Source: Alphaproteobacteria bacterium (GTDB lineage Bacteria; Pseudomonadota; Alphaproteobacteria; UBA9219; RGZA01). From it: a stretch of DNA of 42,831 nt. The stretch is taken from assembly GCA_021732145.1 (NCBI GenBank), contig JAKFVN010000036.1, forward strand, positions 1 through 42,831, given 5' to 3'. Position numbers and translations under genes: made by a program. Shown piece by piece: positions 1 to 42,831 of the stretch; the first letter of the stretch is position 1, and each line of letters begins with the position of its first letter. The notes beneath the pieces are model-generated. The model did not search any database, was not told the DNA's origin, and worked only from the letters and a program-made list of their open reading frames with translations.

Positions 1-236
1 AAGTGATGCTGCTCAACGACGACTATACGCCTATGGAATTCGTGGTGCAGGTGCTGGAGCAGTTTTTTAACAAATCGCAGGAAGAGGCGACGCGAATCAT
101 GCTGCATGTTCACCGCCGCGGCGTGGGATTATGCGGCGTGTTTACCTTTGAGATTGCCGAAACCAAAGTGATGCTCGTGATGGATTACGCAAAACGTAAT
201 CAATACCCGCTGCAATGTATTATGGAAAAGGAATAG
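1..236 (+). CDS. clpS: ATP-dependent Clp protease adaptor ClpS (5' truncated by window)
   Basis: ClpS is the adaptor that delivers N-degron substrates to the ClpAP protease in the cytoplasm. The window opens inside the gene; reading starts with the codon at nt 3 and runs to TAG at 234-236. Visible are the family core [13 protein letters not shown], the helix that follows with [14 protein letters not shown], and the ending segment [18 protein letters not shown], which matches the C-terminal half of ClpS through to its usual end. The N-terminal extension and start codon are outside the window. clpA follows after 9 nt, the standard clpS-clpA operon order, so the call is secure although the gene is partial. 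Confidence 0.95.
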
Positions 237-245
237 GGGACAAAT

Positions 246-2555
246 ATGGGAATGTTATCGCCGCGTTTGGAACAAACACTGCACCGTGCCATTGCGCTCG
301 CCAACCAGAACCACCATGAATTTGCAACGCTGGAACATTTGCTTCTCGCGCTCACCGAAGACCAGGATGCGATTGCGGTGATGCGCGCATGCGGCGTGAA
401 CCTTGATAAAATCCGCCAGGATTTAAACCTCTACATGGAAGAAGAATTATCGGGGCTGATTAACCCCGGTGTATCCGAAGCAAAACCAACCGCAGGCTTC
501 CAGCGCGTATTGCAACGCGCGGCTATCCATGTGCAATCCGCTGGCCGCGAAGAAGTAACGGGCGCGAATGTGCTCGTCTCACTTTTCTCCGAACGTGAAA
601 GCCATTCCGTATTCTTCCTGCAAAGCCAGGATATGACCCGCTTTGATGCGGTGAATTATATTTCGCATGGCATCACCAAATCGGGCCAAGGTTCCGCCAA
701 GGCTGGTGCAACACCATCTGGCACGGATGAAGATGCTGGCGCAGAACAAAAAGTCAAAACGGGTAAGGATGCGTTATCGGCTTACTGCATCAACCTCAAT
801 GAAAAAGCTAATCAAGGCAAGATTGACCCGCTCATTGGCCGTGAAAAGGAAGTGGATAGAACCATCCAAATCCTTTGCCGCCGTTCCAAAAACAATCCGC
901 TTTATGTGGGTGACCCCGGCGTTGGTAAAACCGCAATTGCCGAAGGCCTTGCGCGCCGCATCATCAAGGGCGACGTGCCGGAAGTTTTAAATGGCGCGGT
1001 TATCTTTTCCCTCGATATGGGTTCGTTGCTGGCGGGCACGCGTTACCGCGGTGATTTCGAAGAGCGCCTGAAAAATGTCCTGCACGAAATCAAGGAAATG
1101 CCCGGTGCGATTTTGTTTATTGATGAAATTCATACCGTGATTGGCGCTGGCGCAACCTCCGGCGGGTCAATGGATGCATCGAACTTGCTCAAGCCCGCAT
1201 TGTCCAGCGGCGAGCTGCGCTGCATTGGCTCCACTACCTATAAGGAATATCGCAGTTATTTTGAAAAAGACCGCGCGCTGGTGCGTCGCTTCCAGAAAAT
1301 TGATGTGGTTGAACCCAGCGTGGAAGACAGCATTAAAATCCTGATAGGCTTGAAGCCTTATTACGAAAAGCACCACGATGTGAAGTACTCGGAGCAAGCG
1401 ATACGCAGCGCGGTGGAACTTTCCGCGCGCTATATCAATGACCGCAAATTGCCGGATAAGGCGATTGACGTGCTGGATGAAGTGGGCGCCGCGCAAAAGC
1501 TTTTGCCATCTGCCAAGCGCAAAAAGAATATTCAGGTCAAGGATATCGAAGCCGTGGTGGCAACTATGGCACGTATCCCGCCCAAGACAGTCACGCAGGA
1601 TGACCGCGAAGTATTGCGCAATCTTGATCGCGATTTGAAGACAATGGTTTATGGCCAAGATCAGGCGATTGATGCGCTGGTCACCGCCATTAAATTATCA
1701 CGCGCTGGCTTGCGTGATGCTGAAAAACCGATTGGTTCATATCTGTTCGCAGGCCCAACTGGCGTTGGTAAAACCGAAGTCGCGCGTCAGCTCGCGCGTT
1801 CGCTAGGCATTGAAATCAAGCGCTTTGATATGTCGGAATATATGGAACGCCACAGTGTTTCACGTCTCATCGGCGCGCCTCCCGGCTATGTTGGCTTTGA
1901 CCAAGGCGGCTTGCTGACCGATGCGGTTGAACAGAACCCGCATTGCGTCTTGCTGCTTGATGAAGTTGAAAAAGCGCATCCCGATTTATTCAATATCCTG
2001 TTGCAGGTAATGGATTACGGCAAGCTGACCGACAATAACGGCAAGGCGGTTGATTTCCGCAATGTCATTTTGATTATGACCACCAATGCCGGCGCTGCCG
2101 ATATGGTGAAGCACACCATTGGCTTTAACCGCGAGGTGAGGGAAGGCGAGGATATGGAGGCGATTAACCGCCTGTTCACGCCGGAATTCCGCAACCGCTT
2201 GGATGCGATTGTGCCGTTCAAGGCGCTTGGCAAAGAAACCATTGGCCGCGTTGTTGAAAAATTTGTGCTGCAATTGGAAGCCCAGCTTTCCGACCGCCAA
2301 GTGACCATCAGCCTTTCGGATGCTGCGCGTAACTGGCTCGGCGATAAGGGGTATGACCCGTTATACGGTGCGCGCCCGCTTGCCCGCATTATTCAGGAAC
2401 ACATCAAGAAGCCGCTGGCGGATGAATTGCTGTTCGGCAAGCTTGCCAAGGGCGGCGCGGTGATGGTGGATGTGGCGGGTGATAAGCTCACCTTCACCTA
2501 TCCTGATAAAAAGGAAGAGAACAAGAAAACCGCCCCTGAAAAAGAGACAGTGTAG
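246..2555 (+). CDS. clpA: ATP-dependent Clp protease ATP-binding subunit ClpA
   Basis: ClpA is the Hsp100 unfoldase that feeds substrates into ClpP. The 769-residue protein shows the full family layout: an N-terminal double Clp-N repeat (about 1-145), a charged linker, AAA module 1 with Walker A GDPGVGKT at 222-229 and Walker B ILFIDE at 289-294, and AAA module 2 with Walker A GPTGVGKT at 503-510 and VLLLDE at 568-573, followed by the D2-small domain with YDPLYGARPL. Length is normal for ClpA. The ATG at 246 has an AGGGGA ribosome site just upstream, inside the end of clpS, so the two are probably co-transcribed. No ClpP gene is in the window. The stop codon overlaps the possible GTG start of the next gene. 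Confidence 0.98.
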   Translation: MGMLSPRLEQTLHRAIALANQNHHEFATLEHLLLALTEDQDAIAVMRACGVNLDKIRQDLNLYMEEELSGLINPGVSEAKPTAGFQRVLQRAAIHVQSAGREEVTGANVLVSLFSERESHSVFFLQSQDMTRFDAVNYISHGITKSGQGSAKAGATPSGTDEDAGAEQKVKTGKDALSAYCINLNEKANQGKIDPLIGREKEVDRTIQILCRRSKNNPLYVGDPGVGKTAIAEGLARRIIKGDVPEVLNGAVIFSLDMGSLLAGTRYRGDFEERLKNVLHEIKEMPGAILFIDEIHTVIGAGATSGGSMDASNLLKPALSSGELRCIGSTTYKEYRSYFEKDRALVRRFQKIDVVEPSVEDSIKILIGLKPYYEKHHDVKYSEQAIRSAVELSARYINDRKLPDKAIDVLDEVGAAQKLLPSAKRKKNIQVKDIEAVVATMARIPPKTVTQDDREVLRNLDRDLKTMVYGQDQAIDALVTAIKLSRAGLRDAEKPIGSYLFAGPTGVGKTEVARQLARSLGIEIKRFDMSEYMERHSVSRLIGAPPGYVGFDQGGLLTDAVEQNPHCVLLLDEVEKAHPDLFNILLQVMDYGKLTDNNGKAVDFRNVILIMTTNAGAADMVKHTIGFNREVREGEDMEAINRLFTPEFRNRLDAIVPFKALGKETIGRVVEKFVLQLEAQLSDRQVTISLSDAARNWLGDKGYDPLYGARPLARIIQEHIKKPLADELLFGKLAKGGAVMVDVAGDKLTFTYPDKKEENKKTAPEKETV

Positions 2556-3040
2556 TGGTGGGTTCTCGCCGCTACATGGCGGGTTCGGTTCCACGCAGCT
2601 TGCGCCAATCACGTCTTGGGCATATCCCGTTTTCATCTGTCATCGGCAGCAAGCATCAGCGCGGCAAAGATGGCGGCAATCTGGTCTTCGATATCATCAT
2701 GCTGCCCGAACCTGAATTTGTGCGCATGAAAGGCACGGTCGGCGTGCGTCAGGTTGTTGGCCCTGCGTTCAAAGCCGATGCGTCATTCCAGCCCGGCTTT
2801 GTTATTCAGGATCAACGGTTTGTGGTCGTGCCTGAAGATGCGCTCGATCAGGAAGCCTATGCGCGAACGCATTTCATCAAGGAATTTGGCCTGGAAGAAT
2901 GGGCCGAAGGCGCGCCTGTGCCCAAATCAAAACCACCCGAATATGTAAAAGAAAAAGTACAAGAAGCCGAGTTTACGGTGGTGGATTACGATCCCGCCAA
3001 GGACAAGCAACGCGCCAAGGACGAAGTAACGAAGAAATAA
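2555..3040 (+). CDS. Conserved-looking hypothetical protein downstream of clpA
   Basis: I do not recognise this family. The frame opens with GTG at 2555, which shares its first base with the clpA stop; an ATG at 2576 (residue 8) is the alternative start. The product is about 154-161 residues, soluble, with no signal peptide or membrane segment. It has a basic N-terminus, a central region rich in beta-type residues (MKGTVGVRQVVGP, FVIQDQRFVVVPEDALDQ), an aromatic/acidic stretch with EFGLEEWAEG, and a strongly charged, lysine-rich tail. Overlap with clpA suggests the same transcript. The gene ends at TAA 3038-3040, directly against the stop of the convergent yebC gene. Its codon choice looks like that of its neighbours, so it is likely a real gene. 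Confidence 0.7.
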   Translation: MVGSRRYMAGSVPRSLRQSRLGHIPFSSVIGSKHQRGKDGGNLVFDIIMLPEPEFVRMKGTVGVRQVVGPAFKADASFQPGFVIQDQRFVVVPEDALDQEAYARTHFIKEFGLEEWAEGAPVPKSKPPEYVKEKVQEAEFTVVDYDPAKDKQRAKDEVTKK

Positions 3041-3793
3041 CTAGCTCGCCATCTTTTGCAAGGTTGCTTCATCAATATCGTAATTGCCGATGACGTTTTG
3101 CACGTCATCATGTTCTTCCAATGCATCCAGCATTTTAATCAGGCTTTCGGCGGCTTCACCGCTGATGGGCACCAGATTTTGCGGTTTCCATGTTAAACGC
3201 GCGGCTTGCGGCGCGCCGAACTTTTCTTCCAATACGGTGCGCACGGCTGCCAGATCATCCGTATTGGTTGTGATGTTATGGGTTTCGTCGGTGCTTTCGG
3301 CATCGTCGCCGCCTGCTTCAATCACGGCTTCCAGCATCGCATCCGCGCTGGCGGTGGCAGCGGCATATTGAATGAGGCCGCAGCGGTTGAACATAAAGCT
3401 AACCGAATTGGTATCGCCCAGCGTGCCGCCGTTTTTGGAAAAAATCATGCGCATATCGGGCGCGGTGCGTTGGCGGTTATCGGTCAGCGCTTCTACAATA
3501 ATGGCAACGCCGCCGGGGCCGTATCCTTCGTAACGCATTTCTTCGTAATTCGTGGCATCGGCTGCGCCGGGTTGCGCGGATTTAATCGCGCGGTCAATGC
3601 GGTCACGCGGCATGTTAACGGCGCGCGCGGCTTGCATCGCTGCGCGAAGACGCGGGTTCGCCGCAGGATCAGCCAGGCCGGATTTTGCGGCCACGGTGAT
3701 TTCGCGGGCGATCTTGTTAAACTGCTTGGCACGCACCGCATCCTGGCGGCCTTTGCGGTGCATAATGTTTTTAAACTGCGAATGTCCTGCCAT
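3041..3793 (-). CDS. yebC: YebC/PmpR family DNA-binding regulatory protein
   Basis: YebC-family proteins are cytoplasmic proteins described as transcriptional regulators and, more recently, as helpers of translation through difficult proline-rich stretches. The 250-residue product starts with the family signature [18 protein letters not shown] and contains the typical [20 protein letters not shown] and [14 protein letters not shown] segments, with an acidic C-terminal domain ending in [11 protein letters not shown]. Length is standard. It lies 10 nt behind the phosphomannomutase gene on the same strand and is probably co-transcribed with it. Its TAG stop directly abuts the TAA of the plus-strand gene before it. 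Confidence 0.97.
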
Positions 3794-3803
3794 GTTTCGT
3801 CTC

Positions 3804-5189
3804 TTAAATTGCTTCTGTAATACCGCTTAGTTTCAATTGTTCTACAAGTTCGGCCTTCAAATTATCAAGCCCTTGTTGGGTAAGCGCTTCTGCGCGCGCC
3901 ACCAGCACATCTTGTGTGTTTGATGCACGAAGCAGCCACCAACCATCCTTGGTCTTCACGCGCACGCCATCAATATCATTCACCTTGGCGCCTGCCTGTT
4001 TCAACCGTGCTTTTACTTCTTCAACCACCTTGAACTTGCGTTCTTCGCTGCTGCTCACGCGGATTTCCGGCGTATTAAACACGGCTGGCAGGCGGTCACG
4101 CATTTTGCCCAGTGAACCACCCTCGCGGCTGACCAATCCCGCCAAGCGGATGCCGGCATAGAGCGCATCGTCATACCCATAATACTTATCGGCAAAGAAA
4201 ATATGCCCGCTCATCTCGCCAGCCAGCGGCGATTTGGTTTCCGCCATCTTTGCCTTCAATAATGAATGGCCCGTTTTCCACATCAATGCATCACCGCCAT
4301 TGGCGCGGATATCATCAAAGATGGTCTCGCTGGCTTTTACGTCCGCAATAATCGTCGCGCCCGGATGTTTGCGAAGCACATCGCCTGCATAAAGCGCGAG
4401 CAATTGGTCGCCCGCAACAATGCGGCCATGTTCATCAATCGCGCCAATGCGATCGCCGTCGCCATCAAAGCCGATGCCGATATGCGCCTTGTGCTTGGCA
4501 ACATGCTTGCGCAAATCGCGTAAATTTTCTTCAACCGTAGGGTCGGGGTGATGATTGGGGAAGGTGCCATCAATATCATCGAACAGCAAAATATGCTCGC
4601 CGGGCATCTTTGCGGTCATCATGCGCAGGATCTCACCCGCCGAACCATTGCCTGCATCCCACACAATCTTCAGATGATGGATGCCATCGTAATCTTTAAG
4701 CAAGCGTGCAACGAATAATTCACGAATGTCCCTGGTTTCATGCGTGCCTGTTCCTGTTGCGTATTCGCCCTTTTCAGCAATCGCGCCAATATCCTTAATC
4801 ATCGCGCCATAAATCGGGCCGGTTTTGGCCAGCATTTTAAAGCCGTTATAATCTGGTGGATTATGCGAACCGGTAATCATTATCCCCGCATCAAGGCCGA
4901 AATGCTTTACCGCAAAATACAGCATCGGTGTTGGGCCCAGACCCACGCGCGTGATTTTTGCGCCTGCCGACAATAATCCTTCCATCAGCGCCGCTTCCAG
5001 CGTGGTGGAACTTAAACGGCCATCATACCCAACCGCGATGCTTGGCGTTTTGGTATTGAACAATTTGCCAATATAGGTCGCATAGGCCGCGCCCAGCGCT
5101 TTTGCATCTGCGGGAAAAAGGGTTTTGCCAACAACGCCGCGCACATCATATTCGCGCAATAACGTGTTATTAAATGGGTGAGCTTGCAT
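3804..5189 (-). CDS. Phosphomannomutase/phosphoglucomutase (AlgC-type)
   Basis: This alpha-D-phosphohexomutase interconverts hexose 6-phosphates and 1-phosphates for nucleotide-sugar and surface polysaccharide synthesis. With the start at ATG 5189 (AGGA site 7 nt upstream) it has 461 residues, matching the AlgC/ManB family. The four active-site loops are visible: phosphoserine loop [11 protein letters not shown] with Ser108, metal loop FDGDGDRIG with Asp242/244/246, sugar loop GEMSGH at 324-329, and a C-terminal phosphate loop rich in Arg/Ser/Asn ([14 protein letters not shown]). The frame stays open upstream to 5270, but those extra 27 residues belong to the tail of a broken upstream gene and are not needed. 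It is followed closely by yebC. AlgC-type and pure ManB function cannot be separated here. Confidence 0.93.
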
Positions 5190-5208
5190 TGTGTAGTCCT
5201 GTTTTGTT

Positions 5209-5520
5209 TTAACGACTTCTGATGGAACCCAGAACGCCGCGCGTAATCTCGCGGTCAATCTGGCTGTCAACGGAACGCTCCACGCTGTTGATCAGCACTT
5301 CGCCAACGCCTTGACCCCACTCTTTTCACCACTAGTAAATAGGCCACCTGCCGCGCCAAGTAAACCGCCCTGAATGCCGCTATCCGTACCGGTGACGTGT
5401 GGCAGCATTTGCTGGCATTGTTGCGCTTTTTTATGGCTTTTTGTTGAACTTGGTTGCCTGAACCAACACCACCCCCGTTCATGGCCCATGTAATAAGGGC
5501 TGGATAATTCTGGCTGCATC
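5209..5520 (-). pseudogene. Frameshifted remnant, probably the C-terminal tail of a HerA-like (DUF853/YjgR) ATPase
   Basis: Three minus-strand frames join into one sensible protein tail if two small indels are repaired: one at an A-run near 5435 and one at a G-run near 5315. The repaired end reads as a glycine-rich piece (IQGGLLGAAGGLF), then [16 protein letters not shown], then [15 protein letters not shown], ending at TAA 5209-5211. From memory, the tail of HerA-like helicases of the DUF853 family has this build: glycine-rich linker, GVGEAL-K-S, RS-GSQ-GREI-RGVLGS. The ATPase body is absent, because the upstream DNA now holds a divergent dehydrogenase gene. Both breaks sit at homopolymers, so sequencing error cannot be excluded, but the missing body argues for a genuine remnant. 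Confidence 0.55.
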
Positions 5521-5563
5521 ATGGAAAATCAGGCCCATTCCCACAAGCGATACCAGAGCGTGC

Positions 5564-6520
5564 ATGCCCAAAATCCTTATCCCTGATAGTTTTATTGCCA
5601 CCATTCCGCCACTCCCGTTCGATGTGGTGCGTTTCCCGGCGCGCGGCCCTGTAACCGATGGCCTTGATGCCGAGGCATTGGTCGTATGGCGCACCAGCGC
5701 TGCCGTGCTGCATCCCTTGATTGCGCAGATGCCAAAGCTGCGCTGGATACAAACCATGACCGCAGGTGTTGATACGGTGTTATCTGCCCCGCAATTACCA
5801 AAAGATTTTTTATTGTCGAATGGAAGCAATTTGCATTCCGCGCCAACCGCTGAATTGGGCGTGACGTTGCTTTTGTCTGCTGTTCGTCAAATGCATCGCT
5901 GGCGCGATTTGCAGCATGAACACACATGGGATAAGGCCGCCTATAATATCCAACTGGAAGGCAAGGCGCTCAATACACTGGAAAACAGCCGCGTGCTTAT
6001 TCTGGGCATGGGGACAATTGGTTTGGAAATGGCGCGCCGCCTTGAAACATTTGGCGCAATCGTGGAAGGCGTGGCTGGCAGCGCTGGTGTGCGCGAAGGC
6101 TTTACAACCCATGCGGTGAAAGATCTGCTGAAGGTTGTGCCCACGGCGGATGCGATTATTTCCGTGCTTCCTGAAACGCCGGAAACGCAGGGCATTTTAT
6201 CACGCGAGCTAATTTCCAAAATGCAGCCCCATGCGTGGCTAATTAATATTGGCCGCGGCAGCGCATTGGATGAAGCCGCATTGCTGGAAGCAATAAATGC
6301 CAACCGCATTGCTGGCGCGGCACTTGATGTGACCATGCAGGAACCGCTGCCAAAAGAATCCCCGCTATGGGATTGCAAGAATTTGATTATCTCCCCGCAT
6401 GTTGCGGGTGGCGGGCAGCGCTTTTATGCAAAGGCTGCCAAACTGTTGCAGCAAAATGCGGAAGCGTTTATCGCGTGCAAGCCGCTTGCCAACCCGATTG
6501 ATCCGAAAAAAGGATACTAA
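5564..6520 (+). CDS. D-2-hydroxyacid dehydrogenase, NAD(P)-binding (glyoxylate/hydroxypyruvate reductase-like)
   Basis: A 318-residue cytoplasmic oxidoreductase that reduces 2-keto acids with NAD(P)H. It has the split catalytic domain of the family and a Rossmann core with VLILGMGTIG (Gly148, Gly150, Gly153). The catalytic triad is in place: Arg231 in NIGRGS, Glu260 in DVTMQEPLP and His279 in ISPHVAGG. The substrate (glyoxylate, hydroxypyruvate, phosphoglycerate or other) cannot be read from sequence; the short length excludes the ACT-domain SerA type. No clear Shine-Dalgarno sequence precedes the ATG at 5564. It runs into murJ after 3 nt and probably shares its transcript. The N-terminal region is less typical than the NAD domain. 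Confidence 0.88.
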   Translation: MPKILIPDSFIATIPPLPFDVVRFPARGPVTDGLDAEALVVWRTSAAVLHPLIAQMPKLRWIQTMTAGVDTVLSAPQLPKDFLLSNGSNLHSAPTAELGVTLLLSAVRQMHRWRDLQHEHTWDKAAYNIQLEGKALNTLENSRVLILGMGTIGLEMARRLETFGAIVEGVAGSAGVREGFTTHAVKDLLKVVPTADAIISVLPETPETQGILSRELISKMQPHAWLINIGRGSALDEAALLEAINANRIAGAALDVTMQEPLPKESPLWDCKNLIISPHVAGGGQRFYAKAAKLLQQNAEAFIACKPLANPIDPKKGY

Positions 6521-6523
6521 GGG

Positions 6524-8074
6524 ATGAGCTTTATCAAATCCATTCTCACTGTCAGCAGCATGACGATGCTAAGCCGCTTAACAGGGTTCGTGCGTGACAC
6601 CATGGCGGCAAACATCATTGGCGCTGGCCCGGTGTCGGATGCGTTCTTTGTCGCGCTGCGCGTGCCCAATTTATTCCGTTCGCTCTTTGCCGAAGGCGCA
6701 TTCAGCGCAGCCTTTGTGCCGCTTTATTCCAAGGCAAAAGCCGAAGGCGGGCAGGATGAAGCCAATTCATTTGCAGGCCAGGCGCTATCGGTGCTCATGG
6801 CAGTGCTGCTACCATTCACTATCCTGATGATGGTGTTGATGCCGTGGGCGATGCTTATTCTTGCGCCTGGCTTTCATTCTCGCCCTGAAGTTTACGATCT
6901 CGCGGTGAACTATGCGCGCATCACCTTTCCATATTTGATGCTGGTGTCGATTGTCGCGTTGCTGGCCAGTGTTTTAAATTCCAATCATAAATTCGGCCCC
7001 GGTGCGGCTGCGCCCATCGCTTTTAACCTGCTAATGATAGCGGCGCTTGTCTTAAGCCCCATCATGCATATGGAGCCGGGACTCGCTATGGCCTATGCCG
7101 TGCCGTTATCCGCACTTGTGCAATGGGTGTGGCTATCAAGCCATTGCAAGAAAATGAGCATATCACCCACCATGCTGATGCCTAAATTAACAACGCGCGT
7201 GAAGGAATTGTTTGTACGCATTGGCCCGGGTGCCATTGGCGCGGGCGCTGCGCAAATCAATCTGGCCATGTCCACCATTTTGGCATCACTACTGCCAACG
7301 GGAAGCGTGTCATGGCTGTTTTACGCCGATCGCCTGAACCAATTGCCGCTGGGCATTATCGGCATTGCGATTGCAACCACCTTGCTGCCCGTATTGTCAT
7401 CGCGTGTGCAATCGAATGACAGTGATGGCGCGCGCCATTATACCACGCGCGCATTGGAATTCGGCATGATATTAGGTCTGCCAGCTGCGATTGGATTGGG
7501 GCTGGCGGCAAAGGAAATCGTGCAGGTGTTGTTCGAGCACGGCGCATTCACCGCGCAAGACACGCTGAATACTTCTGCCGCGCTCAGCGCCTATGTGCTT
7601 GGCATTCTGCCGTTCATCCTTATTAAAATCCTCAGCACCATTTTCTTTGCGCATCACGACACCAAAACGCCGGTGAAAACTGCGATTATTTCCGTGGTGC
7701 TGAACATTCTATTCGCGATGGGTTTGCTGCAAATCATGGGGCATGTGGGCGTTGCACTGGCGACATCCATCGCGTCATGGGCAAATGTGCTGATGCTGGT
7801 CTTTGCCTTGCAGCGTTCCAAATTGCTGCGCCTTGATGCCAGCTTCATGCCGCATATGCTCAAAATCGCGTTCTGCGCGGGGTGCATGGCGTTGTTCCTG
7901 TGGGGCACGGGCAGCACGCTTGATGCGCATTTACAAACCGGCGGTAAATGGCTGGATGTCGCGCTATTAGGGGCTTATTTGGGCGGCGCTTGCCTTGTTT
8001 ATGTGCTGGCATTACAGCTAACAGGCACCATGACGTTAAAAGACGTGATGAAGATGGTAAAAAGAGAGAATTAA
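6524..8074 (+). CDS. murJ: Lipid II flippase MurJ (MviN)
   Basis: MurJ flips the peptidoglycan precursor lipid II across the inner membrane. The 516-residue protein is almost wholly hydrophobic with about 14 membrane segments and begins with the diagnostic SRLTGFVRDTMAANIIGAG, followed by the SDAFFVALRVPNLFRSLFAEGAF segment common to the family (MOP superfamily). The TGSVSWLFYADRLNQLPLG region typical of MurJ is also present. It starts at ATG 6524, 3 nt after the dehydrogenase stop, and its TAA directly abuts the trpS start, so the three genes form a compact operon. In this window it joins mreBCD, mrdA, lgt and dapD as envelope-building functions. Confidence 0.97.
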   Translation: MSFIKSILTVSSMTMLSRLTGFVRDTMAANIIGAGPVSDAFFVALRVPNLFRSLFAEGAFSAAFVPLYSKAKAEGGQDEANSFAGQALSVLMAVLLPFTILMMVLMPWAMLILAPGFHSRPEVYDLAVNYARITFPYLMLVSIVALLASVLNSNHKFGPGAAAPIAFNLLMIAALVLSPIMHMEPGLAMAYAVPLSALVQWVWLSSHCKKMSISPTMLMPKLTTRVKELFVRIGPGAIGAGAAQINLAMSTILASLLPTGSVSWLFYADRLNQLPLGIIGIAIATTLLPVLSSRVQSNDSDGARHYTTRALEFGMILGLPAAIGLGLAAKEIVQVLFEHGAFTAQDTLNTSAALSAYVLGILPFILIKILSTIFFAHHDTKTPVKTAIISVVLNILFAMGLLQIMGHVGVALATSIASWANVLMLVFALQRSKLLRLDASFMPHMLKIAFCAGCMALFLWGTGSTLDAHLQTGGKWLDVALLGAYLGGACLVYVLALQLTGTMTLKDVMKMVKREN

Positions 8075-9076
8075 ATGAAACGTATTTTTTCTGGCATGCA
8101 ATCCACCGGGCAATTGCATCTTGGCAATTATCTTGGCGCGTTGCGCAACTGGGTAAAGTTGCAGCAGGATTACGAATGCTTTTATGGCGTGATGGATTTG
8201 CACGCCATCACCGTTGCGCAAGACCCGAAAAAGCTGGCGCAGAATACGCGTGAAGTGGCCGCCGCATTTTATGCAGCGGGCATTGACCCCAAGCGCTGCG
8301 CTGTCTATCCGCAAAGCGCCGTGCCCGAGCACACCTATTTGAACTGGATTTTGAATAACCACACGCCGCTGGGCTGGCTGAACCGCATGACGCAGTTCAA
8401 GGAAAAGGCATCAAAGAATAAAGACCAGGAAGTATTGGGCCTTTATGCCTATCCCGTGCTCATGGCTGCTGACATTCTGATTTATAAAGCAACGCATGTG
8501 CCGGTTGGCGAAGACCAGAAGCAGCATCTGGAATTGTCGCGCGACATTGCGGGTGCATTTAACCGCCATTACGGCGTTGACTATTTCCCGCTGCCTGAAC
8601 CGCAAATCATGGGCGAAGCCACGCGCGTGATGAGCCTGCGTGATGGCACCAAGAAAATGAGCAAATCGGATGAAAGCGATTATTCACGTATCAATCTGAC
8701 TGATGATGCGGATGCCATCGCTACCAAGATTAAAAAAGCCAAGACCGATACCTTGCCATTCCCCGCCACGCTGGATGAATTAAAGACGCGCGCGGAAGCG
8801 GATAATCTCGTTACCATTTATGCAACGCTGAATAACGAAGCCAAGGAAGCGGTGGTAAACCGCTTTGCTGGCAAGACGTTCTCGGAATTCAAGACCAGCC
8901 TGATTGAAGTGGCGGTTGCGAATTTGGCGCCGATTACCAAGCGCATGGCGGATTACATGGCGGATCCTGCTGAAATCGACCGCATGATTTTAAAATCACT
9001 GTTCCGCGCGCGTGAAGTCGCCGAAAAGAACATGAAGGAAATTAAACAGATTGTTGGCCTGTGGTCGGCTGATTAG
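8075..9076 (+). CDS. trpS: Tryptophan--tRNA ligase
   Basis: Class I aminoacyl-tRNA synthetase that charges tRNA-Trp in the cytoplasm. The 333-residue length is typical. The HIGH-type motif appears as TGQLHLGNYLGA (residues 11-22) and the second signature as KMSKS at 194-198 within a conserved SLRDGTKKMSKSDES block; YAYPVLMAADILIYKA and HVPVGEDQKQHLELSRDIA form the tryptophan/AMP pocket region. The start codon follows the murJ stop with no gap. At its end it overlaps the convergent pgeF gene by 4 bp, the two stop codons sharing the bases TTA. Confidence 0.98.
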   Translation: MKRIFSGMQSTGQLHLGNYLGALRNWVKLQQDYECFYGVMDLHAITVAQDPKKLAQNTREVAAAFYAAGIDPKRCAVYPQSAVPEHTYLNWILNNHTPLGWLNRMTQFKEKASKNKDQEVLGLYAYPVLMAADILIYKATHVPVGEDQKQHLELSRDIAGAFNRHYGVDYFPLPEPQIMGEATRVMSLRDGTKKMSKSDESDYSRINLTDDADAIATKIKKAKTDTLPFPATLDELKTRAEADNLVTIYATLNNEAKEAVVNRFAGKTFSEFKTSLIEVAVANLAPITKRMADYMADPAEIDRMILKSLFRAREVAEKNMKEIKQIVGLWSAD

Positions 9077-9849
9077 CTTAAGCAAATTGCGCTCATCTGC
9101 ACGCCGTTTTGCAAATCATCGGCGATAACCCTGCGGCGGTAGCTGAATAATTGCTTTTCATTGCTTACCGTATCCAGTTCAATTCCGCTGATATGCTTGA
9201 TGCCGCGCTGTTTCAAGCGCTTTTCAATATAACGCGGCATATTGAACATGAAATGCTCCGCACGCATGGCAGGCTTGAAAAACTCCACATTCGCCTTGTC
9301 TTGCGCCATGAAGGGTTCGGGGAATTCGGGGCCTACTTCATACGAATCCTGCAAAATGCACGGGCCAATGCACGCATGAATGTCGCCAGCATGTGCACCC
9401 AATTGCTCCATCGCATCAACGGTTGCTTCGCCAATGCCATCCAGCGATCCTTTCCATCCGCTATGCGCTGCGCCGATGATGTGTTTATGCGGGTCAACAA
9501 ACAGAATGGGTGCGCAGTCGGCAGACATCACCGCCAGCACCAATCCCTTTTGCGTTGTGACCATCGCATCCGCTTCGGGGCGCGCATGGCGCTGCCAGGC
9601 TTCCGTTACCGTGATAACCTTGGTTGAATGGATTTGCTTGCAGAATAAAAGCTGTTCAGCATCGACTGAAAATTCGGCGGCAATACGGCGGTGGTTCTCA
9701 TAGACGTTATCCAGCAAGTCGCCTGTACCCACACCGCAATTCAATCCTTCGAAATAGCCGTGGCTTACGCCGCCCTCGCGCGTGAAGTAACCGTATTTCG
9801 CGGTTGGCACGGTAATGAAAGAAGGGTGGGTCAGGTAAGGCGTTTTCAT
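9073..9849 (-). CDS. pgeF: Purine nucleoside phosphorylase/peptidoglycan editing factor, YfiH (laccase-domain) family
   Basis: A 258-residue YfiH/DUF152 protein. Members were first called polyphenol oxidases; later work describes purine nucleoside phosphorylase or deaminase activity, and in E. coli a role in keeping L-Ser out of the peptidoglycan stem (PgeF). The three zinc ligands are visible: His74 in CKQIHS, Cys112 in SADCAPILF and His129 in GAAHSGWKG, plus the CIGPCI segment. It is the last gene of a minus-strand trio with lgt and a MidA-like methyltransferase, joined by a 4-bp ATGA overlap at 9846-9849. Which of the reported activities applies here cannot be told from sequence. Confidence 0.92.
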   Translation of the reverse strand: MKTPYLTHPSFITVPTAKYGYFTREGGVSHGYFEGLNCGVGTGDLLDNVYENHRRIAAEFSVDAEQLLFCKQIHSTKVITVTEAWQRHARPEADAMVTTQKGLVLAVMSADCAPILFVDPHKHIIGAAHSGWKGSLDGIGEATVDAMEQLGAHAGDIHACIGPCILQDSYEVGPEFPEPFMAQDKANVEFFKPAMRAEHFMFNMPRYIEKRLKQRGIKHISGIELDTVSNEKQLFSYRRRVIADDLQNGVQMSAICLS

Positions 9850-10919
9850 GCTTCACAACCAATGGGCGGGGCCATCGTCTTATGATAATGGCACATCACT
9901 TTAAATAAATGCCCCATTTGCTCCGATGCGGTCAAGCGGTGCAGGGCGACATCAATCTGCCCCTGCTGCTGTTCATTGGCCTTGGCTTTTAGCCGTTCGG
10001 CACGTGTGCGGATGCCAAGGGTCTGTAAAAAGTTCCCCATCGGCTGCAGGGAGGAGCAATGAATACCAGCGCGCAGCGCAATGCTTTCAAACGGCGAGAA
10101 ATCCACATGCGCGGTCATATCGGCATCGCCAATATGCTTAAATACGGGGGACATTTTCTTATCAAAAATCGCCTGCGCAGTGTTGGCCAGTTCGGGGCCT
10201 GCATAGCCGTAATCAATGATTAGCGCCGCGCCGCCCTGCACATTCAATTGCGTATCAAACGCTTCAATCCATTCATTGGCATGCGTGTTGATTTCGGCAA
10301 TTGCGCCAACGGGCGCTTCCTGAAATACAACATCATTGAAAAAGGATTGGTGTTCCTTTTTGGCCGGAAGCACGGCATAGGCAAATGCGTTTTCCACCAT
10401 GCCTACTGCGCGCATGCCCCAGCCATTGGCGGTCTTCACAAAGGGTTGCACCGGAAACGCATCAAAGAATTCATTGCAGAACATAATGACAGGGCCGTTT
10501 GGCAAATCACGCAAATCGGCAACCCAATTGGCGTTTTGGCCATAGAGAGTTACTTGCTGCTTGGCCTTTAAATGCGGGCTTTTTTCCAGCATGCAGCATT
10601 GCGCCGCGCTTAAGAATTCCGGCGCAACCTTGGCTGTGCGCAATACATCGGCCATCAGCGTGCCGCGCCCGGGGCCGCATTCCAATAAGGTGAATCGTTC
10701 GGGCGAGCCAAGCTTGAGCCACACATCAATGCACCACAGCGTAATCATTTCCCCAAACAGCTGGCTGATTTCCGGCGCGGTTGCAAAATCCTGCAACGGA
10801 TCATGGGTGTTGTAATAGCCAAGCTTCGGGTGAAACAAGCATGTTTCCATGAAACGCGCAAAAGGCATCGCGCCGTTTTTGTCGATATCATCACGAAGCA
10901 ATGTTTCAAGATCATTCAT
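9846..10919 (-). CDS. Class I SAM-dependent methyltransferase, MidA/NDUFAF7 family
   Basis: The mitochondrial relative NDUFAF7 (MidA) dimethylates an arginine of a complex I subunit during its assembly; the bacterial protein is presumed to methylate an arginine but its target is not established. The 357-residue product has a family N-terminus (MPFARFMETCLFHPKLGYY), a SAM-binding loop LLECGPGRGT at 78-87, and the diagnostic motif CNEFFDAFPVQPF followed by IIDYGYAG. It overlaps lgt upstream and pgeF downstream by 4 bp each, so translation is probably coupled. The same lgt-methyltransferase-pgeF order is familiar from many alphaproteobacteria. Confidence 0.92.
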   Translation of the reverse strand: MNDLETLLRDDIDKNGAMPFARFMETCLFHPKLGYYNTHDPLQDFATAPEISQLFGEMITLWCIDVWLKLGSPERFTLLECGPGRGTLMADVLRTAKVAPEFLSAAQCCMLEKSPHLKAKQQVTLYGQNANWVADLRDLPNGPVIMFCNEFFDAFPVQPFVKTANGWGMRAVGMVENAFAYAVLPAKKEHQSFFNDVVFQEAPVGAIAEINTHANEWIEAFDTQLNVQGGAALIIDYGYAGPELANTAQAIFDKKMSPVFKHIGDADMTAHVDFSPFESIALRAGIHCSSLQPMGNFLQTLGIRTRAERLKAKANEQQQGQIDVALHRLTASEQMGHLFKVMCHYHKTMAPPIGCEA

Positions 10920-11707
10920 TGTGCGACTTTAAGCTGGCTTTTCCATACCAGCCAACCGCCAAAGGCAATCATGGGAATGCACAGCAATTGCCCCATAGTG
11001 GTGCCCCCCGCCAGAAAGCCGATTTGCACATCCGGCTCGCGGAAACACTCAACAAAGGAGCGGAATAGCCCATACAGAATAAGGAACATGCCCGATAAAA
11101 ACCCTTCGCGGGTTTGCAGCGATTTGTTGCGCGCCAGCACATTCAGGATAAGCAGCAACAGAATGCCTTCTAATGCGGCTTCGTATAATTGGCTGGGGTG
11201 GCGGGGCAAATCCCCGCCGCGCGGGAATACCATTCCCCATGATACATCGGTGGTGCGGCCATAAAGCTCACCATTGATAAAATTCGCGATACGTCCAAAG
11301 AATAATCCAATGGGTGTCACGCATGCCATGATATCGGTCATTGCAAAAAACCGCAGCTTATTTGCGCGGCAGAATAAAAATGTCGCGACAATCACGCCAA
11401 GCAATCCGCCATGAAAGGACATGCCGCCATGCCAGATCATCAGCGCATCAAGCGGATGGCTTAGGTAAAAATCGGGATTATAGAACAGCACATAGCCGAT
11501 GCGCCCGCCCAGCAAAATGCCCAGCACCAGCCACGTTATAAAATCGGTGAAGTGTTCGGGGGTGGGGCCTGTTTGTGCCTTGGCGGCTAACGTTTGCGCA
11601 TAACGCCAACCGAAAACAACGCCCGCAATATAGGCAAGCGCGTACCAGCGAATGGCCAAAGGGCCGATTTGCAGGGCAACAGGATCAATGTTGGGAAATG
11701 CGAGCAT
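10916..11707 (-). CDS. lgt: Prolipoprotein diacylglyceryl transferase
   Basis: Lgt transfers diacylglycerol from phosphatidylglycerol to the lipobox cysteine of prolipoproteins in the inner membrane, the first step of lipoprotein maturation. The 263-residue protein has about seven membrane segments, the HGGMSFHGGLLG loop with the essential His/Gly residues, and the family signature GRIANFINGELYG. It is the first gene of the lgt-methyltransferase-pgeF operon. The ATG at 11707 has no Shine-Dalgarno sequence; a perfect TATAAT hexamer lies 5 nt before it, which would place transcription initiation at or next to the start codon. Confidence 0.97.
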   Translation of the reverse strand: MLAFPNIDPVALQIGPLAIRWYALAYIAGVVFGWRYAQTLAAKAQTGPTPEHFTDFITWLVLGILLGGRIGYVLFYNPDFYLSHPLDALMIWHGGMSFHGGLLGVIVATFLFCRANKLRFFAMTDIMACVTPIGLFFGRIANFINGELYGRTTDVSWGMVFPRGGDLPRHPSQLYEAALEGILLLLILNVLARNKSLQTREGFLSGMFLILYGLFRSFVECFREPDVQIGFLAGGTTMGQLLCIPMIAFGGWLVWKSQLKVAQ

Positions 11708-11712
11708 GGTGT

Positions 11713-11718
11713 ATTATA
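11713..11718 (-). promoter_or_regulatory. Candidate -10 element of lgt (leaderless start)
   Basis: On the minus strand the sequence reads TATAAT, five bases, then the lgt ATG. No good -35 hexamer is visible at 16-18 bp, and no ribosome site fits in the gap. If used, the transcript would begin at about the A of the ATG. Confidence 0.45.
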
Positions 11719-11722
11719 TACA

Positions 11723-11765
11723 GCATTTTCAGGAAAAGTGGATACCGGTTTTCCCAAGAAAATGC
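11723..11765. repeat. 43-bp dyad between lgt and the UbiK-like gene
   Basis: Outer arms GCATTTTC (11723-11730) and GAAAATGC (11758-11765) are perfectly complementary. Inside them GGAAAAGTGG pairs with CCGGTTTTCC with one mismatched position. The motif resembles, from memory, the palindromes built around AAAGTGG..CCGGTTTTC that are scattered in intergenic regions of many alphaproteobacterial genomes. It sits between two divergent genes and could be an operator, a bidirectional regulatory site or a dispersed repeat. Confidence 0.55.
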
Positions 11766-11799
11766 GATAATATAAAATAGACGATTCAAAAAAGGAGCA

Positions 11800-12168
11800 A
11801 TGAACCGCATGAAAGAACGTATATTAGGCCGTATCGCACCGCTTGGCGCGAAGCTTGGAAAAATGGGCAGCCAGGTATTCACTTCGGCAACGGCGTTGCG
11901 TCAGGAAATTGAATCGCTGGGTGTTGAACGGCTCGAGCGGCTGGCGCGTAATTTGAATCTCGCGAAACGCAACGAATTTGAATCGCTACGCGCGATGGTC
12001 AAGGAGATGCGCAATGTGCAGGAAGAAATCCGCACGCGGCTCGGCGCATTGGAGCGCGCCGCAGGTATTAACAGTTCATTAAGAAACAAATCAACGGCTA
12101 AAAAATCATCAGGCAAGTCACCCGTCAAACCGCGTGCCAACTCGGGCAAAAATCGCGTCGCCAAATGA
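11800..12168 (+). CDS. UbiK/YqiC (BMFP-domain) accessory protein
   Basis: Small coiled-coil protein of the membrane fusogenic/BMFP family; the enterobacterial member UbiK (YqiC) assists ubiquinone synthesis at the membrane. The 122-residue product has a basic amphipathic N-terminus, a central coiled coil (about 37-90) carrying the family end block LNLAKRNEFESLRAMVKEM and RTRLGALE, and a lysine/serine-rich tail that is longer than usual. GGAG at 11794-11797 is only 2 nt from the ATG at 11800 but 11 nt from the ATG at 11809, so the true start may be residue 4. It is monocistronic and divergent from lgt. Confidence 0.8.
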   Translation: MNRMKERILGRIAPLGAKLGKMGSQVFTSATALRQEIESLGVERLERLARNLNLAKRNEFESLRAMVKEMRNVQEEIRTRLGALERAAGINSSLRNKSTAKKSSGKSPVKPRANSGKNRVAK

Positions 12169-12295
12169 ATCTTTTGCGAAATTAGCCAGCATACGAGTCA
12201 AAAGAGTCACAGCGGCTCGGCGAAGTGTGATTCAATAGACACGCTTCGCGAATACCGTGAAAAAATATTGTTCACATCCCTTGCGGCGCAGATTC
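12167..12295. promoter_or_regulatory. Cluster of five GANTC sites ahead of the YbjN gene
   Basis: GANTC, the target of the alphaproteobacterial cell-cycle methyltransferase CcrM, occurs at 12167, 12195, 12204, 12229 and 12291, five sites in 129 bp. This is denser than chance (about one per 256 bp at even base composition). In Caulobacter such clusters mark methylation-controlled promoters. The remaining bases up to 12390 show no clear promoter. Confidence 0.35.
12220..12249 (+). other. Hairpin between the UbiK-like and YbjN genes
   Basis: GCGAAGTGTG (12220-12229) pairs with CACGCTTCGC (12240-12249), 10 pairs including one G-U, around a 10-nt loop. No T-run follows, so it is not a standard terminator. 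It may stabilise the 3' end of the upstream mRNA or be part of the YbjN gene leader. Confidence 0.4.
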
Positions 12296-12404
12296 AGCTT
12301 ATGTCACCTTGGCTCATCGTTTGGTGCGTCGCGCCGCGTCGACCCAGACAAGAATTCAAAATAAATCGCCGATGTTCAGGGCTGGTTTTTAGGAGCAGTA
12401 ATTA

Positions 12405-12908
12405 ATGTCCATGCAGTTGCAGGAAAAACAGCCGCATCACCCGAACCCACTCGATATGGTTGAGGAGATCGTCCTCGCCAATCAATGGCACTTCGAACGT
12501 GCCCATGATGACGAGCTGGTGGTGGAAATGAACGGCGCATGGTGCAATTACCGTTTGTATTTCCACTGGCAACGCGACATCTCGGCGCTGCAATTCACCT
12601 GCCAGTTTGACATGAAGGTGCAAGACCCCCGTGTTCAATCCACTTATGAACTTGTTGGCCTGATTAATAACCGGTTGTGGTTCGGCCATTTCGATTTATG
12701 CGCCGAAGAAAAAACCCCGTTATTCCGCTATACCAGCCTATACCGCGGTTCGCACGGCCCGGCGCTGGAACAGCTGGAAGACATGGTTGAAATTGCCATT
12801 ACCGAAAGCGAACGCTTTTACCCAGCGTTCCAATATGTGATTTGGGGCGGCAAAAACCCTGAAGAAGCGATGACCGCCGCCATGCTCGACCCAGTCGGCC
12901 GCGCCTAA
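12405..12908 (+). CDS. YbjN domain-containing protein
   Basis: A 167-residue soluble protein of the YbjN family, whose fold resembles type III secretion chaperones; no enzymatic role is known. Residues 15-160 carry the family pattern, including EIVLANQWHFERAHDDEL, WCNYRLYFHW, LQFTCQFDMKV, ELVGLINNRLWFGHFDL and the C-terminal EIAITESERFYPAFQYVIWG with the alphaproteobacterial ending G(K)NPEEA. ATG 12405 has AGGAG 9 nt upstream; ATG 12411 is an alternative. It stands 70 nt before proC, a pairing that is common in alphaproteobacteria and suggests a functional link that is still unexplained. Confidence 0.9.
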   Translation: MSMQLQEKQPHHPNPLDMVEEIVLANQWHFERAHDDELVVEMNGAWCNYRLYFHWQRDISALQFTCQFDMKVQDPRVQSTYELVGLINNRLWFGHFDLCAEEKTPLFRYTSLYRGSHGPALEQLEDMVEIAITESERFYPAFQYVIWGGKNPEEAMTAAMLDPVGRA

Positions 12909-12967
12909 TTTCCCAATCAATTATAAGTATTTTTCTAATCCGCTTCCCTTCAGTGGGGTAGTGCGCC

Positions 12968-12973
12968 TATAAA
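12968..12973 (+). promoter_or_regulatory. Candidate -10 element of proC (leaderless start)
   Basis: TATAAA is followed by five bases and then the proC ATG, the same geometry as lgt. No Shine-Dalgarno sequence is present before proC. The -35 region is not recognisable. Confidence 0.4.
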
Positions 12974-12978
12974 TAGCC

Positions 12979-13785
12979 ATGATAAAAAATCTTGTACTTG
13001 TTGGCTGTGGCCATATGGGTTTTGCAATGCTGCAACCCTGGGTTTCCAAACATGCTGCTGAAAATATCTGGGTCGTTACGCCTGATGCCGCGTCGCTGCG
13101 CGGCCTGCAGGAAAAGGAAGGGGTGCGCCATGTGGCCTATCCCAATACCCTGCCATCGGATGTAAAGCCAGATGTGATTGTGTTTGCGGTAAAACCGCAG
13201 ATTCTTGAAGAAGTGATTGCCGAATATACGGCATACCGGCACAGCCTGTTCCTTTCGGTGGCAGCTGGCAAAAAGCTGGATGTGTATGAGCGCAAGCTAA
13301 GCCCGGCCGCGCGCATTGTGCGTGTCATGCCAAACCTTCCCGCCAAAGTGGGGGAGGCCGCGACCTTGCTGGTTGGCAATTCGCAAGTCACGATGGTGGA
13401 TATCAAGAACACTGAAACATTATTGGGCATGCTGGGCACAACCGCATGGCTTAAGGATGAAAGCCTGATGGATGCGGCAACGGCACTCTCCGGTTGCGGG
13501 CCTGCTTATTTTTATCTCCTCAGCGATATTCTGGGCGAGCTTGGCCATGAAATGGGTCTGCCCAAAGATTTATCAACCGCGCTTGCAAAGCAAACCATGA
13601 TTGGCAGCGCAGGATTGTGGAAGCAGGACATGCTGCCAGCGCACACCATGCACCAGAACATTGCTGTGAAGGGCGGTCTGACCGAAGCGGCCTTGCAGGA
13701 ATTGACACAGAATGATGCGCTTAAAGCCCTGATGCGCAAGGCATTGGTTGCAGCCAGCGAGCGCGGCAAAAAATTATCGGATTAA
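12979..13785 (+). CDS. proC: Pyrroline-5-carboxylate reductase
   Basis: ProC performs the last step of proline synthesis, reducing 1-pyrroline-5-carboxylate with NAD(P)H in the cytoplasm. The 268-residue length fits. It has an N-terminal Rossmann loop VGCGHMG, the AVKPQ segment at the end of the nucleotide domain, RVMPNLPAKVGE, and the signature DAATALSGCGPAYFY followed by the QNIAVKGGLTEAAL helix that forms the dimeric active site. The family usually has SPGGTT-like residues where this protein has AVKGGLT, which is an accepted variation. A TetR/COQ9-like gene follows after 3 nt, so the two are probably one transcript. Confidence 0.95.
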   Translation: MIKNLVLVGCGHMGFAMLQPWVSKHAAENIWVVTPDAASLRGLQEKEGVRHVAYPNTLPSDVKPDVIVFAVKPQILEEVIAEYTAYRHSLFLSVAAGKKLDVYERKLSPAARIVRVMPNLPAKVGEAATLLVGNSQVTMVDIKNTETLLGMLGTTAWLKDESLMDAATALSGCGPAYFYLLSDILGELGHEMGLPKDLSTALAKQTMIGSAGLWKQDMLPAHTMHQNIAVKGGLTEAALQELTQNDALKALMRKALVAASERGKKLSD

Positions 13786-13788
13786 GTT

Positions 13789-14409
13789 ATGGCTGCCGCA
13801 AAGAAAACCAAAACAGCAAAACCCAAAACAACAAAAAGCGGCGCGATGCCTTTTGCACAAAATTTCTATGGGAAGTTTTTTGAATTGGTTGAAAAGCGCG
13901 GCTGGTTTTCACTAACGCTGCCGGAGATTGCAAAGGCAACCGGCGTTAGCCTTTCGCAGCTTCTGGAAGCCTATTGCGATAAATCTGAAATCCTCACGCA
14001 GTTCGGCAAGAAGCTGGATGCGCAACTTGCCCAAAATACGGTAAGCAGCGATGAGCCATTGAAGGACAGATTATTTGATGTGGTGATGCAGCGCTTTGAT
14101 GCGCTGGCCCCATACCGCGCGGGATTGTTAAGATTGATCGAAGACATGCAATCGCACCCCATAAGTGCGCTGGTGCTATGCCTTGAAACCGTCTGCGGCT
14201 TTACCCGTTCCATGTCGCTGATGTTTGAAATGGCGGGCATATCAACCACCAGCCCGCGTGCTGTTATCGGGGTTGCCGGCCTGAAAATCGTATATTTATC
14301 AACATTACGCACATGGAAGCATGATGACAGCGCCGACCTTTCCGCGACTATGGCAACACTTGATAGAGGCCTTGCCCGCCTTATATCCATATTGCATTTT
14401 GATACCTAG
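13789..14409 (+). CDS. TetR/COQ9-like protein
   Basis: A 206-residue protein with a lysine/alanine-rich, probably disordered N-terminus (1-18), a TetR-type helix-turn-helix around 42-62 (LTLPEIAKATGVSLSQLLEAY) and an all-helical C-terminal domain. The ending, with a TLRTWKHDD segment and then DLSATMATLDRGLARL, resembles COQ9-type and related TetR-like proteins in alphaproteobacteria, where COQ9 binds lipids and assists ubiquinone synthesis. It therefore may be a repressor or a lipid-binding COQ9 relative; sequence alone does not decide. It follows proC by 3 nt. Confidence 0.7.
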   Translation: MAAAKKTKTAKPKTTKSGAMPFAQNFYGKFFELVEKRGWFSLTLPEIAKATGVSLSQLLEAYCDKSEILTQFGKKLDAQLAQNTVSSDEPLKDRLFDVVMQRFDALAPYRAGLLRLIEDMQSHPISALVLCLETVCGFTRSMSLMFEMAGISTTSPRAVIGVAGLKIVYLSTLRTWKHDDSADLSATMATLDRGLARLISILHFDT

Positions 14410-14439
14410 TCCCCTTCATTGTGCATTGCCACAAACCCC

Positions 14440-14468
14440 GTGACTTTTTATCGGTTTTGGGGCATAAA
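14440..14468 (+). promoter_or_regulatory. Candidate phasin promoter
   Basis: GTGACT (14440-14445) and CATAAA (14463-14468) are separated by 17 bp and lie 40 bp upstream of the phasin start, which has its own AAGGAG ribosome site. Both hexamers deviate from the sigma-70 consensus. Confidence 0.35.
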
Positions 14469-14508
14469 ATGGTCAGTTTGAACGAATACCTTAAGGAGCA
14501 CACTTCCT

Positions 14509-14973
14509 ATGGCAAAGCCTAACGCAACCAATTCGAACAACGAGCAATCTTCAGCAAATGGGTTTACAAACATCATGGATTTTTCAAAGTTTATGCCGAA
14601 TATGACCAACGTTCCCGGTTTTGACATGGAAGCTCTCATGCAGGCGCAGCGTCGCAATGCGGAAGCCTTCACGCAGGCAGGTCAACGCGCTCTTCAAAAC
14701 ATGCAAGCCATCATGCAACGTAGCAATGAAATGGCACGCGAAGGCTGGCAGGAAACATCAACCGCTGCTGCGCAAATCATGTCTTCGGGCACGCCTGAAG
14801 AAAAGCTGGCGAAGCAAACCGAAGTGACCAAGGCTTCCATTGAAAAGGCTGTTTCAAACAGCCGCGAGCTGACCGAAATGCTCACCAAATCCAACATGGA
14901 AGCGGCTGAAGCGTTAACCAGCTGCTTTACCGACGCAATGGATACCGTGCGTACCGCTTGCTCGCGTAAGTAA
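14509..14973 (+). CDS. Phasin family protein
   Basis: Phasins coat polyhydroxyalkanoate granules, and some members act as stress chaperones. The 154-residue product has a polar Asn/Ser-rich start, an FTNIMDFSKFMP segment, then a long amphipathic helical region in which the typical DMEALMQAQRRNAEAFTQAG and MQRSNEMAREGWQE blocks appear. Length and pattern match the phasin 2 family. AAGGAG lies about 10 nt before ATG 14509. The gene is monocistronic, with its own promoter candidate and the clearest intrinsic terminator in the window directly behind it, as expected for an abundant protein. The 3-hydroxybutyrate dehydrogenase-like gene at 37836 supports a PHB cycle in this organism. Confidence 0.9.
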   Translation: MAKPNATNSNNEQSSANGFTNIMDFSKFMPNMTNVPGFDMEALMQAQRRNAEAFTQAGQRALQNMQAIMQRSNEMAREGWQETSTAAAQIMSSGTPEEKLAKQTEVTKASIEKAVSNSRELTEMLTKSNMEAAEALTSCFTDAMDTVRTACSRK

Positions 14974-14991
14974 GCCAATTACCACAAGTTT

Positions 14992-15023
14992 AAAAAGCGC
15001 GGTATTCTTACCGCGCTTTTTTT
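14992..15023 (+). terminator. Intrinsic terminator of the phasin gene
   Basis: GCGCGGTA (14997-15004) and TACCGCGC (15009-15016) form a perfect 8-bp GC-rich stem with a TTCT loop. It is preceded by five A and followed by seven T, so the stem can extend as A-T pairs. It lies 18 nt after the phasin stop. Confidence 0.93.
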
Positions 15024-15037
15024 ATGGAGATTTTTAA

Positions 15038-15379
15038 ATGACCGACACCATCACTTACGATGACTTCATGAAAGTAGACATCCGCGTTGCGACTATTCTG
15101 GCGGTCGAACCATTTCCCGAAGCGCGCAAGCCTGCCTATAAACTCACGCTCGATTTCGGTGAGGCGATTGGCATCAAAAAATCATCTGCGCAAATTACCG
15201 TGCATTACGCCAAGGAAGAACTGATTGGGCGGCAGGTGATGGCGGTGGTCAATTTTCCTAAAAAACAAATCGGCCCCTTCATGTCAGAAGCGCTCACGCT
15301 TGGCGCACCCGATGAAAAGGGAGAGGTTGTGTTGCTTGGCGTTGACAAGAAAGTACCCAATGGCGGGCGCATGTTTTAA
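15038..15379 (+). CDS. csaA: CsaA-like tRNA-binding domain protein
   Basis: A stand-alone tRNA-binding (EMAP/CsaA OB-fold) protein; CsaA has been described as an export-related chaperone that binds tRNA. The 113-residue product is the normal length, with the family blocks YDDFMKVDIRVATIL, EARKPAYKLTLDFG, GIKKSSAQIT, VNFPKKQIGPFMSEAL and the ending VPNGGRMF. GGAG lies 9 nt before the ATG, immediately after the phasin terminator, so some read-through from the phasin transcript is possible. It ends 9 bp before the stop of convergent folB. Confidence 0.92.
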   Translation: MTDTITYDDFMKVDIRVATILAVEPFPEARKPAYKLTLDFGEAIGIKKSSAQITVHYAKEELIGRQVMAVVNFPKKQIGPFMSEALTLGAPDEKGEVVLLGVDKKVPNGGRMF

Positions 15380-15388
15380 TTATAAGCT

Positions 15389-15757
15389 TTAATAATCGCC
15401 GGATTTGCGTTCAATCATCACGCCGCAGCTTTCGGTGCCGGGTAAAACCGCCAGCTTTTCCAGCTCGACAATCACGCGGGTTACCTTTTTATCCTGCAAA
15501 CAATTCTGCGCAATGCGGTCGGCCAGCGTTTCAATCAGCGCTTCGTGCCTAATATCAATCAACGCCTGAATGTTATTCTTGTGCGCTTCGTAATCCACGA
15601 CATCGCCAATTTTCTTGGATGCAAAGCCGATGGTGTCGTTTTGAAAGAACGTGATGTTCAAGCGGATTTTCTGCTTTTTACTCTGCTCGTGCGGGTGGAT
15701 GCCAATGCCGGCATCAACAACCCAGTTCCTGATATAAATCGTGCGTTCGCGTGACAT
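15389..15757 (-). CDS. folB: Dihydroneopterin aldolase
   Basis: FolB splits 7,8-dihydroneopterin to 6-hydroxymethyl-dihydropterin and glycolaldehyde in folate synthesis. The 122-residue protein shows the family patterns GIHPHEQSKKQKIRLN (with the pterin-contacting Glu), GDVVDYE, LIETLADRIA and the catalytic-lysine region KLAVLPGTESCGV. It lies 21 nt after the histidine kinase gene on the same strand and may be read from that transcript, although there is no known functional link. No other folate gene is in the window. Confidence 0.93.
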   Translation of the reverse strand: MSRERTIYIRNWVVDAGIGIHPHEQSKKQKIRLNITFFQNDTIGFASKKIGDVVDYEAHKNNIQALIDIRHEALIETLADRIAQNCLQDKKVTRVIVELEKLAVLPGTESCGVMIERKSGDY

Positions 15758-15778
15758 GAATTTCCTGTAAGTTGTTTC

Positions 15779-17143
15779 TTATAGCGGCAGACGAAGAATG
15801 GCGCGCAGGCCGCCGTGCGGGCTGTCATCCAGCATCACATCGCCGCCGTGGTGATGCGCAATATCCCGCGCAATCGTCAGGCCAAGGCCAACGCCGCCTG
15901 TTTCCGGATTGCGTGATGTTTCAAGACGGGTGAATGGCTTAAACACTTCCTCGCGCTGGTCTTTGGGAATGCCGGGGCCGTTATCATCAATCATGATATT
16001 GACGAATTTCTTGCCCTTTTCGGTTTCAATCCATACTTCCTTGCCATAGCGCGCGGCATTGCCAATCAGGTTATTCAGCGCGCGTTTGATGGCGGTGGTG
16101 CGCACAAACACAGTGGCATCATCAGGAATATCCAAATGGATTTCTACATTCGCGCGGCGCGCGGAAGCAACCACATCCGCCAGCAATTGTTCCAGTAAAA
16201 TGGGTGTGGTTTCCTCGGTATCATCGCCGCGCGCGAAGGATAGATATGCCTCAATCATTTGCGACATTTCTTCAACATCGGTTTTCAGTTCATCAATATC
16301 GGGGCTGCTGGGCATTAATTCCAGTTGCAGCTTCATGCGGGTGAGGGGGGTGCGCAAATCGTGCGATACGCCGTTCAGCATCGCGGTGCGCTGCGCAACC
16401 TGGCGGCGCAAGCGGTCGCGCATAATCATCAGATTAATCGCGGCTTGACGCACTTCGGTTGCGCCTTCGGGCCGGAATTCCGGCGTTTCCTCGCTTTTAC
16501 CCATTTTTTCGGCCGCGATGGCAAGACGGGTAATGGGCCGGATTTGATTGCGCAGGAACAAGATAGCGATGACCGATAACAGCAACGACGTGCCAATCAT
16601 CCATAATACAAAGAACGATGTGGTGGGCGTATAAACGCGGCGCTCCGGAAACACGACCGATAACACGCCTTCGCTCAGCTGCACGTAAATGGATATTTTT
16701 TCCTGCGCATAACGTAAATCCAGCGCAAAGCGGTAACCGATTTTTTCGCGAAGCGCTTTCAGCAGCATCTGGCTGAGGATGGTCGAATAATCCCCGCGCA
16801 TGGGATAATCTTTAATCGTCTTGCCCGGCAAATAATCCAGCGTGAGGTAAAGGTTGTCTTCAACTGTTTGCTGCACATGCTCGATGACCTGATGCGGGTC
16901 TTCCTGCTGCATGCGCTCGGCAATCACGGCAATTTCACCAGCGAGAGCAAACGCAAGACGGTTGGCAACCGTTTGCCAGTGGCGTTCATAGAACACGTAA
17001 ATGGCAAGGGCCTGGGAAAGCACAACGGGCACCACCAGAATAAGCAAAGCGCGCCCATATAATCCGCGCGGCAGCACCCGCTTAATCATGCGGAAAAATG
17101 CCAAATCAAATCGCAAGCGGCTGAAAAAAGATGTTTTTGACAT
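15779..17143 (-). CDS. Sensor histidine kinase, EnvZ-type
   Basis: Inner-membrane sensor kinase of a two-component system. Of its 454 residues, 31-52 and 177-198 are membrane segments bracketing a periplasmic domain of about 120 residues. A HAMP domain follows, then the H box GVSHDLRTPLTRMKL with His261, the N box around Asn358, DNGPG at 387-391 and the GVGLGL nucleotide lid at 417-422. The short H box and HAMP arrangement are of EnvZ type. It starts 5 nt after the response regulator stop, so the two are co-transcribed and partner each other. The signal sensed cannot be inferred. Confidence 0.93.
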   Translation of the reverse strand: MSKTSFFSRLRFDLAFFRMIKRVLPRGLYGRALLILVVPVVLSQALAIYVFYERHWQTVANRLAFALAGEIAVIAERMQQEDPHQVIEHVQQTVEDNLYLTLDYLPGKTIKDYPMRGDYSTILSQMLLKALREKIGYRFALDLRYAQEKISIYVQLSEGVLSVVFPERRVYTPTTSFFVLWMIGTSLLLSVIAILFLRNQIRPITRLAIAAEKMGKSEETPEFRPEGATEVRQAAINLMIMRDRLRRQVAQRTAMLNGVSHDLRTPLTRMKLQLELMPSSPDIDELKTDVEEMSQMIEAYLSFARGDDTEETTPILLEQLLADVVASARRANVEIHLDIPDDATVFVRTTAIKRALNNLIGNAARYGKEVWIETEKGKKFVNIMIDDNGPGIPKDQREEVFKPFTRLETSRNPETGGVGLGLTIARDIAHHHGGDVMLDDSPHGGLRAILRLPL

Positions 17144-17148
17144 GATGC

Positions 17149-17850
17149 TTATTTATCCCGTTCCGGTAATAGCATATAGCCCCCGCCGCGCACCGTGACA
17201 AGATAGCGCGGTTGCTTGGGGTCTGGCTCAATCTTGCGGCGCAGGCGCGTCACCTGCACGTCAATCGTGCGGTCATTAATGGGCAATGTGCTGCGCAGCG
17301 CCATATCCTCGCGGCTGATGGTTTCGCCGGGTGTTTTGGCCAGCACCTTCAACAGGCTTGCTTCCACATCGGTCAGGCGCTGGGTGCTGCCATCCCCGCG
17401 CAATTCGCCGCGTTCCGCATCAAACTGCCATTTGCCAATCCAGATTTCTTTTTGCCCGTCTTTTTCTTTTGGAACGCGGCGCAAAATCGCATCAACGCGC
17501 AATACCAATTCGCGCGGCTCAAATGGTTTCACGAGATAATCATCGCTGCCTGCTTCCAATCCAGAAATGCGGTCTTCCTTTTCGCCGCGCGCGGTCAGTA
17601 GCAAAATAGGCAAATGCTTCAGGTGTTTATGCTGGCGGATTTTGCGCGTGAAGCTGAATCCGTCTTCGCCCGGCATCATCACATCAACGACCATCAAGTT
17701 CACCTCAACCGTTTCCAGTTTCTGCGCCGCATCCAACGCGTCATGCGCCGTCGTCACCAGATAGCCATGATCGATAAGGTATTTGCGCAGTAATTCGCGC
17801 AAGCGCTTGTCATCATCCACGACCAGAATATGGGGCTGCCAACTAAGCAA
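17149..17850 (-). CDS. OmpR-family response regulator
   Basis: DNA-binding partner of the neighbouring kinase. The receiver domain (1-125) holds the acidic pocket Asp12-14, phosphoacceptor Asp56 in VVDVMMPGEDG, Thr86 and Lys108; the winged-helix output domain (about 135-230) ends with VRGGGYML, the OmpR/PhoB pattern. The only start that keeps the first beta strand intact is TTG at 17850: an in-frame TGA precedes it directly and no ATG is available. It is divergent from mreB with 151 bp between the starts, so a regulator of envelope genes is an attractive but unproven idea. Confidence 0.93.
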   Translation of the reverse strand: MLSWQPHILVVDDDKRLRELLRKYLIDHGYLVTTAHDALDAAQKLETVEVNLMVVDVMMPGEDGFSFTRKIRQHKHLKHLPILLLTARGEKEDRISGLEAGSDDYLVKPFEPRELVLRVDAILRRVPKEKDGQKEIWIGKWQFDAERGELRGDGSTQRLTDVEASLLKVLAKTPGETISREDMALRSTLPINDRTIDVQVTRLRRKIEPDPKQPRYLVTVRGGGYMLLPERDK

Positions 17851-17896
17851 TCAAAACTCGCTAAAAACGAGGGGTAAAAAAGGTGTCTTTTTCATA

Positions 17897-17923
17897 CTGA
17901 AATTTTCCTGAACTCCGGCTACA

Positions 17924-17925
<2 letters not shown>
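17897..17925 (+). promoter_or_regulatory. Possible mreB promoter
   Basis: CTGAAA (17897-17902) and TACATT (17920-17925) with a 17-bp spacer would start transcription near 17932. The match to consensus is modest, and it overlaps the first arm of the inverted repeats described next. Confidence 0.25.
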
Positions 17926-19042
<1,117 letters not shown>

Positions 19043-19044
19043 GA

Positions 19045-19968
19045 TTGGCCAGGTATCGCAACAAGGGATTATCGCCAGCGATGCGCCCATTCGGGCAGCA
19101 TATCCATGCGCTCATTCTTATCACGCTTGCGGTGCTGCTGATTGTTTTGAATATTTTCATGCCATCCCTTGTTTCAAAGGTGCGCATTACCTTTACCGAT
19201 ATGTTCGCGCCGTTCATGCATGCGGCGGCCAAGCCTGGTGAAGCCATTCAGGGCATCTCCACCGCGCTGCAAGATGTTGCGGGCGTGCGCGAAGAAAACA
19301 AAAAGCTGCAACAGGAAGTCAATGAACTGCGCGCATGGCGCGATTTGGCGCAGCAGCAAGCCGATGAAAACAAGACCCTGCGCGGGCTGATGAAATACAA
19401 GGATGAATCTGTCATCAATTTTCTAACGGCCCGCGTGATTGCCGAAGTAGGCGGTAATTTCAACAACAGCGTGATTGTTACCGCAGGTTCGCGTGACGGC
19501 GTTGTAAAAAACATGATTGCGATGGGCGAAGATGGCGTGGTGGGCCGCGTGATTGAAACGGGCGAATGGTCGTCGCGCGTATTGCTGTTCAATGATTTGA
19601 ACTTCCGTTTGCCCGTCATGCTGGAAGGAACGCAGCTTCGCGCGATATTATCGGGGGAGGGCGCTGGCCTTCCCAAGCTGCTGTTCATCCCATCGGAAGT
19701 GGATGTGAAGCCCGGCACGCGCGTGGTTACATCGGGTCATGGCGGGTTGTTCCCGCCTAATCTTCCGGTGGGCATTTTACAGGAACGCAAGGGCGGCGAT
19801 GCGTGGCTAAACCCCTATGCCAAGCTTGACCGCCTTCAGGTAGTGCGTCTTGTGCAGTATAGTCTCGCTGGTGGTGATAAGAACCCGATGAATCAGGAGT
19901 TGAAGCAGGGTGCGCCGGAAGCGCCGCCATCACTCTTGCCTGGAAATCCCAACAAGGCGCATCCATGA
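19045..19968 (+). CDS. mreC: Rod shape-determining protein MreC
   Basis: MreC is the bitopic scaffold linking MreB to the elongation synthases. The 307-residue product has a short basic N-terminus, one membrane segment (about 20-42), a coiled coil (about 80-112) and the beta-rich periplasmic domain with VITAGSRDGV-like turns (here VTAGSRDGVVKNM), GEDGVVGRVIETG and TSGHGGLFPPNLPVG. The start given is TTG at 19045, 2 nt after mreB, because the RYRN N-terminus looks like other alphaproteobacterial MreC proteins; ATG 19081 (residue 13) is the alternative. It overlaps mreD by 4 bp (ATGA). Confidence 0.95.
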   Translation: MARYRNKGLSPAMRPFGQHIHALILITLAVLLIVLNIFMPSLVSKVRITFTDMFAPFMHAAAKPGEAIQGISTALQDVAGVREENKKLQQEVNELRAWRDLAQQQADENKTLRGLMKYKDESVINFLTARVIAEVGGNFNNSVIVTAGSRDGVVKNMIAMGEDGVVGRVIETGEWSSRVLLFNDLNFRLPVMLEGTQLRAILSGEGAGLPKLLFIPSEVDVKPGTRVVTSGHGGLFPPNLPVGILQERKGGDAWLNPYAKLDRLQVVRLVQYSLAGGDKNPMNQELKQGAPEAPPSLLPGNPNKAHP

Positions 19969-20477
19969 GCAACCCATTGCACCGATTTGAAGAATTTGGA
20001 AAAGCCTGCCTGCCGGTTCTCAGTTGCGTGCTATTTTTATTGCTGATGATTGTGCCGTGGCCAACACCAACTGCCAAAGCCATTCTCTCTGCTTTTCCAT
20101 TGATGGCGCTATGCTATTGGGTTGTGAACCGTCCTGAACATTTCAGCATGGCATGGTCGTTTATCATCGGTTTCATACAGGACGTGTTGCTGGGCCAGCC
20201 CTTGGGCGTAACCGCGTTGACCTATCTTGCGGCTGATTTTTTCCTGCGCGGGCAACGCCAGTTCTTTTTGCAGCAATCCTTCCAGCATTTATGGATGGTG
20301 TTTGGCATCGTGATGATAGGGGTATCGGCGGCTCAGTGGCTGGTGGCATCGCTGGTTATCCGTGCGTGGGTGGATGTAACGCCTGTGGTGCTGCGCGCCG
20401 TAATCGGCATTCTGTTCTTCCCGCTGGTCACACTGGTGCTTCATTACTTGCAGCGCAGCGTTTTTTCCAGATCCTAG
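19965..20477 (+). CDS. mreD: Rod shape-determining protein MreD
   Basis: MreD is the small polytopic membrane partner of MreC and PBP2. The 170-residue protein has five or six predicted hydrophobic segments and little else conserved; family-like features include the FIIGFIQDVLLGQPLGVTAL segment, with the glycine-rich loop typical of MreD. Identification leans on position: it overlaps mreC by 4 bp and ends 7 bp before mrdA. Confidence 0.93.
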   Translation: MSNPLHRFEEFGKACLPVLSCVLFLLLMIVPWPTPTAKAILSAFPLMALCYWVVNRPEHFSMAWSFIIGFIQDVLLGQPLGVTALTYLAADFFLRGQRQFFLQQSFQHLWMVFGIVMIGVSAAQWLVASLVIRAWVDVTPVVLRAVIGILFFPLVTLVLHYLQRSVFSRS

Positions 20478-20484
20478 GTGGCGC

Positions 20485-22461
20485 ATGGGAATAGTACGCG
20501 ATACAGATAGGGGCCGCTTACTTACCCGCCGCGCATTTGTTATCGGCGCGGCGCAGGCTGGTTTGTTCGGTGTGCTGTTCAACCGCCTTTATAATTTGCA
20601 AGTGAAGGAAGGTGACCGCTATGTCACCTTGGCCGAGGAAAACCGCGTCAGCATGCGCGTGGTGTTGCCGCCGCGCGGCCTGATTATTGACCGCAAGGGC
20701 GTTATCCTTGCGCGTTCCGATAAAAGCTTTCGCGCGGTATTGGTGCCCGAACAAACGCGCGATGTGAAGGAAACCCTGCGCTCCCTTTACGAAATGATGC
20801 CGTTCGAAGACTGGGAAAAAAAGCGCATCCAGAAGGATTTGAAGAAAAACCGTTCTTTTGTTCCCGTATTGCTGCGTGAGAACATCGATTGGGAAACGCT
20901 GTCGATGCTGGAACTGCACACCCCCGAATTGCCCGGGATTGTGATTGAAGCAGGTGAAACGCGCTTTTACCCGTTCCGCGAGTCCACCGCGCATATTCTT
21001 GGCTATGTCGGCGCACCAACCGAAGAAGAAGCAAAAAACGACCCGTTGCTTAGCCAGCCCAGCTTCCGTCTTGGCAAAAGCGGGGTGGAACGTATTTATG
21101 ATCTGGATTTGCGCGGCGAACCCGGCAATTCGCATCTGGAAGTGAATGCGTTTGGTCGCCCGGTGCGCGAGCTGGAAAAGCATGAAGGAAAAATCGGCCA
21201 CGAGCTTCGCCTTACACTCGATATGTCGTTGCAGGATTTTGCGCAGAAGCGTCTAACCGCAGAGCTCAGCGCCAGTTCGGTGGTGATGGATTGCGTCGAT
21301 GGCAGCGTTTACAGCATCGCCTCCAGCCCTTCATTTGATCCTAACCAGTTCACCTATGGTATTTCGAAAGATTTATGGAGCAAGCTGAACAACGACCCGC
21401 TGGTGCCGCTGATTAACAAAGCTGTCATGGGGCTTTATGCGCCGGGTTCTACGTTTAAAACCATTGTGGCGCTGGCCGCGCTTGAAATTGGCATCAGCCC
21501 GAAGACCAGCTATTTCTGCCCCGGCCATCTTGATTTTGGCAATCACCGTTTCCACTGCTGGAAAAAAGGCGGGCATGGTTCGGTCGATATGAAAAAGGGC
21601 ATCTATCAGTCCTGCGACGTATTCTTCTATCACACCAGCCAGAAAATCGGCATCGACAAGATTTATGAAGTCGCAAGGGTGATGGGGCTTTCGCAAAAAA
21701 TCGGCATCGATTTGCCGAATGAAAAAGCGGGTCTTGTTCCAAACCGTGAATGGAAACAGAAAAATTATAAGGAAGCATGGCAGCCCGGGGAAACACTGGT
21801 CGCATCCATCGGTCAGGGCTATATGCTGGCAACGCCATTGCAATTGGCAGTTGCCACGGCGCGCATCGCCAGCGGCGTGGCGGTTAAGCCGCATGTGATG
21901 CAAAGCGTGAAGGATGTGAAGCGCGCGCAGGAAACCTTCACCCCGCTTGGGCTAAAGCCGGAAAATCTGCAATTTGTGCGCGACGCAATGGCAGCTGTGT
22001 GCAAACCGGGCGGTACGGCGGCGGCATCGCAAATTCCTGTGGCTGGCTATGAAATCGGCGGGAAAACCGGAACCTCGCAGGTGCGCCGCATCAGCAAGGC
22101 GGAGCGTTCCAAAGGTGTCATCCCCAACGAAAAGCGCCCGTGGGAAGAACGTGACCACGCGCTATTCATCAGCTTTGCGCCTGTACAAAACCCGCGCTAT
22201 GTCTGTTGCGTTGTGGTGGAACATGGCGGCGGTGGTTCCAAGAACGCTGCACCGATTGCGCGTGATTTATTGATTGAAGTGATGAAGCGCGACCCTGCGG
22301 GCGCACTGCCCAAACCATTGGTCATGCCGGAAGGCAAAGACCCCGTATTGCCGCAGAAGAATGCGCCAGCCACGCCAAATTCAGAACCCGATACGCAGCT
22401 TGACCAGGATGAAGAGCTCATCATGGAAGATGATGAGTTAACGGAAGATCCGATAAATTAA
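20485..22461 (+). CDS. mrdA: Penicillin-binding protein 2 (peptidoglycan transpeptidase)
   Basis: PBP2 is the class B transpeptidase of the elongasome. The 658-residue protein has an N-terminal membrane anchor (about 13-32), the pedestal domain with [16 protein letters not shown], and the transpeptidase domain with catalytic Ser322 in STFK, the second motif SCD at 376-378 as in E. coli PBP2, and KTG at 527-529. The tail is Pro/Glu/Asp-rich, ending in an acidic run. The gene runs directly on from mreD. rodA, which usually follows, is absent: the next gene is rpe on the opposite strand, overlapping the mrdA stop by 4 bp. Confidence 0.96.
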
Positions 22462-23120
22462 ATACGTAATGATTTAATGTTCGCAGCGTATTGCGCCGCG
22501 CCGCCCTTGAATGTCGCGGTTCCTGCCACCAGCACATCGGCGCCTGCCTTAACGGCCAGCTTCGCGGTTTCGGGATTAATCCCGCCATCCACTTCCAAAT
22601 CAATCGCTTTGCCTGTCGCATCAATCAGCTTGCGCAAGTTTTTGATTTTTTCAAGCTGCGCATCAATAAAGCTTTGTCCGCCAAAGCCAGGGTTCACGCT
22701 CATTACCAATACCAAATCCACATCGCCAATCACATGCGCAACCGCATCAATCGGTGTGGCGGGGTTTAATGCAACACCGGCTTTCTTGCCGCACGACTTG
22801 ATCAATTGCAGGGTGCGGTGCAAATGCGGGCCGCTTTCAGGGTGCACGGTAATAATATCTGCCCCTGCATTGGCAAATTCGGTCACATATGCATCCACGG
22901 GCGCAATCATTAAATGCACATCAAAGATTTTTTTGGAATGGCTGCGCAAGGCTTTCACAACCAGCGGCCCAATGGTCAGGTTTGGCACGAAATGCCCATC
23001 CATCACATCCACATGGATGTAATCCGCGCCTGCTGCGTCAATCGCACGTACTTCTTCACCCAATTTGGCAAAATCGGCGGATAAAATGGAAGGCGCGATG
23101 CGTGTGGCTTGTTGTGGCAT
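22458..23120 (-). CDS. rpe: Ribulose-phosphate 3-epimerase
   Basis: Rpe interconverts ribulose 5-phosphate and xylulose 5-phosphate in the pentose phosphate pathway. With ATG 23120 as start it has 220 residues; a TTG at 23132 is possible but has an AAGGG too close to serve it. TIM-barrel family signatures are clear: [44 protein letters not shown] and [11 protein letters not shown], covering the metal-binding His/Asp residues. It follows rsmB by about 26 nt on the minus strand, and its stop interlocks with the mrdA stop. Confidence 0.97.
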
Positions 23121-23146
23121 TGAATGTCTCAACCCTTATTCAATCT

Positions 23147-24496
23147 TTAGGCAATTTTCTTGAGGCGCGCGGCATAGAACCCGTCCATCCCGCCAAATGC
23201 CCCCATATAATGAGGAAGTGTACGCAAATCGCCCGCGCTTGTCACCCCTTCTTCCCAGCCGCCAAAATCCGCAGCCGTAACGGGCATGCGCTGAAACGCT
23301 GGGTTTTTCTTTAAGAATGCGTCCACCACTGCGGGGCCTTCTTCATTCTGCAAGGAACACACGGCATAAATCAGCAGCCCGTCTTTTTTAACAAGGCTGG
23401 CTACATGGCTCAGCATGCGCAATTGCAGCACCGCAAGACGCGTTACATCATCGGCTTTTTTATGAACCATCAAATCAGGGTGGCGGCGCAATGTGCCTGT
23501 CGCGCTACATGGCGCATCTAAAAATAAAACATCAGCAAGATTATTGGGTTTAAAGTCAAGAATATCAACCGACAGGATATTCGCATTTATTTTGATCCGT
23601 TGTAGGTTTTCGCGTAGGCGCTGCAAACGGTTTTGCGATTGGTCAATCGCCACCACTTTTGCTCCCGCGGCCAAAAACTGTGCGGTTTTACCGCCGGGCG
23701 CTGCGCAGCAATCATAAACCAGCTTGCCTTTGATATCACCCGCCAACCGTGCTGGCAAAGCGGATGCCGCATCCTGCACCCACCATGCGCCATCTGCAAA
23801 GCCGGGCAGTTTCGTGATATCGTCTTGTGTGGCAAGGCGCAGGCTGCCATTGGGCAGCATTTGCGCGTTCAGTTCTTTTTGCCAATGCACCGCGTCTTCT
23901 TTGACCGTGATATCTAAAAACGGTTCACGCAACGACCCTCGCGCAATCTTTTCCAGATTCTCCAGCCCATAATCTTTTTTCCATATCGTCAGCAGCCAGT
24001 TGGGAATGGCTTGCTGCCAGCCCTGCGTTGCATCATGGATTTGCTGTTCATTCGCCGCAGCCTTGCGCAGCACCGCGTTTACCAGACCGCGCATCACTTT
24101 GTCATGCGGGCCGAGCAGGTTGACGCAGGTGTTGACGACCGCATGGGCAGGGGAATGCAAAAACAGGATATGCGCAAACCCGATGCGCAGCGCCATCAGC
24201 GCAGAGTGCGGCAGCTTTTCCAGCGTTTTGGCATATTGGCGAATGCGGTAATCCAGAAAGCCAAGCTGACGCAGCGTTGTTAAAACAAGCAAACGGCAAA
24301 GCGAACGGTCGCGTTGTTCCAGCGCGGTTACTTCTTTGGTTTGTTCCCACGCATCTTCGATGGAGACGGATTCATAAACAATTTTAAGAAGGATTTTATG
24401 CGCAATGACGCGTGAATCCTTTGGGCGTGCGTCTTTGGGCTTTGGTGCAGACTTGGTTTTTTCTTTGGGTTCTCTTTGTTTTTCTGGCATGGTCAT
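23147..24496 (-). CDS. rsmB: 16S rRNA (cytosine-C5) methyltransferase RsmB (Fmu/Sun family)
   Basis: RsmB methylates C967 (E. coli numbering) of 16S rRNA. The protein of up to 449 residues has a lysine/proline-rich N-terminus, a NusB-like RNA-binding domain (about 28-160), the SAM-binding loop VYDCCAAPGGKTAQFLA, motif IV DAPCSATGTLRRHPD with one catalytic Cys and the nucleophile motif YAVCSLQNEEG. ATG 24496 and ATG 24490 both fit. Either start is within a few bases of the divergent DUF1674 gene start, so promoter and ribosome site must lie inside that gene. rpe follows on the same strand. Confidence 0.94.
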   Translation of the reverse strand: MTMPEKQREPKEKTKSAPKPKDARPKDSRVIAHKILLKIVYESVSIEDAWEQTKEVTALEQRDRSLCRLLVLTTLRQLGFLDYRIRQYAKTLEKLPHSALMALRIGFAHILFLHSPAHAVVNTCVNLLGPHDKVMRGLVNAVLRKAAANEQQIHDATQGWQQAIPNWLLTIWKKDYGLENLEKIARGSLREPFLDITVKEDAVHWQKELNAQMLPNGSLRLATQDDITKLPGFADGAWWVQDAASALPARLAGDIKGKLVYDCCAAPGGKTAQFLAAGAKVVAIDQSQNRLQRLRENLQRIKINANILSVDILDFKPNNLADVLFLDAPCSATGTLRRHPDLMVHKKADDVTRLAVLQLRMLSHVASLVKKDGLLIYAVCSLQNEEGPAVVDAFLKKNPAFQRMPVTAADFGGWEEGVTSAGDLRTLPHYMGAFGGMDGFYAARLKKIA

Positions 24497-24500
24497 GGTT

Positions 24501-24677
24501 ATGACCGAAAAGCCCGTTCCATCAAAGAATAATCAGCCAGCACCAGCCACATCTGAAAAAGATGCGGTTAAGAAAGATGTGTTCGTGCAAAAAACAGGTG
24601 AAACCGGCGGTCAGGCAGGCCCGGAACCCACCCGTTACGGTGATTGGGAAAAAGGAGGACGCTGTACCGATTTCTAA
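24501..24677 (+). CDS. DUF1674 protein, succinate dehydrogenase assembly factor 4 (SdhAF4) type
   Basis: A 58-residue protein (62 if ATG 24489 is used; ATGs at 24489, 24495 and 24501 are all in frame). The C-terminal end GQAGPEPTRYGDWEKGGRCTDF carries the DUF1674 signature (GPEPTRYGDWE..GR..DF). Its mitochondrial relative SDHAF4 helps assemble the flavinylated succinate dehydrogenase subunit, so a similar role at complex II is likely. The N-terminal half is a polar, probably disordered stretch. No sdh genes are in the window. It is head-to-head with rsmB and ends 17 bp from the convergent carboxynorspermidine synthase gene. Confidence 0.88.
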   Translation: MTEKPVPSKNNQPAPATSEKDAVKKDVFVQKTGETGGQAGPEPTRYGDWEKGGRCTDF

Positions 24678-24694
24678 GGTACGGATTTTAAAAG

Positions 24695-25903
24695 TTAAGC
24701 GGCGAGAGGTTCTTTCAAATCCTCAACAGCCATTTCCTTCACATGCCATGGAAGGCCTTGCTTGGCGACTTCTTCAAGGAATGGTTCAGGCGGCAATTGT
24801 TCAACGTTGAACACGCCTTCGCCCTTCCATGCGCCCTTTAAAATCATCATCGCGCCAACAACGGCTGGAACGCCGGTGGTGTAGGAAACGGCCTGCGCGC
24901 CAACTTCCTTGGCGGTTTGCGCATGGTCGCACACATTGTAAATGAGCGCCTTGCGCGGCTTGCCGTTCTTGATGCCTTGAATGATGCAGCCGATGGATGT
25001 CTTGCCGGTGTAGTTTTCAGCGAGGGTAGATGGCACAGGCAGCAATGCGGTAAGAAACTGCAGCGGAATAATATCTATGCCCTGGAACTTCACCGGCTTG
25101 ATGCTGGTCATGCCAACGCTTTGCAACACATCCAGATGCTTGATGTAGTTATCGGAGAACGTCATCCAGAAACGAATGCGCTTCAGGCCCTTAATGTTCT
25201 TGACCAACGACTCTTCTTCTTCGTGGTAAATCAGGTATGACTTACGCGGGCCAACTTCGGGATAATCAATCATCCGCGCAATGCTAAGCGGATCAATTTC
25301 AATCCACTTGCCATCTTCCCAGTATTTACCACGCTGCGTTACTTCGCGCAGATTGATTTCTGGGTTGAAATTGGTTGCGAATGACTTGCCGTGGTTGCCG
25401 TCATTGCAATCGATAATGTCGATGTAATCGATGCTATCGAACAGGTTGTTTTGCGCATAAGCACAGTAAATATTGGAAACACCCGGATCAAAGCCGCAGC
25501 CCAGCACGCCCATAATGCCCTTGGCCTTGAACTTGTCGTGATATGGCCATTGCCATGAATACGAAAACTTCGCTTCATCTTTCGGTTCATAATTGGCGGT
25601 ATCAAGGTAATGAACGCCGGTGGCCAAGCATGCATCCATAATCGTCAGATCCTGGTATGGCAGCGCCATGTTGATGACCAGCTTTGGGTTTACCTGATTG
25701 ATGAGCGCGATGACGGCATTCGTATCATCGGCATCAATCTGTGAAACGGTGATTTCGCTTTTGCATTCGCGTTGAATTTTTTCGCATTTGGAAAGCGTGC
25801 GTGATGCAAGATGGATTTTGGTGAACACATCACGGTTCATGGCGCATTTTTTTGCAACCACGCTACCTGCAGCGCCTGCGCCAATGATTAACACACTACC
25901 CAT
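24695..25903 (-). CDS. Carboxynorspermidine/carboxyspermidine synthase (saccharopine dehydrogenase-like)
   Basis: This enzyme condenses aspartate semialdehyde with diaminopropane or putrescine and reduces the product with NADPH, giving carboxynorspermidine or carboxyspermidine. The 402-residue protein starts with the Rossmann loop VLIIGAGAAGSVV and carries segments specific to this branch: LPYQDLTIMDACLATGVHYL, DTANYEPKDEAKFSY, GCGFDPGVSNIYCAYA and IDCNDGNHGKSFATNFNPEI. Length fits the bacterial carboxynorspermidine synthase rather than lysine-pathway saccharopine dehydrogenases. GGAG lies 7 nt upstream of the ATG. The decarboxylase gene nspC lies upstream on the same strand, so together they form an S-adenosylmethionine-independent route to spermidine or norspermidine. 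Confidence 0.93.
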   Translation of the reverse strand: MGSVLIIGAGAAGSVVAKKCAMNRDVFTKIHLASRTLSKCEKIQRECKSEITVSQIDADDTNAVIALINQVNPKLVINMALPYQDLTIMDACLATGVHYLDTANYEPKDEAKFSYSWQWPYHDKFKAKGIMGVLGCGFDPGVSNIYCAYAQNNLFDSIDYIDIIDCNDGNHGKSFATNFNPEINLREVTQRGKYWEDGKWIEIDPLSIARMIDYPEVGPRKSYLIYHEEEESLVKNIKGLKRIRFWMTFSDNYIKHLDVLQSVGMTSIKPVKFQGIDIIPLQFLTALLPVPSTLAENYTGKTSIGCIIQGIKNGKPRKALIYNVCDHAQTAKEVGAQAVSYTTGVPAVVGAMMILKGAWKGEGVFNVEQLPPEPFLEEVAKQGLPWHVKEMAVEDLKEPLAA

Positions 25904-25920
25904 ATTTCACTCCATAACTT

Positions 25921-25971
25921 AGGTGCCGCAAGCTTTTCGCTGCTGGTTCGAAACATAACACCTGCTTGCGG
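25921..25971 (-). repeat. Interlocked inverted repeats in the leader of the carboxynorspermidine synthase gene
   Basis: In the direction of transcription (minus) CCGCAAGC (25971-25964) and AGGTG (25963-25959) are followed after 25 nt by GCTTGCGG (25933-25926) and CACCT (25925-25921). Both pairs are perfect and the order is A-B-A'-B', as in the mreB leader. The last arm ends 17 nt before the start codon, just ahead of the GGAG ribosome site. A regulatory leader is plausible. Confidence 0.45.
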
Positions 25972-26015
25972 AAAAACAATGCGAAAAATGGGTAGTTTAT
26001 GGAGGTTTTACCGCC

Positions 26016-26062
26016 TTCACCCGAGCGATTGTTCCGCCGAGGCGGAACAGAGCGAATGGTGA
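26016..26062 (-). repeat. Dispersed palindromic repeat, copy 1 (behind nspC)
   Basis: Core palindrome GTTCCGCC-GA-GGCGGAAC (26031-26048) flanked by CCCGAGCGATTGTTC (from 26020) and GAACAGAGCGAATGG (26045-26059). Outer bases TTCACC and GGTGA also pair. It begins 2 nt after the nspC stop codon. The second copy is at 32805-32846, behind engB. No T-run follows on the minus strand, so it is not a simple terminator. Confidence 0.75.
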
Positions 26063-26063
26063 G

Positions 26064-27230
26064 TTAACCGCTATAGTTATGTTTGAAGTCGGTATAGCTG
26101 AAATGCCGCCAAATGCGGTATTCACCAGCCGCATTGAGCACCGCCAAATCAGGCCGCGGGTGGCCGTTAAACCAGTTTGCTTCGCCCAGCGAGTATTGAA
26201 GCCCGTCTAGAAAGACAATTTTGTCACCAACCGCCAAAGGCTTTTCAAAGGCATAATCGCCCCACACATCGCGCGCCATGCAGGTGCGAGAGACAAAGGT
26301 ATAGGCATGGCTGCCGGGAATTTCAGTTTCGTTTAACACCGACAGGCGAATGCCAGCCTTCATCACATCCGGCACATGGGCATTGGCAGAGGCATCTAAA
26401 ACAGCATTCTGCGTGCCTTCATTGTTTTGCAAACCCAATACCGATGCCACCAAATAGCCCGCGTCATACACCACAGCTGCGCCTGGTTCCAACACAGGCG
26501 TGATGTGCGGATAGGCTTTCTTAAATTCGTTCAGCGCATGAACCAGTACATCTACTTTGTAATCATCATGGGTAATAAAATGCCCGCCGCCAAAGTTTAC
26601 GGTTTTTACATGTTGCAAAACGCCCTTCAGTAATTCGCCAACATGCGTAATCAACCGCGCGGATTCTTCCGCCATGTTTTCGCAAAGGGCGTGCACGTGC
26701 AGCGTATCAATCAATGACCAATCGGCCTTGGATAGTTCAGATACAGACACGCCAAAATGCGAACCCGCGCGGCACGGGTCGTATTTCGCGAATTTGGCAA
26801 GCGACAAAGCAGGGTTCACGCGCAAACCAATTTTCGCATGTTTATGGTTGCGAATGGTTGGGCCAAACTGGTTCAACTGTTCCAGTGAATTGAAATAGAT
26901 ATGAATGTTATTTTGCAGCGATAGCAATTCGTGGATTTCCTGCGCGCTGTAGGCCGGGCAAAATGTGTGGATTTCTGTTTCGCTTTTTTTATGGCCATCC
27001 TTGGCAAGGCGCGCTTCATAAACGCCGCTGGCGGTAAACCCATCCAGCGCATCGCCGATCTGCTGGAAGATGGGCATCAGCGGACAGCCCTTAATCGCAA
27101 ACAGGATTTTTGCACCCGTGCGCGTTTTAATATCTGCCAAGGTTTGCAAATTATGCTTAAGGCGCAACTCATCCACAACAAAGGCGGGTGTTTGAATGGC
27201 GCTTAGGGCGCTACTAATACGATGCTGCAT
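26064..27230 (-). CDS. nspC: Carboxynorspermidine decarboxylase
   Basis: A PLP-dependent fold-III (alanine-racemase-type) decarboxylase that converts carboxynorspermidine or carboxyspermidine into the free polyamine. The 388-residue length fits NspC. The PLP lysine is Lys47 in ILFAIKGCPLMP; other visible parts are VVDELRLKHNLQTL, GLRVNPALS, LHVHALCE, VNFGGGHFITHDDY (phosphate-binding glycines), VLEPGAAVVYDAGYLV and SRTCMARDVWGDY. It precedes the synthase gene on the same strand, separated by 160 bp that hold a palindromic repeat and a structured leader, so the two may be separately controlled. Confidence 0.94.
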   Translation of the reverse strand: MQHRISSALSAIQTPAFVVDELRLKHNLQTLADIKTRTGAKILFAIKGCPLMPIFQQIGDALDGFTASGVYEARLAKDGHKKSETEIHTFCPAYSAQEIHELLSLQNNIHIYFNSLEQLNQFGPTIRNHKHAKIGLRVNPALSLAKFAKYDPCRAGSHFGVSVSELSKADWSLIDTLHVHALCENMAEESARLITHVGELLKGVLQHVKTVNFGGGHFITHDDYKVDVLVHALNEFKKAYPHITPVLEPGAAVVYDAGYLVASVLGLQNNEGTQNAVLDASANAHVPDVMKAGIRLSVLNETEIPGSHAYTFVSRTCMARDVWGDYAFEKPLAVGDKIVFLDGLQYSLGEANWFNGHPRPDLAVLNAAGEYRIWRHFSYTDFKHNYSG

Positions 27231-27268
27231 GGTGGTTTGCTTCGAATCTGGCTAGGTTAAGCTTGCTT

Positions 27269-27295
27269 ATTAACAATCCGCTTTTTAATTAACAA
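27269..27295. repeat. Direct repeats ATTAACAA in the nspC/membrane-protein intergenic region
   Basis: ATTAACAA occurs at 27269-27276 and 27288-27295, 19 bp apart, in the 126-bp gap between two divergent genes; the second copy overlaps the palindrome TTAATTAA (27285-27292). Spacing near two helical turns is what a dimeric regulator would use. On the minus strand TTGTTA and TAATAA with a 17-bp spacer could be a weak nspC promoter. Confidence 0.3.
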
Positions 27296-27356
27296 GTTTG
27301 CAGGAGTTATCATAGAATAATATGATGCTGTCCACCCTTTTACGTAGTGCTGGCTT

Positions 27357-28334
27357 ATGACGCAATCTCTGCCCCTTCCGATTATCGCAACCGTGAACGC
27401 GGCCTATGGTGATGTGCTGGGCAATTTAAAAGCCTTTCTGGGCAGCATCTGGCTCATCCTGCTGATGATGGTGCTGTTTGTCGAGATCCCTACGCTGATC
27501 ATGACGCAGGAAATTTACAAATCCATTCATCCCGAAGCGTATGCGGCGCTGGAAGATACGGGTGCAAAGCTCGATATGCCGTCAACTGAAAAAACAGTGC
27601 CGCAGAAGATTGCAGAGGCAGAAAACTCCCGCCCCGTGACGATTGAAGAAGCGCGGCAGGTAAAGCCGGAGCATCTTGCCATCATCTTCGCGCTGAACCT
27701 ATTTCAGATGGCTATGGTATTTTCGTTTTCGGTTGCGTGGTATCGCCAGCTTTTGCTGGGCGATAAAAAAGGCAAAACCATTGTCTTTCACTATGGCAAG
27801 CCGGAATGGCATTTCACGCTTACCGCCATGAAATCCGGTTTTGCGCAGGCCCCGGTCGTGCTGGTGATGATTAGTTTCTTCATGGCATCCATTCCTGAAT
27901 TTGCGGGCGGCGAAGCGATCAGTGTTTCTGATAATTGGCCGCTATTTGTTGGCGGCATTGTGCTTATGCTTTACCTGATTGCCCGCACCTCCATGAGCTA
28001 TCCGATGACGGTGATGGGCGAGGTGACGGAACCCTTCAAGCAATCATGGGCAATGACCAGGCAAAATGTATGGCGTATTTTTATCGGCAATCTGATGATT
28101 GGCTTGCCAACCGTGATGGCTGCCCTGGGAATCGTGATTGGCATTAGCTTGCTTGTCGGTACGGCTCAGCACGGCATGACGGGTGAAGCGATGCCGCCTG
28201 ACAGCCGTTTAAGCTTTGCCGAGCATGTGCTGTTTAAGACGATTGGCGCAGCCTTTATCCTGTTCCTGTTCGGGCTTGTCTCCGCGTTTTATGCGCGCAG
28301 CTATGCGTTTATGATACGCAGCAAACAGGCCTAA
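27357..28334 (+). CDS. Multi-pass inner membrane protein of unknown function
   Basis: A 325-residue protein with about six hydrophobic segments (near 28-48, 107-130, 163-182, 196-212, 238-265 and 290-315) and a hydrophilic loop at about 55-105 with several Glu/Lys pairs. A YRQLLLGDKKG motif follows the second segment. The general build (long hydrophobic helices, AWYRQLLLG motif, TMSYPMTVMGE-like stretch here SMSYPMTVMGE) resembles uncharacterised alphaproteobacterial membrane proteins related to the YciC-type group, but I cannot name a function. No Shine-Dalgarno sequence is evident. It ends in a 4-bp overlap with convergent recX. Confidence 0.8.
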   Translation: MTQSLPLPIIATVNAAYGDVLGNLKAFLGSIWLILLMMVLFVEIPTLIMTQEIYKSIHPEAYAALEDTGAKLDMPSTEKTVPQKIAEAENSRPVTIEEARQVKPEHLAIIFALNLFQMAMVFSFSVAWYRQLLLGDKKGKTIVFHYGKPEWHFTLTAMKSGFAQAPVVLVMISFFMASIPEFAGGEAISVSDNWPLFVGGIVLMLYLIARTSMSYPMTVMGEVTEPFKQSWAMTRQNVWRIFIGNLMIGLPTVMAALGIVIGISLLVGTAQHGMTGEAMPPDSRLSFAEHVLFKTIGAAFILFLFGLVSAFYARSYAFMIRSKQA

Positions 28335-28900
28335 TCATCTTCGCTGAAATCGATATTCAATGCCTTGCGTGCGGTTTCAAATGAAAAGCCGGCGCGGCAC
28401 ATCTTGGCGAAGTCCTTCTTGGGGTCGGCGTCTTTCGTCTTGCGGTAAACGCCAAGGCTTTTTTTCTTGGCGTAAATGCGCGCGGCGTCCAAATCCATCT
28501 CGTCGATGCTTTGGCCTTCGCCCGCTTCCACCATCTTTTCCTTAATCAGGTTTTTGCCAACACCCTTATGCAGTAATGTTTGCTGCATTTTTTGCTGCGA
28601 TAACCCAGCCTGCTTTCCATGCTCGATAAACCGCTTTGCCAAATCAGCATCATTGATCCAGTTCTTTTCTTCATAGCGATTGAGAATTGCGTTTTTCCAG
28701 CGCACGGCTTCACTGCTCGCAAATTCCTTATCGGCATAGCTGGCTTTATCAATATGCCGTTGCAATACGCGGCCAAGCATCCCTCTGGTCGCCGAATAAC
28801 GTGCCACGTAACGCAGCGCCAAAAATTCCAGCCGTTCTTTGGTAAGCGGCTTTGGCTTTTTTATTTTGCGTTTTATTTTTTCGGGATTGTGTTGAAACAT
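28331..28900 (-). CDS. recX: Regulatory protein RecX
   Basis: RecX binds RecA and limits filament growth during recombination and SOS. The 189-residue product has a lysine-rich start, then the RecX helical repeats: LTKERLEFLALRYVARYSATRG, INDADLAKRFIEHGKQAGLSQQKMQQTLLHKGV and the C-terminal repeat ending AGFSFETARKAL. Sequence conservation is moderate, as is normal for RecX. recA is not adjacent. A good promoter (TTAACA, 17 bp, TATAGT) lies 33-61 bp upstream and its -35 is overlapped by a dyad, so the gene looks regulated. Confidence 0.82.
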   Translation of the reverse strand: MFQHNPEKIKRKIKKPKPLTKERLEFLALRYVARYSATRGMLGRVLQRHIDKASYADKEFASSEAVRWKNAILNRYEEKNWINDADLAKRFIEHGKQAGLSQQKMQQTLLHKGVGKNLIKEKMVEAGEGQSIDEMDLDAARIYAKKKSLGVYRKTKDADPKKDFAKMCRAGFSFETARKALNIDFSEDD

Positions 28901-28932
28901 TGGCCTGTTACTGAAATCAAAGGTGAAAGTAA

Positions 28933-28961
28933 ACTATAGCAGTATTTTAACATTCTGTTAA
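28933..28961 (-). promoter_or_regulatory. recX promoter
   Basis: On the minus strand TTAACA (28961-28956) and TATAGT (28938-28933) are separated by exactly 17 bp; each matches the sigma-70 consensus at five of six positions. Transcription would begin near 28926, giving a leader of about 26 nt. Confidence 0.6.
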
Positions 28962-28975
28962 GTATATGAACTTAA
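28958..28975. promoter_or_regulatory. Dyad TTAAGT-N6-ACTTAA over the recX -35 (operator candidate)
   Basis: The arms TTAAGT (28958-28963) and ACTTAA (28970-28975) are perfectly complementary and overlap the -35 hexamer of the recX promoter. The spacing is that of a repressor operator. It is not the alphaproteobacterial LexA box (GTTC-N7-GTTC) nor the CtrA box (TTAA-N7-TTAA). Confidence 0.45.
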
Positions 28976-29033
28976 ACATTTTTTAAACAGGATGCCTGTA
29001 TTCTGAGCATATATAAAATTTTAGGCAAACTGT

Positions 29034-29411
29034 ATGATTGAAGCAATTTCAACAGAAGAACAAAAGAAATCACCCAAAGAACCTGTGGTTTCGGCTGCCA
29101 AAAAGCCGGTTTATAGCCGTTACTTTATCGAGCTTCATGTGCCGGAAAATCGCGAAGCATCCCGCGTGCTCATGACTGAAATCAGCCGCCACGCCGCATT
29201 GGAATTCATTCAGGTTCTTCGTGACTGGATTAAGCACGAACACATGGCCAGCGAATTATCAAGCGTATCGGTTACCGCGATGGGTCAGGTGATGATTGTG
29301 TGCAGCCACCGTCTGATTGATATGGTGCGCGAGCAGGATATCTGGGCTATCTCGCATATTCGTTCGGCTGAACAGGCTGGCGATTTACGCCGTATTTCCG
29401 GAAAAGTATAG
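29034..29411 (+). CDS. Hypothetical protein, 125 residues
   Basis: I do not recognise this protein. The first 25 residues are polar and lysine/glutamate-rich; the rest is a compact alpha/beta-looking domain with YSRYFIELHVPENREASRVL, a long helix ISRHAALEFIQVLRDWIKHE, a beta-rich VSVTAMGQVMIVCS and a final helix with HRLIDMVREQDIWAISHI. There is no signal peptide or membrane segment. The upstream 133 bp to recX are AT-rich and hold the recX promoter and dyad. The deacylase gene follows after 52 bp. Confidence 0.7.
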   Translation: MIEAISTEEQKKSPKEPVVSAAKKPVYSRYFIELHVPENREASRVLMTEISRHAALEFIQVLRDWIKHEHMASELSSVSVTAMGQVMIVCSHRLIDMVREQDIWAISHIRSAEQAGDLRRISGKV

Positions 29412-29451
29412 AACCGCCATAAAAACCCCTAGTCCTGCGCCATAGCCTCGC

Positions 29452-29457
29452 TATACT
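29452..29457 (+). promoter_or_regulatory. Candidate -10 element of the M14 deacylase gene (leaderless start)
   Basis: TATACT lies 6 nt before the ATG at 29464, with no ribosome site between. This is the third case in the window of a -10-like hexamer directly ahead of a start codon. Confidence 0.35.
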
Positions 29458-29463
29458 TGGCGC

Positions 29464-30333
29464 ATGCTTAATCCTGTTACATTTTCATCCACCAAACTCG
29501 GAACGCGCCTGCTAGTGCTTGGCGGCGTTCATGGCAATGAAATCTGCGGCCCTGCTGCCATTGAACAGATATTGGCGCGCTTCAATTCCGGTGAAATAAA
29601 AATGGAAACGGGGCGCGTTACTTTTGTGCCGGTATGCAATCCGCGCGCTTACGCTGAAAACAAACGCTTCATCGACCGGAATTTAAATCGCGCAATGGCC
29701 AAGCGCGCCGTGCCCAAAATGTACGAAGAATTTTTGATGAACGAGCTGACACCGCTTTTGGAAGATTGCGATGTATTGCTGGATATCCATTCCTACCGCG
29801 CGGGCGGGCCAGCTTTTGCATTCCGCGGGGATGATCATCTGCGCGACCGCGAAGAACCATTTATTGCCGCGCTGGGGTTAGACCATGTGATTTACGGCTG
29901 GTCGGAAGCCTATGCCGCGAGCGGCGTGAAGATTGACCCGATTGAATCGGTGGGCACAACCGAATATGCGCGCCAAAATGGCGCGATTGCCACCACGGTG
30001 GAATGCGGCCAGCATCTGGATGCCAGCGCGGTTCCCGTTGCCATTCGCGCGATTGAAGGCGCATTAAACCAATGCGGCCTTGCCAAAGTGCCTGTGCCAG
30101 CAGCTCATAAAACCATGCGCCGCACGCGCATCAAGCAACTGGTTTACAAGCAGCGTCATGGTCAGTTCGCGCAGGCTTGGAAACATCTTGATGAAATTGC
30201 GAAAGATACCATCGTTGCCAGCTTTGATGATGGCGAGCAGATTAAAGCGCCATTCAGCGGCCGTATTGTATTGCCGCATGCCGATTGCCCCGTTGGGCAG
30301 GAATGGTTTTATCTTGGCGTTGATGAAACGTAA
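29464..30333 (+). CDS. Succinylglutamate desuccinylase/aspartoacylase (M14) family zinc hydrolase
   Basis: A 289-residue carboxypeptidase-like zinc deacylase. The metal ligands are His23 and Glu26 in GGVHGNEICGP and His109 in LLDIHS; substrate-binding residues are seen in DRNLNR (71-76), and the catalytic Glu is Glu180 in TTVECGQH. A C-terminal beta domain (about 225-289) follows, as in AstE and aspartoacylase. The substrate is unknown. Its partner on the opposite strand is dapD, which makes an N-succinyl amino acid, so an N-succinyl substrate is conceivable but unproven. No arginine catabolism (ast) genes surround it. Its stop directly abuts the dapD stop. Confidence 0.87.
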   Translation: MLNPVTFSSTKLGTRLLVLGGVHGNEICGPAAIEQILARFNSGEIKMETGRVTFVPVCNPRAYAENKRFIDRNLNRAMAKRAVPKMYEEFLMNELTPLLEDCDVLLDIHSYRAGGPAFAFRGDDHLRDREEPFIAALGLDHVIYGWSEAYAASGVKIDPIESVGTTEYARQNGAIATTVECGQHLDASAVPVAIRAIEGALNQCGLAKVPVPAAHKTMRRTRIKQLVYKQRHGQFAQAWKHLDEIAKDTIVASFDDGEQIKAPFSGRIVLPHADCPVGQEWFYLGVDET

Positions 30334-31185
30334 TTAGTCGCGCAATAGTTCGTTGATCGATGTCTTTGAACGCGTCTTCTCGTCCACGCGCTTTACAATC
30401 ACGGCGCATGAAAGGTTGGGGCCCGGTGTTCCGTCTTTCATGGGCTTGCCCGGCAATGAACCCGGTACCACCACGGAATAGCTGGGCACGCGGCCCATGA
30501 ATATTTCACCCGTTTCGCGGTCAATAATCTTCGTTGATGCGCCAAGGAATACGCCCATCGACAATACCGCGCCTTTTTCAACAATCACGCCTTCAGCAAC
30601 TTCACTGCGCGCGCCGATGAAGCAATCATCTTCGATAATTACAGGGTTGGCCTGTAATGGTTCCAACACGCCGCCAATGCCCACGCCGCCGGAAAGGTGA
30701 ACGTTGCGGCCAATTTGCGCGCATGACCCAACGGTTGACCAGGTATCCACCATGGTGCCTTCGCCTACATAAGCGCCGACGTTTACAAAGGATGGCATCA
30801 ACACTGCGCCCGGCGCAATAAATGCGGAATGGCGCACAACGCAATTGGGTACGGCGCGGAACCCGGCCTTGGCAAAGGCGTCTTCGCTCCAATGCTGGAA
30901 TTTGCTGGGAACCTTATCATACCATGATGCGCCGCCGGGGCCGCCGGTGATGCGCACGCTTTCATGCACACGGAAAGACAAGAGAATAGCTTTTTTAATC
31001 CATTGATGGGTAATCCATTTGCCATCCACTTTTTCGCACACGCGGCGCGCGCCCTTATCAAGGTCATTCATCACATGAATAACGGCATAGCGGAATTTGG
31101 TGTCTTCGCGCGGCTTTATCGTGTCGCGCTTTTCCCATGCTTCTTCAATCAGGCCTTGGAGTTCTTCGGGTTTAATGCTGTTCAT
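30334..31185 (-). CDS. dapD: 2,3,4,5-tetrahydropyridine-2,6-dicarboxylate N-succinyltransferase
   Basis: DapD succinylates tetrahydrodipicolinate in the lysine/meso-diaminopimelate pathway, feeding cell-wall synthesis. The 283-residue length is typical. An alpha-helical N-terminal domain ([15 protein letters not shown]) is followed by the left-handed beta-helix with hexapeptide repeats from about 120 on, including [37 protein letters not shown] and [18 protein letters not shown]. It overlaps the upstream HAD phosphatase gene by 4 bp and is the last gene of the rpmH-to-dapD run. Confidence 0.97.
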
Positions 31186-31865
31186 ATCCTGGTTCCGGTG
31201 ATGTGTTCTAGAAAAAGAGTTAAATCATTTATCACATGATGGCAATGCGGATAGTGTTCGCCAGCTTTTGGCTTGGTTCGCAGCCATTCGGCCTCATGGC
31301 GCATCCATACCGTGGTCATGCCTAAATCGGATGCAGCCTTTAAATTCACCTGCATATCATCAATCATGCAGCAATCCTGGGCTTTCAGGTTGTAGCGCTT
31401 CAGCAATGTTTCGTATGGGCCCGTTTCTGGCTTGCATACAAAATCACCATCGGCGATATCGAAAATGCCTTCGAAATGCTCACGCAGCTGCAAATGATTC
31501 AAAATGCGGTTGGCGTGGCGGTGATCGGCGTTGGTAAAAATGATTTTGCGGCCCGGCAGTTTTTTAAACAGCGCGGAAATTTTGGGGCAGGGGCCAATAT
31601 CGGTCAATTCCACGTCATGCACATATTCCATGAACCGATAGGGATCAAGGTTGTGTTCGGTCATCATGCCGCGCATCGTCGTGCCGTATTTTTTGAAATA
31701 CTGGAAGCGCATGTCTTGCGCGGTTTCACGGTCTATCTTGAAATAGTCCATCAGGAACAAACCCATGCGTTCATGGATTTGCGGAAACAGATTGCTCTCC
31801 GGCGAATACAGCGTGTTATCGAGATCAAAAATCCAAGCGGATATATCGCGTAAAGCTGTTGGCAT
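31182..31865 (-). CDS. Pyrimidine 5'-nucleotidase-like HAD hydrolase
   Basis: A 227-residue HAD-superfamily phosphatase of the Sdt1/pyrimidine 5'-nucleotidase group. Motif I is [10 protein letters not shown] with the nucleophile Asp14 and acid/base Asp16; motif II is FTNADHRHA; motif IV is MIDDMQVNL. The cap contains YGTTMRGMM, which is typical of this group. It is placed between argB and dapD, a familiar alphaproteobacterial order; nucleotide recycling has no obvious link to lysine or arginine synthesis, so a different phosphate ester may be the true substrate. The start follows argB by 2 bp. Confidence 0.88.
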
Positions 31866-31867
31866 GA

Positions 31868-32740
31868 TTAACTAATCAGCGTTCCGTTACCCTTTGGCGT
31901 CAGCAATTCTAGCAATACACTATGCGGGTCTTTGCCGTTCAGGATAACTGCGCCCTTTACGCCGCTGCGCACTGCGCTGATGCAGGTTTGCAGCTTTGGA
32001 ATCATGCCGCCCTTGGCAACGCCGTCGGTAATGGCCTTTTCCGTTTGCGAAACCGTCATTTCGGAAACCAGCTGGCCATTCTTATCGAGGAAACCCGCCA
32101 CATCGGTCAGCAACATGAAGCGCACCGCTTGCAGCGCAGATGCAATTGCGCCCGCCAGCGTATCGGCATTGATGTTCAGGGTCTGGCCGTTTTCATCCAC
32201 ACCCACGGGCGCGATAACCGGAATGCCATCTTCTTCCAGAATCTTTTTAAGGATATGCGTATTGATTTTAATCGGTTCACCGACAAACCCTAAGTCTACG
32301 CCGTCCGGCGTAATCTTGCGTGCGCGTACCAGATTGCCGTCCTTGCCGGTTAAGCCAATGGCCACGCCGCCAGCATTGCTGATGGATTGCACCAGTTCCT
32401 TATTCACCTTGCCAGCCAATACCATTTCAACCACTTCCATCGTGGCGGCATCGGTTACGCGCAGGCCGTTTTTAAACGTGCTCTGGATATTCAGTTTTTT
32501 AAGGAACGCATCAATTTGCGGGCCGCCGCCATGAACAATCACGGGGTGAATGCCAACTTGCTTCAGCAATACGATGTCACGCGCAAACCGCAGCGCGGTT
32601 GCATTATCATCCATCGCGTGGCCGCCATATTTAATGACGAAACATTGCCCGCGATATTGTTGCAGGAATGGCAGCGCTTCAGCCAAAATACGGGCGATGC
32701 TACCCCATTCTTCTTTGCTTGGATTTTCAGTGTTAATCAT
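31868..32740 (-). CDS. argB: Acetylglutamate kinase
   Basis: ArgB phosphorylates N-acetylglutamate in arginine synthesis. ATG 32740 is the best start (AAGGA 8 nt upstream), giving 290 residues; the frame extends to 32776 without support. The amino acid kinase fold shows [42 protein letters not shown] and [15 protein letters not shown], with the C-terminal [11 protein letters not shown] that closes the nucleotide site. A TATAAT hexamer lies 22 bp before the start, so argB may have its own promoter in addition to read-through from engB. Confidence 0.97.
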
Positions 32741-32762
32741 TTGTTTTTTCCTTCTGGAGCTG

Positions 32763-32768
32763 ATTATA
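32763..32768 (-). promoter_or_regulatory. Candidate argB -10 element
   Basis: A perfect TATAAT on the minus strand, 22 bp before the argB ATG, would give a leader of about 16 nt that contains the AAGGA ribosome site. No convincing -35 hexamer lies 16-18 bp upstream. Confidence 0.4.
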
Positions 32769-32804
32769 ACAGCCATGCGCCGCGCTTAAAGTGGAAAATT
32801 ACCT

Positions 32805-32846
32805 GCCCGAGCGGTTGTTCTGCGCAGCAGAACAGAGCGAATGGCG
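32805..32846 (-). repeat. Dispersed palindromic repeat, copy 2 (behind engB)
   Basis: Core palindrome GTTCTGC-GCA-GCAGAAC (32817-32833) with flanks CCCGAGCGGTTGTTC (32806-32820) and GAACAGAGCGAATGG (32830-32844). The flanks match copy 1 (26016-26062) at 29 of 30 positions. The stem tips differ but stay self-complementary. It begins 5 nt after the engB stop. Confidence 0.75.
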
Positions 32847-32851
32847 TAATA

Positions 32852-33478
32852 TCAGTCCACGTATTGGGCAAGAAAGAGGCGCAGTTCGTCAATGCCCACG
32901 CCTTTTTCCGAGCTGGTGGCAAAGGTTTTTGGCCATGCGGGGCCAATCTTTTTAATTTCGGTTTCGACCGCCAGCTTTACATCAATCAGCTCCGATTTTT
33001 TGATTTTATCGGTCTTGGTGATGATGGTCACGAACGGCACGGCGTAAACATGCAGCTTGTGCATGAACTCGCGATCATTGTCTTTGATGCCGTGGCGACC
33101 ATCAATCAGAAGGCAAAGGCGTTTTAAATTTCCGCGGTCTTTTAAATACGCATCAATCAATACGTTCCATTCGTAAATCGCATCCTTTGATGCCTTGGCA
33201 TAACCATATCCCGGCATATCAACCAGCATCATGCGGTCGCCCAAACGGAAGAAGTTCAATTGCTGCGTGCGGCCCGGCGTATTTGAAACGCGCGCCAGCA
33301 TGTCCTTGCCCGTCAGCGCATTCACCAGGCTTGATTTGCCAACATTGGAGCGGCCAATAAATGCAATTTCCGGAAAACGCTCGCTTGGCAGTGATTCAGG
33401 CGTGGGGGCGCCAGCCGCAAATACGCATGGCCCTTTAAAAAACGCTTCGGCTTTTTTTGGCGTTGTTATGCTGGCCAT
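32852..33478 (-). CDS. engB: Ribosome biogenesis GTP-binding protein EngB (YihA/YsxC)
   Basis: EngB is a small essential GTPase acting in large-subunit assembly. The 208-residue product has G1 GRSNVGKSS at 42-50, the G2 region with NTPGRTQQLNFF, G3 DMPGYGYAKAS starting at 87 and G4 TKTDK, in the order and spacing of the TrmE-Era-EngA-EngB family. It follows yidC by 27 bp and is itself followed by the palindromic repeat and argB. Confidence 0.97.
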   Translation of the reverse strand: MASITTPKKAEAFFKGPCVFAAGAPTPESLPSERFPEIAFIGRSNVGKSSLVNALTGKDMLARVSNTPGRTQQLNFFRLGDRMMLVDMPGYGYAKASKDAIYEWNVLIDAYLKDRGNLKRLCLLIDGRHGIKDNDREFMHKLHVYAVPFVTIITKTDKIKKSELIDVKLAVETEIKKIGPAWPKTFATSSEKGVGIDELRLFLAQYVD

Positions 33479-33505
33479 CAGGTTTTAGCCCTTATGTTTT
33501 AGCGC

Positions 33506-35212
33506 CTAGGTTTTAGCGGGCGCGTCTTTGCTGCTGCGGTGTTTAATCAGAACCTGCTGCGCAATCGCTAATACGTTGCTCAGCGTCCAGTAAATCACCA
33601 ATCCGGCTGACATCCCTGCGAACAGGAATGTGAACATGATGGGCATCAGCATGAACACTTGCTGCGTGGTCTTATCGGCTTGCGGCGGTGACAGCATTTG
33701 CTGGATGTACATGGTTATGCCCATCAGCAATGGCCAAATACCCAAATGCAGGAAAGCAAGGAAGGGCGGCAGCGCAAACACGCCAAACAGCGTGAAAATG
33801 TTGGATGGATCTGGCGCTGACAAATCATATATCCAGCCGTAAAATGGCGCATGGCGCATTTCAATACTGACCAGCAGCACTTTGTATAATGCAAAAAACA
33901 CGGGAATTTGGATAAGTATCGGCAGGCATCCCGATAGCGGGTTTATTTTTTCCTTTTGATACAGCTTTGTCACTTCCTCGTTCATCTTGACAGGGTCAGC
34001 GCCATAACGTTCTTTCAAGCGGTTCATTTCCGGCTGCAATTCCTTCATGCGCGCCATGGAACGGTACGATGCTTCGGAAAGCGGAAAGAACAGCAAGCGC
34101 AAAATAATGGTGAATGCGATAATCGCAAGACCGTAATTGCCAAATGTTTTTCCAAGATAGTCAATGACATGAAAGAATGGCTTGGCGATAAGATAGAACC
34201 AGCCGAAATCAACCGCCTTGTCAAACATCGGTAATTTTAAACGTTCACCATAGTTTTCGAGTGCGGCAACTTCCTTTGCACCCGTGAACACACGATAGGT
34301 TTTGGATGCATCCGCGCCGGCCTTGATAACAACCGCATCGCTCTTTACATCTGACTGATAACGGTTCTGGCCGTTCACGCTGCTGTAAAGAAAACGTGCC
34401 GTCAGATTATCATCCTGGCTTGGAATAATGCCGGTGAACCAATACACATCCGCCATGCCGATCCAGCCGCCTTTGCTGGTATAGGTGGTCAGCGGCTCAT
34501 CCTTCAGTTTCTTATAGTCTTTTTCGCGCAATTGGCCATCTAATACGCCTGTTAGCCCTTCATGCGATGTGCCTGCGCCAACATGCGATGGCAAACCGTG
34601 GCGCGATACCAAGCCAAACGGAACCAGCGTTACATCTGCGCCCGATGTATTGGTTACCTTGTCGGTTACCGTGAACATGTAATTATCATCCAGGCTGATG
34701 GTGCGTTCAAATTTCAACCCCTGGCCGTTATCCCAATTCAGCACAATCGGTTTGCTCGGCGTTAGCTGGGTCGCATCGCTCTGCCATTCGGTATCACCGG
34801 CGGGCAGTTTGGTTTTATCATCCGTCGCCAGCCAGCCAAGCTCGGCGTAGTAAGCAGGGTGTTCTTCATTACTGCCAGTGGGGGATAGAAGAACGATTTC
34901 CGGGCTGCTGTTATCAACCGTTTCGTGATAGCGGATAAGCGTCAGGTCATCAAAACGTGCGCCCTTTAAATTAATCGAGCCGTGAATATACTCATTGCTC
35001 AATGCAACGCGCTTGCTGGCGGCAATGATTTCATTGCGCTGCTTGGGCTGGGCCACGGTTTCAACAACAGGCTGCTCTCTGGCGATGATTTGCGTGGCCT
35101 GTGCCTGGCTTTGCGCGGCACGCTGTTTTGGTACTTCGTAAAACCAGTGAAAGCCCATCAAAATCATGATGGAGATGCCGATGGCGAGGAAGAAATTCGT
35201 ATTGTCGTTCAT
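33506..35212 (-). CDS. yidC: Membrane protein insertase YidC
   Basis: YidC inserts and folds inner membrane proteins, alone or with SecYEG. The 568-residue Gram-negative form has an N-terminal membrane segment (about 7-24), a large periplasmic beta domain (about 60-330) and the conserved five-segment Oxa1/YidC core, with IIAFTIILRLLFFPLSEASY (the conserved Arg in the groove), MKELQPEMNRLKERYGADP, NPLSGCLPILIQIPVFFALY and a basic C-terminus. It stands between yidD and engB as in most alphaproteobacteria. Confidence 0.98.
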   Translation of the reverse strand: MNDNTNFFLAIGISIMILMGFHWFYEVPKQRAAQSQAQATQIIAREQPVVETVAQPKQRNEIIAASKRVALSNEYIHGSINLKGARFDDLTLIRYHETVDNSSPEIVLLSPTGSNEEHPAYYAELGWLATDDKTKLPAGDTEWQSDATQLTPSKPIVLNWDNGQGLKFERTISLDDNYMFTVTDKVTNTSGADVTLVPFGLVSRHGLPSHVGAGTSHEGLTGVLDGQLREKDYKKLKDEPLTTYTSKGGWIGMADVYWFTGIIPSQDDNLTARFLYSSVNGQNRYQSDVKSDAVVIKAGADASKTYRVFTGAKEVAALENYGERLKLPMFDKAVDFGWFYLIAKPFFHVIDYLGKTFGNYGLAIIAFTIILRLLFFPLSEASYRSMARMKELQPEMNRLKERYGADPVKMNEEVTKLYQKEKINPLSGCLPILIQIPVFFALYKVLLVSIEMRHAPFYGWIYDLSAPDPSNIFTLFGVFALPPFLAFLHLGIWPLLMGITMYIQQMLSPPQADKTTQQVFMLMPIMFTFLFAGMSAGLVIYWTLSNVLAIAQQVLIKHRSSKDAPAKT

Positions 35213-35225
35213 TAGGTTTTACTTC

Positions 35226-35504
35226 TCAGGTGAGGGGTCGCGCATTCTTATCACGGGGCGGCACGGGGTCAAACCCAAAACCGCCAGCCGGATGGCAGCG
35301 GCATATGCGTTTTGCGCCTAACACCCCGCCTGCCCATGCGCCATGAATCTTAATAGCTTCAATGGTGTAAACCGAGCAAGTTGGTTGGAAACGGCAAAAC
35401 CGCCCGATGATGGGTGACAGCGTCCAGCGGTAAAGCTGAATAGCGCCAATCATGGCAGTGGCAATGACATATTCGGTGATGGTCAGGAACTTGTTTTTTG
35501 GCAC
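35226..35504 (-). CDS. yidD: Membrane protein insertion efficiency factor YidD
   Basis: YidD is a short membrane-associated protein that helps YidC-dependent insertion. The 92-residue product has an N-terminal hydrophobic helix and the near-invariant pattern YRWTLSPIIGRFCRFQPTC, then VYTIEAIKIHGAWAGG and RICRCHPAGGFGFDPVP, with the three conserved cysteines. It overlaps the end of rnpA by 22 bp and precedes yidC by 13 bp, so translation of the group is likely coupled. Confidence 0.95.
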   Translation of the reverse strand: MPKNKFLTITEYVIATAMIGAIQLYRWTLSPIIGRFCRFQPTCSVYTIEAIKIHGAWAGGVLGAKRICRCHPAGGFGFDPVPPRDKNARPLT

Positions 35505-35857
35505 TTCAGAACCTTAAGGGCTTTTTCTAGATCGCTAATCAACTGCGTGAATTCCCGCGTGATAATGGCTTCACGCGCCACCAGCACATAATCGCATGGC
35601 GCGGCATACGGTATTAGATGGCCTTGTGCCAGTGCACGAAGGCGTCTGCGCGCGCGGTTTCTGGCAACCGCATTGCCCAGCTTCTTGGTGGCGGTCAGGC
35701 CATAGCGCACAAGGCTTCCATCTTCCTTTGCTTTTTGCAAAACAAAGCCTGAGGAAACAAAACGAATGCCGCTGGCAGCCACGCGCAGAAAATCACCGCG
35801 AGCTAAAAGACGGTTTGTTTTTGAATGATTGCTTTTTGGGTTGGCTTTCGTGCTCAA
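35483..35857 (-). CDS. rnpA: Ribonuclease P protein component
   Basis: RnpA is the protein subunit of RNase P, which trims tRNA 5' ends. The 124-residue product shows LLARGDFLRV near the N-terminus, GLTATKKLGNAVARNRARRRLR with the RNR signature, and DYVLVAREAI. The start is TTG at 35857: an in-frame TAG precedes it directly, and no ATG occurs before the conserved region. It begins 7 nt after the rpmH stop with no ribosome site of its own, pointing to translational coupling with rpmH. Confidence 0.95.
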   Translation of the reverse strand: MSTKANPKSNHSKTNRLLARGDFLRVAASGIRFVSSGFVLQKAKEDGSLVRYGLTATKKLGNAVARNRARRRLRALAQGHLIPYAAPCDYVLVAREAIITREFTQLISDLEKALKVLKCQKTSS

Positions 35858-35864
35858 CTAATCT

Positions 35865-35999
35865 TTAAGCGGAAAGACGCTTACGACCTTGCGCGCGGCG
35901 ACGCGAAATAACGCGGCGGCCATTTTTGGTAGCCATGCGGGCGCGGAAGCCGTGGCGACGCTTGCGAACCAAGCGGCTAGGTTGATATGTGCGTTTCAT
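35865..35999 (-). CDS. rpmH: 50S ribosomal protein L34
   Basis: A 44-residue, arginine-rich ribosomal protein translated from ATG 35999 to TAA 35865-35867. The sequence [18 protein letters not shown] and the remainder ([13 protein letters not shown], ending KRLSA) is a full-length L34. AGGAG lies 7 nt before the ATG, and a strong promoter is placed about 70 bp upstream. It heads the rpmH-rnpA-yidD-yidC-engB-argB-HAD-dapD run. Confidence 0.98.
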
Positions 36000-36068
36000 C
36001 CGCGTACTCCTGAACTCAATTAAATGCTACAAAAGGGGCCATCTCTGGGGGCCACCAAAGCGAGGATT

Positions 36069-36096
36069 TTTATAGGAAAACACGTTGCAGAGTCAA
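36069..36096 (-). promoter_or_regulatory. rpmH promoter
   Basis: Minus-strand TTGACT (36096-36091), a 16-bp spacer and TATAAA (36074-36069), both close to the sigma-70 consensus. Transcription would start near 36062, giving a leader of about 60 nt for the rpmH operon. Confidence 0.75.
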
Positions 36097-36136
36097 CCAC
36101 TTATGTTGCTCTTGCCAGGCTTCATGGTAAAGCCTT

Positions 36137-36160
36137 GCCGGATAAGGCCTTTTGCGGCAT
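36137..36160. repeat. REP-like segment
   Basis: GCCGGATAAGGCC, four T, then GCGGCAT resembles half of an enterobacterial REP unit. It contains the perfect palindrome AAGGCCTT (36144-36151). Only one incomplete unit is present, so similarity may be chance. Confidence 0.25.
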
Positions 36161-36163
36161 AAC

Positions 36164-36239
36164 CCAGTGTCCCGATTTTGAAGTTCGCGTTGCTTTACGG
36201 CAATGCGTTAACGAACTTCAAAATCGATAAGGACACTGG
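36164..36239. repeat. 76-nt hairpin element H1
   Basis: Left arm: nine bases CCAGTGTCC (36164-36172) directly followed by fifteen, CGATTTTGAAGTTCG (36173-36187). Right arm: CGAACTTCAAAATCG (36212-36226), an unpaired ATAA (36227-36230), then GGACACTGG (36231-36239). All 24 pairs are perfect. The 24-nt loop has a small inner stem TTGC/GCAA. It has the same architecture as H2 but the opposite orientation. Confidence 0.9.
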
Positions 36240-36253
36240 TAAATTTAAGTAAT

Positions 36254-36329
36254 TAGTGTGGTTTAAATTGAAAAGTCCGCTAAACAACGCTATCCCAAAG
36301 CTTCTGCGGACTTTTCAATTACCACACTA
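36254..36329. repeat. 76-nt hairpin element H2
   Basis: Left arm: TAGTGTGGT (36254-36262), an unpaired TTA (36263-36265), then AATTGAAAAGTCCGC (36266-36280). Right arm: GCGGACTTTTCAATT (36306-36320) directly followed by ACCACACTA (36321-36329). All 24 pairs are perfect around a 25-nt loop. Its total length equals that of H1, from which it is separated by 14 AT-rich bases. Read in the same orientation as reversed H1, it shares AGTGT in the outer arm and AACGC..CC..AAAGC in the loop. Confidence 0.9.
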
Positions 36330-36365
36330 TGCTTAAAATCACACCAATTTCTTAAGAGGCTTCAT

Positions 36366-36554
36366 ATGTTACAGGGATTAGTTAACTGGCTGCTCGGCAT
36401 AGCGCTGTCCATCGTTGGCTTGGCCGGGCTATTTCTTGCTGCCAAGGGTGCAACCAATGACGCTTATGTATTCGGCCTCATTCTGTTTGGCTTGTCATTA
36501 TTGTGCCTTGCTGTCTTGGTACGCAATGTGCTCGATAAAGCTGAACACCACTAA
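36366..36554 (+). CDS. Small two-helix membrane protein
   Basis: A 62-residue protein with two hydrophobic helices (about 5-27 and 33-53) joined by a short polar turn (KGATNDAY), ending in a charged tail VRNVLDKAEHH. Start ATG 36366 has AGAGG 7 nt upstream. I do not recognise a named family. It follows the twin hairpins directly and precedes pgk by 31 bp, so it may share the pgk transcript and carry the hairpin H2 in its leader. Confidence 0.7.
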   Translation: MLQGLVNWLLGIALSIVGLAGLFLAAKGATNDAYVFGLILFGLSLLCLAVLVRNVLDKAEHH

Positions 36555-36585
36555 TTTTTTAATTCAAAGATGATAAGGATAAGTG

Positions 36586-37815
36586 ATGAGCGAGGAATTT
36601 CTCACTCTGGATGATGTTGACGTATCCAATAAAATTGTGCTGCTTCGCGGCGATTTAAACGTGCCGGTGCAAAACGGTGTGGTGGGCGACATGACCCGCT
36701 TGCAGCGTTTGCTGAAAACCATTCAGGAATTGAAATCCAAAAAAGCGAAAATCGTCGTGCTATCCCATTTTGGCCGCCCGAAAGGCAAGGTCGATGCATC
36801 GATGTCCCTGGAACAAATCGTGCCAGTGCTCTCGGGCCTGCTGAACGAACGCGTTGATTTCTGCAATGAATCAATAGGTGAAAAAGCCAAGGCAGCGATT
36901 GCCAGATTGAAAAGCGGCGGTGTACTTGTTCTGGAAAATACCCGCTTTCATAAAGGCGAAGAAGAAAACGATGCGGTCTTAAGCAAAGCATTCGCATCAC
37001 TCGGCGATGTATTTGTGAATGATGCGTTTTCGGTCACGCACCGCGCGCATTCATCCACCGAAGGCATTGCGCATCTGCTGCCATCCTGCTGCGGGCGCGA
37101 TATGCAAAATGAATTGGAAGCCTTGGCAAAGGCGCTTGATAAACCTGTTCGCCCTGTTGTGGCGATTGTGGGTGGCTCGAAAGTTTCGACCAAGCTTGCA
37201 TTGCTTAGCAACCTCACCGCAAAGGTGAACGTGTTGGTGCTTGGCGGCGGCATGGCGAATACGTTTATTGCTGCCCAAGGCATGGCTGTTGGTAAATCAT
37301 TGTATGAATCTGATATGCTGGATACCGCACGTAAAATTATGGCGGAGAGCAAAAACAAAGGTTGCACCATTTTATTGCCAAGCGATGTGGTGGTTGCCGG
37401 AACCTTTGCGGCCAATGTTCCAACTGAAACCGTAACGGTTGAACAAATTCCGGCTGATAAAATGGCGCTTGATGTCGGGCCAAAGACCGTTGCCGCCATT
37501 CAGGCCGCATTGAATGAAGCCAAAACAATCGTGTGGAATGGCCCGCTGGGCGCATTTGAAATTCCGCCATTTGAAAAAGCAACGATGGCGGTTGCCAAAA
37601 CCGTGGCCAGTCTTACATCAACGGGCGCAGTGCTGTCGGTTGCTGGCGGTGGTGACACCGTCGCTGCCGTAAATATGGCACAAGTCGGCAATAGCCTTTC
37701 CTATGTCTCAACGGCAGGCGGTGCATTCCTTGAATGGCTCGAAGGATGCGCATTGCCCGGTGTTGAAGTCTTACGCAAACAACGCAAACCAGAGGCACGC
37801 GCTGCAAACGTTTAG
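36586..37815 (+). CDS. pgk: Phosphoglycerate kinase
   Basis: Pgk transfers phosphate between 1,3-bisphosphoglycerate and ADP in glycolysis and gluconeogenesis. ATG 36586 is chosen (AAGGA 6-7 nt upstream; the GTG at 36583 is less likely), giving 409 residues. Seen are VLLRGDLNVPVQNG, LSHFGRPKG, LVLENTRFHKGEE, NDAFSVTHRAHSS, VGGSKVSTKL, VLGGGMANTF, VWNGPLGAFE and the nucleotide-site GGGDTVAA. gapA and fbaA, frequent neighbours, are not here; the SDR gene follows after 20 bp. Confidence 0.97.
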   Translation: MSEEFLTLDDVDVSNKIVLLRGDLNVPVQNGVVGDMTRLQRLLKTIQELKSKKAKIVVLSHFGRPKGKVDASMSLEQIVPVLSGLLNERVDFCNESIGEKAKAAIARLKSGGVLVLENTRFHKGEEENDAVLSKAFASLGDVFVNDAFSVTHRAHSSTEGIAHLLPSCCGRDMQNELEALAKALDKPVRPVVAIVGGSKVSTKLALLSNLTAKVNVLVLGGGMANTFIAAQGMAVGKSLYESDMLDTARKIMAESKNKGCTILLPSDVVVAGTFAANVPTETVTVEQIPADKMALDVGPKTVAAIQAALNEAKTIVWNGPLGAFEIPPFEKATMAVAKTVASLTSTGAVLSVAGGGDTVAAVNMAQVGNSLSYVSTAGGAFLEWLEGCALPGVEVLRKQRKPEARAANV

Positions 37816-37835
37816 TGCCTTATCAGGAGAATGTC

Positions 37836-38627
37836 ATGGCTAGCTCACTAAAAGGCAAATGCGCAGTAATCACCGGTTCAACCAGCGGCATCGGCATGGG
37901 CATGGCGCAAACGCTTGCCGCGGAAGGCGTACATGTCATGATTAACGGCTTTGGTGATGCGGCGTCGATTGAAGCCGAACGCGCAGGCATGGAAAAGAAA
38001 TATGGCGTAAAGGTGCGCTACAGCGCCGCCGATATTTCAAAGCCTGACCAGGTTGAAGCGATGATTAAGGCAACCAACAGCGAACTGGGCTCGGTTGATA
38101 TTCTGGTCAACAACGCGGGCATTCAATTCACCGCGCCGGTTGAAGATTTCCCGCTCGATAAATGGGATGCAATTCTGGCGACCAATTTATCGTCCGCATT
38201 TTACGGCATTAAATATGCGCTGCCATTCATGCGCGCCAAGAAATGGGGCCGCATTGTCAGCACCGCATCGGCGCATGGTCTTGTCGCCTCCATGCAAAAG
38301 GCCGCTTATGTCGCTGCAAAGCACGGCGTTGTTGGCCTGACCAAAGTGGTCGGCCTTGAAACCGCAGGCAGCGGCATCACCTGCAATGCGATTTGCCCGG
38401 GTTGGGTTTTAACGCCGCTCGTTCAAAAGCAGATTGATGCGATGGCAGCCGAACAAAAAATCAGTAATGAAGAAGCAAAGATTAAACTGCTTTCTGAAAA
38501 GCAGCCATCGAAGCAATTCGTGACCCCTGAAGAGCTTGGCGCCTATCTGGTGTTCCTGTGCAGTGATGCGGCAGCGCAAATTACCGGTTCGGCCATGACG
38601 ATGGATGGTGGCTGGACAGCACAATAA
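37836..38627 (+). CDS. 3-hydroxybutyrate dehydrogenase-like short-chain dehydrogenase
   Basis: An SDR of 263 residues from ATG 37836 (AGGAGA 5 nt upstream; the frame is open back to GTG 37815). It carries the nucleotide loop TGSTSGIGMGMA, NNAG in ILVNNAGIQF, catalytic Ser in VSTASAHGLVAS, and the Tyr-Lys pair in AAYVAAKHG. The H-G-L-V-A-S block and the C-terminal VTPEELGAYLVFLCSDAA region fit D-3-hydroxybutyrate dehydrogenase (BdhA), which oxidises 3-hydroxybutyrate to acetoacetate when PHB is used. Its position before a patatin gene and the presence of a phasin support that. Other 3-oxoacyl substrates remain possible. Confidence 0.88.
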   Translation: MASSLKGKCAVITGSTSGIGMGMAQTLAAEGVHVMINGFGDAASIEAERAGMEKKYGVKVRYSAADISKPDQVEAMIKATNSELGSVDILVNNAGIQFTAPVEDFPLDKWDAILATNLSSAFYGIKYALPFMRAKKWGRIVSTASAHGLVASMQKAAYVAAKHGVVGLTKVVGLETAGSGITCNAICPGWVLTPLVQKQIDAMAAEQKISNEEAKIKLLSEKQPSKQFVTPEELGAYLVFLCSDAAAQITGSAMTMDGGWTAQ

Positions 38628-38664
38628 CTGGACGGCGCAATAAAAGTACCGCACAATACGCATT

Positions 38665-39696
38665 ATGAATCAGGGTTCAAAAAAGATTGTCAATCTCGCG
38701 CTGCAAGGTGGCGGGGCGCATGGTGCATTCACCTGGGGCGTGCTCGAGCAATTATTGCTGGATGGCCGTGTATCGTTCAAAACCATCAGTGGCACCAGCG
38801 CGGGTTCCATGAACGGCGTGGTGTTTGCGTATGGCATGCTGAAAGGCGGCGCGGATAAAGCTATTCAGATGCTGGAGCAATTCTGGCGCAAAGTCAGCGA
38901 TTCCGGGCGTTTTGGCGCATTTGCCGCATCGAATACGATGGATCAGTTTCTGGGCCCGATGAAGATGATGGCATCCGGCGCGTATGCGGGGTTTGACATG
39001 ATGTCAAAATACTTCTCGCCTTATCAGCTCAATCCCTTGGGCCTTAACCCGCTTAAAGACGTGCTGCTCAGCCTGATTGATTTTGACGAGCTGCGCAAAA
39101 GCAATGCGATTAATTTGCACATCTCCGCAACCGATGTTTTGAAAAGCAAATTGAAGATTTTTACCGGGGCTGAAATCACGGTGGATGCCGTGCTGGCTTC
39201 TGCCTGCCTGCCGCAACTCTTTCAGGCGGTGGTGATTGACGGCGATTATTACTGGGATGGCGGCTTCATGGGCAATCCCAGCCTGTTCCCGCTGACCAAA
39301 TGCGATGCCACCAAGGACATCATGATTGTACAGATTGACCCCATTTTTCGCGATGCGGTGCCGCGCACGCCGGAAACCATTGCGGATCGTCTCAATGAAA
39401 TCAGCTTTAATTCGCCATTGCTGGTTGAATTGCGCGGGCTGTACCTGGTTAATACGCTGGTGAAAGATGGCCATTTAAACGAGCAGCAATGCGGCCTTCG
39501 CCAGTTGCACCTGCATATGGTGGGGGATGAGAAAGCGATGTCCGGCTTGCCACTGGAAAGCAAATTCAATCCGGAATGGAACTTCCTGCAATCGCTGCGT
39601 GAAGCTGGCAAAGCCGCCACCAAAAAATGGCTTAGGGCGCATTTCGATGATTTGGGCGTCAAGAGCACGCTCGACGTTGACAGGCTCGTCGCTTGA
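38665..39696 (+). CDS. Patatin-like phospholipase family protein
   Basis: A 343-residue patatin-fold lipid acyl hydrolase. The oxyanion-hole motif GGGAHGAF lies near residue 15, the nucleophile is Ser45 in GTSAG, and the dyad Asp198 is in WDGGF. There is no signal peptide, so it acts in the cytoplasm or at the inner face of the membrane. Long helices after residue 80 (ASNTMDQFLGPMKMM) are typical of this alphaproteobacterial subgroup. It follows the hydroxybutyrate dehydrogenase-like gene by 37 bp; a role in lipid or PHB-granule turnover is an inference. Its TGA directly abuts the TGA of the convergent solute-binding protein. Confidence 0.92.
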   Translation: MNQGSKKIVNLALQGGGAHGAFTWGVLEQLLLDGRVSFKTISGTSAGSMNGVVFAYGMLKGGADKAIQMLEQFWRKVSDSGRFGAFAASNTMDQFLGPMKMMASGAYAGFDMMSKYFSPYQLNPLGLNPLKDVLLSLIDFDELRKSNAINLHISATDVLKSKLKIFTGAEITVDAVLASACLPQLFQAVVIDGDYYWDGGFMGNPSLFPLTKCDATKDIMIVQIDPIFRDAVPRTPETIADRLNEISFNSPLLVELRGLYLVNTLVKDGHLNEQQCGLRQLHLHMVGDEKAMSGLPLESKFNPEWNFLQSLREAGKAATKKWLRAHFDDLGVKSTLDVDRLVA

Positions 39697-40890
39697 TCAT
39701 TCATTGCTGCAAATGGTTTCGGCGGGCAGCGTTACATTTTGCGGGCTAATTGTTTTTATGATTTTATAGACATCCCATGAATGCCTGCGGTCTTCACTGC
39801 GGATGGATGACAGCAGCAATAAGCGATGCGCCACCAATCCGTCATTGCGGATATGGCTCGCGCCAAATAACGGGTCATCCAGCGCCGCTACTTTCATATG
39901 GCTTAATACGCCTTGCGCTTCATCGGTTTGCGCGGTTTTTAAGCTCTCAAGATAATGCCGAACGGATGAATACACGCTGGCCTGAATATCGGTGGGCATC
40001 GCGCCGCGGTTGCGTGCTGCAAATTTGGTTGACCATTCACGCGTTATACCATCCTGATTCCAGTAAAATGGCGATACGGTATAGAAAGTTGGCGCAGGCT
40101 TGTTCCCCAAATCATGCACATCGCATAATGAAAGCGTGGTGAATGCCACGGGCGGCATGTCGTTATCTTTTTTATGTGGCGGCCAGTGGTTCAGCAAATG
40201 CAGCACATCGGGGCGGTCGAATGCCAGAAAGATAACATCGGTTTTCACATCTTCCGCTTGTTGCAAAACAACATCGAGGCCGCTCATGCGCTTGCCGAAT
40301 TGCGCTTCGCCCACTAATTCGCCGCCGCTATCCTTAATGCGTTTTTTGGCAATTTTAGCAAGATCGCAGCTATAGCCATCTTCGCTTTTGATTACGAACC
40401 AGCGCTTCTTTTTATCATCCACCAGCGCCTGGACTAAATTCACGGTCAGCGTGTCACGGTCATACAACCATGACAGGCTGTTCTTATGGCATGATGCATC
40501 GCGAAACCGCGTGGAACTGGGGCTGGAGGTCAGCAGGATTTTTTTCTGTTCCTTGAAATAATCCTGCAGCCTGGCGGCGATGGGGCCGTTTGGAACATCC
40601 ACTACCACGTCCACGCCTTGTTTGCTAAGCCAGCTCTCACTGATATGCTGCGCAAGATCGCCGCGATTTTGGAAATCGGCATTAATCACCACCACGGGCT
40701 TGCCGTTTACATTGCTTCCCAAATCTTCAACCGCCAATTGCGCAGCTTCTACTGAACCCAAACCCGATGATGCCGCCATGCCGCCGCTCATATCGGTAAG
40801 CACGCCAATGCGCACGGCATCGTTTTGTGCCGCCATTAGCGGCGCTGAAAAAGCCAGCAGGCTCAGGAAAAATGCGTTACGAAACAACAT
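39697..40890 (-). CDS. ABC transporter substrate-binding protein (branched-chain amino acid/amide type), orphan
   Basis: A periplasmic binding protein of the Leu/Ile/Val (peripla_BP_6) class. With ATG 40890 it has 397 residues and a clear signal peptide, FFLSLLAFSAPLMAA, with probable cleavage after the Ala pair; the frame is open to 40971, but the extra 27 residues would bury the signal. The mature part begins VRIGVLTDMSGG, with SGLGSVEAAQLAVEDLG typical of this class. No permease or ATPase genes adjoin it, so its transporter partners must be elsewhere or it serves as a sensor. The ligand is unknown. Confidence 0.87.
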   Translation of the reverse strand: MLFRNAFFLSLLAFSAPLMAAQNDAVRIGVLTDMSGGMAASSGLGSVEAAQLAVEDLGSNVNGKPVVVINADFQNRGDLAQHISESWLSKQGVDVVVDVPNGPIAARLQDYFKEQKKILLTSSPSSTRFRDASCHKNSLSWLYDRDTLTVNLVQALVDDKKKRWFVIKSEDGYSCDLAKIAKKRIKDSGGELVGEAQFGKRMSGLDVVLQQAEDVKTDVIFLAFDRPDVLHLLNHWPPHKKDNDMPPVAFTTLSLCDVHDLGNKPAPTFYTVSPFYWNQDGITREWSTKFAARNRGAMPTDIQASVYSSVRHYLESLKTAQTDEAQGVLSHMKVAALDDPLFGASHIRNDGLVAHRLLLLSSIRSEDRRHSWDVYKIIKTISPQNVTLPAETICSNE

Positions 40891-40947
40891 AGAAATAGAA
40901 TAGCCGCGAACTATGTCAAAAATCAGAATAAAACTTGTTTCAAGCCA

Positions 40948-40953
40948 TTGACA
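40948..40953 (+). promoter_or_regulatory. Candidate -35 element of ettA
   Basis: A perfect TTGACA, 54 bp before the ettA start. The -10 is unclear: CAAATA (40971-40976) fits the 17-bp spacing but matches the consensus poorly. Confidence 0.35.
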
Positions 40954-41007
40954 GAAGCGCAAAAGATGCACAAATACAACAGCTTAATCTTGTGAAGGAT
41001 GCACGTA

Positions 41008-42690
41008 ATGACGGCTGGTCAATATACCTATGTAATGAAGGGTCTTTCAAAGGCCTATCCCGGTGGCAAAAAGGTTCTGGATAATATCTTCCTCTCCTTT
41101 TATCCCGGCGCAAAAATCGGCGTGCTGGGTGTTAACGGCTCGGGAAAGTCGACCTTGATGCGCATCATGGCTGGAATCGATAAGGATTTTACCGGCGAAG
41201 CATGGTCAGCCGACGGCGTGAAGGTGGGCTATCTTTCCCAGGAACCGCAGCTTGATCCAAAGCTGAATGTGCAGCAAAACATCGAGCTCGCGATGGGTGA
41301 TGCGAATGCGTTGTTGAAAGCGTTTGAAGATGTCAGCAATAAGCTTGGCGAAGTTACCGATGAAGATGAAATGACCAGGCTGATTGAAGAACAAGCAGCC
41401 CTGCAGGAAAAAATCGAAGCAGCCGGGGCGTGGGAAATTGGCCGCACGGTTGAATTGGCGATGGATGCGTTGCGTTGCCCGCCAGGTGATGCGGATGTCA
41501 CCGTTTTATCGGGTGGTGAAAAACGCCGCGTGGCATTGTGCCAATTGCTGTTATCGAAGCCCGATATGCTTATTCTCGATGAACCGACCAACCATTTGGA
41601 TGCGGATTCGGTTGCCTGGTTACAGCGCCATTTGGCTGATTATAAAGGCACTGTCGTGATGGTGACTCACGACAGATATTTCCTTGATAACGTCACGGGC
41701 TGGATTTTGGAACTCGACCGCGGTCATGGCATTCCATACGAAGGCAACTACACATCATGGCTGGAGCAAAAACAAAAGCGCCTTGAACAGGAAGGCCGCG
41801 AAGAAAACGCCCGCCAGAAAGAACTGGCCCGTGAATTGGAATGGGTGCGTTCATCACCCAAGGCGCGTCAGGCAAAAAGCAAAGCGCGCTTGGCTGCTTA
41901 CGAAGATCTTCTCAATCAAACGCAGGATGATTTATCCGGCACTGCCAAAATTATTATTCCAACCCCGCCGCGTCTTGGCGAAAATGTGATTGATGTGGAA
42001 GCCATCAACAAGGCTTACGGCGACCGTTTGCTGATTGAAAACCTGACCTTCCGCTTGCCGCGCGGTGGCATTGTGGGCGTGATTGGCCCCAACGGTGCCG
42101 GTAAATCAACCTTGTTCAAGATGATTACCGGCGTTGAAAAACCTGATAGCGGTTCATTCAAAGTCGCTGACAGCGTGAAGCTTGGCTATGTTGATCAAAG
42201 CCGCGATGCGTTGAAGGATGACAACACTGTTTGGCAGGAAATTTCCGGTGGCCATGATGTGATTGAACTTGGCACCAAAAACATGCCATCACGTGCCTAT
42301 GTTTCATCGTTCAACTTCAAGGGCACCGACCAGCAGAAGAAGGTCGGTGTGCTATCCGGCGGTGAACGCAACCGCGTGCATTTGGCAAAGATGCTAAAGA
42401 CTGGCGCAAACGTCTTGCTGCTCGATGAACCGACCAATGATTTGGACGTTGATACGCTGCGCGCGCTTGAAGAAGCGCTGGTTGATTTCGCAGGTTGCGC
42501 CGTGGTCATCAGCCATGATCGCTGGTTCCTGGATAGACTTGCGACACATATCCTGGCATTCGAAGGCGATAGCCATGTGGAATGGTTTGAAGGCAATTAT
42601 CAGGATTACGAAGCAGATCGCCGCCGCCGTCTGGGCGCTGATGCCGACCAGCCGCACCGTATCAAATACAGACCGCTAACACGCAAGTAG
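41008..42690 (+). CDS. ettA: Energy-dependent translational throttle protein EttA (ABC-F ATPase)
   Basis: EttA is an ABC-F protein that binds the ribosomal E site and gates entry into elongation according to energy charge. ATG 41008 is chosen because AAGGA (40995-40999) is 8 nt upstream; ATG 40999 lies inside that site. The 560-residue product has two ABC domains: [17 protein letters not shown] and [11 protein letters not shown] in the first, [17 protein letters not shown] and [11 protein letters not shown] in the second. Between them is the charged linker that contacts P-site tRNA. The long arm insertion in the first domain ([16 protein letters not shown] and following) distinguishes EttA from Uup-type proteins. 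htpG follows after 8 bp. Confidence 0.95.
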
Positions 42691-42698
42691 GTAATCGA

Positions 42699-42831
42699 AT
42701 GACCGCAGAAAAACATGAATTTCAGGCAGAAGTTGGCCGCTTGCTCGATATCGTCGTGCATGCGTTTTACAGCCAGAAGGAAATTTTTCTGCGCGAACTT
42801 ATTTCAAACGCTGCCGATGCCTGTGATAAGC
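42699..42831 (+). CDS. htpG: Chaperone protein HtpG (3' truncated by window)
   Basis: Start of the bacterial Hsp90. The 44 visible residues include [19 protein letters not shown] and [18 protein letters not shown], the universal N-terminal signature of Hsp90 with the ATP-lid Glu and Asn residues. The ATG at 42699 follows the ettA stop by 8 bp; AGG inside the ettA stop region may serve as its ribosome site. The rest of the gene lies outside the window. Confidence 0.96.

What the first reader, a model, noticed from the sequence alone, without database searches (positions are those of the whole stretch)
36164..36329. Twin 76-nt hairpin elements with matching architecture in opposite orientation
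Two long inverted repeats lie 14 bp apart. Each is exactly 76 nt, with a 9-bp outer stem, a 15-bp inner stem, a 24- or 25-nt loop and a 3-4 nt bulge between the stems (ATAA in the right arm of H1, TTA in the left arm of H2). All 48 stem pairs are perfect, although the stem sequences of the two differ. When H1 is reverse-complemented the bulge falls on the same side as in H2, and the loops share AACGC and AAAGC in the same order. This looks like two diverged copies of one unit whose folding has been kept by compensatory change, as expected for a structured RNA or a ssDNA-recognised mobile or recombination site. I know of no named element with this build.
Basis: partly seen in the sequence, partly recalled or inferred. 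Interest (0 to 1): 0.8.

Follow-up and report, generated by a model that had tools for sequence, protein, structure and literature searches.

The report
Twin-hairpin miniature jumping element
The two hairpins are the two halves of one ~167-bp miniature transposable element, found in many Alphaproteobacteria, that inserts at CTAG and has ends like IS630-family insertion sequences; it is a decayed, probably immobile copy here, but its paired-palindrome build and its methylation-type sites are unusual.

Summary
H1 (36164-36239) and H2 (36254-36329) are not an RNA gene or two chance palindromes. They are the halves of one mobile unit of about 163-169 bp: H1, a 12-14 nt spacer, then H2 in inverted orientation. 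I collected 159 distinct units, all from Alphaproteobacteria where the record names a class; some genomes hold dozens.

The unit moves as a pair. A congener has the rpmH-pgk junction without it, and seven other insertions have clean empty sites in congeners, usually a single CTAG. Conservation stops exactly at the terminal CTAGs. Units also sit inside or end-to-end with other units through one shared CTAG. Complete IS630-family insertion sequences in related genomes have plain 24-bp ends matching the hairpin arms (20/24). A second unit subfamily matches the ends of a different IS630 subgroup.

So this is a non-autonomous IS630-type element (MITE) in which each end is doubled into a near-perfect palindrome. 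Stem covariation is strong, but mismatches show no G.U bias, which argues against a folded RNA. The H1 arm usually carries GANTC, the CcrM methylation site. The closest described relatives are the two-armed alphaproteobacterial CIR repeats, whose sequences I could not compare.

The parts
36164..36330 (+). whole twin-hairpin mobile unit (H1 + spacer + H2), tetramer ends CCAG ... CTAT (consensus CTAG ... CTAG)
   Evidence: absent from the homologous junction of congener G002
36164..36239 (+). hairpin H1 (76 nt)
   Evidence: model R1 77.8 bits
36164..36187 (+). H1 outer (left) arm: terminal inverted-repeat-like sequence CCAGTGTCCCGATTTTGAAGTTCG, 18/24 identical to an IS630 end in Bradyrhizobium pachyrhizi (L317)
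36174..36178 (+). position of GANTC (CcrM site) in most H1 copies; here GATTT, so the site is lost in this copy
   Evidence: sequence; other copies
36227..36230 (+). ATAA bulge in H1 right arm
36240..36253 (+). spacer between the hairpins (14 nt; 12-14 nt in nearly all units)
36254..36329 (-). hairpin H2 (76 nt), homologous to H1 in inverted orientation
   Evidence: model R1 56.5 bits
36263..36265 (+). TTA bulge in H2 left arm
36306..36329 (-). H2 outer (right) arm: the other terminal inverted-repeat-like sequence

Best explanation
The two hairpins are one non-autonomous DNA transposon (MITE) of about 167 bp. Its outer ends are IS630-type terminal inverted repeats, and it inserts at CTAG (core TA). 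SHOWN: the H1-spacer-H2 unit inserts and amplifies as a whole; the target is CTAG or a near variant; complete IS630-family elements in related genomes have closely similar ends, and one such element sits in the CTAG at a unit's end. INFERRED: an IS630-family transposase supplied in trans binds the two outer arms and moves the unit as double-stranded DNA; each hairpin is a palindromic doubling of one transposon end (outer arm plus an inverted inner copy). INFERRED: the arms of each hairpin stay matched at the DNA level, through repeated use as binding sites, cruciform formation or arm-to-arm correction, rather than through an RNA fold. The window copy is a decayed, isolated insertion between rpmH and a small ORF upstream of pgk, in a genome where no IS630 (DDE_3) transposase was found.
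For: Whole unit elsewhere in congener G002 (82% and 74%) while G002's rpmH-pgk junction lacks it. 202 H1-H2 neighbours in one fixed order and orientation, spacer 12-14 nt in 150 of 154 units measured. Flanks are near background outside the terminal tetramers. Seven further empty sites in congeners: CTAG in four, and CTAA, CCAG, TTAT in one each. Tandem and nested units share a single CTAG at nine junctions. Copies within one genome 88-97% alike in G399. Complete IS630-family elements end in CTAGTGTCCTGAACCAGAAGTTCG-like sequence, 19-20/24 to the H1 arm consensus; the L253 transposase scores E 4.6e-77 for NCBIfam IS630. A second unit subfamily (L173, L186) matches the ends of IS630 element L258 at 17-18/24. 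In L307 an IS630 element sits in the CTAG at the outer end of an H2 hairpin.
Against: No IS with exactly the consensus arm sequence was found; the best match is 20/24. Most unit-bearing genomes tested lack a close relative of the L253 transposase, and 8 of 14 had no DDE_3 match at all, so the evidence for the mobiliser is indirect. If only the outer arms were needed, the inner arms should drift, yet they track the outer arms; this needs an extra reason. The window copy has lost perfect CTAG ends.
Confidence: 0.87

Rival explanations
1. A structured RNA (sRNA, riboswitch or RNase III target) whose two hairpins are kept by compensatory change.
For: Strong folding and strong covariation: 156 double-change cells, 19 of 24 pairs, 0/500 shuffles.
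Against: No Rfam family. G.T and A.C mismatches are equally common in the stems (32:26 in H1, 46:47 in H2), so there is no sign that either strand is kept as RNA with wobble tolerated. Units move to unrelated sites, and the window's homologous junction exists without it. Loops are poorly conserved.
Confidence: 0.05
2. An ssDNA-recognised hairpin element: REP/REPIN moved by a Y1 (RAYT/IS200-IS605) transposase, or an integron attC-like site.
For: Inverted pair of hairpins with a one-sided bulge and a conserved terminal tetramer resembles REPIN dimers (PMC3116915, PMC3733652).
Against: Eight of 14 unit-bearing genomes have no Y1 transposase match, and no hairpin lies near the ten Y1 matches found. 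Hairpins are 76 nt with CTAG at all four arm ends, not 20-40 nt with GTAG/CGTC at one end. Insertion leaves TA/CTAG at both ends. The ends match IS630 ends.
Confidence: 0.04
3. The unit is one of the described CIR/RIME-type intergenic repeats of Alphaproteobacteria and therefore already known, with only its mobiliser newly identified.
For: PMC2229807 describes CIRs as alphaproteobacterial intergenic repeats with two long inverted repeats forming two arms joined by a linker and with conserved GANTC; GANTC is enriched here too.
Against: CIRs are ~110 bp with GANTC at a terminal loop; these units are 163-169 bp with GANTC in the H1 stem and often the spacer. No CIR sequence was available for comparison.
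Confidence: 0.2

Closest known systems
IS630-derived MITEs (RUP of Streptococcus pneumoniae with IS630-Spn1; compare Correia/NEMIS of Neisseria)
   Same: Short, non-autonomous, high copy; for RUP, IS630-like terminal repeats, intergenic position and TA-containing target (PMC2229807).
   Different: RUP and NEMIS have one terminal inverted repeat pair. Here each end is a complete 76-nt palindrome, so there are four end-like arms, and the target is mostly CTAG.
CIR (CcrM-associated intergenic repeats) of Caulobacter, Brucella and relatives (Chen and Shapiro 2003, read only through PMC2229807)
   Same: Alphaproteobacterial, intergenic, two long inverted repeats forming two arms with a linker, GANTC sites.
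   Different: ~110 bp, GANTC exposed at a terminal loop, mobility mechanism not known; here 163-169 bp, GANTC in the H1 stem, IS630 ends, CTAG target.
REPIN / GTAG- and CGTC-tagged REP dimers (PMC3116915, PMC3733652)
   Same: Two inverted hairpins form one mobile unit; tetranucleotide at the ends.
   Different: 20-40 bp hairpins, GTAG/CGTC tag, Y1 transposases; none of these fit.
Br-REP1/Br-REP2 of Bradyrhizobium (PMC5082802)
   Same: Repeated palindromes in Bradyrhizobium intergenic regions; Br-REP1 lies in an element with three palindromes.
   Different: Published consensus CCGGAATCTCGAGATTCCGG is not the arm sequence seen here; no mobiliser was proposed in the passages read.

Membership tests
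IS630-family MITE | terminal sequences shared with an autonomous IS630-family element | tested here: met
   19-20/24 identity of the H1 arm consensus to the ends of IS630-family elements L306 and L317; second subfamily matches L258 ends 17-18/24
IS630-family MITE | TA (CTAG) target, present at both ends after insertion | tested here: met
   seven empty sites, TA kept in six and CCAG in one; shared CTAG in tandem and nested copies
IS630-family MITE | short and without a transposase gene of its own | tested here: met
   163-169 bp in nearly all units; ORFs in the stretches inspected between neighbouring units are not transposases by inspection
IS630-family MITE | mobilised in trans by an IS630 transposase | not testable with these tools
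   needs a transposition assay
CIR repeats | two long inverted repeats joined by a linker, alphaproteobacterial and intergenic | tested here: met
   definition from PMC2229807
CIR repeats | length about 110 bp | tested here: not met
   length distribution 160-171 bp apart from two outliers
CIR repeats | GANTC at a terminal loop | tested here: not met
   GANTC lies in the H1 stem (36/45 unbiased units) or spacer (18/45)
CIR repeats | sequence similarity to CIR1-CIR4 | not testable with these tools
   paper not held
REPIN | REP hairpin with GTAG or CGTC tag and a cognate RAYT gene | tested here: not met
   CTAG ends; no Y1 transposase match in 8 of 14 unit-bearing genomes and no hairpin beside the Y1 genes found
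Rfam RNA family | match at gathering score | tested here: not met
   no match in the window or nine unit-bearing loci
integron attC site | integrase-linked cassette array with R/L boxes | not tested
   no integrase search made; the arm sequence and CTAG insertion do not suggest it

The most novel reading that the evidence does not exclude
A class of IS630 elements and their twin-palindrome MITEs in Alphaproteobacteria couples transposition to chromosome replication through CcrM methylation of GANTC in the transposon ends, the counterpart of Dam/GATC control in IS10. This would also explain why CcrM-associated two-armed repeats (CIRs) exist.
Probability: 0.22. Interest if true: 0.75.

Novelty: new variant of a known kind. 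Interest (0 to 1): 0.52.

Why it matters
It gives a widespread, apparently unnamed repeat of Alphaproteobacteria a likely mobiliser class, a target site and exact boundaries. It shows a MITE design in which both ends are doubled into hairpins that stay matched, which raises a clear question: what keeps an inner arm identical to an outer arm? The GANTC sites in the hairpin stem, and at fixed positions in the ends of related IS630 elements, make it directly testable whether CcrM methylation controls transposition, and could explain the 2003 observation that two-armed alphaproteobacterial repeats are associated with CcrM sites.

Tried and rejected
Structured RNA: Rfam gave nothing, and the wobble test showed no RNA bias. 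Y1/RAYT mobilisation: no hairpin within the Y1 loci. Phage carriage: no phage record matched; two short IMG/VR contigs carried a unit or part of one, plausibly host DNA. Compound transposon (genes between two units): ORFs between neighbouring units look like ordinary host genes or spurious frames. Promoter or terminator role at this locus: counts no higher than in shuffles. Plasmids as a source of empty sites: the eight Roseibium/Labrenzia plasmids that matched appear to carry it at one site (beside the same SDR gene), so they gave no empty site. Exact-sequence literature search was uninformative. Caution kept: the genome-wide pattern scan required matching H1 inner arms, so H1 stem perfection and GANTC counts from that set are biased; an unbiased set of 45 units was used for GANTC, and the covariation count uses only hairpins found by sequence similarity. 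That covariation control does not remove relatedness among copies.

Full report
OBSERVATION. Both hairpins exist exactly as described: H1 36164-36239 and H2 36254-36329, each 76 nt, 9 + 15 perfect pairs, bulges ATAA (right arm of H1) and TTA (left arm of H2), 14 bp apart. Each folds about eight to ten standard deviations better than shuffles on either strand. H1 and reverse-complemented H2 align. A third, degenerate H1 lies elsewhere in the same genome (G000:C22:20961-21034).

IT IS ONE MOBILE UNIT. Searching relatives with the whole stretch found two further whole pairs in a congener (G002:C5 at 82%, G002:C11 at 74%), while the same congener's rpmH-pgk junction aligns across the site with the pair missing. 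In a sample of 385 genomes of the class, 13 have a match to a copy of the pair at E <= 0.001; at most two candidates per genome were scored, so this is a lower bound. A covariance model of the hairpin (R1) found up to 143 matches in one genome (some hairpins match on both strands). A wider sample of 299 genomes again matched only in this class (how many of those lay outside the class is not shown).

From these I extracted 159 distinct units. H1 and H2 occur as neighbours 202 times in one order and orientation; the spacer is 12-14 nt in 150 of 154 measured. Conservation ends at the outer tetramers: CTAG at 137/159 left ends and 113/159 right ends, with base composition near background outside them. 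Copies in one genome can be 88-97% alike, so amplification is recent in some lineages.

TARGET SITE. I joined the flanks of 20 units around a single CTAG and searched congeners. Seven sites are continuous there, that is, empty: four with CTAG, and one each with CTAA, CCAG and TTAT at the exact insertion point. Units also insert into units: nine junctions share one CTAG, either end-to-end (for example L139, L150 twice, L151) or inside another unit at the inner end of a hairpin (L084, L130, L166, L186). A CTAG target duplicated as TA or as CTAG gives the same product; TA is the established IS630 duplication (own knowledge).

MOBILISER. Among IS630 (DDE_3, Pfam PF13358) loci of unit-bearing genomes, one transposase gene ends against CTAGTGTCCTGAACCGGAAGTTCG. 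Relatives of that transposase gave complete elements of about 1.14-1.21 kb with plain 24-bp inverted ends: L306 (CTAGTGTCCTGAGCCAGAAATTCG / CTAGTGTCCTGAATCAGAGATTCG), L317 in B. pachyrhizi (CTAGTGTCCTGAACCAGAAGTTCG / CTAGTGTCCTGAGTCACAAGTTCG; its reading frame appears broken) and others. These two match the H1 arm consensus CTAGTGTCCCGATTCCGAAGTTCG at 19-20 of 24 positions; 16 of 20 beyond CTAG has a chance probability of about 4e-7 per comparison. The transposases of L253 and L258 belong to NCBIfam IS630 (E 4.6e-77 and 7.1e-79). Ends of other IS630 elements (L235, L259, L316) match at only 10-12 of 24. A second unit subfamily (L173, L186) instead matches the L258 ends at 17-18 of 24, so unit ends and IS ends vary together. 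In L307 a complete IS630 element sits in the CTAG at the outer end of an H2 hairpin. The autonomous elements do not carry the long hairpins (by inspection of the end sequences). The unit is therefore best read as a MITE in which each end has been doubled into a palindrome. That the transposase actually moves the unit is inference.

WHY THE STEMS STAY PAIRED. Across 47 hairpins found by similarity, 95.6% of cells pair, 19 of 24 pairs show double changes, and no shuffle reaches this; sliding the partner by one column destroys it. Copies are related, so this is not a formal probability. In the larger set, G.T and A.C mismatches are equally frequent (32:26 and 46:47, leaving out the ambiguous pair beside the bulge). 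RNA selection on a fixed strand should favour G.U. Pairing is thus more likely kept at DNA level, by repeated use of both arms as sites, by cruciforms, or by arm-to-arm correction; I cannot separate these. The outer and inner tetramers of H1 also often change together (CTGG/CCAG, GCAG/CTGC, CCAG/CTGG in the window).

GANTC. In the 45 units not selected by pattern, GANTC (the CcrM methylation site) lies in the H1 arm in 36, in the H2 arm in 1 and in the spacer in 18; chance for the arm position is about 1%. The middle base of that motif is its most variable one (T or A). Related IS630 elements mostly carry GANTC at the same position (11-15 from the end) of one end, with all four middle bases seen, and further sites near position 24 and 49 of the other end in several (some orientations in that table follow an antisense frame and were corrected by hand; L253, L254, L307 and L316 lack it at position 11 in the ends seen). 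The CcrM C-terminal RAMA domain is present in 16 of 21 genomes tested, including this one; among controls it rings only in Caulobacter. Methylation control of transposition, as known for Dam and IS10 (own knowledge), is a hypothesis. The window copy has lost its H1 GANTC (GATTT).

KNOWN RELATIVES. Delihas 2007 (PMC2229807) describes CIRs: ~110-bp alphaproteobacterial intergenic repeats with two inverted-repeat arms, a linker and GANTC, of unknown mobility. Architecture and phylogeny agree; length and GANTC position do not; sequence could not be compared. RUP of pneumococcus is the classical IS630 MITE. REPINs are similar in plan but use other sequences and enzymes.

THE WINDOW COPY. It lies between rpmH (35865-35999, minus strand) and a 62-aa ORF (36366-36554) upstream of pgk (36583-37815) (gene names by inspection). 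The start of the ORF is preserved in the empty congener. No DDE_3 transposase was found in this genome and the promoter/terminator scan is at background. It is most likely a decayed insertion without a function of its own.

Noticed in passing
window 36100-36162: Intergenic block beside rpmH conserved in two congeners (82-83% identity), including an imperfect palindrome TGCCGGATAAGGCCTTTTGCGGCA at 36136-36159; no explanation found.
   Followed up: partly
window 36366-36554: 62-aa ORF with hydrophobic stretches between the unit and pgk; its start is conserved in congener G002; not annotated further.
   Followed up: no
L173:3530-3820, L186:6239-6430: Second subfamily of twin units (CTAGTGGTCC ends, core GACATTTG); in L186 it is inserted in the internal CTAG of a first-subfamily unit.
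   Followed up: partly
L255-L261, L306, L312, L318: IS630-family elements with GANTC at fixed positions of their ends; possible CcrM-controlled transposition.
   Followed up: partly
L211:10640-10930, L212:6070-6360: Units whose H2 has lost most of its inner stem and loop but keeps the outer stem, as expected from hairpin-promoted deletion.
   Followed up: no
L136:6711-6783 (G154:C12:590711-590783): An H1 hairpin almost symmetrical on both strands, pattern found on both strands; extreme of arm matching.
   Followed up: no
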